Shown: one piece after another, positions 1 through 64,000 of the stretch
Layout of the letters: the number at the start of each line of letters is the position of its first letter
Numbering within the stretch: position 1 is the stretch's first letter
DNA from: Golubevia sp. BC0850
Taxonomy: Eukaryota; Basidiomycota; Exobasidiomycetes; Golubeviales; Golubeviaceae
Length of the DNA stretch: 64,000 bases
NCBI GenBank assembly: GCA_012976225.1
Contig: JAAVVG010000001.1
Location: 1,178,001-1,242,000 of the forward strand
Reading direction: 5' to 3'
Program-made: the position numbers and the translations under genes
Notes under the pieces: generated by a model
What the model saw: only the letters and a program-made list of their open reading frames with translations
Databases searched by the model: none
What the model was told of the DNA's origin: nothing

Positions 1-3000
1 AACGAATCACGCCAATACAACTACCGAAGAGGACCCTGATCGAAACAATGGTTTCTTGAGACAGCAGAAAAGAGCTGGCTGGATGATCGTGATAGCTCTC
101 CTGCAAAGCATTGCCTGGACCCTGAGATTGGGTTATGCGATGATTCTCGATGGTACAAGAAATCAGTTCTTGATAGCTGGAGCTTCGCTCTTCGCCTGGG
201 TGAGTCTTGTGAACATTTCTCAGAGTATATAGTATCATCAGATACCTGCTAACGAAGACTTTGATCCTCTGATTCGCAGGTCTTCATCCTCTGCCACCTC
301 TTCACTAGACCTCCTCAAACTCCATCCTACTTCCTTCTAGTCCTCTTTTTTCTCTTCGAAGCATCAATTCTGGTTTCACTATTTGAGAAGACTCCAGTGT
401 TCTCATCCCTTCCTCCAACAAAGTGGTTCAGTTGGGGGCTCATTGGAGAGATCTGGGATTTCATTCTCTGTTCTCTGGAGATCTTCTTCGTCTTGAAAGC
501 ACCAATCAGAGCTGGAGGTTATGAAGCACATGTACCTCTGAAAGAGAGGATTAGATTAGAGAAAGGAGAAATAGTACCTGAACAAGAAGATTTGAAGAAA
601 AGCTATCTGTTGTGTCCAACTTCGCCAGAGGATTACACAGATTTCCTTTCAATTCTTTCATATTCTTGGATGAATCCGATTCAATCTCTGGCTCTCAAGC
701 GATCGCTTTTACCAACTGATATTTGGAAACTCAGGAAAATCAATGGAGTTGAAGTTCTTTCGAAGAAGTTTGGAGATCTTAGAGCAACGAAGAGCTCACT
801 GATGGTTAGAATTTTGACAGCCAATGCTCAAGATATCCTGAAAGACGTGGTCTTCAAAACTACTGGAGTCTCTCTTGCTTATGGTGAGTCACAGTAGAGA
901 GAGAGAGAGAGTCATTCACGGACTTTTGACTGACAAACCGGCGCTCTCTTTTGTGTCTCCATCATCACAGCTGGTCCGGCTCTGATGAAGAAGATTCTAG
1001 AGAGCATAGAAGAGGCTTCTCATGGTGACTCTGACTCTGCCACCAACGCCTGGACACCTCGTCAAAGAGCTTTCGTCTTCGCATGCATCGCACTGCTACT
1101 AACGTTCATCAGATTCATCTCTGAGCTTCTGAACTTCCACGCAGCAAGACAAGTTGGACTTCGGATTCGTATCACTCTAGTGGTTGAGTGTTTCGAAAAG
1201 GCTTTGAGAAGGAGAGATCTCAGTGGAGCTGTTGCTAGTGAAAGTCAAGATTCAGGAGCTGATTTGGGAAAGATCGTCAACATCATGGCTACCGATATCA
1301 ACACTCTACTAAGAATGGGATGTGATCTGCACCAACTCTATGGTGCTCCAGTTGAAGCAATAGTAGCGATCTCGCTTCTATATGGAGTTCTAGGGAAGGC
1401 AGCTTTCGTCGGCTTATCGATTCTACTTCTAGCAGTTCCAGTCAACTACTACCTTGGGAACTTGAACTTCAAGCTTCAAAAGTCTTACAGTACCTCTAGA
1501 GATGTTCGGATCTCGCTCACTAATGAGATGTTGGGGTCTATCAAGTTTCTCAAGCTACAAGGGGTAGACTCTCAGTGGTCGGATCAAGTGCTCAAAGCAA
1601 GGGAGACCGAGCTCAAACACCTCCTACGAACTCGAATAACTGGTTTCATGCTCAACATGCTTTGGAGTGTGGTCCCGATACTGGTGTCTTTCTCTTCATT
1701 CCTCTACTACGTCAGAGTTCAGAAAGAAGAGCTCACTGTCGCAGTGATCTTCACAGCGATCACTTTGTTCACTCTTCTAAGAAGCCCTTTGAACGTGATC
1801 CCGACATTCTTCCTTCTCTCCTTGCAAGCTCTGGTTTCTGTTCGTCGATTGGAAGGCGAGTCATCTGGTGCTACCCCCGCAAGTGAAAGTAGAGGCTCAA
1901 GTCGCCTCGAATGAGGAAGAGAGAGGAACGGTCGTGACACTAACCTATGACTGCTTCTTTCACTTCTTAAACAGGGTTCCTGAACGAAGAAGAGGTCGAG
2001 GAAGCTATTTCTGCTCTCTCGAAGAAGCGTACAAGTTCAAACAGGAGAAGTTTAGCTTTCGACCAAGCGACGTTCAGCTGGCACGGAAAGACTGGAAGCA
2101 ATGCGTTTCAACTCAGGGGAATAAGCTTCGACCTTCCAGAAAGTGGTCTTGTCGTCATCGCAGGGCCCACGTCCAGCGGAAAATCTTCACTTCTCGCCGC
2201 TATTCTGGGAGAGATGAAGCTGGAATCTGGAATCGTCAGACGAGACAAATTCATCGACGGGAAGAGCAACTTCTCTTTCGCCGGTCAGACCTCGTGGCTA
2301 GAAGCTGGTCGATCCATTAAAGACAACATCATCTTCACTTCGAACTTCGACGAAAAGAGATACCGAAAGATTCTCACTGCCTGCGCTCTTGACGAGGATC
2401 TGGCAGAGTTCGAAGATGGAGATGAGACAAGAGTTAGCTCTCATACGCTCTCAGGCGGTCAGAAGGCTCGAATTGCTCTTTCGAGATGTCTCTATTCGAC
2501 TTCTCATACCCTGATTTTGGATGACGTTCTTTCTGCAGTCGACACTCAGGTCCAACAACGACTCTACGAAACCCTCAAGGGACCTCTAGTTCAAGGCAGA
2601 AGAGTGATCCTCGTCACTCATCACTTGGGACTCGTTCTCCCGAGCGTAAGCCACTTGATCTTACTTCAAAGGGGCGAGATCGAGGGGCAAGGATCGCCAA
2701 CTGAGTTACAGGCACGAGGCTTGTTGACCGATCTGGTCGGAGAAGAAGAGAAGCAGCAAGTTCAAGTCGAATCACAATCCTCCACCTCTACGAAGGATGA
2801 TTCCGACCTAAAGAGGAAGAGCAGAGCAGCCGAAGTCGAGTCAAAGACTCCGAAGCTCTTGTATGAGCTTGAGAAGCGTAGAGAAGGAGCAGTTCGTTGG
2901 TCTTTCTGGAGTCTGTACGTCCGAGCATCTTCTCCCCTCGCTTGGCTTGCAGTTGTTCTGTTATCGATCGGTGAGTATATACTAGGGAACTAGGTAACAT

Positions 3001-5136
3001 GAAAAATTGAATTCCTCTGAGCTGATTTCCTCCCTCAAGATTCCTCCCCTAGCCATGCGAGTCGCTTCGACTGGAGAGCAACTCTGGTTGAAGATGTGGG
3101 GAGAAGCTTATTCCAGAAGTACAGACATCAATTGGATTTTGACCTTCCCGCCAGCTTCAGGTCACGAGGGCTACTATCTGAACGGATTAGCTCTCATTGG
3201 TCTCACAATCATTGGACTTCAATCTATCCTACTTCTCTTCTTCTATTTCGCCGAGATGCAAGCCTCCAGATTCATCTACGCAAGACTGCTATCCACTGTC
3301 ATCGGAGCTCCTCTCAGATTTTTCAACATCACACCTCAAGGTCGTATCCTTCAAAGATTCACTGGAGACATGGCTGTCGTAGATGACGAGCTGCCTAGCA
3401 ATACGATGGGCTTTCTCGCGCACACGTTGTCGTTAATCACCTACTTAGGAGTCTGCCTTTTCATCGTTCCTGGCTTTCTGGTCCCTTCTCTACTCTTGCT
3501 TTTCGCGGGTCCGTGGATCGTGAATGGATTTTTGGCAGCTACTAGAGGTGCGTCTTGTCAGCTGACTGCCGTTGCTCGCCTCTCAGAATGCTCATTCTTT
3601 CTCCTGTTCTACAGATATGCAACGAATTGAGTCAACGTCCACTTCTCCCATCTACTCTCAGTTTCAAGAAGCTCTGGAAGGGATCTCTGTCATTAGAAGT
3701 TTCGGTGCCGAGAACATCTACTTGGACAGAATCATTACAGCAACTTCAAACTCGATGAGCAATTGGTGGGCAATCTGCACAATAGAAGTGTGGCTCTCTT
3801 TCAGATCTCAGATTCTAGGAGGAGTTGCTGTCTTTTGTGTCACTCTCCTTGCTCTCACAGGTGCTGTTTCAGCTGGAAGTGCGGGAATGGTCATGACCTC
3901 TGTGAGTTATTCTCGTTCCACTTACTTTCGTCCTTGAAAATTAAACTCATTCGTTCTCGCTCCCCTTTCCTTTACTTCTCTATCTACCCTGAACTTCAAA
4001 CAGGCCGCTCTTCTCACTCAAATCACCTACTACGTAATCAACGACTTCAAACATCTTAACAACAACATCAACAGCATCGAGCGAATTGCTGAATATATGG
4101 ACATGGATCAAGAAGCCTCTTCTCAAGCTTCACCTCCTGCTGCTTGGCCAACTTCGTCTGGCTTTATCATTGTCCAGAATCTATCTCTAAGGTACGCTCC
4201 GGAGCTCCCCGAAGTGCTTCGTGGGATCTCATTCGAGATCAAGCCACTGGAGAAAATTGGGATCGTTGGAAGGGTGAGTGATCTGCTTTGCCCTGGCAAG
4301 ATATAGAACGTCTTCATGGCTACTGATTTCATTCCATCCTCATTTTCTCTAGTCTGGATCTGGCAAGTCCTCGCTCGCTTCTAGCTTTTTCAGAGCAACT
4401 GAGCTTTCTGGTGGCAGTATATGGATCGACGGAATCGACATCAGCAAGATCAAGTTGGAAGATCTGAGGAAAAGACTCAGCATCGTGGCCCAAGACCCAG
4501 TGCTCTTTTCAGGGACAATTAGAACGACCTTAGACCCTTTCGATGAACACTCGGATGAAGAGCTCCTCAATGCTCTACGACAGGTTCAGATTTCAGGAAG
4601 CAAAAGCGGAACCTCAACTCCTCGAAACTCTGGAGAAGATGATTTCAGCTTGATCACCTCGCTCGTACTTGACTCTCCGATATCTGCTGGTGGCTCAAAT
4701 CTATCGGCGGGTCAAGGTCAGCTGCTTTCTCTTGCAAGAGCTCTACTTCGAGATTCAAGAGTCGTCATCTTGGATGAAGCAACATCCTCGACTGAGTGAG
4801 TGTTATAGAAAATTCCGAACTACGGTTGTCAGCTCTTCTGACCGACGTTGCTCTCTTTCTGCTTCACCCTATCTATACAGTCTACAGACCGACGCTCTGA
4901 TTCAGAAAGCGATTCGTTCGATGAGCCAATCAATCGTGATAACAGTGGCCCATCGACTCAAATCTGTCATCGACTACGACAGAATCATCGTCCTTCAAAA
5001 TGGGCACATCGTCGAGCTAGACACGCCTTTCAATCTTCTTTCGAATCCTGATGGAATCTTCACCACAATGTGCAAGCATGCTGGCTCTAGAGAATACGCA
5101 GAGTTGAGAAAAGCAGCCGGTTTGGGTGACTTGTAA
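1..5136 (+). CDS. ABCC/MRP-type ABC transporter, 5' end outside the window
   Basis: ATP-driven exporter of the ABCC (multidrug-resistance-associated) family, expected in the plasma or vacuolar membrane and moving conjugates or drugs. I read nine exons: 2-199, 280-883, 971-1855, 1975-2970, 3053-3547, 3615-3901, 4004-4273, 4353-4795 and 4881-5136. They give about 1,477 visible residues in one closed frame, and the N-terminus lies upstream. The order is membrane segments, a first ABC transmembrane domain, NBD1 (Walker A GPTSSGKSS, signature LSGGQ, Walker B LILDD), a second transmembrane domain and NBD2 (Walker A GRSGSGKSS, signature LSAGQ, Walker B VILDEATSS, then the H-loop in TVAHRL). NBD1 has Asp where NBD2 has the catalytic Glu, and this asymmetry is typical of ABCC proteins. 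The third visible intron (1856-1974) starts with GC, not GT. Substrate cannot be told from sequence. Convergent with the dioxygenase gene, 37 bp apart. Confidence 0.93.
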
Positions 5137-5173
5137 CTAGATTACTGTAAATGGATTCCTCTTTCTTCGAAAC

Positions 5174-6323
5174 TTAACCCCACTGATACATGTTCCAGCA
5201 CAAAGCTCCTTCATTCAGATCGAATATCTCTTTTCCCTGTTCGTCGTCGTGAGAAGCGCCCAATGAAACGAAAGCCGCTGCAGTGGGGGTGAAGTTAGGT
5301 GGAAGAGTAGAAGTCAGTTTCTCCTGTTCTGCCACCGCCCTCTGTTCGTATCAATGCAAGGTACTCACGAAGAAGATGTTCCGGAGTCGGATGAGCCTCC
5401 AAGAAGTCTTTCCTTTGAAAGAGGTCGATCGATTCCTTCCACCTTTTCGAGTTTTCTGGATCCGTGCCCTGTTCCGGCTTCAGTAGAAGAGCTTTGTTGA
5501 GCCCCTCGATGAAAGTGCTTGCGTAGTCTGGTTTCTCTAGATTTCCTGATCTCATCCTAGTCATGAAATCCCTGAGGTTATGAACGCTCATTCCTCCGCC
5601 GACAATGGCTATTCCTTGCTCTCTCAGTCCTCTCAATGCCAGTCCCAGCTTCAAAGAGTCCAAAGGATCTTCGGATCTTGGTAATGAGACTTGGACTAGA
5701 GGAACCTTAGGGGTCAATTCTTTGTTGAAAGAGACTATGAAAGGGACAAAGACTCCGTGATCGAGACCACGATTGGTTTGTTGAACCTCGATTCCATGAG
5801 AGTTTAGGTGAGAGGCTACAGAGGTCGAAAAAGATTTCGGATTGCTAGACTTGAAAGTTTGGGAATAGTAGTGAGATGGGAATCCGTAGAAGTCGTAAAC
5901 CAGCGGGTTGGTTTCGTTGGTGTCTGGTGAGTGCAGGTGGCAACGAAGATCAGAAGTAAGTGTCTGCCTTCCTTAAACCCTTTCTCAAAAGATGATACTT
6001 GATTTAATGATGTGAAGGATTTGGCTTCTAGGACTCGTAGACTCACTGATGTAGACACCTTTTGGGCGATCCTCCGCTTGCCAATGGGCGGAAACAATAA
6101 CGATCCCTTTCAACTTCTCTCCGTAACCCAAGAGTTCCTTTCCAATGCTCTGCCATTTCTTGTAGGCTAAGTGCTGAGTATCGAACATGGTAGGAGGTCC
6201 TCCATGAGAAATAAAAATTGCAGGGGCTCTGAACGCGGTGGAACTCATGGTAGAGCTGTTGAAGAGTAGAATTGAAGACGCGAGTAGGATGATGAGAGAG
6301 AAGAAAAGTATCCTTGATGGCAT
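5174..6323 (-). CDS. LigB-type extradiol dioxygenase, DODA-like
   Basis: Class III extradiol ring-cleavage dioxygenase resembling 4,5-DOPA dioxygenase, which opens catechol rings with a metal ion bound by histidines. Exons 6323-6047, 5923-5369 and 5277-5174 join in frame and end in MYQWG. Expected metal and active-site histidines are visible in SHGGPP, SAHWQ and LDHGVFVP, and the family motif IYDFYGFP appears as VYDFYGFP. The C-terminal exon carries the conserved LGASHDDE stretch. The first Met gives a 25-residue hydrophobic leader; a second Met (position 6248, MSSTAF) would give the usual soluble protein. A TATA-like box 43 bp before the first ATG leaves both starts possible. Real substrate (DOPA or another catechol) is not determined. 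Confidence 0.88.
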
Positions 6324-6731
6324 AAAGAGGGAAAATGTTCGAAACGAAAGAAAGAAGAGAAGGCCTTTATACCTTTCGAAGCTGGTCGGGTGAAGTGTTA
6401 TGGCCGTCTTGTCTCGGTCCCGACCTGCTCTGAAGGAAAGGGAAGGAAAAGAAGGGAAGGGAAGGGAAGGAATGTCGTGGAAATGAGCCGATAATACCTA
6501 TGTAAGAAAGTTGAGAAAAGGAAGAGGATTCGAATCAAGAAGAAAATAAGGGAAATAGAATCTCGATGACGTCTTCTTCGGTTGCACGGTGAGAGTCTGA
6601 GATATCGCGTTCTGATCTGCACCAGCCTGAATCTATATCATCTTTACTGCCACTCTCCACCTTTTCCTTTTCGAACCTGATCTACCTTCTTCAAGCCTTC
6701 CCTATAACCTCAATATCTTCATCTTCCCAGG
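6324..6731. promoter_or_regulatory. Divergent promoter region between DODA-like gene and unknown gene
   Basis: Intergenic stretch between two divergent genes. It holds the TATA-like box of the left gene and pyrimidine-rich runs (CTTTCC-like) before the ATG of the right gene. A purine-rich GGGAAGG repeat lies near 6430-6470. No ORF with coding character was seen. Confidence 0.5.
6366..6371 (-). promoter_or_regulatory. TATA-like box of the DODA-like gene
   Basis: TATAAA on the minus strand, 43 bp upstream of the first ATG (6323). The spacing would put transcription start just before that ATG, which slightly favours the longer protein, but internal initiation at 6248 is not excluded. Confidence 0.45.
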
Positions 6732-8393
6732 ATGCCACCTCTGAAGAGACCTACAACGTCGACTCATTCCTCCTCTTCCTCATCCTCAAGATTCCAAGCA
6801 GCCACCAGCTCCAACAACAATTCAACCAGCACAAGTCGTAGTTCAACTCCAACGCATCCATCCATTTCAAATTTAAGCTCTCAATCTATGCTATCATCTT
6901 CCAGCAAGCGATCTCGCAAGTTCACCGCTTTCAAAGCTCCATCTCCATCTACCACTTCCAGCACTCGCTCCCCTTCCTCCCTTTCCAACTCATCAAACCC
7001 TTCATCTTCATCCGCTTCATCATCAACTATTTCGATTATAGCTTTAACTTCTCCATCCTACCCAGCCTCACTCCGATCCTTGGTTCTCTCCTTGACCAAC
7101 GATCGTTACCCTGGAGCTCCAGGGACTGCACTTTTCAAAGCAAGGGAAGCCAACGAAAGAGAGATCACAAGACAACGAAGAGAGAAGAGGAGATTAGAGG
7201 AAAGAAAGGAAGAGTTGGAAAGGTTAGGACTCAACGTCAATGGTGGAGTCGTTTCAGCTGGTGGATCCAGTTCTATTAGCGGTGGGGGAAGCGGGGGAAG
7301 CGGGGGAAGAGAGAAGAGAGCTAGAAGAAGCACTCCAGTGATGAATGGAGCTAATGGTGGCAATGGAAATGGAATTGGAGGAGGAAATGGGAAGAAGAGC
7401 AACGCTAGGAAAGCTTTGAATCTTGGTGGCAGCATAGACCCTGATTCTCTTCCTGTGCCCACGGCTCAAGATCAACACCTCCCAGCTCCATCAACTAGAA
7501 CTAGAAGACCAGCTTCAAGAGGTTCCTCTCCAGTTCCCTTAACTGGAGCTACTACTTCTCCATCCAAAGATCACCCCGCCAATGAGAACGAAGCCAGCAG
7601 TCAAGCTTCTTCAAGAGGAGCTAGTCCAGATTCAAACCGACATCAACTTTCTTCTAGCTCCAATTCTTCCAATACCTCAGCCACCACTCAACCTTTTCAA
7701 TCAAGTCCTTTAGCTAGAGATGTCACTTCTGCAAACAACGAGAATCAATCCGAAGAGAAGGCAGAACTGGGTGGTAGACCTTTGAAGAGGAAAGCTAGTG
7801 CTTTGATTAACGAGATTGTTTACGATGAATCTAATGCCGAGAAGCTGGTCAAAGAAGATGAAGGTTCAGCAAAGAAGAAATCAAATCAGAGTGATTCTGT
7901 AGAGATTAATCTGGAGGAAAATCAAATCCAACCTCCTTTAGCTGCTAATGCTCATCATACTGGGACTTCGCCTTCACCATTATTTAGAGCTGCAATCCAT
8001 TCTTCTCCTTTGGCTCAATCTTCCTCTGAGTTCCCAGACAATTCAGTTACCTCAGCAAATCAAATCGACCCAGTAGTAATCTCAGGTGAAGACGGGTTGG
8101 TTGCAGATGAGCCAGATTTAGTGGATCAAGGGTATGGGTCAGATGTATCCGCTTCAAACAATCAATTAACTACTTCAACAAGCGGTAGAAAGAGAGTTGC
8201 TCCCAAGAGGTTAGAAGGTTTCCATCAACCTGTAAGAAGATCTGGTAGCAGAGCGACTGCCTCTCCTGCTCCTCCAGCCAACAACGCCACAGGTTCTAGT
8301 ACAAGCAACAATCTTTCAAATGGGAACGGAGCCGTAAATGCCAATGGGACTGGAAACGAAGCTAGTGGGAGTCCCGTAGTCGCTCAAGGTTAG
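6732..8393 (+). CDS. Unrecognised Ser/Asn-rich, probably nuclear protein
   Basis: Single open frame of 553 residues with no intron needed. I do not recognise the family. The first 100 residues are Ser/Thr/Pro-rich. Residues about 110-175 are the only well-ordered-looking part: a short hydrophobic segment (SLRSLVLSLTNDRYPGAPG) followed by a highly charged Arg/Glu/Lys helix suited to coiled-coil formation. Gly/Asn/Ser-rich disorder follows. Basic clusters such as GGREKRARRS, KRKAS and GRKRVAPKR could be nuclear localisation signals or DNA contacts. Codon use looks like the neighbours and the frame is long, so it is very likely a real gene. A regulatory or chromatin role is only a guess. Confidence 0.75.
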   Translation: MPPLKRPTTSTHSSSSSSSRFQAATSSNNNSTSTSRSSTPTHPSISNLSSQSMLSSSSKRSRKFTAFKAPSPSTTSSTRSPSSLSNSSNPSSSSASSSTISIIALTSPSYPASLRSLVLSLTNDRYPGAPGTALFKAREANEREITRQRREKRRLEERKEELERLGLNVNGGVVSAGGSSSISGGGSGGSGGREKRARRSTPVMNGANGGNGNGIGGGNGKKSNARKALNLGGSIDPDSLPVPTAQDQHLPAPSTRTRRPASRGSSPVPLTGATTSPSKDHPANENEASSQASSRGASPDSNRHQLSSSSNSSNTSATTQPFQSSPLARDVTSANNENQSEEKAELGGRPLKRKASALINEIVYDESNAEKLVKEDEGSAKKKSNQSDSVEINLEENQIQPPLAANAHHTGTSPSPLFRAAIHSSPLAQSSSEFPDNSVTSANQIDPVVISGEDGLVADEPDLVDQGYGSDVSASNNQLTTSTSGRKRVAPKRLEGFHQPVRRSGSRATASPAPPANNATGSSTSNNLSNGNGAVNANGTGNEASGSPVVAQG

Positions 8394-9421
8394 AAGTTCA
8401 ATCTCAAAGGATAGCATTCATTCAATTTTCGAGGCCACATCTATTCTCCAAATCATCATTTCAAACCTTAACAGACCCCTTAGCAATTTCAGACAATCAG
8501 AGTCTTCTGAAATTCCAGACTTCAACTGCCCCTCAATTTTCCAAGCGTCCCTTTAACTCTCAATCCGAATCGACCATCATCCATCAAGCCATTCTTCCAG
8601 TCCAACAATGATTTATTTCCTCTTTTTAAACATCGAATCTCCGTTCCTCTTCTTCTCCTGTAATTCCCGATTCTCCTTTTTGCTATCTCGTCACCCATCT
8701 TACGTGCTTCCTTCCTTACCCCCTTCACTCCTCTGCTTTCGATCCCTTCCTTCCTTTTCTTCATGTTTTCTTCTGATTTCTCCTTGTCGTTCTCTTCCCT
8801 TTTTTTCGATTTCCTCGTCAACAGTCAGTTACCAATTCTCACAAATTCCAACTTCAATTCCGCATCACACCAATTTCATCAAATCAAATTCCTCCCTTCT
8901 TCGTCTTGTCTCTTCTTTCCCTTTCTTTGCTGCTGTTTCCCCTTATTGCATTCCCCCTCTTCCGTCTTTGTTTTTTGCTTGTTCCTCTTTGTTTCTCAAA
9001 TCCTTTCAATCTCTCGCAACTTGATACTCCTTTTTTGCCCTCCCGAACACTCTACTCTTGTTTGTCTCTCATTCGTGGATCTCAGTAAAGATGCGACCTT
9101 GCAACCCAATCTGTCTTTGTTTTTTGACTGCTCTGAAGTCGAGATGTGTTGGGTCAGTCTCATGCTATTGAGGGGCCAATCAAATATTTCGTTTGAATCC
9201 ACAACGAGTTACGATCAGACTTCTTAACATCTAAAGCTTCGTCATCTGGGAGCCTCTATGCCCAGAGAAAGAGAAACAAAGAATCAGTCAGTCAAAAACA
9301 CCACGGGTTCAAATTGGATTTCAAAAACAAAATTGTCTATTCCCATTCTTCGATCTCAACCACACACGTTTCCCCATTCATCCTTCTTATCAACGCAGAA
9401 CTAAGTCTTTCGGAGAGCTGC
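8394..9421. other. Convergent intergenic region with a long pyrimidine tract
   Basis: About 1 kb between the 3' ends of the unknown gene and PGK. From about 8600 to 9060 the plus strand is strongly C/T-rich with many CTTCCTT and TTTCCC runs. Open frames here are Ser/Phe/Leu artefacts of that composition. No RNA gene was recognised. Confidence 0.5.
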
Positions 9422-11629
9422 TCACTTTTCAGACAAAGCGCTAACACCAGGTAGATCTTTACCCTCCAACAATTCCAAAGAAGCACCTCCACCAGTAGAG
9501 CAGTGAGAGATTCCTTCTTCAGCTCCGTAGTTAGCGACGACAGTAGCGGTATCTCCACCTCCAACGATGACTGTTGAACCTGATTTCTCGGCCTTTAGAC
9601 AGGCGTCCAACATAGATTTGGAACCTCCGGCGAAGTTTGGGAATTCGAAGACTCCAGCGGGTCTGAGGCAGATTGTGCAGAAAAGAAAGGGTGAGAATTG
9701 GAAGGATAGAGGAGAAGGTCGAAACCAGAAGAGTCAGAAACTCTTCCTATTCTTTTGTAATCACAGAAACCTCGAAGCCCGCCTTCCCTCACGAAACCAC
9801 TCACCCATTCCAAAGAATAGTCTTAGCTTCACCAATGGTCTTTTCGAAAAGAGCTCTACTCTTTTCACCAGCATCTAGACCCATCCAGCCATCTGGGATT
9901 CCTTCCTCATCAGTTGCTTTACCGACGTTTGCGTCCTTGGAAAAGTTATCAGCAGTGACGTAATCGACTGGGAAGACCAATTCGACGTTGTTCTTCTTAG
10001 CTTTCTCGACCAAGGCAGCGACTTTTGAAGATCCATCTTCATCGAAAAGAGAGTTTCCAATCTTGACGTTGTCGAGAGTTTTCTTGAAGGTGAAGGCCAT
10101 TCCTCCGCAGATGATTAAGGAGTTTACCTAGGAGAGAGGAAGAGAGAGAGGGAAAGAGGTACGTTAGAAAGAAGGTCCGATAAGAGAGGGTATTTCTGGT
10201 CCATTGGGTTTCTGTGATTTATCCCTCTGTATTCCTCTTTTCCAACTTCTTCAGGCACTCACCTTGTCAAGCATATTCTCAATCAACAAGATCTTATCTG
10301 AAACCTTAGCACCACCAAGAATAGCCAAAAACGGTCTTTCAGGTTTCTCCAAAGCTTTAGCGAAGAATTCCAATTCCTTCTTCATTAAGAATCCGGCCGC
10401 TCTCTGTTGAAGTTGAACCCCGACCATACTAGAATGACCACGATGGGCAGTTCCAAAAGCGTCATTCACATAAACGTCTGCCAAAGAAGTCAAGGATTTT
10501 CTGAAAGCCTCAACTTTGGAACTTTCAGCCTTGACTTTCTCTCCAGAGGCATCTTTTCCTTTTCCTTCTTCTTCGACGTGGAAACGTAGGTTTTCTAAAA
10601 GAATGATGGAACCGTTTGGAGCGGATGAAACTGCTTTTTCAGTCTCTGATCCGACGCAATCGGGTAGGAAGGTTACTTCTTGAGAGAGAAGAGAGGAGAG
10701 TTTGTCGGCTACTGGCTTTAAGGAGTATTTTGAAACCACTTGTCCATCTGGACGTCCGAGATGTGACATGAGGATGATGGTCTTTGCCTCTGAAAGAGGG
10801 GGAAGGAAAGGGGCGGTATGTTAGAAGAAGGCTTTGAAACTGGAAGGGTAGATTGCTGTTCATTCCTTGGAATCTCTCTCTCTCTTCCTTCTGCAACGAG
10901 TAGCCCAAAGACAGCTCAGTTGGAAATGATCTCAGCATCTTTGCGGATCAGTGAGTGGAAATTGCTCAAAAGCCATGAGCGAGGACGAAGTAGAGGAGAG
11001 ATAAGAGCGAAACATAGGAGTCCACCTTGGCAAAGGCTCGACCTTTTAACAGTTCCATCTGAATGCTGAGTTCAGTGGGACTCTCTTTTGATCAGGATTG
11101 TCATGAAATCCTCATCGAAGAGGATAGCACAGAAGACTGAGGGGAAGGAAGGTTTCCCAAAGGAATTCCAATAATCTCTCCGTCTTCCCTCTCTGGCCCA
11201 TGTCTGATCTCCAAGCCTTGTTTCCCCTGAACATGACATCTAAAATATTGACCGCAACCTCAGAAACCCTGAAAGACTTACTCTGTTCGATGGCATACTT
11301 GATGGTTGGTAAAGCGGCAGTGATCCTTTGAGGGTTAGTGATCTTGTCACCGTCCATTGGGACATTGAAGTCGACACTGCAGGGATGGTGGAGTGGAGAT
11401 CAACATGAAAAGTCAGCATGAGTAAGGTTAGTGATGAGAGGTAGAGAGGATAGAACAGAATTCAAGGTAGGAGAGGACAGGAAGAGGGAAAGAGGGAGAG
11501 GGGTGGAGCAGATTCTAAAGCCAATCAGAATCAGCTATTGAAAGTGTTGACGGATCTTACTGACCGAATGAGAACTTTCTTGTCTTTTAGATCAACATCT
11601 GAGATGCTTAACTTGTTAGAGAGCGACAT
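9422..11629 (-). CDS. PGK1: Phosphoglycerate kinase
   Basis: Glycolytic enzyme making ATP and 3-phosphoglycerate from 1,3-bisphosphoglycerate in the cytosol. Exons 11629-11565, 11376-11282, 10789-10263, 10127-9805 and 9662-9422 total 1,251 bp and give 416 residues, exactly the family length. Motifs seen: VDFNVPMDG near the start, [34 protein letters not shown], the hinge region [20 protein letters not shown] and the nucleotide-binding GGGDTATVV with [11 protein letters not shown]. The first two introns (188 and 492 bp) are long for this genome, which is common for 5' introns of highly expressed fungal genes. Start chosen because it gives [14 protein letters not shown], the standard N-terminus. 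Confidence 0.98.
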
Positions 11630-11944
11630 GATTAGTAGTGTTGTTGTTCGGGAAAGGAAGGAATAGATTCTCTGTCAGAACTTCTTCTGCTGAAATGGCT
11701 CGTGCACCCTGCACTGCACTCTCTCAAGTTGTTGGTTGAGGTTCGGTTCGGTTCCAATCTCAACAAAACATCAAAGAATCGAACTGGAATCTACTGAAAA
11801 GCCTCAATTCAACCCTCAAACCAGCAAGCAAGCCCGGCTTCAAGGCTAACCGTCCCCAACTTCATCTCTTCTCCTCGCTATCACTTCTAGCTATTTAAAC
11901 CCCATCTTCCCTCCTTTACTCCCTGTACTCGTCTTCCAACAATC
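11630..11944. promoter_or_regulatory. Divergent promoter between PGK1 and enoyl-CoA isomerase gene
   Basis: 315 bp separating two divergent start codons. A TATTTAAA-like element lies near 11890, about 50 bp before the right-hand ATG. No conserved binding site was identified with confidence. Confidence 0.5.
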
Positions 11945-12989
11945 ATGTCTTCTTCCTCTTCCGAAGTTCTCCTAACTCTCTCACCTCCCCGAGCTACCAT
12001 AACTCTCAATCGACCAACTCGAGGCAATTCACTTTCCCCTCAACTTCAATCTCTTTTCGAATCCTACCTAGATCGAATAGACTCAAACCCTCTAATTCAC
12101 TATTTGGTATTGACAGGTAATGGCAAGTTTTTCTGTACAGGAATGGATTTAGGAAGTGGCGGTGGAGCAACTGAAGGTGGTGATAAGGATCAGATCTTCA
12201 ACAGAGCAAAAGGCTTCTTTCAAAAGGTTGAGATGTTTAGGAAACCTAGTAAGTCATATAGAAGAATTGTGTACATCTGCTCAGAGGGAGGGTTTCAAAG
12301 GGAGAGTAGTGGCAGCTTGAACATGAGATAGAGGTGCCGTCACTTCCCTCCAGCTTCTCTGAGGTATCAAATTCTCACCCTCTACAACATCTTACTCTCT
12401 GAATCTAACAGTCATAGGGCTAGCAAACGGACCTTCCTTCGGAGGAGGAGTTGGACTTTTCTTCTTAACAGACATTCGTCTCTGTCCAATCTCCACCACT
12501 TTCACCTTAACAGAAGTTAAACGTGGTCTAATAGCGGCTACGATCTCACCCACAATCATAAGAGAATGGGGAGTAGGATTATCACGTCAAGCCATGATTT
12601 CCTCCAAACCTATCAAAGCCTCTCAACTAGAATCGATTGGAGCTGTCATCACTTTTCAAGACACCCCTGGTGAAGGAGAGAAAGTATTGGAGAATATGTG
12701 TAAGATGTTAGAGAAATGTGGACCTAATGCTATGGTTAGAAGTAAGAGATTGATTGGAACTCAGGCTGGGACTGGGTTGGAAATGTTGGAGAAGGAGAAA
12801 AGGGAAGAGAGAGCTTTGCAAGTCATTAAAAATGGGTTTCAAGAAATGATGGGACCTAGTAGAGAAGCTTTGGAAGGAATCATGAAATTCAGACAAAGTA
12901 AAGGAAAGGAAGATGTGGATTGGTTGGAGGTTTATAAGGAATGGGAAAAGGAAAGGGAGGAGGATGAGAAGGAGAAGAGCAAACTTTAA
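11945..12989 (+). CDS. Enoyl-CoA hydratase/isomerase with peroxisomal PTS1
   Basis: Crotonase-fold enzyme, likely an enoyl-CoA hydratase or delta3,delta2-enoyl-CoA isomerase of fatty-acid beta-oxidation. Exons 11945-12248 and 12412-12989 give 293 residues in frame. The oxyanion-hole segments are FFCTGMDLGSGGG and NGPSFGGGVGLF, and the candidate acid/base Glu sits in TEVKRGLIAATISP. The protein ends in KEKSKL, so the last three residues are SKL, the canonical type 1 peroxisomal targeting signal. The very C-terminal part is a Glu/Lys-rich helix. Hydratase versus isomerase cannot be decided from what I can see. Confidence 0.9.
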
Positions 12990-13258
12990 GGTCGAGGGAG
13001 CTTGATACGTTATACCCTCAACTTGAAACCATTTGAACTACCTTGTTTTGTTTTGGATCCTTTGTCTTCGATGCCCGATCTCCTTCGGTCGGAAGGTGGT
13101 GGTCGACTGATGAGAACACTTCTTCAACCGTCACCATCATCCCTTGAAATTGCCTCTGAAAAAGGAATTGATTGTTATTACAAGTGATGAAGGAATCAGG
13201 CAAAATGCTAAAAGTACACGAAGCAAGCCTCTTGAAAAAAGGGTGCAAGAAGTTTGGG

Positions 13259-14536
13259 TCAAGTTGTCGAGGGAAGGACTGAGGAACCATCATCATCTTC
13301 TCCCGCTGCCAACCCCATAGAAGCCCTCATCGCCTTGATGGACTCTCTCATTTCTCGCGATTTGCTGCGCCGAGATCGAAAAACGGCAGGGAAGAGAATC
13401 AGTCGCCTTAAAAGTTCAAGAGAGGATTCGACTGGGTGGCGCCAAAGTCGAAAGTGCACGCAAAATCTTGGGGGGAGGGGGGGCACTGACCTTTTTAGAA
13501 GCTCTGTTTGAGCTTTCCGCCTTGTTATCTGAGTTCTAAGAGTCTGTTTCAGCGTTTCTCTAGCCTGTGGACAGTAGGGTTGAAGAGGTGGCGAAGAGAA
13601 GTGAGAGAGAGAGATGGGGAAAGATGTAAGCTCTTACATGCCTTGAGCTCGCCGATCTTACTCCTTTGGTTGAAGACTTTGTCTTGTTGTGGATGCCTTC
13701 TACTTGAAACTTCATGACAAGTCCCCCGATGTCAAACAACCTCCCAGAGTCAAACCCATCCCCAATCCTCTCCGCTCCACCAAACTCACCTGCATAGGTC
13801 TACATTCATTGACTAAATACTGAAAATTAATCACAACAGTTCTAATATGTTCCCATTTATCCATAGCTTCAGTCCTGACCATTTCAACTTCTCCCAATTG
13901 TTCTTTCCAACTACCATCTTGTGATTGAATAGGTGGTCCAACTGGAACCAATTGAGTGACCTGATAATAATTAGGTGGACTCAATAACAAAGTGGTCAAT
14001 TCTAGATGAGTTGAAAGAAGTGTTTTGAGTAGATTTGAAAGAATTTTCCTTCTATCTATTGGAAGGTCTTTTGGATAAAGTTGTTGAATTCCAGTTTCTT
14101 CTAAAGTTGGAAAGATATCTGGAAGTGGCCAACGATCTCCGAAAGAATAAAAGAAACCATCTTCTAGGATCCAATCTGCTCTTGGAGGTGCTAGAGAGGA
14201 GAGAAGATCGAAATCTAAAGGTTGAGTTGCTTCTTTATCTGTGGTGGCTGCATCTGCATCTTGCTGCTGCTCATCTTGCTGTTGAGTAGCCTCGGATAGG
14301 ATCTGATTCTGCCTCTTTATTCTTAATTCTGGAGTTAATTCTTCCCAAGGAGGTTCATCTTCTTTGAGCTGATAAGATTGTAGAATCTGTAACTTGTTCA
14401 AGTTGGCTTTGGTGAATCGTTTGTAGAGATTAGGAACTGCTGGATAAATTGAGGTGAGACCAACTGCTTGCGGTTCATCCGGTTCCTGTTCTTGATCTTG
14501 ATCAATTCTATCATCTTGAACTACACTAGAAGACAT
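13259..14536 (-). CDS. MED7: Mediator complex subunit 7
   Basis: Middle-module subunit of the RNA polymerase II Mediator complex, partner of MED21. Exons 14536-13790, 13564-13491 and 13364-13259 total 927 bp, 308 residues, with matching phases. Family marks: the N-terminal SIYPAVPNLYKRFT, the PPR-like segment PPRADWILEDGFFYSFGDRWPLPD, a long helical region, and the diagnostic NECRPMQ-ARETL that spans the first splice junction. An Asp/Gln-rich stretch near residue 95 is variable in the family. The start MSSSVV was preferred over upstream in-frame TTG. Its promoter is shared with LIP2. Confidence 0.92.
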
Positions 14537-14641
14537 GATGAAGGATGCGATGATGGTGATGATGCGCGGAGGAACTCTTCGATTCTTTTTGGCTTGGGGT
14601 TTCTTCTCCAAACCAATTCATCCTTTTTCTACTTCTTTAAA
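14537..14641. promoter_or_regulatory. Compact bidirectional promoter MED7/LIP2
   Basis: Only 105 bp separate the two divergent start codons, so both 5' untranslated regions and core promoters must fit or overlap here. No TATA box is evident. Confidence 0.6.
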
Positions 14642-15732
14642 ATGTCATTAAATCAATTCCAGCCATTCAAGACAAGCTGCTTCAAGTTAAGCTTGAGCTA
14701 TTCCAAGCTCTCTCAATCCTCCAAGTCATTCTCAACTTTCTCCCCAACTTTCTCATCTTCTTCGTCATCTTCATCTTCTTCTCTTCCTCCGATCTATTAC
14801 TCTCACATCCCTTACAAAGTACCATACCAACTAGGTCTAGCACTTCAAGAACATCTAGTAAACCGAAGAATTGCAGCACAACAGAATCTTCGAACCAATC
14901 AGTCAGATCATCGAGCCCAAAGGATCTCTTCAACGGACATTTTAATCTTACAAGAACATTCTCCAGTCTTCACCGATGGAAGGAGAGCTTCGCATTCAAC
15001 TTCTGAAGAAAGTGAAAGTGCAGATGCAGAAAGGCTAAAAGAAGAAGGTAGAAGATTGAAAAAAGCAGGTGCAGATTATTGTTTGACTAAAAGAGGTGGT
15101 TTGGTCACTTATCATGGTCCAGGTCAAATCACGGGATATCCAATTTTAGATCTTGGTGAAATGGGAGTGAGTATGAGAGAGAGAGTAAGTGCAGCCTGCA
15201 ATCAGACTTTGCTCATCCATCGTCTTCTTTTCTCTCGACCATTTCTCCTCAGCTCTCAACTCGAACTTACATTCAAGGCTTAGAAGCTTCCATTCGAGAT
15301 TTCCTTTCTACTCATCATTCACTTTCAACTCTCCCTTGCAATCCAAATATGACCGGGGTATTCTTCACTCCAACTCAAAAGGTTTCATCGATTGGAGTTC
15401 AAGTTAGACATAGAATCTCTTCTCATGGTTTCGCTCTTAACATCACCGATGAACCTTTAGATTGGTTCAATAAAATAGTGGCTTGTGGTTTAGATGGAGT
15501 CAGAGCTGAAAGTTTAAAGGGAAGGTTAAATCAATTGCGATTGGAGAAAGGGGAATCGAAAGAAGTGGACGTCTCTGTGGATGGAGTTATGAAAGATTTG
15601 GTACAATGTTTAGGAAAAGGCTTGGGAAGAGATATGAGGAAAGCTGGAGAAGAACTGTTGAGGTTTGAAAGTGATGGGAAGGGGGAAGTGTTGGAGAAAG
15701 TTTGGGTTGATGGAGAAGAAGTTAGGAGTTGA
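14642..15732 (+). CDS. LIP2: Lipoyl(octanoyl) transferase, mitochondrial
   Basis: LipB family enzyme that moves octanoyl from acyl carrier protein to lipoyl domains in mitochondria. Exon 1 is 14642-15166 and exon 2 is 15253-15732, giving DLGEMG-LSTRTYIQGLE across the junction. A second donor at 15185 is also in phase and would add six residues. The first about 50 residues are Ser/Lys/Phe-rich with almost no acidic residue, as in a mitochondrial presequence. Family motifs are the TKRGGLVTYHGPGQITGYPILDL core, the catalytic Lys region TQKVSSIGVQVRH, HGFALNI, and the catalytic Cys in VACGLDG. The roughly 30-residue Glu/Ser insertion before KAGADYCLTKRGG is variable. Divergent partner of MED7. 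Confidence 0.92.
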
Positions 15733-16319
15733 GCAACGCTTCTTGCAAATCTAATCCTAACTATTGGTTGCTTTTAAATCGAGGCCTGATGCAGCAGAAA
15801 GAAAGGCTACGAAGATAGAAGCTTGCTATCAGATCTTCTGCCAGTCATCGATTTCGGAGAACAGACGAAGAGGACGGAAAATGTTTTTCGAGAGAAGATG
15901 CAAGTACATAAGGACCAGATAGATAAAGCGAGATAGATAGCAAAAAAGTTAAAACAAAGAGAGCGAGCAAGAGGAATGACATGGTACTTGCAAAGGGAAA
16001 TGTAGAGGACGGGAGAGCAATAAGTTAAAAAGTAAGACGAGAAGACGAGAGCGGAGAAGACGAAGAAAAGACAGAAATGAGACAAAGGTTTATATAACAG
16101 AGCTATCAAAAGGGTACAATCCGGGAAACGAGAGAAAATGCGTAGAGACTGTGGGTTGAGAAGGAGAAGTATTTGAACTTGGTGAAGTTTTGGGGTCTTG
16201 TTGAAGACAGGATCGTCAGAATAGTTCGAGATTGAGTATTGTCGAGTATTGGTTCCTTTCTTGATTTCTTGATGGATCTTGAAAGTAGATGAAACCCACT
16301 TGAGTTTAGAGAGGATTCT
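15733..16319. other. Intergenic, convergent 3' ends
   Basis: Purine-rich plus strand (many AGA and GAGA runs) between two convergent genes. It probably holds two 3' untranslated regions. No coding or RNA signal seen. Confidence 0.45.
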
Positions 16320-18038
16320 TTAAAGCCAGTGCAATTCAGATTGAGATTCAGGTTCCTTCTCAGAGGCAGAGTTCAAGATTGCATGTGAAGCGGTAGTAGG
16401 AGAAGTTGAAAAGAAATCAGAGTAGTCGATAGGTGCTGTAGAGATCATATATTGTCTGAAAGGATTTGAAGAAGATACGACAGGTTGAGAGTCTAGAGGT
16501 AGAACTGGAGTGAGATGTTCAACTCCAGTTCGATCTTCCATAGTCATGGCTGATAAGTCCACGCCGAAATGACCTTGTGAGAAAGGTCCAGATGGATCGG
16601 TTGCTGAAGTGAGGAAAGGATTTGTACTTCTTCGAGGCAGTCTCTTGGGAGGAGGAGGTGGTGGAGGTTGTCTACGATTCGATTGAGATGGGGTTGAATC
16701 TAAGAAAGAAGAGTGGTTGAGGTCTAGAGGTTGCGTTAGGTTTCTCATTGTAGAAGCTCTTGGAGGAACTGGGGGTCTTGAATTTGAGGTTGAATAGGTT
16801 CCAAATAGAACTTCCTTAGCGACTGGACGATCCTCTTCTTCTTCATCGTCTTCCCCGTCCCCTAGAGCCTGTTTATCCAACACTTTCTTCCATTTCTTAG
16901 TGGTGGGAGATGAGAGACCTGGGAAAATTGCACCGGGCAATTGAGACTTGATTTCACTCAACACTTCCACCGCACTTTCACTTCCAGACCTCGTTAAACT
17001 CCTTTGATTTGTTTCTCGACTTTTTGCCATCTCTCGGTTTTTAGCTGCTAGAGCTGCAGATGCTGCCCCTGCCTTCATGTTTCGAGATTCTCTAACTGAA
17101 GAGACAGTGGGAGAAGTTGAGTTGAATTCGTCTCCACCTTCTCGAAAGGCTGCTGAACCTAAATCTAAATAAGAAAGCTTACTATTCGAGAGTCCTCTTG
17201 AATGAGATAGAGAGTTGTAGGCTTCGGTTTCCGGAGAGTTGGAAAAGAGAGACCTTTCCATCATGTTCGGAGTGGGAGGATTGGAGTCGGAAGTCGTACC
17301 AGACCTAGATCGTTGATGGTTGAGGGAAAGGTTGTTTGACTCTAGCTGAGGCAAAGCGGATATGGAAGCTTGAGACCTTTTCCTCATCGACGAGCTCCTG
17401 ACATCGTGGTCCTCTAGGTGTTGCTAAGAACAAAAGGCGGTGGACAGAGATGCGAGTGGGCAATTAGATGCAGGTTGACGGGTGCATGGGGGATCATCGA
17501 GTTGGACTCACAGGTAACAGTCTGAAATGCTATTGAACAGATTCGAAAATGGAGAGAAGACATAGATGCTTCAAGTGAGTGAGTGGTTTGTTCCAACTGG
17601 ACCCTCAGAAGGCTATCAATCCGATTCTCTGCAGAAGGCATATGATTCGTTCTCTTCCTTACCTTCTACACATTCTAGATGATCCTCTGTAGAGCTTAGA
17701 ATCTTTTTCATTCAATCCTTCAGTCTGACATCAGCAACTTTGATCTCCATCTCCATCCTGAATCTTGTCCTATCCAAGCATTCCGACTTTCCCGTTCACA
17801 AGATACTCACAGTATTGAGAGCATGCTCATCATGGAATCTCACGTTGCAAGATCTACAAGTCAGCTTCCTCCCTCGCTCTCTATCTTCCAACTCTTCGTC
17901 TTTGACGTTTGCGCCCGTTATCTCACTCAGTAGAGTTTCCGTTTTCCTTCTAAGATGAGAGAATGGTCTCTTGACGAATCGATGAGCTATTGGGCTAGTT
18001 GATACCGCACTCTCCCATTCCCGGTTTTTACTACTCAT
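16320..18038 (-). CDS. Unrecognised protein with Cys-pair motif and NPF motifs
   Basis: Multi-exon gene; family not recognised. Exon 1 (18038-17811) starts MSSKNREWES and carries CRSCNVRFHDEHA, a possible metal-binding Cys/His cluster. Exon 2 (17684-17663) is only 22 bp, and exon 3 (17628-17512) encodes a helical segment (ENRIDSLLRVQLEQ) that could be a coiled coil. The last exon (about 17423-16320) is about 360 residues, mostly disordered, with a poly-Pro run followed by KRLPRR, and two NPF tripeptides (STNPFL, SSNPFR). NPF is the ligand of EH domains and poly-Pro with basic residues suits SH3 domains, so an endocytic or actin adaptor is a reasonable inference. The junction between exons 3 and 4 does not close with a standard donor/acceptor pair, so this model is uncertain there. 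Confidence 0.6.
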
Positions 18039-19451
18039 CTTGATTCAGTTGAAGCGTTGAAGCGTTGATGAAGTGAAGAAGAAGGAAGGGAGGACAAGAT
18101 CACAAATCAGACCCTGCCTTCACTTCAGTCGGTAACCCCGAAGCAGAACGGCTTCAAGGATTGACTAGTTGACTGTCCATGATGAAAGTGCGAGCTCTTT
18201 TCTAGAATTTGAAGTTGAAGAATGTCTTCATTTTGGAGACAAATACATGATTGATATTGAATATTGAAACCTTGGACACAGAGGAAACTAAGCTTGTACT
18301 GCTACTTCGTTTTGCCACCTCCCTCAGCAGATTCACATTCCATTCACTGGATTGGGACCTTTCTACCCTTTCCAAAAACTGGGCCAAGGGTTCGAAACGT
18401 TCAGACCGTGAACACTTTTCTGGGGAAAGGGATGTAATTTCGCTCTCCCCCTTGTACCCGTGTCGTCCTTTCCTATTCCTCTTCGCTCCCTCCTAATTCC
18501 TTGGATTCAAATCTCGCATTAAGGATGTACCCACCAGGCTTCTTCTCTTCGAATTCAGGCTCTACATACGCATGTCTGTCACTGGCTCAAGACCTGGAGC
18601 CGTTCGAGTTTCAGATTCAAGGGCAAATTCTGACGTCGACAACGTCCTCTCTCTTCTCTGCTGGGGTGTTGTCGCCACTCCAAACAACTTAAGATTTTGG
18701 GGAAGCTCCATTGGGGCTAACATTCCATGTTCTGAGAAGCTCGTGCTCTCGACGAATCAACTCAATCAAGCTATCAAGAAGCTGAGTTGTTATTGGGAAC
18801 TCTGTTGGAAGTTTGCCACCGACTATGTCCAAACTCCATTGTACGCCCTTCGTCGGTAATCTCGAATTCTCGAAGCCACAGCCTCTGAAGATCTTGTTGA
18901 ATTTGAGGCCAGCTCGTGTTCTGGAATCTGGGCTTGGAAACTGATTGCTTTTCATTGGAGGAGAGGTGGAGCTGCCTGGAGTTTAGATCTCCGGAGTTTT
19001 AAAGTGAGTTTTTTGGGGATGACGACGGTTTCTTTACTTTGCAGATTTTCATTTTGTTGCCGCTCGAAAAAGGGTCAAGTGCCCTGTTGGTGAGTGTGGG
19101 GGAATTCCTAACTCGGGTGGGAGGTTCTCCGTGTCGAGCTTCTCCAAATGCCTGTCTCTTGGAGTGCTAGCGCGTCGAGGATCGACCAACCAGAACGCTC
19201 GGTTTCGGAAACAGCCACTTCTCCTCGAGTCAGGTAAGTTCTTTCTTCGTTAGCCCCCTTGATTGGAGTTCATTAAACTAGGTTCGTTTCTCTTTGTTGA
19301 CACCCTATTTGTCATCAAGTGCCCGCTGCTTGTGGGGCTGTTGTTTGAGCCTTGGTCGTATAAAATTCCCCATAGTACTATACTTCAAATTTTCCCCCCT
19401 CCTCACCTACCCCCTCAACTGTTCCTCCTCAACATCAACTACTTTCCTTCA
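18039..19451. other. Long intergenic region upstream of the peroxidase gene
   Basis: 1.4 kb without a convincing gene. A minus-strand open frame at 18689-18955 (88 codons) has no flanking exons I could join and is left uncalled. The final 100 bp hold the TATA box and pyrimidine-rich leader of the peroxidase. Confidence 0.4.
19359..19365 (+). promoter_or_regulatory. TATA box of the heme-thiolate peroxidase gene
   Basis: TATAAAA, 93 bp before the ATG at 19452, followed by a C/T-rich segment where transcription could start. Confidence 0.55.
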
Positions 19452-21374
19452 ATGCAACTCTCACTTTCCCTCATGGCTGTCGCCATCGCTGGTGTTCAAG
19501 CCTACCCAGCCTTCCAACAACGCGCCAACGACATCGCCGCTTCCTCAGTCGAGGAACGTCAAGTTTTCGAGTTCCCAGACAACTTTGGAGGTGAGTAGAA
19601 TCGATTTCGGGTGTCAGTTGGGACGTTCGGAGCAAAAGAACCTGGAACTGACCATGCTCGCCTTTCCCCCTCTCAGTCCCACGTCTATTGAAGTCCATTC
19701 CATTCGACGCTAAGCAGCAACTCGTTGACGTCCACGGAGACCACGAATGGCAAGCTCCAGGTCCAAATGATTTACGTGGACCATGTCCAGGTCTTAACGC
19801 TGGTGAGTAAAGAGACTGGAAGTAGGCAAACACCAGTCGACGTCGATGTTTGATTTTCCTGCCACTGACCCCTCTCCCTCCTTCCTGACTCTTTACAGCC
19901 GCCAACCACAACTGTAAGAATTGCAACAGATGCCTATGAGACCTAGGAGCCTAATGAGTGTATCAACAGATTCCTTTGTCCTGACGTTGCCCTGTCTCAT
20001 CTCTCTTTGTCCCCTCCAGACCTTCCAAGAGACGGTGTAGCTACCCGTGCTACCGTCATCCAAGGTTTACACGAAGCCTTCGGACTCGGACGTGATGCCA
20101 CCATTTTCCTAGAGACCACTACGTCCTTCTTCGACGGAGATCCAGTTTCCGGAAAGTGGTCCATTGGAGGAGCCTCCCCAGACACTCAGTTCCTTCAAGA
20201 CGTCCCTCTTCTTGGTGGTCTCTTAGGAAGCCTACAAACTAACGTTCTCGGACAACAATCTGGTATCTGTGGACTTGGACATCTCAAGTCTGAAGGAGAC
20301 GCTTCCATCACTCGTGGAGATTTCACTCAACCAACTGGAGAGAACAACAACTGTAAATCCTACCCCAAGTTCTTCAAACAACTCTTGGACAGAGCCAGAG
20401 ACACCAACCCAGAGGACGGAAGAATCACTCCTCGAGTTTTGGCTGCCCACCAAGATGCTCGTAAGCAACACTCCATCGCCAACAACCCCAACTACTTCTC
20501 TCCAGTCTTCGCTGGTGTCGCTTTCACTCCAGCTGCTCACGATTTCGTCTTTGCTCTAATGGCCAATAAGACCGCCGACGATGGAGAAGGAGGAATCTTA
20601 CTCCCATCTACCCTCATGGACTTCTTCTCTTACAAGGAGGAGAACGGAAAGCTAGTCTACAAATATGGATACGAAAGGTGAGTTCAACTTAGGTTGGAAC
20701 AGGCAAAGATTGTCTCGCACTTCAGCGCCCTCCTTACTGACTTTTGCCCCCCCCCCTTCTTCCCTACCTTGCCCTCTTACCACAACAGAATCCCAGAAAA
20801 CTTCTACAAGCGTAACGCCCTGGACAACTGGGGACTCAAGGACATCTTGGCCGGAGTTGCTCAACACTGTCTCGCCTACCCAAAGACCTGTGCAATTGGA
20901 GGAAACACTGGAACCGTAAACTCATTCGCTGGAATCGAGGTCGGAGACATTTCAGGAGGTCTATTCAACGCCGCTGCCTTAACTGACCCAGAGAAGCTCG
21001 GATGTTTCAGTGAGTACCTTCGTCCTTTCCACAGTCTCTTCCTTCGTGCCCCTTCACTGTATCGCGACGACATGTACTGATCCATTCCTCCCCTCTCTTT
21101 CTCAATAATAGTCTCCCAGAATCTCCAAGCTGAAGTCCCATCCTTCCTATCTGGAGTCCTACTCAACAACGCCATTGTCGACCTTGTCACCAAGACTCTT
21201 GTTCCAGCTCTCGCTCAAGGACTCGGTGCCTGTAACGATGTCCAAAACTTCGACGGAAAACCACGTGTCATGTCCTCATACGCCAGCAAGTTCCCAGGTG
21301 CTTCCAACAAGGGAGTTGCCAGGGAGAGAGCTTTCTCACCTTCTTCAGGAGGAGAGGACTCTATCGACATGTAA
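19452..21374 (+). CDS. Secreted heme-thiolate peroxidase (peroxidase family 2, peroxygenase-like)
   Basis: Chloroperoxidase/unspecific-peroxygenase superfamily enzyme that uses H2O2 to oxidise or oxygenate organic substrates outside the cell. Exons 19452-19590, 19677-19802, 19899-19913, 20020-20677, 20789-21009 and 21112-21374 total 1,422 bp, 473 residues. A signal peptide (MQLSLSLMAVAIAGVQA) starts the protein. The heme-ligand motif RGPCPGLNAAANHNYLPRDG supplies the Cys thiolate; the acid-base motif is SEGDASITRGD, as in long basidiomycete peroxygenases. C-terminal Cys residues (GCF, GACND) could form the disulfide known in that group. The third exon is only 15 bp and codes for residues immediately after the PCP loop. 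Peroxygenase versus halogenating activity is not decidable here. Confidence 0.93.
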
Positions 21375-23704
21375 ACTGTTCATCTTTGGACTCTTTCTCT
21401 CTGTCCCGTAAATTCTCGGCTCAATCTCTGTAACAGCAAAAAGCTCACAATATGTACAAACGCTCTTTCTCATTCTGCAATCCTTTTTATTTACCCAAAT
21501 TTAATTCATACACTAGCCAGCAGTGGACTGTGCTTGGCTTCGAAGCAAAATCAACTATGCATGTCTTGCACGTCTGATGATCTGATTCAGTCGAATTTTT
21601 GTCTCGCATTCGTTTTCGAAAGCGTTTCCAAGTTGGCCCTGATCTCGAAGTTCTAGGACGGTCGAGACAAGACTACTCGGAGAAGTTCTTTCTCGACCAG
21701 AGCCAGCATTGACGATACGAAGCTTGTGTACTTGAGTAAGCAATCTACACCAATCACTCAGAACGACGAGTACTAGCAAATGAGAAGTTGAGATCGTTCT
21801 CGAGGAGAATAGGCGACAAAAAGGGATGCAGCTCCTGGACTGGACACACGATTCCATGGGTGGAGACTGAGCCTATCTCTCACAAGTCACTCTTATCTCC
21901 TTGAAGATGAAGATGAAAAGTGACGCGTTTACTCTCCCTAGATGGAGAAGACTAGGAGCCTCAATACAATTTTGTCTATCTCGATTTTGACTCTCAGAGT
22001 GCACCGGCGGGTTTTCTATAGAAGCTCTCTATCAGAATTGAGATTTGAGATCGGTAAACTTGTGAAGAATGTATTCCGGTCCTTCTCTCAGACATTATTG
22101 ACTCATCCCTTGACCTGCTCTGCCTTCAACTCTCCTTGAGTCTAGCTCAGAGCGAGTCGCTTCCTTCATAGCACCTCAGATCTATCATTCATACTCACAA
22201 TTTGTGATACTTCTGTTTAAAGGACTGGAAATGGAGACATAAAAGAGTTTTACTGCTCGAAGCGTCCAAAGCTCGAGCATCGAAAGTCATGTCGACGCTT
22301 CTTCTCGACACCCACGTTTCATAATTGAAAGGCCCTTGAAGTCGATGGAAGCCTTAATTTAGAGAATCTGTGGATAGTTGATTGCCTCAATGCTCGCTGG
22401 GGGTCATACAAGTCGGTAATGAACGAGTGGGAAGCGAGTGGATTGTCAGCAAAGGTTCCACTACTTGTTGTGTTCTCCTGTTTAATGACCATGGACAAGA
22501 AACAACTCTACCACGGAATTTTTGATTTGGAATAATTTGAGATCAAAGCGAGAAGAAAGACCTTGATAGCCTAGGAGAGAGCGAGAGACATTTGGGTTTC
22601 GAGCGTTGGATTCAATGTGTGAGTTTCTGTCCCCTGAGGAAGCCTTTCAAGGAACTTGTGAAGAAATCTATGTCTAAAAATTCTGATTCTTTGAGACTTG
22701 AGGTCTTTGAGAAGAGAAGGGGTTCGAGAAGAAAGTGTGGCTTTCCAACGACGTGCACCGAAGGCAGAGGAGAGTCGGGATGAGACGCTATATACGTTCT
22801 AATGGTTTACGTTTACATTTCATCTCACAAATTACTGAAAACAGATGTCCAGAAGGTGAATGGCAACTCATTTCTTGTGCCCTCTGCCCCCTGGACTCAG
22901 GTCCTGTACGAAAGTAAAAGACCGTGGTCTCTCTCTGTCGACACCTCTCACTAACCGGCGTTTCCACTGACCTCTCCTTTCCTTTCTAACTACCCGAGGG
23001 AAACTGGGAAAAGGCAAGTCTGATAGAGCTGACGCCACACTCAAAGTTGCGGTTTCTGAAGCTGGATAGATCGACGAGGTCAGAATCCGTTTCCTGTAAG
23101 AGAACTCTGTTTCTTGACTTTTCGATCTTCTAAGTAGGGCATGATTAATCTAACTCAGGCTTTTCCAATTGAGTAAAGAAGGAGAGGTGAGACCTTCTTC
23201 AGAGGGAGTGTTGAAAAGTGTACATGTAAGAAGTTTGCCACCTGAAAAATCTCCTCGTTTCCGTCAGGAGGTTCTCGTATTCCCTCTAAGTAGAAGTTGA
23301 TCAAGCTTGATCTTCTGAATGTTGTTCTGAAGGTGTCCAAGCTTGTAGGTCTGAAAGAGCTAGGTCGAAGGAAGCTAAAGTGTTAAAGCGAGCCAGGGAG
23401 TGGGATGGGGAGGGAGAAGAGGTGAAAGTTGAAATTTACTTCTGGTTTTCAGTTTAATATGTAGATTTCCTTACGAATTCTGAAGAAATTAAGTCGAAGG
23501 GGCGAGGGAGAAAGGAAATCCGGTGATAGGACGTTGTTGGTGCACGGATCAGGCTGCAATTGCAGGCCTCGTCAGCCAAAGGTTTGATCAGAGGGAAAGA
23601 TTGTCTCCTTCTCACCCACTCGACTCTTCTTTGCCCACTCAAAGTTAAAGTTCGATTCAACTTCATTCTTTCAATTTTAAACCCCTTATTCAAGTTCAAT
23701 CATC
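21375..23704. other. 2.3 kb intergenic region upstream of CDC48
   Basis: No gene could be supported. Short open frames on both strands lack start context, splice partners or recognisable motifs. The last 150 bp is pyrimidine-rich and probably the CDC48 leader. No tRNA or snRNA signature was found. Confidence 0.4.
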
Positions 23705-27292
<3,588 letters not shown>

Positions 27293-27853
27293 GACCTTGG
27301 TTCTTGCTATGCCTTTCTCTTTAAAGTCTCCATAAGTTTTTCAAACCTTCGGATGAAAAGCAACAACGACATCAAGAAAACCAAAACCAAACCCTCCAAC
27401 TTACTTCTTAATTCAAATCTCTTTCTTTGTAATTGCCCCTTCCCTCACTTCAGTTGTTGCTGTTGCACAAATGTTTTCCTCCCGCTTCCTTTTCCCCACT
27501 GAATGAAAAAATGTATCTTTTTTGACCTTATCCAGAATCGAAAGAAATGAAATGAACTGAGAACGAATTGAGTGCTAGGTCCTCCCTATCGCGACGTCAA
27601 ACTCTTCGCCGACCCTCTTTCGCTCAGGAGTTGAATCTTCTGCTAACCAATTTTCTTCGGATTCACGTTCGCGAATCCACTCAAGCTAGAACCACCTATG
27701 AAAGGGAGGATCGGATTCCATGCAACCGATCACATGGGTACACCTCTCCACTTCCTCGGAACCCCTCTGATTAAGAACTGCTATAAAAGCGAACTCTTCC
27801 TGCTGTTCTTCTTGCTCCTCCCCATCTTTTTTCCTGCTCCTTTTCTGTTCCAT
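27293..27853. other. Intergenic: CDC48 3' region and promoter of FAD oxidase
   Basis: About 300 bp of A/T-rich 3' sequence followed by the promoter of the next gene with a clear TATA box. No other feature seen. Confidence 0.5.
27782..27789 (+). promoter_or_regulatory. TATA box of the FAD oxidase gene
   Basis: TATAAAAG located 72 bp before the ATG at 27854, followed by a C/T-rich leader. It supports the start at 27854 over the upstream in-frame ATG at 27698, which precedes the TATA box. Confidence 0.65.
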
Positions 27854-29683
27854 ATGCTCTTCAAGATGGTTTCCTCTTCAAGTTACCGATACCTCTCTCT
27901 TCTTTCCATTCTACTTCCATCTATAGTCTTAGCAGTACCAGCTTTAGATCTAGAAACCAGAGCCACCAACGCAGCTCTACCTCAATCTCTTCAAGACTGC
28001 TTAAAAGCAACTAACGCTCAACTATCATATCCATCCGATTCCAACTATGGAGACCTCAGCAAACCAGAGAACTCTGCGTTAAAAGCTTCCCCCGCTGTCA
28101 TCGCTCTTCCTAAACATGACTACATCGCTGGAAAGGTTGTCAAGTGCGTTCAAAATGAAGGTGGAAAAGTCAAAATATCTCCAAGAGGTGGAGGTCACAG
28201 TTACGAAGCCTATAGCACTCCAAATGGAGCTGTCACTCTGGATCTCAGCAAAATGAACACGATTGAAATCGACAGCAACGCCAAAACTGCTGTCGTGGGA
28301 GCTGGTGTAAGATTAGGAGGGCTCGCTGATCAATTAGCTGGTGAGTTTCCGGATCTGTTTATTACTCTGGTGGACAGTGAGACTCACATCCTATATTTAT
28401 TCTATCTATCACAGACCAGGGCTTTGCGTTACCTCACGGAACTTGTCCTTATGGTAAGTAGATAGCAGAGACTCCTGGAAGAAGTAGTTCGATTCCTGCG
28501 AACCTGACCTCCTTTCTCCACTTCCTGCATCCCTTCTTATAGTCGGAGTCTCTGGACATGGTCTAGGAGGGGGATTTGGTTTCCTTGCCAGGAACTCAGG
28601 TTATTTGATGGATCGAATCCTTTCTATGCAAGTCATCAAGAACGATGGAACCATTGTCACAGCCTCCAAGACTGAGAGCCCGGATCTCTACTGGGGTCTT
28701 CTAGGAGCTGGATCAAACAACTTCGGAATCGTGACCTCCTTTACTTATTCTTTAGTCGAAGCTCCAAATCAAATCGTCAACTTCAACTATGTCTACAACT
28801 CCAACGAGGATTGCGCCGCCACTCTAGTAGCTCTTCAATCTTTGACTAACTCAGCTGATCCATCAATTGGATTCCCACCAGAATTTACTGGTGAACTGCT
28901 TGTTTATGGATCTGGAGGTGGAGATCCAGGAGCCTGTGGATTCAGTGGGCAACACATCAAAGCTACCAAAAGTCAACATGCTTCTATCTTCGGTAGATTA
29001 ACGAAGAAGAGTGGAGTCAAGCCTTCTAGCTCTACTGTTACATCTTATACTGCTTGGAAAGAATCTTTGATTAACATTATGGGAGACCTTGATACCTCAA
29101 ACGTCAATGGAAACCACGAGCCTGTGAGTCGACTTTTCTCTTTCTCCAGCCACTGTTCTCTTTCGCATTCAATGGCTTCTCTGACCTTCTTCCATCTTCT
29201 CTCACTCCCCAGTACTACGCCAAATCGCTAGTAACTCCATCCGATGCCACCTTCTCCAAACAATCAGCCTTAGCAATCATGGACAAGCTGACTTCTCTTC
29301 AGTCCACAACCGACACTGGTAACTCGATCTCCTTCGAAATGCTAGGTCCTCTATCATACACCAACAAGGTTCCAGCAGATGCTACTTCATTCCCTCACAG
29401 AACCTCAACTTTCATCTCCCAATTCTACGCCTATGGAATTCCAACTTCCAATTCAAACGGTCAACAAGACAAGATCTTCGATGCCTTCCAAAGCCTCGTC
29501 GATGTTACCAAAGCTGCTTCTCCAAACTCTAATTGGGGTGCTTACTCTAACTACATCGACCATAAATTGGAAACTTGGGCTAAAGACTACTACGGTGAAA
29601 GTTTGGATAGGTTAAAAGCTTTAAAGAAAACTTGGGATCCTCAAACTATTTTCGATTTCCCAAGAGGACTGGCTCATGCCTAA
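27854..29683 (+). CDS. Secreted BBE-like FAD-dependent oxidase
   Basis: PCMH-type FAD enzyme of the berberine-bridge/glucooligosaccharide-oxidase group. Exons 27854-28340, 28415-28453, 28543-29123 and 29213-29683 total 1,578 bp, 525 residues. A hydrophobic signal peptide precedes VPALDLETRA. The FAD-attachment His is in SPRGGGHSYEAYS, and a Cys is present in PHGTCPYVGVSGHGLGGGFG, the place of the second covalent bond in bicovalent members. The C-terminal BBE motif is NYIDHKLETWAKDYYGESLDRLKALKKTWDP, shown here only as landmarks around residues 485-515. Likely oxidises oligosaccharides or a secondary metabolite; the second exon is only 39 bp. A shorter start at 27866 (MVSSSS) is equally plausible. 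Confidence 0.92.
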
Positions 29684-30424
29684 TCAAAGGTCTTTTTCAT
29701 AATTGGCGTGGACTTTTCTGACTCTTTTCGACTTCTTCGTACTACTCTATTTTGCTTCTTCATCTTTATTGACTCTTCCGCACTCATCCTATTCCACTGG
29801 ACAATCTCTCAATCTCATCATTCGTTCTTCTTGTATCAAATAAAATGTCTTGGAACACCTTTCTCTTGAATGCCGCGGTGAAGTGTGAAGCTGTGAAGTG
29901 GGAGCAGTCTGTCTCTGCCTTTGACACCTCTCAACATCTCAACATCTCAACGTCGACCTTTGTTTTGCCTGTTCATCCTTTCATCCCCTCAGCCAGGTGG
30001 CCACGAGGACCTGTCCACTTCTTCCTTTTGTAACAACTAGCCTCATCAATTCAAAGTCCATGAAGTTAGTCCGTGAGGCGAGTGGACTGCTCTCTTGACT
30101 GAAGAGTGGGCCGTCACCCAGGGTCGTCTGTCCCTCGTCTTCTCACGAAATTGTTCTCCTGATCACGAAGAAGAAAGGAAAATTAAAAGAAGAGGGAGAG
30201 GATAATTCCTTAGTCCTTTCGTCCCCTCCTTTGCTGTGAGCCGCTCACCACGTGGTGGGTCGCCAGCCCGATGTCAAATTTCAACCTCTTCCGATTCTTT
30301 TCTTCTCCTCAGCAAGTTAAAGTGAGTATCTTCGTCTTCTTGATCGATTAATCTGAAAACAGTCAATCACACATCAGAGCTAATCTCTTGATTCTGCCCT
30401 TGCTCTTCTTTTCCTCCTCACAGA
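29684..30424. promoter_or_regulatory. Intergenic and eS4 promoter region
   Basis: 3' region of the FAD oxidase followed by the promoter of the ribosomal protein gene. It holds the 12-bp palindrome CACCACGTGGTG and a pyrimidine tract (TTCTTTTCCTCCTCACAG) directly before the start codon. A possible 5'-leader intron may span about 30311-30423. Confidence 0.45.
30246..30257. promoter_or_regulatory. E-box palindrome in the eS4 promoter
   Basis: Perfect palindrome CACCACGTGGTG with CACGTG core, about 170 bp upstream of the start codon. CACGTG is the site of bHLH factors such as Cbf1 and Pho4 in fungi; that either acts here is inference. Confidence 0.45.
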
Positions 30425-32404
30425 ATGGTAAGTCTTCAAATTCGCAATTTCAACCCAGGAAGAAAAGCTCAAAGTGGCACACCAAGAGGGGCGCGGGAGC
30501 AATGCTGGCAGGGCGGATGGGAAATAAAGCACGATGAATATTATTAGATTAGATTTGAGTTGATGGAAGAAAAGGAGAGAGAGAACATCGATGAGTACTG
30601 GACTTTGGTGGTTGGTGGTAGAGGTGGTAGGGAGAAGGAGCACCTCTGATCCAACTCAACCGTCAGTTCTCCCTTCAAGCTATCATCCAATCATTGGCGA
30701 ATGTCGATTTCAAGATGTTGGAGGAGTTGGCGAGGAAGGAGGCAAGCGGATTGTTCTTCAGTGCTGCTCTGTCCTTCCTCCTCCTGAGGTCTGCCTCCCG
30801 AACTTGTCGTCCTTTCTTCAACTTTCATCTCATTTTATTCAAATTAGACCAACACATTGTTCTTTGATCAATCCTCAAGTTTGCAGCCTCAAAGCAGCTC
30901 AAAATCTAAAAACCTCAATTCTCACATCTTCCTCTCCCTTCATCCTCTTCTTCATCGGGTCTCTTAGGTTCGTGGTCCTCGCAAGCATCTCAAGACTCTA
31001 GCCGCTCCATCATCATGGATGATTGGTAAGCTCTCCGGTACCTACACTGTCAGGCCATCCCCTGGTCCACACAAGCTACGTGAATCCCTTCCAATGGCTG
31101 TGAGTAGTTCGCACATGGTAACGCAGTCAGATGGAAAGGTTCAGATTTAGGTGATACTGGGAAGTGTAGATTTGAGAAAGTTGGTGGTGGAACTAGTCGA
31201 GAGAAGTAGCCTCCTGATTTACTCCTTTGGATGCCATGATGAACAACCCGACACATGCATGGCTTTCTGAACCCTTTCGAGGGATTGTGGATAATCATCC
31301 TCCGTTGTCTTATCTGAGCATTCATGGACGATCTTGGAGTTGTCGGAAAGGAGGAAGCGAGAGAATCAGCATCCCTTTTGGTTGGAGCTTCGACTGACCT
31401 TCCTACCCTCCATCACCTTCAGATCCTTCTACGTAACCGTCTAAAGTATGCCTTGACTGGTCGTGAAGTCACTGCCATCACTGCTCAACGTCTAATCAAG
31501 GTTGACAACAAGGTCCGTACTGACACCAAATACCCACTCGGATTCATGGACGTTGTCTCCATCGAGAAGTCTGGAGAACACTTCCGTATCCTTTACGATG
31601 TCAAGGGACGTTTCATTGTTCACCGTATCACTCCTGAAGAAGCTTCCTACAAGTTGCTCAAGGTCAGAAAGGTTCAACTCGGAGCTAAGGGAGTCCCACA
31701 CATCGTCACTCACGATGGAAGAACTCTTCGTTACCCAGACCCTGCCATCAAGGTCAACGACACCGTCAAGTTTGATCTAGAAAACAACAAGATGTTGGAA
31801 CACATCACTTTCGATACCGGTGCCAATGTCATGATCACTGGTGGTCGTAATCAAGGTCGTGCTGGTCTTATTACCGGACGTGAGAAGCACCCAGGAGGCT
31901 TCGACGTGAGTGTCTGGCCCGTCTAGAAAAAGTGTGGTTCTGAGTAGATTTGATAAGTGTTAGTAGCTCTTTTTTTCTGAAGAGTGAAAACCTTTGAATT
32001 CGAAACGATGAAACCTTTGATAGCCCCAGCAACGGTCTCTTTCGAAAGAAAGATTGACCATCCACGTATCGACAGCGTTACTGACGTCTGCTCGTCTCCC
32101 CCCTGCCGATTTGTGTTCTCTCTTTCTTTCTATACAGATCGTCCACGTCCGTGATCCTCTAGGACGTGACTTCTCCACCCGCCTCGGTAACGTCTTCGTT
32201 ATCGGTGAGGGAGGAAAGCCATGGGTCTCTATGCCAAAGGGAGGAGGAGTCAAGCTCACCATCACTGAGGAGCGTGACCAAGTGAGTATTCATCCTTTTC
32301 ATTCCCTAATTCAAGTTCTGAGAGTTGTATACTGACTTGGTCTTCTCTCCTCTTCTTTTCCACTCTTCCAGCGTAGAAGACAGCGCGAGAACGCTGGACA
32401 GTAA
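30425..32404 (+). CDS. RPS4: Ribosomal protein eS4
   Basis: Small-subunit cytosolic ribosomal protein. Exons 30425-30427, 30968-31099, 31423-31905, 32138-32281 and 32372-32404 total 795 bp, 264 residues, the normal eS4 length. Sequence reads [18 protein letters not shown]..., with the KOW-like segment [24 protein letters not shown] and the C-terminal [18 protein letters not shown] region typical of the family. The first coding exon is the ATG alone, followed immediately by GTAAGT; the 541-bp intron and the 323-bp second intron are long for this genome. Intron 2 contains a probable snoRNA, a common arrangement for ribosomal-protein genes. Confidence 0.97.
31228..31324 (+). ncRNA. Probable intronic C/D-box snoRNA with 18S rRNA antisense element
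   Basis: Lies inside intron 2 of eS4 (31100-31422), about 130 nt from the donor and 100 nt from the acceptor. Box C ATGATGA at 31236-31242, box D' CTGA at 31267-31270 and box D CTGA at 31314-31317. Flanks TGGATGC (31228-31234) and GCATTCA (31318-31324) pair over 7 bp with one G-U, closing a terminal stem. The 13 nt at 31253-31265 (ACATGCATGGCTT) are the exact complement of AAGCCATGCATGT, which I know as a conserved segment near the 5' end of eukaryotic 18S rRNA. By the D'+5 rule the target would be the first C of AAGCC. A C' box is not obvious and the second guide before box D has no target I can name. The call rests on motif order and the antisense match, not on a database hit. Confidence 0.68.
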
Positions 32405-32824
32405 ATGCTCTCCACTCGTTCTTGGAGTCGCTAGTTTCTTCTTGGTCTTTCATTTTCATTCCTAGTCTTCTCCATTCATGCATTCTTCTTAACTTCACCG
32501 TGTACTCTCTAACTCTCTATGTGACTCACGTCATTTACACACACACCCAAAATTTAATGCTTCGCTCCGCGATTGCGTTTTTGACAAATAGTAACAAAGC
32601 GAACTGAACGTATGAAGTTTGTGATCGCTTGAGATGAGACTTGTTGAGTTGTCTCGAGTGGAATGATGATGCAGAGGCGAAATGTGAGAAGATTGGTCAT
32701 CGAAGAGAAACGCAGTTCTTCACCCCACAACTCTCTCACGTCTAGCATCTTTCTTCTTTTAGAAACAGAACTGTGAATTCCATAGCTAACAGTAAAGGAT
32801 AGCCAACAGGGACCCAAGACTCAA
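32405..32824. other. Intergenic between eS4 and carrier gene
   Basis: 420 bp with eS4 3' sequence and the carrier promoter. No TATA box or other element stands out. Confidence 0.4.
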
Positions 32825-34401
32825 ATGTCTATGGCTACATCGAGTAGCAACAAAGCTTCAACTTCAAAAAACCAGATTCCTTCTTCGACTTCGTCTTCTT
32901 CTAATGCTGACGCCTCGGCGGCTGCTTCTCCTTCGAGCGCCAAAGGATTCTTGGCTGGAGTGGCAAGCGGATTGGTCAAGTGTTCAGTTGGACATCCTTT
33001 CGATTCGGTGAGCAGCTCAGATGGTATCGAGTGGAGTCACTGCGATTGGAAATCAGAAAAAGAACAAAGTGGCAGCAACGTTTCTTTCTTCGTGCACTCG
33101 GTCCTCTCAAAAGGATGATACAGACATACGCTTTTCAGTCACTAATTCAGAGTCTTTTGATGCTGTTCCATGCCCTGTGACTTCTTTCCTCTCCGTCGCA
33201 GGTCAAAATTCGAATGCAATGTTCTCCTCCTGGAACCTACAAATCAGCGACAGATGCCTTACTCCAACTAGTCAGAAAAGAAGGTGCTATGGCTTTGTAC
33301 AAAGGAGTAACACCCCCAGCTGTAGGTTGGATGTTCACAGATGCTATCCTCCTAGGTTCTCTACACAACTATCGTCTCTTCCTTTCAAGATTATCAAACA
33401 CTGGGGAAGGAACTGGAAAGCCTTTGCCTGTTCTCTTTCATGGAGTTTCTGGTTGTATGGCCGGAATTACAAATTCATTCTTTACGGCTCCCGTGGAGCT
33501 GATCAAAGCGAAGCTACAGATGCAACATGGAAGAATTAATTTACCTTTTGGAGGAAGAAGCTTGAAGGGTAGTGAACAAGCTGTGGCTAAAAAGTTTAAA
33601 GGTCCTATTGATTGCATCGGACAGATTGTTAGGTTAAATGGTATCAAAGGGCTGTGGAGCTGCTTACCTAGTACGATGCTGTTTAGGCTGAGGTGAGTCA
33701 AGGAGAGAGAAAGACAGGATGTTCTTTCTTTATCGCATCTGATTTCCTTCTATTTTCTTCCTCTTGATCTAGTTTTGGACCTATGTTTGCGATCTATGAC
33801 ATTTTAGGGAAGAACTTTGCAAAACTCAAAGGGACTCGATACGAAATGTCTCCTGCAGTCTCAACTTTCATAGCCGGAGGGATCTCTTCCGAGATGTTCT
33901 GGATGATAGGTTTACCTGCTGATAGGATAAAGAACATCATGATGACGGATGATCTGCACAAGCCGAAATATCCTACGATAAGGAAAGCCACGATTGCGAT
34001 TTGGCAGCAGGCGGGGTGAGTTAGAGGTGCTGTTGAACTTGCTATCCTTGAAATAAATTGACTTTCCCTCTTTCATTCATCACTCTGGACTCAGACCAAA
34101 AGCCACGACGTTCTCACGGTTGAGAGGGTTCTACGTTGGGGCAGTACCGACTCTTCTACGAGCTTTCCCGACGAACGCTTCCTCTTTGTTGGCTTTCGAG
34201 ACTGCTATGAGGTTGATGGGAGCTCAGAAGGTGAGTTTCATTGCTTTGTGATGCGTTCCAAATTGTCAAGAGCGCTCTAGAAGTGCCGAGCTGTGTCACT
34301 GACAATTTGCCTTTTCCTTCTGCTTTGGTCCATTGCATTGCACCCTCACTATTCTCATTCTCCCCCGAATCTTCATCTTCTTGCAGACCACCCAACACTA
34401 G
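32825..34401 (+). CDS. Mitochondrial carrier (SLC25) protein
   Basis: Inner-membrane solute carrier with three repeats. Exons 32825-33007, 33202-33692, 33773-34015, 34095-34230 and 34387-34401 total 1,068 bp, 355 residues. The three PX[DE]XX[KR] signatures are PFDSVK, PVELIK and PADRIK, each at the end of an odd-numbered helix. The first about 40 residues are Ser/Ala-rich and precede the first helix (GFLAGVASGLVKCSVGHP). The last exon is only 15 bp and codes for TTQH-stop. Signature residues resemble basic amino acid or acyl-carnitine carriers, but the substrate cannot be assigned. Start chosen at the first ATG of the open frame; MATSSS six bases later is equivalent. Confidence 0.92.
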
Positions 34402-35136
34402 GTTTGACAATTAACCCAAACTTTCAAAGTCAAACGATAGAGAGACGCCATCAAGCCTTGATTCATCTTGCGTCCAGAAGCCACCTAGATTCCTAAGACT
34501 ATATTTTGTACAACTCAAGTCACAACCACCCCTCACTTTCTTTTCCTCACAACTCAGCAGCCCATTTTCTTCGATTGGACTTTCAGTTCATTCCATTTCA
34601 ATTCGTTCTTGTTCACGATCCTCAGGCCACAGCATCTTATCAAGCTTCACTTAGATTTTTCCTCGCAATTCTAGATTTCTCGCTATTGAAAAGTCTCTGT
34701 GTGTGATTGACTAGATGTTTACAGCAAAGAAGCTTTCTTCAGGCGGTCCTACGTACGCAGATGACGATGAATGTATGCCACCTGATTTTGCTCGACTCGC
34801 TGTTCTCTGCAACCTGAGCTCTCTCTATCTCTTTCCTTCATTGCTCTACCTTTTGAGGCACAGTTTCCATGCTCAAGGACCAGTGGTTACTTCTTGAACA
34901 GCCACCTCGACTCTTTCCATGCCGCCACCTTCCTTGCATCGACTTCTATCAATCTCATCCGAAGTTTAATCCACATCGTTCATTCATTCTACTCATCAGC
35001 CAAACATCGATTCAGTTTAGATGTTAAAATTTCTTTTCTTATTTCACTACAATTCTTTATAGAGATACCAAACTTTCAACCCTGACTAGAAGACCCGAAG
35101 ACAAGAGAATTCACATATTTTACAATCGACAACTGC
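34402..35136. other. Convergent intergenic region
   Basis: 735 bp between the 3' ends of the carrier and the repeat protein. Short open frames only. Nothing supported. Confidence 0.4.
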
Positions 35137-36189
35137 TCAGTAATTAGAGTTATCATTGTTGTTAGATCCATAAGAATCACTGTTGTTGTTTCCAGAGGAT
35201 CCGTAGTTGTCATTTCCACCTTGGTTGTTTGAGGATCCGTAAGAATCTCCTCCAGAGTTACCTCCTCTTCTGTTGGAAGAATCATCGTCGTTAGATCCGT
35301 AGGAGTTGGATCCAGAGTTTCCGTACGAAGAATCGTTGTTAGAGGATGAATTGTTGTTTCCGTAAGAAGAATCGTTGTTGGAAGAAGAGTTGTTGTTTCC
35401 TCCATAGCTGTTGGAAGAAGAATCGTTGTCATTGGAACCTCCGTATCCTCCAGATTGGTTGCTGGATGAGTAAGAGTCTCCTCCACTGTTTCCGCCGAAA
35501 CCACCGGAAGAAGAGGAGTCCTTCTGAGGCAGTGGAAAGAGGTGAGAAGAGAGAAGATCAGTTGGATAGGACGAGAATCGCTTATCGCGGAATAGGATCC
35601 CGCTCCTCGCTGGAGAGGTGTTTGTCTTCCATGATGCCAGGTCTCAAGGTGATTCAGTTCAAACAATACTGAACTACTATGAAGAACTTCCCGCTTCTCT
35701 AGAAGGGCTTTGAATCAAGGGAATCTGTTGTTCTCATGCCTCTCTGTCCTCACACTCCCTTTCGGCCTTCCGTTCGCCCTCAATTTCTTCCTCTGTGCAC
35801 ATTTTCCGACCTCCCAATGACTATCTACTCACTCCGTATCCTCCAGAGGAGTTGTTGTTGGAAGAATCGTTGTCATTGCTTCCATAAGAGTTGGATCCAG
35901 AGTTACCAGAGTTTCCTCCTCCGTAAGAAGAATCGTTGTTGGAAGATGAGTTGTTGTCATTTCCGTAACCTCCAGAGGAAGAGTTGGTCTGCCAGAGTGA
36001 ACGAGGGGGAGGTAAGTACACGTCTTGGAGTTAGCGAGGGAAGGTGCTAGTTGGTCGGATTGAGAGGCTTCTTCAACTCACGTTGTTGCTGGATCCGTAA
36101 GAATCGTTGTTGTTAGATGAGGAGTCGTTGTTGCTGTTAGATCCGTATGAGTCAGATCCAGAGTTAGAGTTGGAGTTGGAATTAGAGTT
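35137..36189 (-). repeat. Degenerate tandem repeats coding Ser/Asn/Gly/Tyr blocks
   Basis: The three repeat-coding exons are built from degenerate units reading roughly TCC-TAC-GGA-AAC-AAC on the coding strand (seen on the plus strand as GTTGTTTCCGTAAGA and GAATCGTTGTTGGAAGA). The last exon has the closest copies. Confidence 0.7.
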
Positions 36190-36449
36190 CTGGAATGAGA
36201 GCGAAGGGGAGGAAGGAATGAGGATCAGTGAAGCGTTCGAACGAAAGACTCGCAGTCTGATACTCACGCCCCCAGCGTACTTGTCAATCATCTCCTTTCC
36301 TTGCTCAGATGAGGCGAAGTCTTTGGCTCTGAAAAGAGCGAGGGAGGGAGGGAGGGAGAGAGGGAGAGAGGTTAGCGAGGAGGAAGGAGGGGTTGATCTC
36401 CAAGAGAGGGTGGGAAGGTTACTGCTCACTTGTTAATGAAAGAGTCCAT
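35137..36449 (-). CDS. DDR48-like Ser/Asn/Gly/Tyr repeat protein
   Basis: Exons 36449-36430, 36328-36268, 36189-36082, 35988-35833 and 35523-35137 total 732 bp, 243 residues. The N-terminus MDSFINKAKDFASSEQGKEM is a short amphipathic helix; everything after KYAGG is disordered and built from repeats of the type SYGS-N-DDSS and NNDSSYG. This composition and the SYGSSNN core resemble yeast Ddr48 (a stress-induced Ser/Asn/Gly/Asp/Tyr repeat protein). Introns 2 to 4 are all phase 0, so repeat-coding exons could be skipped or duplicated without changing frame. Two STRE-like CCCCT sites lie in its promoter. Function is inferred only as stress-related or condensate-forming; sequence similarity by composition is weak evidence. 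Confidence 0.8.
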
Positions 36450-36670
36450 GTTGTTGATAGAAGGTTGGGTGGCTTGTGGAAAAGAGTTGGAGAGAAAGTA
36501 TGGGATGGGTGGGAAGAAGGTTGGAGGGAGACCAAAGCTCTCAAGGTTGGATTAAATACCTGTTCTGAGGTGGAGAGCAACTGCACCTGGCCTGGCCCGT
36601 GCACGCAAGATCTATTTCAGAGTCTGGAATCAGTCGGTTCCTTGCAGTTCCCGTATGCACGGCATCGCAT

Positions 36671-36683
36671 CCCCTGTTCCCCT
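36671..36683 (-). promoter_or_regulatory. Paired STRE-like elements upstream of the repeat protein
   Basis: Two CCCCT pentamers (36671-36675 and 36679-36683; AGGGG on the gene strand) about 225 bp before the start codon. In yeast this is the core bound by Msn2/Msn4 in stress genes including DDR48. Five-base sites occur often by chance. Confidence 0.3.
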
Positions 36684-36785
36684 CTGTCTCCTCTTCTACC
36701 TCGGACTCGGACCTTGAAGAAACTGGTTGAAATCGATAGATCAGCGGCTAGCGAATGATTTTGAGATGGAGGGCTGTGTTGGGAG

Positions 36786-36831
36786 AGAGGGTGGAATGAG
36801 GGTGGGAGGTCTTCCACCCTCTCCCACCCTC
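36786..36831. repeat. Two interleaved perfect inverted repeats
   Basis: AGAGGGTGGAA (36786-36796) pairs with 36812-36822, and GAGGGTGGGAG (36798-36808) pairs with 36821-36831. Each arm is 11 bp and perfect. The two hairpins overlap and could not form together. It lies about 340 bp upstream of the repeat-protein start codon. Confidence 0.7.
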
Positions 36832-39813
36832 TCTCGCACAGCTTTACGCAATCTCGCAGCTTCTTCCATGGTGTTCCAATCTTCCATTCCCTCTTTTCAC
36901 GTTCTTCCATTCACCTTGTTCGATAGTTTCAATCCCGATCCCATCTCAAATCTCAAATGGAGGTGGTGGGCAGACCTTCCCTAGCTCCCCTTGACCGACT
37001 CCTCTCCTTCTATCGAAAACCTCTGCTTTGGCCTCATCCTCCAGCAGTGCCTCAAAAGTGTCACTCCCAAATCCAGTTTGGTTTTTTGTCGAGCCTTACA
37101 TGTCCTTCTTCACTCCTGAAATAGGAAGTTTAAGAGGAATCGCAATTGCATCAGGAGGAGATTTACACCAACCAACTTCACGTGGTCAGGCGGTCAGGGG
37201 TCGTTGGGAGGGAGAGAAGGGACTCCTCATGATTGCTCTCTCTGGTGAACCGTTGAGCCGCAGAGACTCGAGTGTTCTCTTTGACTCACTCACGAGGAAG
37301 AAAAGTGTCAAGAACTTGACTACCGAAGCACCTGGCACCTTCGATGACATGTTTTGGGTATAGACCTCTCCTTCTATAGGAAGGATCCAATCACTGAAGG
37401 AGAGAAAGAAGCCAAACGGTCCAGTTCTTCCCATAAACTGATGTTGCGAGTCCAAGCTGGTCTAGTTGGACAGATAGGAGGACGGAATGAGGAGGGAAGA
37501 GTGGAAGTGATGGGTGATGAGCGATGAGCGATGAAGGAAAGACAGTCTAGGTCTAGGCAACCACGATTTTCAAAACCACACACCTGCAGCTATGCAACTC
37601 CTGTTTCAATTCACTTCGAACTCTTACGGGTCTGCCATAACTCTAAATTCACAAGTCTGAAGCTGAACCACCTTTTCCACCCAGCTAAGGAGATGACACC
37701 TCCTACCGCAAACACAACACCTCTTGTTCTAGCATTTTCACCTCGATCCAAGTTGAGCCTGGCATTGGAATCGTTCAAAGATTCAAGACGAAGAAGCTCA
37801 GGATTGCGGACAGGACTAGAAGAAGAAGAAGAATTGGAGTTGAAGTTCGAAGAAGATTTCGGAGCTGGTTCGACTCTCGTCGGAGAGGGTAGAGAAGTAA
37901 GTGAGTGAGGCTGAATTCTTGAAAAAAGATGCGTGAACCCTGAGTAGAAGATCGGCTTCTGGACAAGGTGCTCTGCATCTGTTTAGTTGTCCTCTAAGGT
38001 GATGCTGAAGGTTGCCATATTTTAGGCTATTGTTTGAGATAGGTTCAGGTAGATTTGAGGCGAGATTGTTGAACTTGAATGATTTCCAGCGGAAGATCGT
38101 GGAACCTGAAGCCAGAAAGATTGTTGCGTGGGTAGGACGGTAGTGTTGTGTGTTGGACATAGAAGGTAGGAGTTGAGACTTTGAGTTGCTCTTCCCTTTC
38201 CTTTTTGAGTAGGGTGCTTTTCGATCTTTTAACAACTCTTCTTGGCTGGGGACCTACCTCTCAAAAATTGTGACTTTGAAATGTAGAGACTCACTGAACC
38301 AAATTCCAGCCTGGAAACGCGTCGACAAAACGCGTTCTCCTCCCCCCTTTCTTTTCAATCTGAGAAATTACAATCCTCACCAAGAAACGTGAACAGATTC
38401 AGCCTGGCCTGGGTATTACATTCGCAAACATTAAGTCCGAGTTCCACAAAAGGGGAGGATCTGGAACGTTTCTTTCTTCTTTCCCCATCCACACAACAAA
38501 CAACTTCCACCCATCAGAACAATTTCCGTCCATCCAAAACTTTTCTCCCACGTTCCCTTTCGTCATCCATTCCAACAGTAACAGGCATCCTTCCACTCTA
38601 TTCTTGGTCAACATTCACATCAGAGGATCTACCGTCTCGAAGGTAAGTCGAAAAACCATCCAATCCCATCATCCACTTCATCCGAAGACTGACACATACC
38701 CTCCTCCTTCTTCTTTTCCAACTGCCAGGATAATGGCCCTCTTACCCCGTAACCATCTAAATCTGGTTATGTACTTCTTGTTGCGAGTACCTCAAACCCT
38801 CTTCACTTGGAAGAGATCTTTCGGGGCTTGGGCTTACGAGTACTGAGATTTTCTGGGAAGATCTCTCACGTCCCCGCTGATCCGTTAGCGCGTTCTTCAC
38901 AGCGGGGGAAGGATCTAAACGAACTTGATTCTTCGAACTAACGTGACTTACAACGCCAGTCGTACAGTTTCGTCTTTCGAGATGAAATTGGATAAGCCTG
39001 AAATCAAACTGCTTTGTTTGGTCAACGGTAGAGCTCCCCTTGGTTCTGAATCTGGAACCTTGCTTGGGACTCACTATACCCTTGAATAAGTAATCGTTTG
39101 ACGTTTCATGTTTTTTTTTGGGAAGTTTTCTTTCGAAAGGTGAGGATTTTTTTACTTGTGAATCTTATTTGAACTCGTTCTTTCATCCCCCTTTTTTTTG
39201 GTTCATTAGACCGTCTTCAGAGTCGATTCTATGGAGAGTCGTTTCGATTTCCACTTTTTTTCTTTGGACTTTTTTTTGGCTTTTCTTTTTCTTTTTTCTT
39301 TTTGTCTACACTTTTTTCTCTTTTCTTTTTTATGAAAGCCATGTCATTTCTGGCAATCCTTTGTGTGAATCGCTCGAGTGAGTCTCCTCCGCTCTCTCTC
39401 TCCAAACCCTGCTTGTCGTCTCACAGCGTGGATCTAGGCAAGCTAGGAGATCTCTGTTGTCTGTATTTCAGTGTATCACTCTCATGATGTGGGTTTGGTT
39501 TTAGCTGTGACCCACCCACCTGGCGACAGATCCTCTCTCTCTCTCCCCAGTCGAGTCTACTCTTCTCGTATCCTTCGCTACAAGATTCGATGACAGATTG
39601 ATTATCATGTTCACATGTATATAAATTATAGGATCTAGAAAAAAAGTATAAGGAGAAACAAATGCGAGGGTGGTAGAACAGATGATGGTACATAACAAAA
39701 CACACTACAAATGAACACAAAGCTCTTGAGGCAAACCTTTTCTATCAACAGCAATGAACAACCTTCAAAGCCTCATCACTTAAACTAAACGAGCCTCAGT
39801 GAGATTTCTTCAA
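36832..39813. other. Gene-poor 3 kb stretch with unassembled coding-like fragments
   Basis: No complete gene could be built. Three plus-strand segments look coding by composition: about 37070-37190 (LPNPVWFFVEPYMSFFTP), about 37700-37896 (LVLAFSPRSKLSLALESF, followed by a GTAAGT donor) and about 38399-38642 (GLGITFANIKSEF, preceded by an AACAG acceptor and followed by GTAAGT). They could be exons of one gene with further unseen exons, or remains of one. I do not recognise the protein. The last part is T-rich (see separate entry). Confidence 0.35.
39110..39335 (+). repeat. Poly-T/pyrimidine low-complexity tract
   Basis: Runs of 7 to 9 T (for example 39111-39119, and several TTTTCTTTTTTC blocks up to 39335) on the plus strand. 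Low complexity; no gene. Confidence 0.6.
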
Positions 39814-41949
39814 TCAGACATCCATAGCATCTTTAGGAGGCGAGGCCCAACTCCATCCTCTAACTCCAGATCTCATCATTAAATCCGAAACCAATTTCTC
39901 ATTCTTCAATTGAACATCAAAGTCTTTCTTCAACTCTATTTTCTGATCCGAAGAGATGGTTTCCATCTCTTGAGTATTGATAGAAGCATCTTCAGTTCCA
40001 GGAGCTCCAACCAAAAGAGTTCTATAAGCTCTAACAGCCGAATGAACTTGATCAACATAACTCATTCCCAAAACAGTTCTTTGTAAAGGTTCTCCTTTCT
40101 GATCTCTAATTTCACTACCTCTAATTCCATAAGTCAAAGCTGTAATCGCTAAACTTCCATTTGAATTGGCTTTGATTCTTTTGGAACTTTCAGAAGTAGT
40201 TTCTAGAAGAGTTTTAGAAGCAGGATGCCAATCTGGAGGACTTTGATCTGTTAGAAGTCCCATTGAAAAAGGTGAACCATTAAGGATCAGAGGAGGTTGG
40301 TAGTGATCGATTGGGCTTAGATTTGAGACGTCGTTAGTTGAGATTGAAATGTTTGAGCTTGACGTTTCAAGTGGAGTGGAAGCTGTAGTCAAAGGATTTG
40401 ATAATGCCTCAGAGTGAATAGAAGATTGAAGGGTAGAAGCTTGGAAACCAGAAGATGATGATGAAGAAGAAGTTGAGCTTCTTCTATCATCAACGTCTTT
40501 GAGACTGAGATGAGAATCCAAAAACTTGTCCCCTCTATTTAAAGTTTCCTGATCGAAATCCTTACTAGTTGGAAGAGTTGAAGAAACCTTTTCAATGCCC
40601 TGACCGTGAGTCGCCACCACTTTTTCATCTCCCATAAAAATCTTTTCTCCGAATAGCTCTTTCCAACCTCCTAATAAATCTGAATGTAAAGTCATGTTAG
40701 AATAGCTTAGAATAACATCTAATTGCCTGTCATTTCTACCTTTTTTGGTCTGTTCAACTTTAATCAATCTACAAAGTCTCAATAAAACTGGTAATGGGTA
40801 ACCTGAAATCCCAACTTTCAGGACTTTACCTTCATCTTTCAATCTGAACAACTCTTCTGCTGCTTCTAGAACTTTCCGATCTCCTTCACCTCTAATGATT
40901 CCAGCGTCTCCTTTACCCAATCCTAACCTCTTCAAGATCTCTTCTTTCTGAACTTCCAACTTTGTCCTTTCTTCTTCTTCTCCCTCCCCTTCCCCTTTTG
41001 CTTTCATCTGAATCTCCTTTAAGATCTCTAAAACCTCACAAATCTCCATCCCCTCGAACCCCTCCTCACTAGCCAAACCACCATTCGCCACAAATTCAAC
41101 ATCATGTAATAACCCAATATCCAAATATTCACACCCTAACTTCTCAATACTAAGTTCAATAGACTTTCGAATCCTTTTCGGAGTGTAATCGAAATTGGAT
41201 TGATTAGGTCCATATCTTCCGCATTTGCTTGAAATGAAATAGGAAGATCGAGGATATTCTGATGAAAGTGATCGTAAGGCTTTTCCTAGAATGAATTCTG
41301 ATGGATGATAATATGGGGAGGTGTCTAGTGCGTTGAGACCGTATTTGAAGGCTAGTCGAAGAACTGAGAGAAAGAAAAAGAGTGAGAAGGTGAGGATTTG
41401 GGGTTCTTCTGGATTAGGAAAGATGGAACTGGTTTGGGGTGACTACTTTCTGCTTCTTGGCATTCAACAGCGTTTTCGCAATCCGAAAGATACACGGAAT
41501 CGTAGCACTGACGTGTCAAGGTAAAGTAGGAGAGAGGGCAGAGCCGAAACAGCTCATGTACTCGAATGCTTTGTCATGGCTTACAAGCTTCTCCAACCCT
41601 GCTCCCCCCTCAATGTCCTCCAAACCTTGTTTCAGGCGATTAGTGAGGAGATTTAGATGATTCTGAGTTGTAACTCACCTCTTATAGGCATCTCACTCTT
41701 CAAGAGCTGTTGATCATTGTACATTCCCTCTCCAAAGACACCTCCTCCGATTAGTAAAGGACTGATTTTGCTGAAATGAGTTGGATCTGTTGGATCCAGG
41801 TTCAACTTTTTAGCTTGAGTTGGATTTGAAGAATCAGGTGTTGCCCATGGAGCTGGACCATTGCAAGTTTCATCTTTGGTGATGTCATCTAGGTGGAGAA
41901 TCGGTCCAAAGGAGCTCAACGTTGGCTCAGTTGATGGATAGAGTGGCAT
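39814..41949 (-). CDS. Aldo-keto reductase, D-arabinose dehydrogenase (Ara2)-like, with Ser-rich insert
   Basis: Exons 41949-41679 and 41363-39814 total 1,821 bp, 606 residues. AKR landmarks are LLIGGGVFGEGMYND, the LNALDTSPYYHPSE segment with catalytic Asp and Tyr, the catalytic Lys in FISSKCGRYG and His in DIGLLHDVEF. KVGISGYPLPVLLRL matches the barrel strand of Ara2-type enzymes that oxidise D-arabinose to D-arabinono-1,4-lactone, a step to erythroascorbate. Yeast Ara2 has about 335 residues, so this one is nearly twice as long. The excess comes from a Glu/Lys-rich helix near residue 210 and a disordered Ser/Thr segment of roughly 120 residues in the middle of the C-terminal half. The intron is 315 bp. 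Substrate is by analogy only. Confidence 0.85.
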
Positions 41950-42240
41950 CGGATGGGTTCAGGAGAGCCAAGGCTCGGAATGGAAAGGGGGATGAAAGAA
42001 AGGAAAGAATGGGAATGGGATAGACAAGGGAGAGAATCAAAGAGGAAATTAAAAATCGAAATGAACGATCGGGAGAAGCGAGAAGTTGCTTATCAAATCA
42101 GGAACACGTAGCGCACTCGCAGTATTCAGTCCTTTGCTTCCTCGGCTTCTGTTGGTCGACTTGACCTCTACAGTAACTGTTTGTCTGCTCCCATTTGATT
42201 CTAATTTAACTTCCTTCAACTTCAACGTTCAATCAGTTCA

Positions 42241-42270
42241 GTTCAGTTGAGTTCAGTTGAGTTCAGTTGT
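42241..42270 (+). repeat. Short tandem repeat in a 5' leader
   Basis: Three copies of the 10-mer GTTCAGTTGA (the last with a T at the end), with a partial copy just before, immediately upstream of the start codon at 42283. Confidence 0.75.
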
Positions 42271-42282
42271 ATCTAAATCGTG

Positions 42283-45205
42283 ATGTCATCCTCTCGAGCC
42301 ATGTCATCGATTCCACATCAAGAGTTACCAATCTTAGAACAATTGATAACTCTAAGAAATCGATTAACAGCATTAAAGAGGGATGGTTCAGAATTCATTA
42401 GACCTTCAGACGTCCAAGAAATTTATAAAGGCGTCTTGAAACAAGTTTCAAAGCTCAATTCAGTCAGAGATGAGAGTAGTGCAGTCAGTAACAATCAAGA
42501 TTCTAATGGCAATGGCAATCCCAATGGCAAAATCTCTCCATCTCCACCCAATCGAGTTCATACTCCTGCCAGTCATCCAGATAATTGTCAATATTCAACT
42601 TCAACTTCAGATGGCGCAACTCCTTCCTTCAATCGTCAGACCATTTCCTCCTCCGATTCAATCAACCCAACACCTAATTCTACTTCTACTTCCTCCAATC
42701 AAACTCCTTCCAACAACGCAGACGCCCAAGTCTCAGAAGCATTACATTCATCTAATAGAGTGGATACCACTCTGAACGATGTCTTTGCCTTGCTTTCACT
42801 CTTCTTCTTAACCATTGGAAGAGGTAAAGAAGCTCCTGCTACCTTCTCTCAATTAGGTTGCATGAAACAGTTGTTGGATCATTTAGCCGAAGCTGGTACT
42901 TATACTGAAGCCGACTTGGTTCCTTTTGAGAAAAGGTTGAAGGAATTGAGAGCTATCATTAGGAAGGATACTGAGAATGGAAAGAGTCCTCATCAGTTGA
43001 ACAAGTTGATGATTAGACAGTTAGAAGGTTGTGGTGAGTACTATATTCTTGATAACATTTTGTGAAACTTTTGAAGAATCAGTTTGAGGGATAGGAGAAA
43101 GTGAGAGACTTGGGGAGGATCGCTGCGCATAGGTTGCAGCATGACTCTCAGACTCAAGTGCTTTATGGCCTCGAATGCCTCGATCCATGTCTTCTGGATT
43201 CGAATTTGGATTCTTTTATTCTCGATAATTATCCTTTGGGCATGTAAACTAACTTTCCCCTGCTCTTCCCATCCTCCCACCTCACAGAGAAAGTCCTCTC
43301 CTCTCTTCAAGGTACACTTTCAGTTCTGTCAGCAGAACTAGTTCCCATCCATCAACGACTAGTAGCAGTCAGACGACAAATAGCAGCAGCAGCAGCCAAA
43401 CCCAAGCCCGCAAAATCAGAAATCAAACAATTGCAAGAAGAATTGAGAAAGATTGATAGGTGAGCTTCTCGTACCCTCTTCACCATCCTCCACATATACT
43501 CTCCCACCGCCCCTCCCATCCCCTGAACCTATCTCTAACCCAAATCTCCTCTACTATTTCAGTAAACGAGTCGACGGAAAATTCCTGGGACCAGGAGGTT
43601 CATCAGTTCCGGCAGGTCAAGCCATTCTTGTCGGTCTACTCGAAGAATCTTTCGAAATCTGTCATGACGTGGTGGTAAGGAATCGAAACGATGAGATACC
43701 AGGTACTCTTCAAGTCATTTTTGAAAGACTTTCAGAAATCAAAAGTCAATTGGAAAACTTGGTCTTGACCCATAGATGGACTTTAAGAGAGACTGATCTT
43801 TGGAACTTTCAAGTCAGTTTGAAAGAGATTGATAGGTTGAGAGTGGGTGGGAAGTTTGTTGATAGTGAGGGGAAAGTACCTGATGGACAGTTGGTGAGTA
43901 GCGGAAGCTTTGGGGGTTGGAGAAGAGAGTGTTAAAGGCTGATGTTTCGTCTTCCTTTCTTCGGTACAGGTGTTGTTATATCTTTTGAGACGTTGTTATG
44001 GATTGATCTATAGATTGGTGGCTTCTTCTGAACCAATCTCTGAAGAATTAATGCCAATCTCTAACAAATTATCAACAGTTTCTAAATGTTTAAGGGAGAT
44101 TTCTAAATTCTCTGGACCGTTTACAATGAGAGACTTATATCCTTATAAGTTAGCTTTGCATCAAATAGATGGAATGAGAACCGTAGTCAAAGGAAAAGAT
44201 AAAGATGGGAACGAAATTGAAATGAAGAAGTGGTTAGGTAGAGAAGGATCAGTCCCAGAAGGTCAAGCGATTCTAAAAGCTCAATATGAAGAAGTCGAAC
44301 AGACAATCGAAGAAATGTTGAACAGAGAGGAAGAAGATGAAGATTCAGATGAAGATGATGAATCAAACGCTTGGGATGGTTCAGCTGCTTCTGGAGCTTC
44401 AATTTCAGATGACGAGGCTTCAGTGAGCGCTTCTGCCATGTCTGAAGATGAGAGCAGTAATTTGGGTGGAAATAACACAGGTGGTAGAGGTAGAAATGAC
44501 CTGGATGTTGGTTTAATGAATAATAGTGGATGGAACCGTTGGAGAGATGCTTCTGCTGGAAGTTCGGGAAACAATGTCACTTCGCCTAATTCAAATTATA
44601 ATCCTGCAGGTGGAAACAATTTAAGTTACATTGGAAATCTTTCTCAAGGTGGTTCTAATAATGGTTCTTATCCTACTTCTCCTGCTGAACCCAATTCTTT
44701 TAATAATCCAACTTCTTCTCCTTTTGGTCAACAACAATCACAACAAATCTCGACTCAAAACAAACCAACTTCTTCTTCTTCTTCTCCGATTCCAAATACT
44801 CCTGAGCCTTTAAAGAACTCTTTACCTTCCAATTCTCTTTTAACAAATCAATATGCAACTACTACTACTACTACTTCTACAAGTCATTCTTCACCTGAAA
44901 TTCAAACTCCAGTAGCTCTAACCAATCAAAATCAACTTCTTCAAAATCAATCAGATAGATCGACTATGTTGAAAGATTCAGAAGCTCTGAGATCAGATTC
45001 TCCAACTCCTAAACCAACTCTTCAAAGTCCAAATTCAAATCCTCAACAACATTCATCACCAAACGCTTCCAATCTTCAAACTTCACCCTACACCTTTGGT
45101 GCTGTTGAACCTCTCAGCGCTCAACTTAATGATTCTCTCAATTTGACTGGTAACGATGGAGAGCAACCTGTCTTGTTGAACGTCTCTCCACATCCAAGCT
45201 CCTGA
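42283..45205 (+). CDS. UPF0662 family protein (two DUF2408 domains)
   Basis: Conserved fungal family of unknown function. Exons 42283-43033, 43288-43459, 43563-43893 and 43970-45205 total 2,490 bp, 829 residues. The first helical domain (LRNRLTALKRDGSEFIRP...) is interrupted by an Asn/Ser-rich loop at about residues 65-145. The second domain shows the repeated motif KRVDGKFLGPGGSSVPAGQAI, IDRLRVGGKFVDSEGKVPDGQ and MKKWLGREGSVPEGQAIL, a recurring G-x-VP-x-GQ pattern. An acidic EEEDEDSDEDDES run follows, then about 270 residues of Asn/Ser/Gln/Thr disorder. The G-x-VP-x-GQ loops recur at the end of helical hairpins, suggesting internal duplication. No catalytic motif is visible. Confidence 0.88.
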
Positions 45206-45525
45206 GTCGAATCGTGCAATCGCAGCACAATCCTTCTTTTCCTTTTGTTTCTTTCTCTTTAGGTCTCTCTTTCCCTCTGCTTTCTAAGGTTTGCATTCTC
45301 CCTTTTCATGATCTATGTTCTTCGCTGCCCCTTCCCCCCCCCCTTTTCCCTTTCCCCCTTGTCTCTTTCCCTCAAAACAACTTTCAAGTGTATTTCATAT
45401 CCCTCTGTCGGTCATTTTTTTGTTTTTTCTCCTTTAGTCGTTTTTCTCCTTTTTAGGTTACCCACCTCTTCTCCACTGTTCTCCACTGTTCTTTCATCAC
45501 CTCTTCTACAATCCAATCGTCATAG
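45206..45525. other. Pyrimidine-rich intergenic region
   Basis: C/T-rich sequence with long CCTTTTCCC runs between the UPF0662 gene and the broken gene. It contains no convincing first exon for the latter. Confidence 0.4.
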
Positions 45526-48090
45526 AATTCCGCATTGGAGCAGCGTCGACCGATCCCAGGGGCTTTGACTGAATTCCAATTCGACCAAGAGTATACCGAG
45601 AGAGAAGGGAACCATCGGTTAGAAGGAATTAGAACCACTCAAAGACCTTCAGTTCACTCTTTGAGTGGAATCAAGGTTCTTGATGCTAATCGTATCAAAC
45701 AACTCAAGACTCGCAATCTTGCTTCTCTCAAAGAGACGTTCGAGAGGATGTCTGGAAATGCTCTGAAGGGTTTGGATTGGAGCAACGTCTTACTTGCCGG
45801 AGGAATGGTTCTCTCTGCTTCGACTTCTACCAATTCAAAGGACGAGTAGAAGGCCAAAGGTGCTGATCTTGAGTGAGTGACTTGCGTGCTGCCACTAAGA
45901 TTCTGTTCAGACCAGTGACTTACTTGAGACACTTGATTTTTATCGCAGCATCTACTTCTATGGCCTCAGCGACGGAGAGGCGAAGCTCCATCATCTCGAA
46001 ACGGTTTTCGTTTCTAATCTACCAGAAGGGGTCTCCTACAAGGTCCTTCGTAACGCGCGCACGATCACTTTCATACCTTCCAAGTTCCCATCTAGAAGAC
46101 TTCAAGTGGTCCTCAAGATGTGTAAGAACCCACTCGAGATTCCTTTGAAGTGAGTCGAGACCCTGTTCGGAGTTCGGTTGTGATGGAAGAAGTAGTAAAG
46201 TCTGGCCGCTTTCTTTCTCCACAGCTTCGACCTAGATCCTGTCGGAATGGTAGGTTATCTCTGAATTCAGATTCATCTTCACCAGGGTAACCCAATTTCC
46301 TTCTCTTCTCTCCACTGCTCTTTCCCAGGGATTCGATGGCGACGAGGTTTGGATGCTACCTCGCACCTGTAGAAGTCTGGTAACTGGTTACACCACTTTC
46401 ACCACCGATCTTCTCTTTGGATCTTACTTGACTGATAGAAGAGCCACGCAAGAGCAGCGTGTGTTCAAGTACGGAGCCAGAGGTTACGGAATCCGTTTCC
46501 TCCCTTCTTACTGCACCTCTTCCTTCGACTCACTCTTTGAGGATCATATCAACACAGTGACCTGGTATGTCAACTACGAAAGACGTGTTAGTGGACAGAT
46601 CCCAAAAGTCAGTCAGTCATTCAGATCTGGATTCGCGTCAAATGCATTCCGCAGAGATCGGTGGCAGAACTTGCCTCAGCTCTGGAATTCTGTTCTTCAG
46701 GCATGTCACTTTGTGGGCTTTAGGTCAAGCCGGAAAAGTGAAAGTCCCTGAAAATGCTGGTTCTTTTTCGGAGGCTCACTATTCGAACATGCCTTGGGAC
46801 TACAACGAAGGACCGGACCTGGCTTGGAACGAGAAGTTCACGTGAGTGAATAGACTTGTTGACTGTCTTCGTTCGTCCCACCTCAACATTTATCTGTCCT
46901 GTCTTTTGGAATTCTTTTCATTCTCTCTTTTCTTCACTTGATCAGGGTCAAAGCTTTACAAGAGCTGACAGACGCTGTCAACAGCAACGAGGATGAATTA
47001 CTCCAGCACAACATCTACGAGCTTTACAAAACCAAGCAGGTTGTCGGAAAGCCCTCCAGGGACGAACTCTGGGGAAGATTGAGGGAAGAAAGGGAGACAA
47101 AAGTGGACTATGGTAATTTCTTCGGCGTAACATTGATACCACCAGATAATTCATTCTGTTGCTGATCTCGACTGAAACTCCTCCCTCCTCGATCCAACGT
47201 CCTTTCTACAGATGAATCTAAGATCTGTCGATTAGTCCTCAAAGGCACTCTTTCCGACGCGCTACAAGAGGAGATCGCTGTTCCAGTCGTGAGTTCAGGG
47301 AGAAAGAAGCCCCTAGTAGGATCTCGTTCTTCTTTCTCATCAGATGAGTCTCTTTCTCTTCTGCCCCCAGTATCTTCCGAAATCGTTTCTCCAATACGCA
47401 GAGAAGATCCTTCCTGCACGTTCCCTCTCGACTGTCGTGAAAGCTGAGATTGAAGAGAAGAGAGCTGCGGACATGAGAGCTAGGGCCACTCCTCAAGGCT
47501 CGAAGTTCAAGTATCAAGACGACGCAAACGAAAGCGAGTATGATTATGTCTGGTGGACCGAAAGGGGAACTCTCTTCCAACTAATGGTAAGTCAAACCAT
47601 GCCTCTTCGACCCGGCCTTGAGTACAACGTTCGGAGACGAAAGCTTTCAACAAATGCGTGGAAGTGAAATTGTCAGTGAGCCACAATTCTTTTCTTTTGA
47701 AAGAGGTTCGATGAAAAATGGTCCACTCACTCACTTACTTCGCATCCGCTTTCTTTGTTTCTCTCTAACAGCCTCATAAAACCTATTACAGAACACAAGA
47801 CTGGAAAGACATGTTCGAAGTTCCAGCAGAAACCTGGGCAAACAGACGCAAAATGACTAGAGAAGAAGCTACCGATTTAGCCTCGACTCATCCATCATTT
47901 GCATGCTCTTGGATGGGACCCCGAGGAAGCTTTCGAGGCTACTAGTCTATATGGCGGATTTGGCGATGACTATGAGAGTGATGATGATTCGGATGATTCT
48001 GAACTTGATTCAGATGAAGAGGAATACAAAAGGGAAAGGAGACAGCGTCGTGTTCCTGGCAGCTCTGGAATAGAATGGTGGTTGATCTGA
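45526..48090 (+). pseudogene. Broken multi-exon host gene of a conserved fungal nucleotidyltransferase-like family
   Basis: Eight exon-like blocks join with correct phases: about 45526-45872, 45949-46149, 46225-46249, 46329-46841, 46946-47112, 47212-47288, 47371-47586 and 47772-48090. Block 1 reads LKETFERMSGNALKGLDWSNVLLAGGMVL, block 2 continues DLDIYFYGL. The G-G...DxD arrangement suggests a nucleotidyltransferase fold; similar proteins in other fungi are often labelled ankyrin-repeat proteins (my recollection). Three lesions are visible: an in-frame TAG at 45847-45849 between VLLAGG and the DxD motif, a one-base shift near 46714 (LQACHFV to ALGQAGKVKVP), and another near 47898 (THPSF to HALGWDPEEAF). 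No start codon precedes block 1. All splice sites remain good, so decay is recent, or some lesions are assembly errors. It ends in an acidic tail. Confidence 0.7.
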
Positions 48091-48310
48091 GAAGGAGCAT
48101 TGAAGCTATAGATGTAGATCGATGAGATAAAACTACCATGAAGTACAATTCACAATGCCAAAGGTTGAAAAACTCCGAGATTTGAGGTTTCAAATTTGCG
48201 AAGCTCGTGTTTGTGAAAGAGGACCTAGAGAATTGACGGCACGAAAAAGTGGCTGATCTGGGGCAGTGCAGGCTATCTAGTCTCAAAATCTTCTCGCTGT
48301 TCATCACGCT

Positions 48311-48408
48311 GCTCGATTAGCGCAGTGGTTAGCGCACCTCCATCACAATTGCTTCACTTTTGAACTGATGGTCCGGAGGGGGCCGCCGGTTCGACCCCGG
48401 CATTGAGC
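48311..48408 (+). tRNA. tRNA-Val(CAC) with a 26-nt intron
   Basis: Acceptor arms GCTCGAT and ATTGAGC pair (one G-U). D arm GCGC-AGTGGTTA-GCGC, anticodon stem CCTCC/GGAGG, T arm GCCGG-TTCGACC-CCGGC. Anticodon CAC at 48344-48346 after T33, so it reads GUG valine codons. The intron (48348-48373) sits between positions 37 and 38, the canonical site. The A box (TAGCGCAGTGG) and B box (GGTTCGACCCC) are good, and a short T run (TTTT) follows directly as the polymerase III terminator. It lies on its own between the broken gene and uL2m. Confidence 0.92.
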
Positions 48409-49229
48409 TTTTGTTCGAAAAGAGAAGAAGAACAGCAGTCTGACTGATATCTTCTTGCTCGACTCTTCTTCGTTTCGAGTGGCCTGCTCTCTCGTCTCTA
48501 GGTTGCTTTTTGAACCATTGTGGACTCGACCAAAAAGTTGGAATAGTCAGACAAGGTTAAAGAGAAGTGAACAAGAGACAGAGTGCTGTTGACACACCCT
48601 TTTTTCTTGTCTCTGTCTTCTCTCTTTTCTAGGTTTACATCTCCAGTCGTGATCGACATCTACAGCCCTCACTCCATTCTCTTGCCCTTAATATCTCTCC
48701 TTCAGCCTTGGCCTGATGCTGTCTCCTTTCATATTTGACCTTATCCTTCTTGTAGAGCTGTTTCCCTTGTCCTGATACACTGACTTCATCCTTTGCCCTC
48801 TCAACTTGCTTCTAACTCGAATCCACCCTTCATCACCTCTAGCTTCGACTAGATTGACTCACAACCTCTTTCACATAGTCGAGGGGAAGCTCGCTTGGCC
48901 ACAAGTTGGTAGCAGTCTCGAGTGAATTGACTTGAATTGAATAATTTTTTAGCGTCAAAGTGGCCTCTTGGTATAGAGACAATGACGTGTCCTCGTACGA
49001 GAATCAAAGGAGTGAAGATTGTCAGCTATTTTCGCAACCTCAAGCTTCTCTGAACACTGCCCGACGATCTAAACCATGTCACTTATCAGTGTAGCGTCTG
49101 ACATCTGATCAGAGCAGAGCGAGAAAAGTGGACTCAAAATGATGAGTTCTATTGTGATTGGCTTTTTGAAGATACAAAGAGATGATACATCGTACGGAGA
49201 GAAGAACTCCCAAAACCAAGAACACTTTC
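48409..49229. other. Intergenic region after the tRNA
   Basis: About 820 bp with no supported gene. It holds the tRNA terminator at its start and the 3' region of the uL2m gene at its end. Confidence 0.4.
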
Positions 49230-51045
49230 TTAAGCCTTTCCAGCTCTCTTTCCATTTCTTCTAGGCCTTTCTCTGACGACGGCCTTGTTTCCATTCTTCC
49301 AGCTTGGCTTTCTAGTACGAGCTCCCTTTGCAATATGTCCATAGATGGAACGTGGATGCTGAAGAGGCGGGAAAGGCAGAGGTGGCTGAAGTCAGAGGCG
49401 AAAGACAGAGGGGAAACAGAAGTAGTAATGAAACCGAGGAAGAACTTACCATGTTCGATTTAGATTTACCACGACCTCCTCCGTGAGGGTGATCGACGCT
49501 GGAAAAATTGGGGAAAGAAATAGAGAGAACGAGATCAGACTGATTCGAAGTGAGGCAGTGGAAGAAGAAGACTCGGGAGCCAAGTCTCGTCTATAGAACG
49601 AAAAGTAGCGTTGACGCCGAGGAGAGCTTCAAACAGCCAAATACGCTCTGATGAGGAGGAGACCTCGAGCTCTGAACCCATAGGCAGAGCTTCTGACGAC
49701 TTCGATCTTTGTCATTCAGTTCCACATCGCCCAACTTTCATCGATCTCCCCTTTCCCGTGTCAACTTCCAATTTCACCAATCGATCATTCTCGTTCGCTT
49801 CCAAATTCAACCAGCTGTTCGTCTTCCAAGTACTCACGCATTCATAGCTACACCTCTAACTTTAGGTTTCCAACCCAACCATCTCCTCCTACCAGCTTTA
49901 CCCATCCTTTCATGTTCATGATCTCCATTGGAAACCTTTCCAATCGTAGCAGAACATCCTGCCAAAAGTAATCTGACTTCACCCGACTGTAATCTGATCT
50001 GAGCATGAGTATGAAGAGGACTTGTAGTTTCTGAGACTTCTTCTTGAGCTTTCGACCCTTCCAAAACCAAGTTTTCATTTGCTTGAATGTCAGCATCCTG
50101 AGCAGCTAAAGCAGCGATTCCAGCAGCTCTGGTTCTAGCAGAGAAAGAAACCAATTGACCAGAAGCACCAGCGGATCTTAACAATTTAGCAGGTCCATCA
50201 GGTTTTAAAGACAAACCACAAATCGTGGTTCCAATAGGAATTAAATTCAAAGGTAAAACATTGCCAGGTCTAATAGCTTTAGTTCTGAAGATACCTAAAT
50301 CTAAACTTGAATTCCCTCCAACTCCTCCTCCAGAAGAAGTCTTTCCCATTTCTCTAAAACTCTGAACGCTATCTCCAGCTCTTAAACCTTCAGTTGCTAA
50401 GATATAACTTTTCAATTTAGTTTCTTTATGTTGAATCAAAGCGATGTGAGCAGATCTACCTGGATCGTATTCGATTCTTAAAACTTCCTGTTCTCCAGCT
50501 TCAAGTCTTTTGAAATCTATCAACCTGATTCTACGTTTATGTCCACCACCTCTACCTCTCACTGTGATATGTCCATGAGAATTCCTACCACCTGTTGCCC
50601 TTTTTGCGATGGTTAAAGCCTTCTCCGGTGCACCTTTATGTAAGTGTGGAACTAAAGCATGTCTGACCCATCGAAGAGATGGTGTCAAAGGTTTGAAGGT
50701 TTTGAATTGTCTATCTAAACGTACGTATGGAGAAGTTGTCTTTGTTGAAACTCCTAGACGAGCTGATAGAGAATCTTGAGCTATAGCCTTCTGAGAAGCT
50801 TTTCTTTGAACTTTGGCTTGGTTCCTACGAGCTTTTCGAGATGGCTTGAAGGGAGAAGAGGAAGAAAGTGAAGGAGGTGGAACTGAGGAATTAGATGGAG
50901 TTATGCTGACTTGTGACATTGATGATAGGAATCTTGAATTCATTCTGCTTGAATTTGAAAGAGTTATTAGTGACACTCTGTTCATTCTGGAAGATAGTGA
51001 TGTCATGCTTCTCAAGGAAGAGGAAGAAGAAGAAGAAGAAGCCAT
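49230..51045 (-). CDS. RML2: Mitochondrial ribosomal protein uL2m
   Basis: Large-subunit protein next to the peptidyl-transferase centre of the mitoribosome. Exons 51045-49838, 49498-49450 and 49358-49230 total 1,386 bp, 461 residues. The first about 80 residues are Ser/Arg/Met-rich without acidic residues, a mitochondrial presequence. Family motifs: SHGHITVRGRGGGHKRRIRLIDFKR (landmarks around residue 155), IEYDPGRSAHIALI, and the universally conserved VAMNAVDHPHGGGRG, whose His is near the catalytic centre. This last motif is split by intron 1 (MNA / VDHPHGGG). It ends with a basic RPRRNGKRAGKA tail. The roughly 50-residue Gln/Glu insert (AAQDADIQANENL to SPLHTHAQIRL) is not in bacterial L2. 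Confidence 0.95.
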
Positions 51046-51286
51046 AAACGATAAAACGTCCCTTCACTAGCTTGATGATTCGAACAGGTTTGAAGCGGTT
51101 TCCCCTTTCTTGATCTAGTTTCTGTGCTAATAAAAGGGGAAGAAAGAGAAGATGGGTGATAGTCTGAATCTCAGAAGACCTGAAGGCCCTTCCCTCCCTA
51201 TCCTTCTCTGCCTTCTCCACGTGGAGAGCTCTCTTTGACCATTCGCGTCGCCCTGAGAAAGTCGTGTCTGGAAACCACTGATCTTT

Positions 51287-54200
51287 ATGAGTTCGTCCAA
51301 TCAAGATGATGGGAATGAGATCAGGTCAATCAAATCAAAGGATCTCGCTCTTCTTACAAGTGGGCAGGTGCTGTTAGATCTGCAGGGAGCTGTCAAGGAG
51401 TTAGTAGAGAATGCTTTGGACGCTGGGGCCACAAACCTAGGTGAGTGACAAATGAAGATGAGAAGCGTGAATGTGGACTGGTGAAACCATGAAGTCAGAA
51501 GTAGGAATAGCGGAGAATGGAATGGAGATGGAATGGAGGAGAGCAATTGAGAATTGAGATTGGGAGCTCAGCTTTTTCTCAGAGAACATAACACAAGTGA
51601 ACCCTTTGAGAGTTCCTTATGGGACAATCGCAAGCTCTGAGTTGAATTTGAGTTACTCAGATCTAAAGTCTGTTCCTGTTCAAGATTGGAAGAGCTCAAT
51701 GAACTACTTCTGAAGTGGAGCCCAGCAACTAACACCTTCTCTGATCCTCACACTTCCCACCTTTTCAAAGAGATCAAATTCAAAGATCACGGAGCTGAAT
51801 CTTTCGAAGTCATTGACAACGGTCATGGAATTGATCCAAAGAACTACGAAGGTTTAGGTGGGTTGAGCCCACTTCTTATCCATCTCAACCACGTCAGTCT
51901 CTGAATCTCCTTTCCCCCATTCTCTCAGCCCTCAAACATCATACCTCCAAGCTCTCCTCATTCTCAGATCTATCCTCTGTATCGACATTTGGATTTCGAG
52001 GAGAAGCTCTCTCATCCTTATGTGCCTTATCTTCTGTTTCAATCCTCACCTCAACCTCTCTTCAATCACCAATCGGTACAATCTTATCCTACTCTTCTTC
52101 CGGACAGCTACTTACTTCTTCTCAAAAATCGGCAAGATCAAGAGGTACGACCATTACGGTGAAGGACCTTTTCAAAACTCTACCAGTCAGAAGAAGAGAA
52201 TTCGAAAAGAACTTGAAGAAAGAATTCGGGAAATGCTTGAATTTATTACAATCTTATGTTTTAATTTCCAAAGGAGTCAAATGGAATGTCAACAACATTT
52301 TGACTAAACAAGGGAACAAGAAAGTCGGAAATCTGAATGTCAACTCTTCAAAAGTCAAGGATGATGGCGATTGGTTGAATCAAAATGTTGTGAATGTTTT
52401 TGGTACCAAGGTTAATCAAGGTTTGCTGAGCTTTGAATTGGAATTACGAATTGAAGAAAAGAAGAGTGTTAATCAAAGGATAAAAGATGGACTCAAGAAG
52501 AAGAAACAACAGAATGAAGATTCAGACGAAGAAATCGAGGATCCCAATCCGGAAGGTTTCTCAAGTGAACCTCCCCCGCCTATCAAAGTCACTGGTCTCA
52601 TTTCTTCTCCGACTTCGGCAACCTCAAGATCTTCTTCTGATAGGCAATTCATCTACCTCAATGGCAGGCCCTGGGATTCGAACAAGCTGCTCAAGGTTTT
52701 CAACGAGGTTTTCAGATCTCACAACAATTCGAACAGCGGTGGAAATAGCTTTCCTTTTCTCATTGCAGATTTCAAGCTGAGAGGAGACAGCTATGACGTT
52801 AACGTTAGTCCTGATAAGAGGACGCTGATGGTTCATGATGAGAATCTTCTAGTCGATGCTTTAAAAGTGAGTGTTTAGAGGCTCCGAGATCTGCCCCCCC
52901 TCTTTCCTCACCTCCCATGGACTCTGAACAAGTATTTACCTCCTAATTCTGCCGATCCTTCTCTTGGCTCGACCATAGAAATCACTGGAAGAGTTCTTTG
53001 CCCCAACAAGATCGACCTTCCAAGTCAGTGGAGCTTCTTCAAAAACCTCCAACTCGAAAACCCTCCCATCTACAACTCAAACGAACTCAAGAGCAAATTC
53101 AATTCGAACCCTTGAAGATTCGACTCTGACGCAATCGAAACTCAACTTTGAAAGTCTGGGTAAAGGAAAGGGACGAGCGGTGGAGGATGAAGATGAACAT
53201 GTTGAAGAACAAGAAGACAACGATCCAATTAGACGGGAGGAGAATGATTTCGACAACGATGAAGAAGAAGTCTCAGAGCAAAACGAAGGAGTTGGACTGA
53301 TACAAGAAGATTTTGACGAGGTAGAAGAACTTCATCCTTCAGATTTCGACTTCAAAGGAAAAAGCAAAGCCAAGATTTCATCTCAGACGACATCGACTTC
53401 AAGAAACGGACAATTTAGAGACCACTTCAATACTTCAGAATCAAATCCGACCTCCAGTTCGCCTCCTTCTTCGGATTCTTTCCACTCTGTCAGAGAATCT
53501 TCGCCGGCACTTCAACAATCCAGGAAAGCGAACAGCTCGAACATCGATAGAGATGAGACTTCCGAGAGGGCGTCAAAGGAAAGACAGACGTTCGATGAAA
53601 CTCAAGATGTTCAAGATGATGAAATTGATCAAGATGCAGTGATCGACACAACTCAAGCTTCATGGTCGCCTCTGAAGAAGAATCGCCCAGGCGCTTATCA
53701 GAATTCAGCTTTCAAAACTCCAGCTCAAAAAGTACCAATGGTCAACTCAAACTCGAACTCGAGCTCAAGGACAGCTCAAGTACTACCTCAAAAGGTCGTC
53801 AGAGGCAAACCTCATCCTGATCTAGCTGGTCTTCTGCAATTGTTCGGAAGAGGGAATTCTCAGTCTCGAGAGGAGAGAGATGGTTATGGATCTTCAAAGA
53901 AACGAGCCAAAGTCGGGAATGGAGGTGGAAATCACTACTATCTCGATGAAGAAGATGAAGAGAGGGAAGAACAACGAAATAGAAAGACGGAGAGAGAGAA
54001 GGAGGAAATCGAAGAACGATCAAAAGTTGGGAGAGAGGAGGAAAGTGACGAAGAGGTTGAAATCGAAGTCGAACCAGAAGACTTACAGCAAGAAGTCATC
54101 GAAATCGAGGACGATCAGGAATCAGAAGATCAAGACTCACATCTTCAAGAAAGCAAGAAAGAGCTTAGATCTTCAAGACTGGAAATGGAAGTCGATGAAG

Positions 54201-55717
54201 GGCATGGAGAAGGCTGTTGTTCTCATGATCAAGAAAATGAAGCGACACGTCGAGAAGAGGAGGAAGATCCAATTGCAAGAGATGAAAGAGAACACAATCT
54301 AGCCGCTTTAGATGAAATTCCTGACGGTTCATCACGTGGACAGAAACCTTCTACTAGAGAAGAACAATTCCCCTCTTCAACTTGGCGAAATGAGTTCTCA
54401 AACCTCGCTTTCAATTCAGATCCCGATTCAAAAGATCGTGATTCAAACATTCCGACCATAGCCTTCGACCTAGCCAGCATCACCGAACGAATCAAGAGAA
54501 GGAACGCTCGCTTAGAAAGAGAAGAGAGGATCCAACTTCAATTGGAAGAAGACAGAAGAGAGGAAAAGAGTAGACTTGAAGAAGAATACGAAGAAACTTT
54601 GAATGCAGGACTTCATGTTACTGAATCGTCGGTAGCTGAAAGTGCTTTGACTAGAATCATTAAGAAAGAGGACTTTTTGACAATGAAGGTCGTTGGACAG
54701 TTCAATTTGGGGTTCATCATAGTGAGACGACGAGTTAGAGTCAGTGACAAGGGAAGGAACAAATCAGCTCAGGATGACCAAGATCTGGAGATGGAGGAAG
54801 AAGAAACCGGAAACGGTGAAGTAGGTGAATGGCTTGACGATCTTTTCATCGTGGACCAACATGCTGCAGACGAGAAGTACAACTTCGAAACTCTTCAGAA
54901 GGAGACCAAGATTAGGAGTCAGAGGATGATCTGGTGAGTCACTTCTCTGTCTTTGCTTTCCACTGAAGATCATCAGAGTCTCGCTAACTCCCTTCATCTC
55001 CCCTTCTGACCATAGTCCGAAGACTTTGGAACTCTCAGCTACAGACACCTTGGTCGTTGCCGAACACCTAGACGCTCTCAAAGACAGCGGATTCGAATTG
55101 GCAATAGACGAGGATGCAGAAGTCTCGAAGCGAGTCAAGCTACTCAGTCTACCTGTAAGCAAAGACGTTGTTTTTGGTGTGAGAGGTGAGTTTCAAATTC
55201 TCTCGCTTTTTCTCTCACTCAACCCTTTCAGCTTATCTTGCTTGAAATCTCTTATCTTGCAGACCTCGAAGAACTAATCCATCATCTTAGAGAAGTTCCA
55301 TCAAATAGTTTCAAAGCTTCACAAATTCGTTGCTCAAAAGCGAGAAGTATGTTCGCTAGTAGAGCTTGTCGTAAGAGCGTGATGATTGGTAAAGCTTTGA
55401 ATGTGAGACAGATGTCAAACATCATGAAGCACATGAGTGGAATGGACCAACCTTGGGTGAGTCGAAATGAATGCTTCTTCTTGTCTTCTCGAGCTGCGAA
55501 GAGATGCTAATTCGTGTTTTGATCTCTCTTTCTGTGTTTGTCGTTCGCTGCTTTCCTTCCTTCCTTCTGCTAGAATTGTCCACATGGAAGACCTACCATG
55601 AGACATCTAGTCAGTCTTTCCACCACTACGATAGGATCAAGTAGCGCTGTTAGAGGTTGCGCTCGAAGAGAGCTCAATTGGGATATGATTAAGGAGGGGC
55701 TAGAGGTTGAAGAGTAA
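51287..55717 (+). CDS. PMS1: DNA mismatch repair endonuclease PMS1 (MutL homologue)
   Basis: Partner of MLH1 in MutL-alpha, nicking the error-bearing strand. Exons 51287-51440, 51771-51857, 51929-52866, 52979-54933, 55016-55185, 55263-55456 and 55574-55717 total 3,642 bp, 1,213 residues. The N-terminal GHKL ATPase has ENALDAGAT, DNGHGI and FGFRGEALSSL. The C-terminal half has the QFNLGFI strand, the metal-binding endonuclease motif DQHAADEKYNFE (DQHA-x2-E-x4-E), ACRKSVMIGKALN and CPHGRPT, all needed for nuclease activity in this family, so it is Pms1 and not Mlh1. It is longer than yeast Pms1 (about 870) because of a very acidic Glu/Asp/Gln-rich linker of about 470 residues. Intron 1 (330 bp) ends at CTTTTCAAAG, restoring EIKFKDHG. 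Confidence 0.96.
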
Positions 55718-56117
55718 GGATAGTGGACAGGTTTCTCTGCTTTCTTATCGACCCTAGTTGTAAGATACGTCTTGTTGTAATCATACTCTGTTAATTGTAA
55801 TCATTGAGGGTTTTCTTCTTCGCAATTAAAGGATTGGCTAGGAGGTGTAAGAGGTATGAGACACACTTCGCGAAGGCAGACTTTTCAGAGACAGGAGTTT
55901 GACTTGTTCAAAGGAGGGAGAATACGAATACACCAGACTTCTTCGTTCTTCACTTTCATTTTCCGATTCCTATCTCACTTTACCCTCGCCTTTTTCTTTT
56001 TCTGAAATTCCAAACCCTCGATACCTTTTCTTTGACTCTTTATTTTTGGCTTATAAAGCAGTTCTAGAGAGCTTTTGAAGAGAGTCTGGAACAGGGAGCA
56101 AAGCGTGGGAACGCAGG
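55718..56117. other. Convergent intergenic region PMS1/RPN7
   Basis: 400 bp between two 3' ends, with T-rich polyadenylation-like sequence near 55770-55830. Nothing else seen. Confidence 0.4.
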
Positions 56118-57931
56118 TCAGCAAAGGAGGTGATTGTTCACGTTTACCCCTTCGATACTAGCCGAGGAAGGGGCCATAGGTTCAAAATAGAAGCCAGATG
56201 GTCCGAAATGAAACTCACTCAACAAGACGTCTCCCTCCTTGATGATCCTTGAATATTGAGCGTTCTTAGCATCTGGTCTACGAGTTTCGATGATTCCGTG
56301 AACCTGTAAGAGGAGGCAAGAAGATAGAGTTGAGGAATAAAGATTTAAGTCGCACCGAGGAAATGGAGAGGGATGTCAGGAAGGGAGAATGAAAGAGGTA
56401 GTAAGAAGGAGATTCGGTAGTCGAAAACCTTCACAGGACTTCTCCCAATCTTCTACTGCTCCTCAGGTTTGATCCCGAATGAGGTCCAAGCTCAGATACT
56501 AATCCCAGACATTCAAGCTACTAACCTTATCAACCCTAGCATCCAACCTTCCTTCCCCAATGAAGCCCGCCAATTCTCCATCAATCCATTCCTTACTAAC
56601 ACCAAAAGCTTTAGCGAAATTCTCCAAAGTCACACTTCTATAACTTTCCAAAAGTTGTTTGTAAGCAATGATTCTAAGTTCTTTAACGTAATGCCTTGAA
56701 TGTTGACCTAGGATTCTGGAAGGTAATAGATGAGTGGTTTCTACTGAAGCTAGAGATTTGAAGAAAAGAGCGTACTGAGAATCGTAAAGAGAGGTTGATA
56801 ATTGACGTAGGTGAGGTAGAGAATCTATGACTTGAAGAATTTCGGGGGAGTCTATGATCTGGAGAAGGAGAAGGGGAGAGAGATTAGAGGGGGAAAGGGA
56901 GATTAGAGACCTTCTTTCCGAGCCACCTTTGAGATTGTGTAATCCTCGGTTGATTAAAACCTTCCCCTTTATTTGATGATTTGCTCTTTCAGCTCCTGGC
57001 TTTCCCATTGCCTTTCGGTTTCCTACTATCGACGCTCCACCCTGCTACACTATCTAACTCTAACTCACCCTCTTCTTCAAGCCTTTCCTATCTTCCGCTC
57101 TAACTCCACAAATGACTACCAAGCCAACGAATTCCTCATACGAGATCAGTTCGGTAGCAGTGAAAGTAGGTAAGGCATCCAAGAACAAAGAGGAAGCTTG
57201 AGAGAAATTTCTGATGGAAAGTAAATGTAAACCTTCGTAGACTTTGAGACGATTTCTACGATCCCAATCACCACCTTCTGAGATCAAGCTGCCAGAGATC
57301 AAAGAAGGAGAAGATTAGAATCATCACAGCAGTGGGCAGACAGAGAAGATAAGGAAGGTTCAACTCACGTTCTACATCTTTCAATAGCTCTACCAGTTAA
57401 ACCAGCGTCTCCATGAAACATTCCAATCCTAATGACAGTCAAAGTCAGATCGATCTTACTTCCCAATCCAGCAGCAGTCAACAAAGCTTGATGATGAGCC
57501 TGCAAAGCTTTATCCTTTTCACCTATTTTAGCTAAATAAGTAGCTCTCTTCCTTTTGATGTCATTGATTTCTGAATCACCTTCCTCTTGTTTGGCCTTTT
57601 CTTCCAAGAGGTCTAAATCTTCAAGATAGGATTCATTCTGTTTCTGAAGGGATTGAAGCAGAGATTGGTCGTTTGGGATGATGGTTGGATTGAAAGGTAG
57701 AGAAAGCAGATAGGAATAGTATGGTGCCATTTCATCGGATTTGATTAAAGATAAAAGTTCATCTTGTAAATCTTTACGACTTGTTATGGCTGAATCCGTT
57801 GAATTGGCTTTTGATAACTGATACACTAATTGGGCAACTCTTAAATTTGGAATAGGTAATTGAGAATCCTCTTCTCCCATTCCACCAACTCCACCTCCTG
57901 TGTTCGACTTCTTTTCAACTTCAATCGCCAT
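56118..57931 (-). CDS. RPN7: 26S proteasome lid subunit Rpn7
   Basis: PCI-domain subunit of the proteasome lid (PSMD6 orthologue). Exons 57931-57369, 57288-57069, 56858-56526 and 56303-56118 total 1,302 bp, 433 residues. Landmarks: PIPNLRVAQLVYQLSK near the start, a TPR-like helical array (KRATYLAKIGEKDKALQAHHQ, EGGDWDRRNRLKVYEGL), the IIDSPEILQVI segment and the C-terminal winged-helix part SVTLENFAKAFGVS followed by GIIETRRPDAKNAQYS. Start MAIEVEKK was chosen over an upstream in-frame GTG. Donor of intron 3 is GTTAGT. Head-to-head with RPN6. Confidence 0.95.
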
Positions 57932-58136
57932 ACTGTTTGATGGATTTGATGGATGGTTCACTGATGTCTTGAAGTGTTTAGTTTAGAGTTTGATAGGCTT
58001 TGATTTGGGAAGTGATGGTTACGACTTGGAGGTGACGCAACACTGTGATCGCGAGCCAGCAATTATGGAGGCTTGCTTGCCTCTTGATTCTCCACCACCA
58101 AACGACTGCTTACTCTCATTCCATTCGATTCGAAAT
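57932..58136. promoter_or_regulatory. Bidirectional promoter of proteasome genes RPN7 and RPN6
   Basis: Only 205 bp lie between the two start codons. It contains GGTGACGCAA (58031-58040), which loosely resembles the yeast proteasome control element GGTGGCAAA bound by Rpn4. The match is imperfect and could be chance. Confidence 0.5.
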
Positions 58137-60443
58137 ATGCCATCAGCTACGACGACGAAATCGACTGAATCAGTTCAGCAACTTGAAGCGACTCTCAAAA
58201 CACCAGCTCCTGCGATTGAAGATTCAGATGCAAGGGAAACCAGATTGAAGAAACAAGAAGCTGCTTTGATCAATCTCGGTTCAATTCATAGAGATAACAA
58301 TGACCCAGCTGCTTTGGCTCAACTTATTAGAGATTCAAGATCTTTCTTGGGCTCAATCGCAAAGGCAAAAACTGCAAAGCTCAGTGAGTCGAAGAGTGGA
58401 CTCTCCGTCTTCTATCTCCCTCTCCCATTCCCTCTTTCTCTTTCTGACCCATCAATCTGCCTGTCTCCTACTCGTCTTCACAGTCCGATCCCTTCTAGAT
58501 TTCTTCACTCCAATCACACCTCCGGCAACCGCTCTTCAGATTGAAGTCACAAAGGAAAGCATCGATTGGGCAAAGGAGGAAAAGAGGGTCTTCTTGAGAC
58601 AGAATTTGGAGGTCAGGTTGATCAGTCTGTGAGTACAAGAGGGGAAAGAGATATCTCTAAAGTCCGTCTTAGATGGTAGGGATGCTCGTCGAAGAGAAAG
58701 GGCACTAGATGGCCAGAGATTAGAGATTGGAAGAGAGCTTTCGAGTGTCTCACTTCTTATTGCAAGCAGTTCGAGAGGCTTTTGCAACGAACTTGAAGAC
58801 CTGAGATGAAAAGAATTCGGAAAAGATCTGTCATGAGTTCTGAAAGGAAGAAGTGACTGACCATCTCTTTACCATCGTCCCCCTCTCCCCAGCTACTATG
58901 ATTCCCAATCCTATCGTCTAGCTCTCCCCCTGATCTCCGACCTTCTAAAAGAGTTAAAACGTCTAGATGATAAAATGGTATTAACTGAAGTTCATCTACT
59001 AGAATCCAAAGTCAATCATTCAATCCACAATCTACCAAAAGCCAAAGCTTCCCTAACTTCAGCTCGTACCAACGCCAACAGCATTTACGTTTCGCCCTCG
59101 ATGCAATCTTCACTAGACATGCAATCCGGAATCCTTCACGCAGAGGAAAAAGATTATTCCACCGCTTATTCTTACTTTTTCGAAACTTTGGAAGGATTGG
59201 ATAGCATTGAAGATCAAGTTCAAGCAAGGAGAGCCCTCAAATATATGTTGCTTTGTAAAATCATGTTGGGTTTGAATGAAGATGTTAAAGGGATTAGTGG
59301 TGGGAAATTAGCCATTAAATATAAAGGTAGAGATGTTGAAGCTATGGGTTTGGTCGCTAAAGCTTATGAAAATAGAAGTTTGGAAGAGTTTGAACAAGCT
59401 TTGAAGGACTTTAAGGAAGGTAAGTTTGGAGAGAGTCTGTTGTTGAGGATTGTCTCTGTCGGATCTTCTGTCAGAGCGAATCTCTCGATTGCGTCCTTCG
59501 CTCTTTTCGTTTGAATAAGTGCACTCACTGACTCTCATCATCTACTTTGCGACCTCCCTTTCTTAACTTTCATCTCCCTCCAATCCCACACTCTTCCCAT
59601 CAAAAAAACCGACACTCAGAACTCTCAAACGATCCAATCATCAGAGCTCATCTCTCAGCTCTCTACGATACTCTATTGGAACAAAATCTTTTGAGAATCA
59701 TCGAACCTTATAGTAGAGTCGAAATCGATCATGTCGCTCAGAAAGTAGGTTTGCCAGAGAGGGAGGTTGAAATGAAGTGAGTTTCCAAAAGAAAACAAAC
59801 AGCGATCGAAGAATCTCAAGAAAAAGGATCATTCTGGTCATTTTCTTCTGGTCATTATTCTGATGCACTCTCTCTTCCCCGTTCCTTTCTCACTCGTGCT
59901 TCCTCTAGACTTTCACAAATGATCTTGGATAAGACTCTTCATGGAATTCTAGATCAAGGTGCTGGTTGTTTGGTTGTCTTTGATGAACCTGAAGAAGATG
60001 TAAGTTTCCTTTCTCATTCTTCCTCCTTTCTTGGACGATTTCCATGGTGCTGGTTCCTTCCCCCCCCCTTTCTCTCTCTCTCTCCACAAGTTGATTATGA
60101 TTGACACCTTTCACTTCTCCTTGGAAATCATTATTCTGATTCGCCCTTCCTTCTGAATCCCCTCAGAAAACTTACGAAGCTTCTCTAGACACTTTGAAAC
60201 ATGTTTCAAATGTCGTTGATAGTCTCTACAAGAAGGTGAGTCGAGTCTGCTCTCCCATTCTTGAGAGTCATGGAGGGATAGAGAAGTCAAATGGAGTAAT
60301 TGAGCTGACCTTTTTTTCACCTCCGTCCTTTTCTTTTTTTCTCTCTCTCACTACTTCTTGTGCTTTCCGCCTTTCCAACTCTCGCCTTTTTTTTCTTTTC
60401 TACGTTTCCATCATCCTTTTCCCAGGCGAATAATCTCTCGTAG
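58137..60443 (+). CDS. RPN6: 26S proteasome lid subunit Rpn6
   Basis: PCI-domain lid subunit (PSMD11 orthologue) clamping core and base. Exons 58137-58383, 58484-58628, 58893-59419, 59620-59776, 59909-59999, 60167-60235 and 60426-60443 total 1,254 bp, 417 residues. Landmarks: [52 protein letters not shown], the TPR repeats with [23 protein letters not shown] and the winged-helix [22 protein letters not shown]. It ends SLYKKANNLS as in other orthologues, the last six codons (with stop) forming an 18-bp exon. An in-frame ATG at 58065 would add 24 residues without family similarity; the start at 58137 was preferred. Confidence 0.95.
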
Positions 60444-61791
60444 AACAAGTCTTCTGTTCTCGTCTCTTTTTCTCCTAAATGTACCAAATAAGTGACAAAT
60501 CAGAATGGGAATAATCCATGAAAAATCAACATCTCGCAGCTTTGGTTGTGCTTAAAAGTCATCCGAAAGAAATTGGGTTGAAAAGCAAGATCATGCGAGA
60601 AAGATGGAAGAGGAGAGAAAGAGGAAGTAGACATCCTTTTTGCAAGAATGTGGATGCGAACTCACCGAGGAGCTTTCTTGTTGTTCTGCGTGTCTCAGAG
60701 GGTTTGAAAGAAGACAGGAGATTCATCTTCTAGGCCAGTCCGACCTCAGAGACCGGTCTGCATGTCAAAGTGGAAGAGACGTTTTGAGAAGGAAGCTCGC
60801 GGAACCTTGTCTCCAGTCTCCACTGGCTTGTCTGTTAAGAGAAGTGGAGAGATAGAGGTCAGCGTAGTATCCAGTGAGTATGAGTACTCCCTTCGTTTGT
60901 TTTTGGTGCATATTGTCATTGATTAGAGAAAGAGAGGGTTGATGTAATTCAGAACGAACTGTGAATCGGGCATCCAACTTCTCAGATCTTATCCCCCAAG
61001 AATCTGATTACTTGAGTCCCAAGTTCACCCAGCATCTCCCAGTTCAAAGAACCAATCCATCAGGCTTTATCTGAGAGATGAGTCTATGGATCGAGTCGAT
61101 GGATCAGGTTGGATAAGGTGACACGGTCATTGAACGGGAGTCCCTATGAATGAGATGGATGAAAACCGGATAAAGTACGATCAGAAGTTGATGGAAGGAA
61201 TGTGAAAGTAGTTTGGAGATTGGGATGTCGTGGATGGAAGGAAGAGGAAGAATATGAAAGGGCAGCCGTGTTCTCGCGCCTACGATTCTCGTCAAGCTGA
61301 GAAATGCACGAAAGTCGAAGTTTGAAAATTGCATTCTCAATACAAGGCCGTTTCTTTACACTCTCCGGTTTTTACACTTCAACAAACGCTCAGTGCTCCT
61401 TCGCGAACTCGACTTCCATCAACGCGGATATTCGACGTAATTGCCCAAACCGGCTGGAAACGAAGGCTTCGAATTTGAACCTGATCTGTCAAAGAGTGTG
61501 AAATAATACAATTACGAGAAGGAAAAGCTTCCTAACCACAAGCAACGCCTAGACCAGCACCAATTCCAAACCTTTCTCTTCACACCTTAGCTTCAACAGC
61601 TTTTTAGCTTTGACCCCTTCAGGACTTTTCAACCCCCAGCTTCTAATGACGCCATTTTCATCCTTCGGCAGACAACACGATCTGATAGTTCTAAGAGCGT
61701 TGGAACTTGACACCCTTCTGACCACTTCACTTAAATCATCCTCCGCAGTAAGTGTGGTATTCGATTCTTCATGCCTAATGATGTTTTGAGT
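60444..61791. other. Intergenic region
   Basis: 1.35 kb between RPN6 and the unknown gene, convergent 3' ends. No coding segment with splice partners and no RNA gene recognised. Confidence 0.4.
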
Positions 61792-63110
61792 TCAGGGAAG
61801 GGTCTTCAGGTTTGGAGAGAAATTGGTAAGAGACGGCCCCTGTGAATTCTCGATTCGATTTCTGTAATTCATGATAAACATTTCGTCAACACTTAGCTCT
61901 TCAACCTCATCTAAACATGATAGTGAATTTGAACCATCTTCCCATCTGAAATTGATTGAGTTTAGTCCCAATTTTGTTAGAGTAGAAGAATCTAAATGCA
62001 TTAATATTGATTGCTCTGGAGGCTCAATCTCGGAAGAGACAACGTCATCTGCTACAAAACTGAGATAGAGTCGTTCGAGTTGACTGGTGAATGACGAAAG
62101 ATTTCGGTAGGAGTTGGTAATCTTAGTGTCGCCTGGCTTGTTTGGGATCCTGACTTCTAATGTTAATTTTAGATCCCTCAATTTCGAGTTGCTCTTGGGC
62201 TCCGAAACTCCAGAATGTTCTTGAAGGAACTTGACTCCTCCTTCATCTAGATACCCATACAACTCGAACGTGATAACGTGCGGAAGAAAAACTATTAACC
62301 ATACACTGTTTTGACAAGATGAAGTAGCCTTTCCGTTCATATTTCCTTGCCCCATGGACAACTCTGTGAGAAACGGAGAGCCTAAACCTGCCAAAGGAAT
62401 GGCTCCTCTTGCTGTGGTACTGACAACGAAAGGAAACATGCAGTCAATTCTATCTGTAGTTATACATCTGAGATTGGGACACTGATTGATAATGAAGGAT
62501 CTAGCGGTCGAGCACATGTCCAAAGCAAGCCTCATCCCTCCCTTAGCTACTTGTCTCAGTCGTTCGTTGAGATGTTCTGACTCCCAAAACCTCCTCAAAC
62601 CTCGAGCTATTTCCCATGAAGTAAACCTGTAGGGGAGTTCGTGCATCTTTTCCAAACAGGCTCTCATATCGTCCTTCTCAAGTCCAGCGTTATGTACCCA
62701 CTGATAAAGCGGTGAAGAAGGTCACAGTTTCTACTTGCTCATCATGGCTTGCCATCATGTGTTTGGAAGTTCGGAACGGACTGTCTCGAAAAGTGAGATG
62801 CTCAACGTACTCTCCAAGTCGGGTATGTTTAGCGAAGAGGTGGAGGGCTTCTGGAAGATCTTGAGTGTCGATCCGAAGATTCTTCACAGAGTGTCCCAAC
62901 CACAACCTTCTGGATGACTTGTTCAGCGATGTGAGAGAGGAGAAAGTAGAGTCTCGGATCCTGGAAGAGGCAAACCAAATAGCGGAAAGAGAGTAGGAAA
63001 GAAAAGGACGAAAGTGATGGTCAGGACCACAGCCTCTTCTTTAAAAGGAAAATCCTTCTCTTCTGGAGTAGACTTATCCATGCGTACCTGATTTCTTCGC
63101 GGATTTGCAT
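61792..63110 (-). CDS. Unrecognised, possibly LRR/F-box-like protein; 5' end unresolved
   Basis: Long last exon 62700-61792 (303 codons with stop) with leucine-spaced segments such as LTELSMGQGN, LKLTLEVRIP, LERLYLSF and LTKLGLNSINF, reminiscent of irregular leucine-rich repeats of fungal F-box proteins. An upstream exon 62960-62735 (RRLWLGHSVKNLRIDTQDLP, HLTFRDSPF) joins in phase only if a 34-bp intron (62734-62701) is removed; otherwise there is a one-base shift. A further exon near 63088-63110, open to about 63210 (HWAEGKLPIG, MQIREEIR), joins in phase by a GTACGC donor. I cannot place the start or an F-box motif, so the name is tentative. Confidence 0.5.
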
Positions 63111-64000
63111 TGTACCCCGATGTCGGTGATCCTGAGAAGGCTGAGAGTCTATCGTCATCGTTCCAATCGGCAATTTTCCTTCAGCCCAATGATGAGTGTG
63201 ATCTGCGATCCTAAGAGAGACATCGAATGGAAGGAATCTGGTCTATAGACTTTCTACTTGCCTCTGAGCTCAAGAAAGACCCAGAGAATGGTCGGTAGAG
63301 GGAATGAGAGGGGAGGGGGAGGAGGACGAAGAAGATGAAGTCAGAGACTGATAGGCCCGGAGCTCGGAATCAGCAGTTGATGGCTGGATCTATCGAGTTC
63401 ATCCAGATATTCGGATCTCGAAGAGATGTAGTGGCATGAGCGAGTCTGTCGCCAGACGTTATCTCGTGTAAGCGTATCGAGAAGGGACTGAAAGTGGAGT
63501 AGGTATTGCCCAGCCTCCACAGAGACAGGCAGACACTGGATGGAATCCTATCCCTCAAAGTACAAGATTCTCACCCACGAGTGCCTTTTGTTGAAGTTCT
63601 CCGATTCGATGCAGATGAGCGATCGCATGGAGAAGAGCTGGTTCCGTGCCCTCTACTTTTAGTTGAATCGAAATACGCATCCGCGATCCGTATTGTGGAT
63701 GCATGACCGATACCTGTAGGAAGCTTGCAGGGGAAGCTCCAAGTAGTACAGGAAAAGGAAGGCTGGAAGAAGAAGAAGGAGCCCGATGGGGAGTCGCTGA
63801 GCATGGCAAGCGCTGGAGGTTCAGACGATTCTCAACTGGTTCCATCGAAAGGGAACTCTACTCACCTTTCCAGTCTGAAGAAACAGAAACAGAAAGACGG
63901 AAAGACTGCAAGACAAGAACCGACTACGACTCTGAGGCTCTCGGCGCTCTCTTTGAGGCTCTGAGCTATTGTCGCTCGACTTATCGGATTCTGAAGTGCT
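63111..64000. other. Unresolved right edge
   Basis: May hold upstream exons of the preceding minus-strand gene (a TAG acceptor at 63211-63213 precedes an open segment) or the end of another gene. A GTGAGT donor on the minus strand near 63860 follows an open Ser/Glu/Arg-rich segment reaching the window edge. No gene model could be supported. Confidence 0.3.

Follow-up and report, generated by a model that had tools for sequence, protein, structure and literature searches.

The window, as we call the whole 64 kb stretch of DNA analysed here (G+C 45%), contains an intact five-exon gene for the 40S ribosomal protein eS4. Richness in introns, together with the eS4 similarity, points to a fungal and probably basidiomycete source. 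Its joined exons encode a 264-aa protein without an internal stop, in which the Pfam domains RS4NT, S4, Ribosomal_S4e, KOW and 40S_S4_C all exceed their cut-offs (S4 and KOW barely), and the closest solved structure in the PDB is the eS4 chain 9axt_AH. The second intron has GT..AG ends, and its retention leads to in-frame stops. A box C/D snoRNA candidate lies within this intron on the coding strand, and the eS4 intron that the original prediction had given as its host is intron 2. A branch-point-like A is found 73 nt 3′ of the candidate and 25 nt 5′ of the 3′ splice site; a branch point downstream of the element, as here, is compatible with an intronic snoRNA. The first eS4 intron (30428–30967, 540 nt) starts right after the ATG codon, and a canonical C/D scan found no element in it.

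Table 1. Features of the eS4 gene and of the box C/D snoRNA candidate in its second intron (window coordinates)
Feature	Position	Strand	Remarks
Host gene eS4 (40S ribosomal protein S4)	30425..32404	+	Exons joined and translated; Pfam domains; PDB eS4 chains
eS4 exons (n = 5)	30425-30427, 30968-31099, 31423-31905, 32138-32281, 32372-32404 (including stop)	+	
eS4 intron 2, snoRNA host	31100..31422	+	323 nt, GTGAGT..TTCAG
Box C/D snoRNA candidate including terminal stem	31228..31324	+	Sole C/D scan match in the window
Terminal stem, 5′ arm, TGGATGC	31228..31234	+	
Box C, ATGATGA	31236..31242	+	One spacer base between stem 5′ arm and box
D′ guide, ACATGCATGGCTT	31253..31265	+	13 nt complementary to 18S 46-58
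D′+5 base, G	31262..31262	+	Opposite 18S C49, the predicted 2′-O-methylation site
Box D′, CTGA	31267..31270	+	Perfect; T31266 is the one-base gap after the guide
Weak C′ candidate, ATAATCA	31291..31297	+	Uncertain; 5/7 to RTGATGA
D-box guide region, CATCCTCCGTTGTCTTAT	31296..31313	+	18 nt
Box D, CTGA	31314..31317	+	Perfect
Terminal stem, 3′ arm, GCATTCA	31318..31324	+	
Branch-point-like CTGAC in eS4 intron 2	31394..31398	+	A at 31397

The candidate measures 82 nt from box C to box D inclusive, and 97 nt with its stem. Box C (RUGAUGA) is close to the 5′ end, box D (CUGA) is close to the 3′ end, and the two are joined, as in C/D snoRNAs, by a terminal stem of 7 bp, one of which is G-U. The order of ATGATGA, CTGA and CTGA over 82 nt and the 7-bp closing stem had both been described in the original prediction, and both were recovered. 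Of the inner boxes D′ is perfect, and no convincing C′ box was found in the candidate, the best being a 5/7 match. The predicted fold has a small CCCU/AGGG hairpin between D′ and the D-guide region. Fold energy was rejected as support for a snoRNA (z −0.71, with 46 of 200 shuffles equally or more stable); an unremarkable stability is neutral for the box C/D class.

In a box C/D guide RNA, at least 10 nt complementary to rRNA are expected directly upstream of D or D′. We found that the D′ guide, which ends one base before D′, forms Watson–Crick pairs at 13 of 13 positions with 18S A46–U58, as read from a fungal-type 18S record and not from the organism's own 18S. The complement of the guide, AAGCCATGCATGT, begins at 18S position 46 in that record (NZ_CP082873.1), so that G31262 at D′+5 faces C49, which is the geometry of an 18S-Cm49 guide. 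Both the 13-nt antisense element and a C opposite 31262 had been anticipated from the sequence, and both hold. The paired string lies in a conserved part of 18S, and the guide occurs as a single copy in the window, both strands searched. Our 18S reference was the 352 nt of fungal-type 18S 5′ end at positions 2385–2736 of NZ_CP082873.1, a record of 2736 nt that is labelled as a plasmid of Campylobacter hominis. This 18S piece has 99.4% identity over 176 nt to a yeast-like query and is probably a contaminant of the Campylobacter record. The same 18S string is present in an unrelated viral contig, which has a short 18S-like piece at its end; this contig had no Rfam match at gathering score and was set aside. 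The guide also contains the palindrome ATGCAT, through which one RNA molecule could pair with another of its kind; this is probably a mere consequence of the 18S target sequence.

The elements that define a C/D snoRNA are short, and they could have come together in the intron by chance. Both strands of the window were scanned for RTGATGA followed by CTGA, with at least 55 nt from C to D, the CTGA no more than about 110 nt from C, and at least 5 contiguous terminal pairs. The candidate was the single match. Across 200 dinucleotide shuffles of the window, both strands included, such matches occurred at a mean of 0.67 per shuffled window, which is what a chance origin has in its favor, and at a mean of 0.10 when the stem was held to at least 7 pairs. 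The full form, with an inner CTGA in addition to the 7-pair stem, was found once in the window against 0.025 expected per shuffled window. Complementarity to 18S was assessed separately. Of the CTGA sites on the two strands, 706 were examined; only the one that forms D′ at 31267 comes with 13 nt of complementarity to the 18S 5′ end, and the next-best were two sites with 10 contiguous pairs (to the same 352 nt). When the 24-nt guide region was shuffled 20,000 times, none of the shuffles reached 13 contiguous pairs to the 352-nt 18S, the best being 12, reached twice; when duplex energy was the measure and bulges were permitted, 2 of 500 shuffled guides equalled the real one. Set against the rarity of the full arrangement and of the 13-nt match, a chance assembly is exceedingly improbable.

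The second guide, upstream of box D, was compared with the 352-nt 18S piece and with two eukaryotic large-subunit (LSU) rRNA contigs, L002 and L003. No match of at least 8 nt was found in the 18S piece or L003, and the best was 8 nt in L002; the second guide had been put forward as one without a nameable target, and this agrees with the rRNA pieces compared. Rfam assigns both L002 and L003 to eukaryotic LSU, and they look to be from protists and not from fungi; the records containing them bear the titles of bacterial MAGs (Gammaproteobacteria, Thermodesulfobacteriota). A piece of L002 matched 5383 E. coli records, and the 20 matches listed are annotated as bacterial 23S. A fungal 25S pattern had no matches in viral contigs, and an LSU fragment had none among plasmids. 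Against the NL1 primer, at the start of 25S, the D-guide forms a 9-bp duplex. This was rejected as a target, as the duplex, judged by eye, has a G-U pair and sits away from box D, at odds with the D+5 rule. The D-guide reads TCCTCCG-TTGT-CTTAT, that is, the complement of TCCTCCGCTTAT plus 4 extra bases in the middle; TCCTCCGCTTAT corresponds to the ITS4 primer, at the start of fungal 25S. The likeness may be chance or the trace of a decayed guide, and the D-guide is left as an orphan.

An orphan second guide and a poor C′ box are also what a decayed or unexpressed snoRNA copy stranded in the eS4 intron might look like. Decay should, however, have cost some of the perfect C, D′ and D boxes, the terminal stem and the 13-nt guide, all of which are intact. 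Further, degenerate C′ and D′ boxes have been described for Neurospora as well (PMC2780460). We thus consider a pseudogene very improbable, if somewhat less so than a chance assembly.

A guide for the same site has been reported before. In Neurospora crassa, Nc CD4 is an intronic snoRNA known from an 81-nt cDNA, with a cDNA library and Northern as evidence, and is assigned the target 18S-Cm49 with a 13/0 match and the guide at D′ (PMC2780460, Table 1 as available). The footnote to that table defines 13/0 as pairs and mismatches, with G-U counted as a pair. Nc CD4 and our candidate therefore have in common the C49 target, a 13-nt match, a guide before D′ and an intronic location, and their lengths are close (81 nt of cDNA against 82 nt from C to D, or 97 nt with the stem). 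Like the candidate, Nc CD4 has no D-guide target given in the available portion of the paper. The candidate starts 128 nt from the 5′ splice site, whereas the same portion places Neurospora snoRNAs in general mostly 41–60 nt from it; its main-text passages name no host gene for Nc CD4. Nc CD4 and the candidate are likely to share common descent. For S. pombe, S. cerevisiae, Arabidopsis and human, the available Table 1 gives no Nc CD4 homologue. This is in line with the original prediction, in which the site is not known to be modified in yeast or human; what that prediction lacked is that the site is already on record in Neurospora. Because of this record the novelty of the candidate is limited, and what is new is probably another lineage for 18S-Cm49.

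In the literature searched, Nc CD4 was the only snoRNA guide for 18S-Cm49 (PMC2780460). Searches for C49 with fungal snoRNA and for an intron-encoded snoRNA in fungal RPS4 found no papers, a search for Cryptococcus RiboMeth-seq snoRNA work found none, and the labels Cm47, Cm48 and Cm50 led to unrelated papers only. RPS4 is absent from the available main text of PMC8216456 and PMC5640933, and the available text of PMC12309372 makes no mention of Cryptococcus or basidiomycetes. The C/D table of Trichophyton rubrum (PMC3890542, Table 2), in the part available, lacks a guide for 18S C49; the entry closest to it is 18S Um50, in that paper's own numbering, under a U14 homologue. For Basidiomycota, intronic C/D snoRNAs are described as usual in three clusters examined (PMC3596301, in part). 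A pattern of C box, guide and D′ gave no matches in prokaryote genome contigs, and a slightly shorter one gave none in viral contigs, results that are uninformative on fungal conservation.

The anatomy, the intronic host, the 13-nt match and the tests against chance together support the earlier reading of a C/D snoRNA with an 18S guide. Judging from sequence, we put the probability of an intron-encoded box C/D snoRNA guiding 18S-Cm49 at roughly 0.9. We infer that the candidate would be expressed, assembled into an RNP and active in methylation of C49. The RNA would be released from the spliced and debranched eS4 intron, trimmed to the C/D core and associated with the standard C/D proteins, fibrillarin/Nop1, Nop56, Nop58 and Snu13. 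Its D′ guide would then pair with 18S A46–U58, and fibrillarin would methylate the ribose of C49, the same job as that proposed for Nc CD4.

The same pairing could serve another end. The stretch 18S 46–58 belongs to the 5′ domain, which folds early, and lies between the U3- and U14-bound segments; a genuine C/D snoRNA pairing there might mainly aid the folding or timing of pre-rRNA as a chaperone, instead of or besides directing methylation of C49. The methylation mapping shown in PMC2780460, in its available part, covers the targets of CD11 and CD29 and not C49, which leaves room for such a role. The D′ box, one-base spacing, 13-bp length and D′+5 geometry nevertheless fit a methylation guide, and we regard a mainly chaperone function as improbable, though the least so of the alternatives weighed here.

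Starting from the favored reading of a methylation guide, a broader scenario can be drawn, which we hold to be doubtful as a whole: the C49 guide would be an old fungal snoRNA, kept in ascomycete moulds and in this, probably basidiomycete, lineage and lost in the two model yeasts; its home in the eS4 intron would be ancestral; selection would act on the pairing for two functions, methylation and the folding of the 18S 5′ domain; and the second guide would have a target outside the listed ones. Confirmation of the candidate would point to 18S-Cm49 as an older fungal modification that the model yeasts lack, and not a Neurospora oddity. The effect on wider understanding would be small.

The candidate also illustrates a C/D guide for which no Rfam model reaches its cut-off in this window: at gathering scores, Rfam reported only tRNA across the whole window and no family on the candidate. 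At relaxed E, two C/D families aligned to the eS4 intron. The fungal family snR56 (RF01188) reached 25.6 bits (E 0.12), and its alignment runs through the C, D′ and D boxes, but it differs from the candidate in guide and target (18S Gm1423 in Neurospora numbering; PMC2780460, in part); being below its gathering score of 54, it was rejected as the candidate's family. SNORD35 (RF00211) reached 13 bits against a gathering score of 36 (E 5.2), a match at chance level that shares the C/D box spacing, and was likewise rejected. snR74/U27 (18S Am28), given as homologues of Nc CD21 in the available part of PMC2780460, also guide the extreme 5′ part of 18S, with a target, A28, that lies 21 nt upstream of C49. 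The Rfam tRNA match (48.9 bits) corresponds to an intron-containing gene at 48311–48409 on the (+) strand, which ARAGORN did not call in its bacterial setting; by eye, its anticodon is probably, though uncertainly, CAC (Val).
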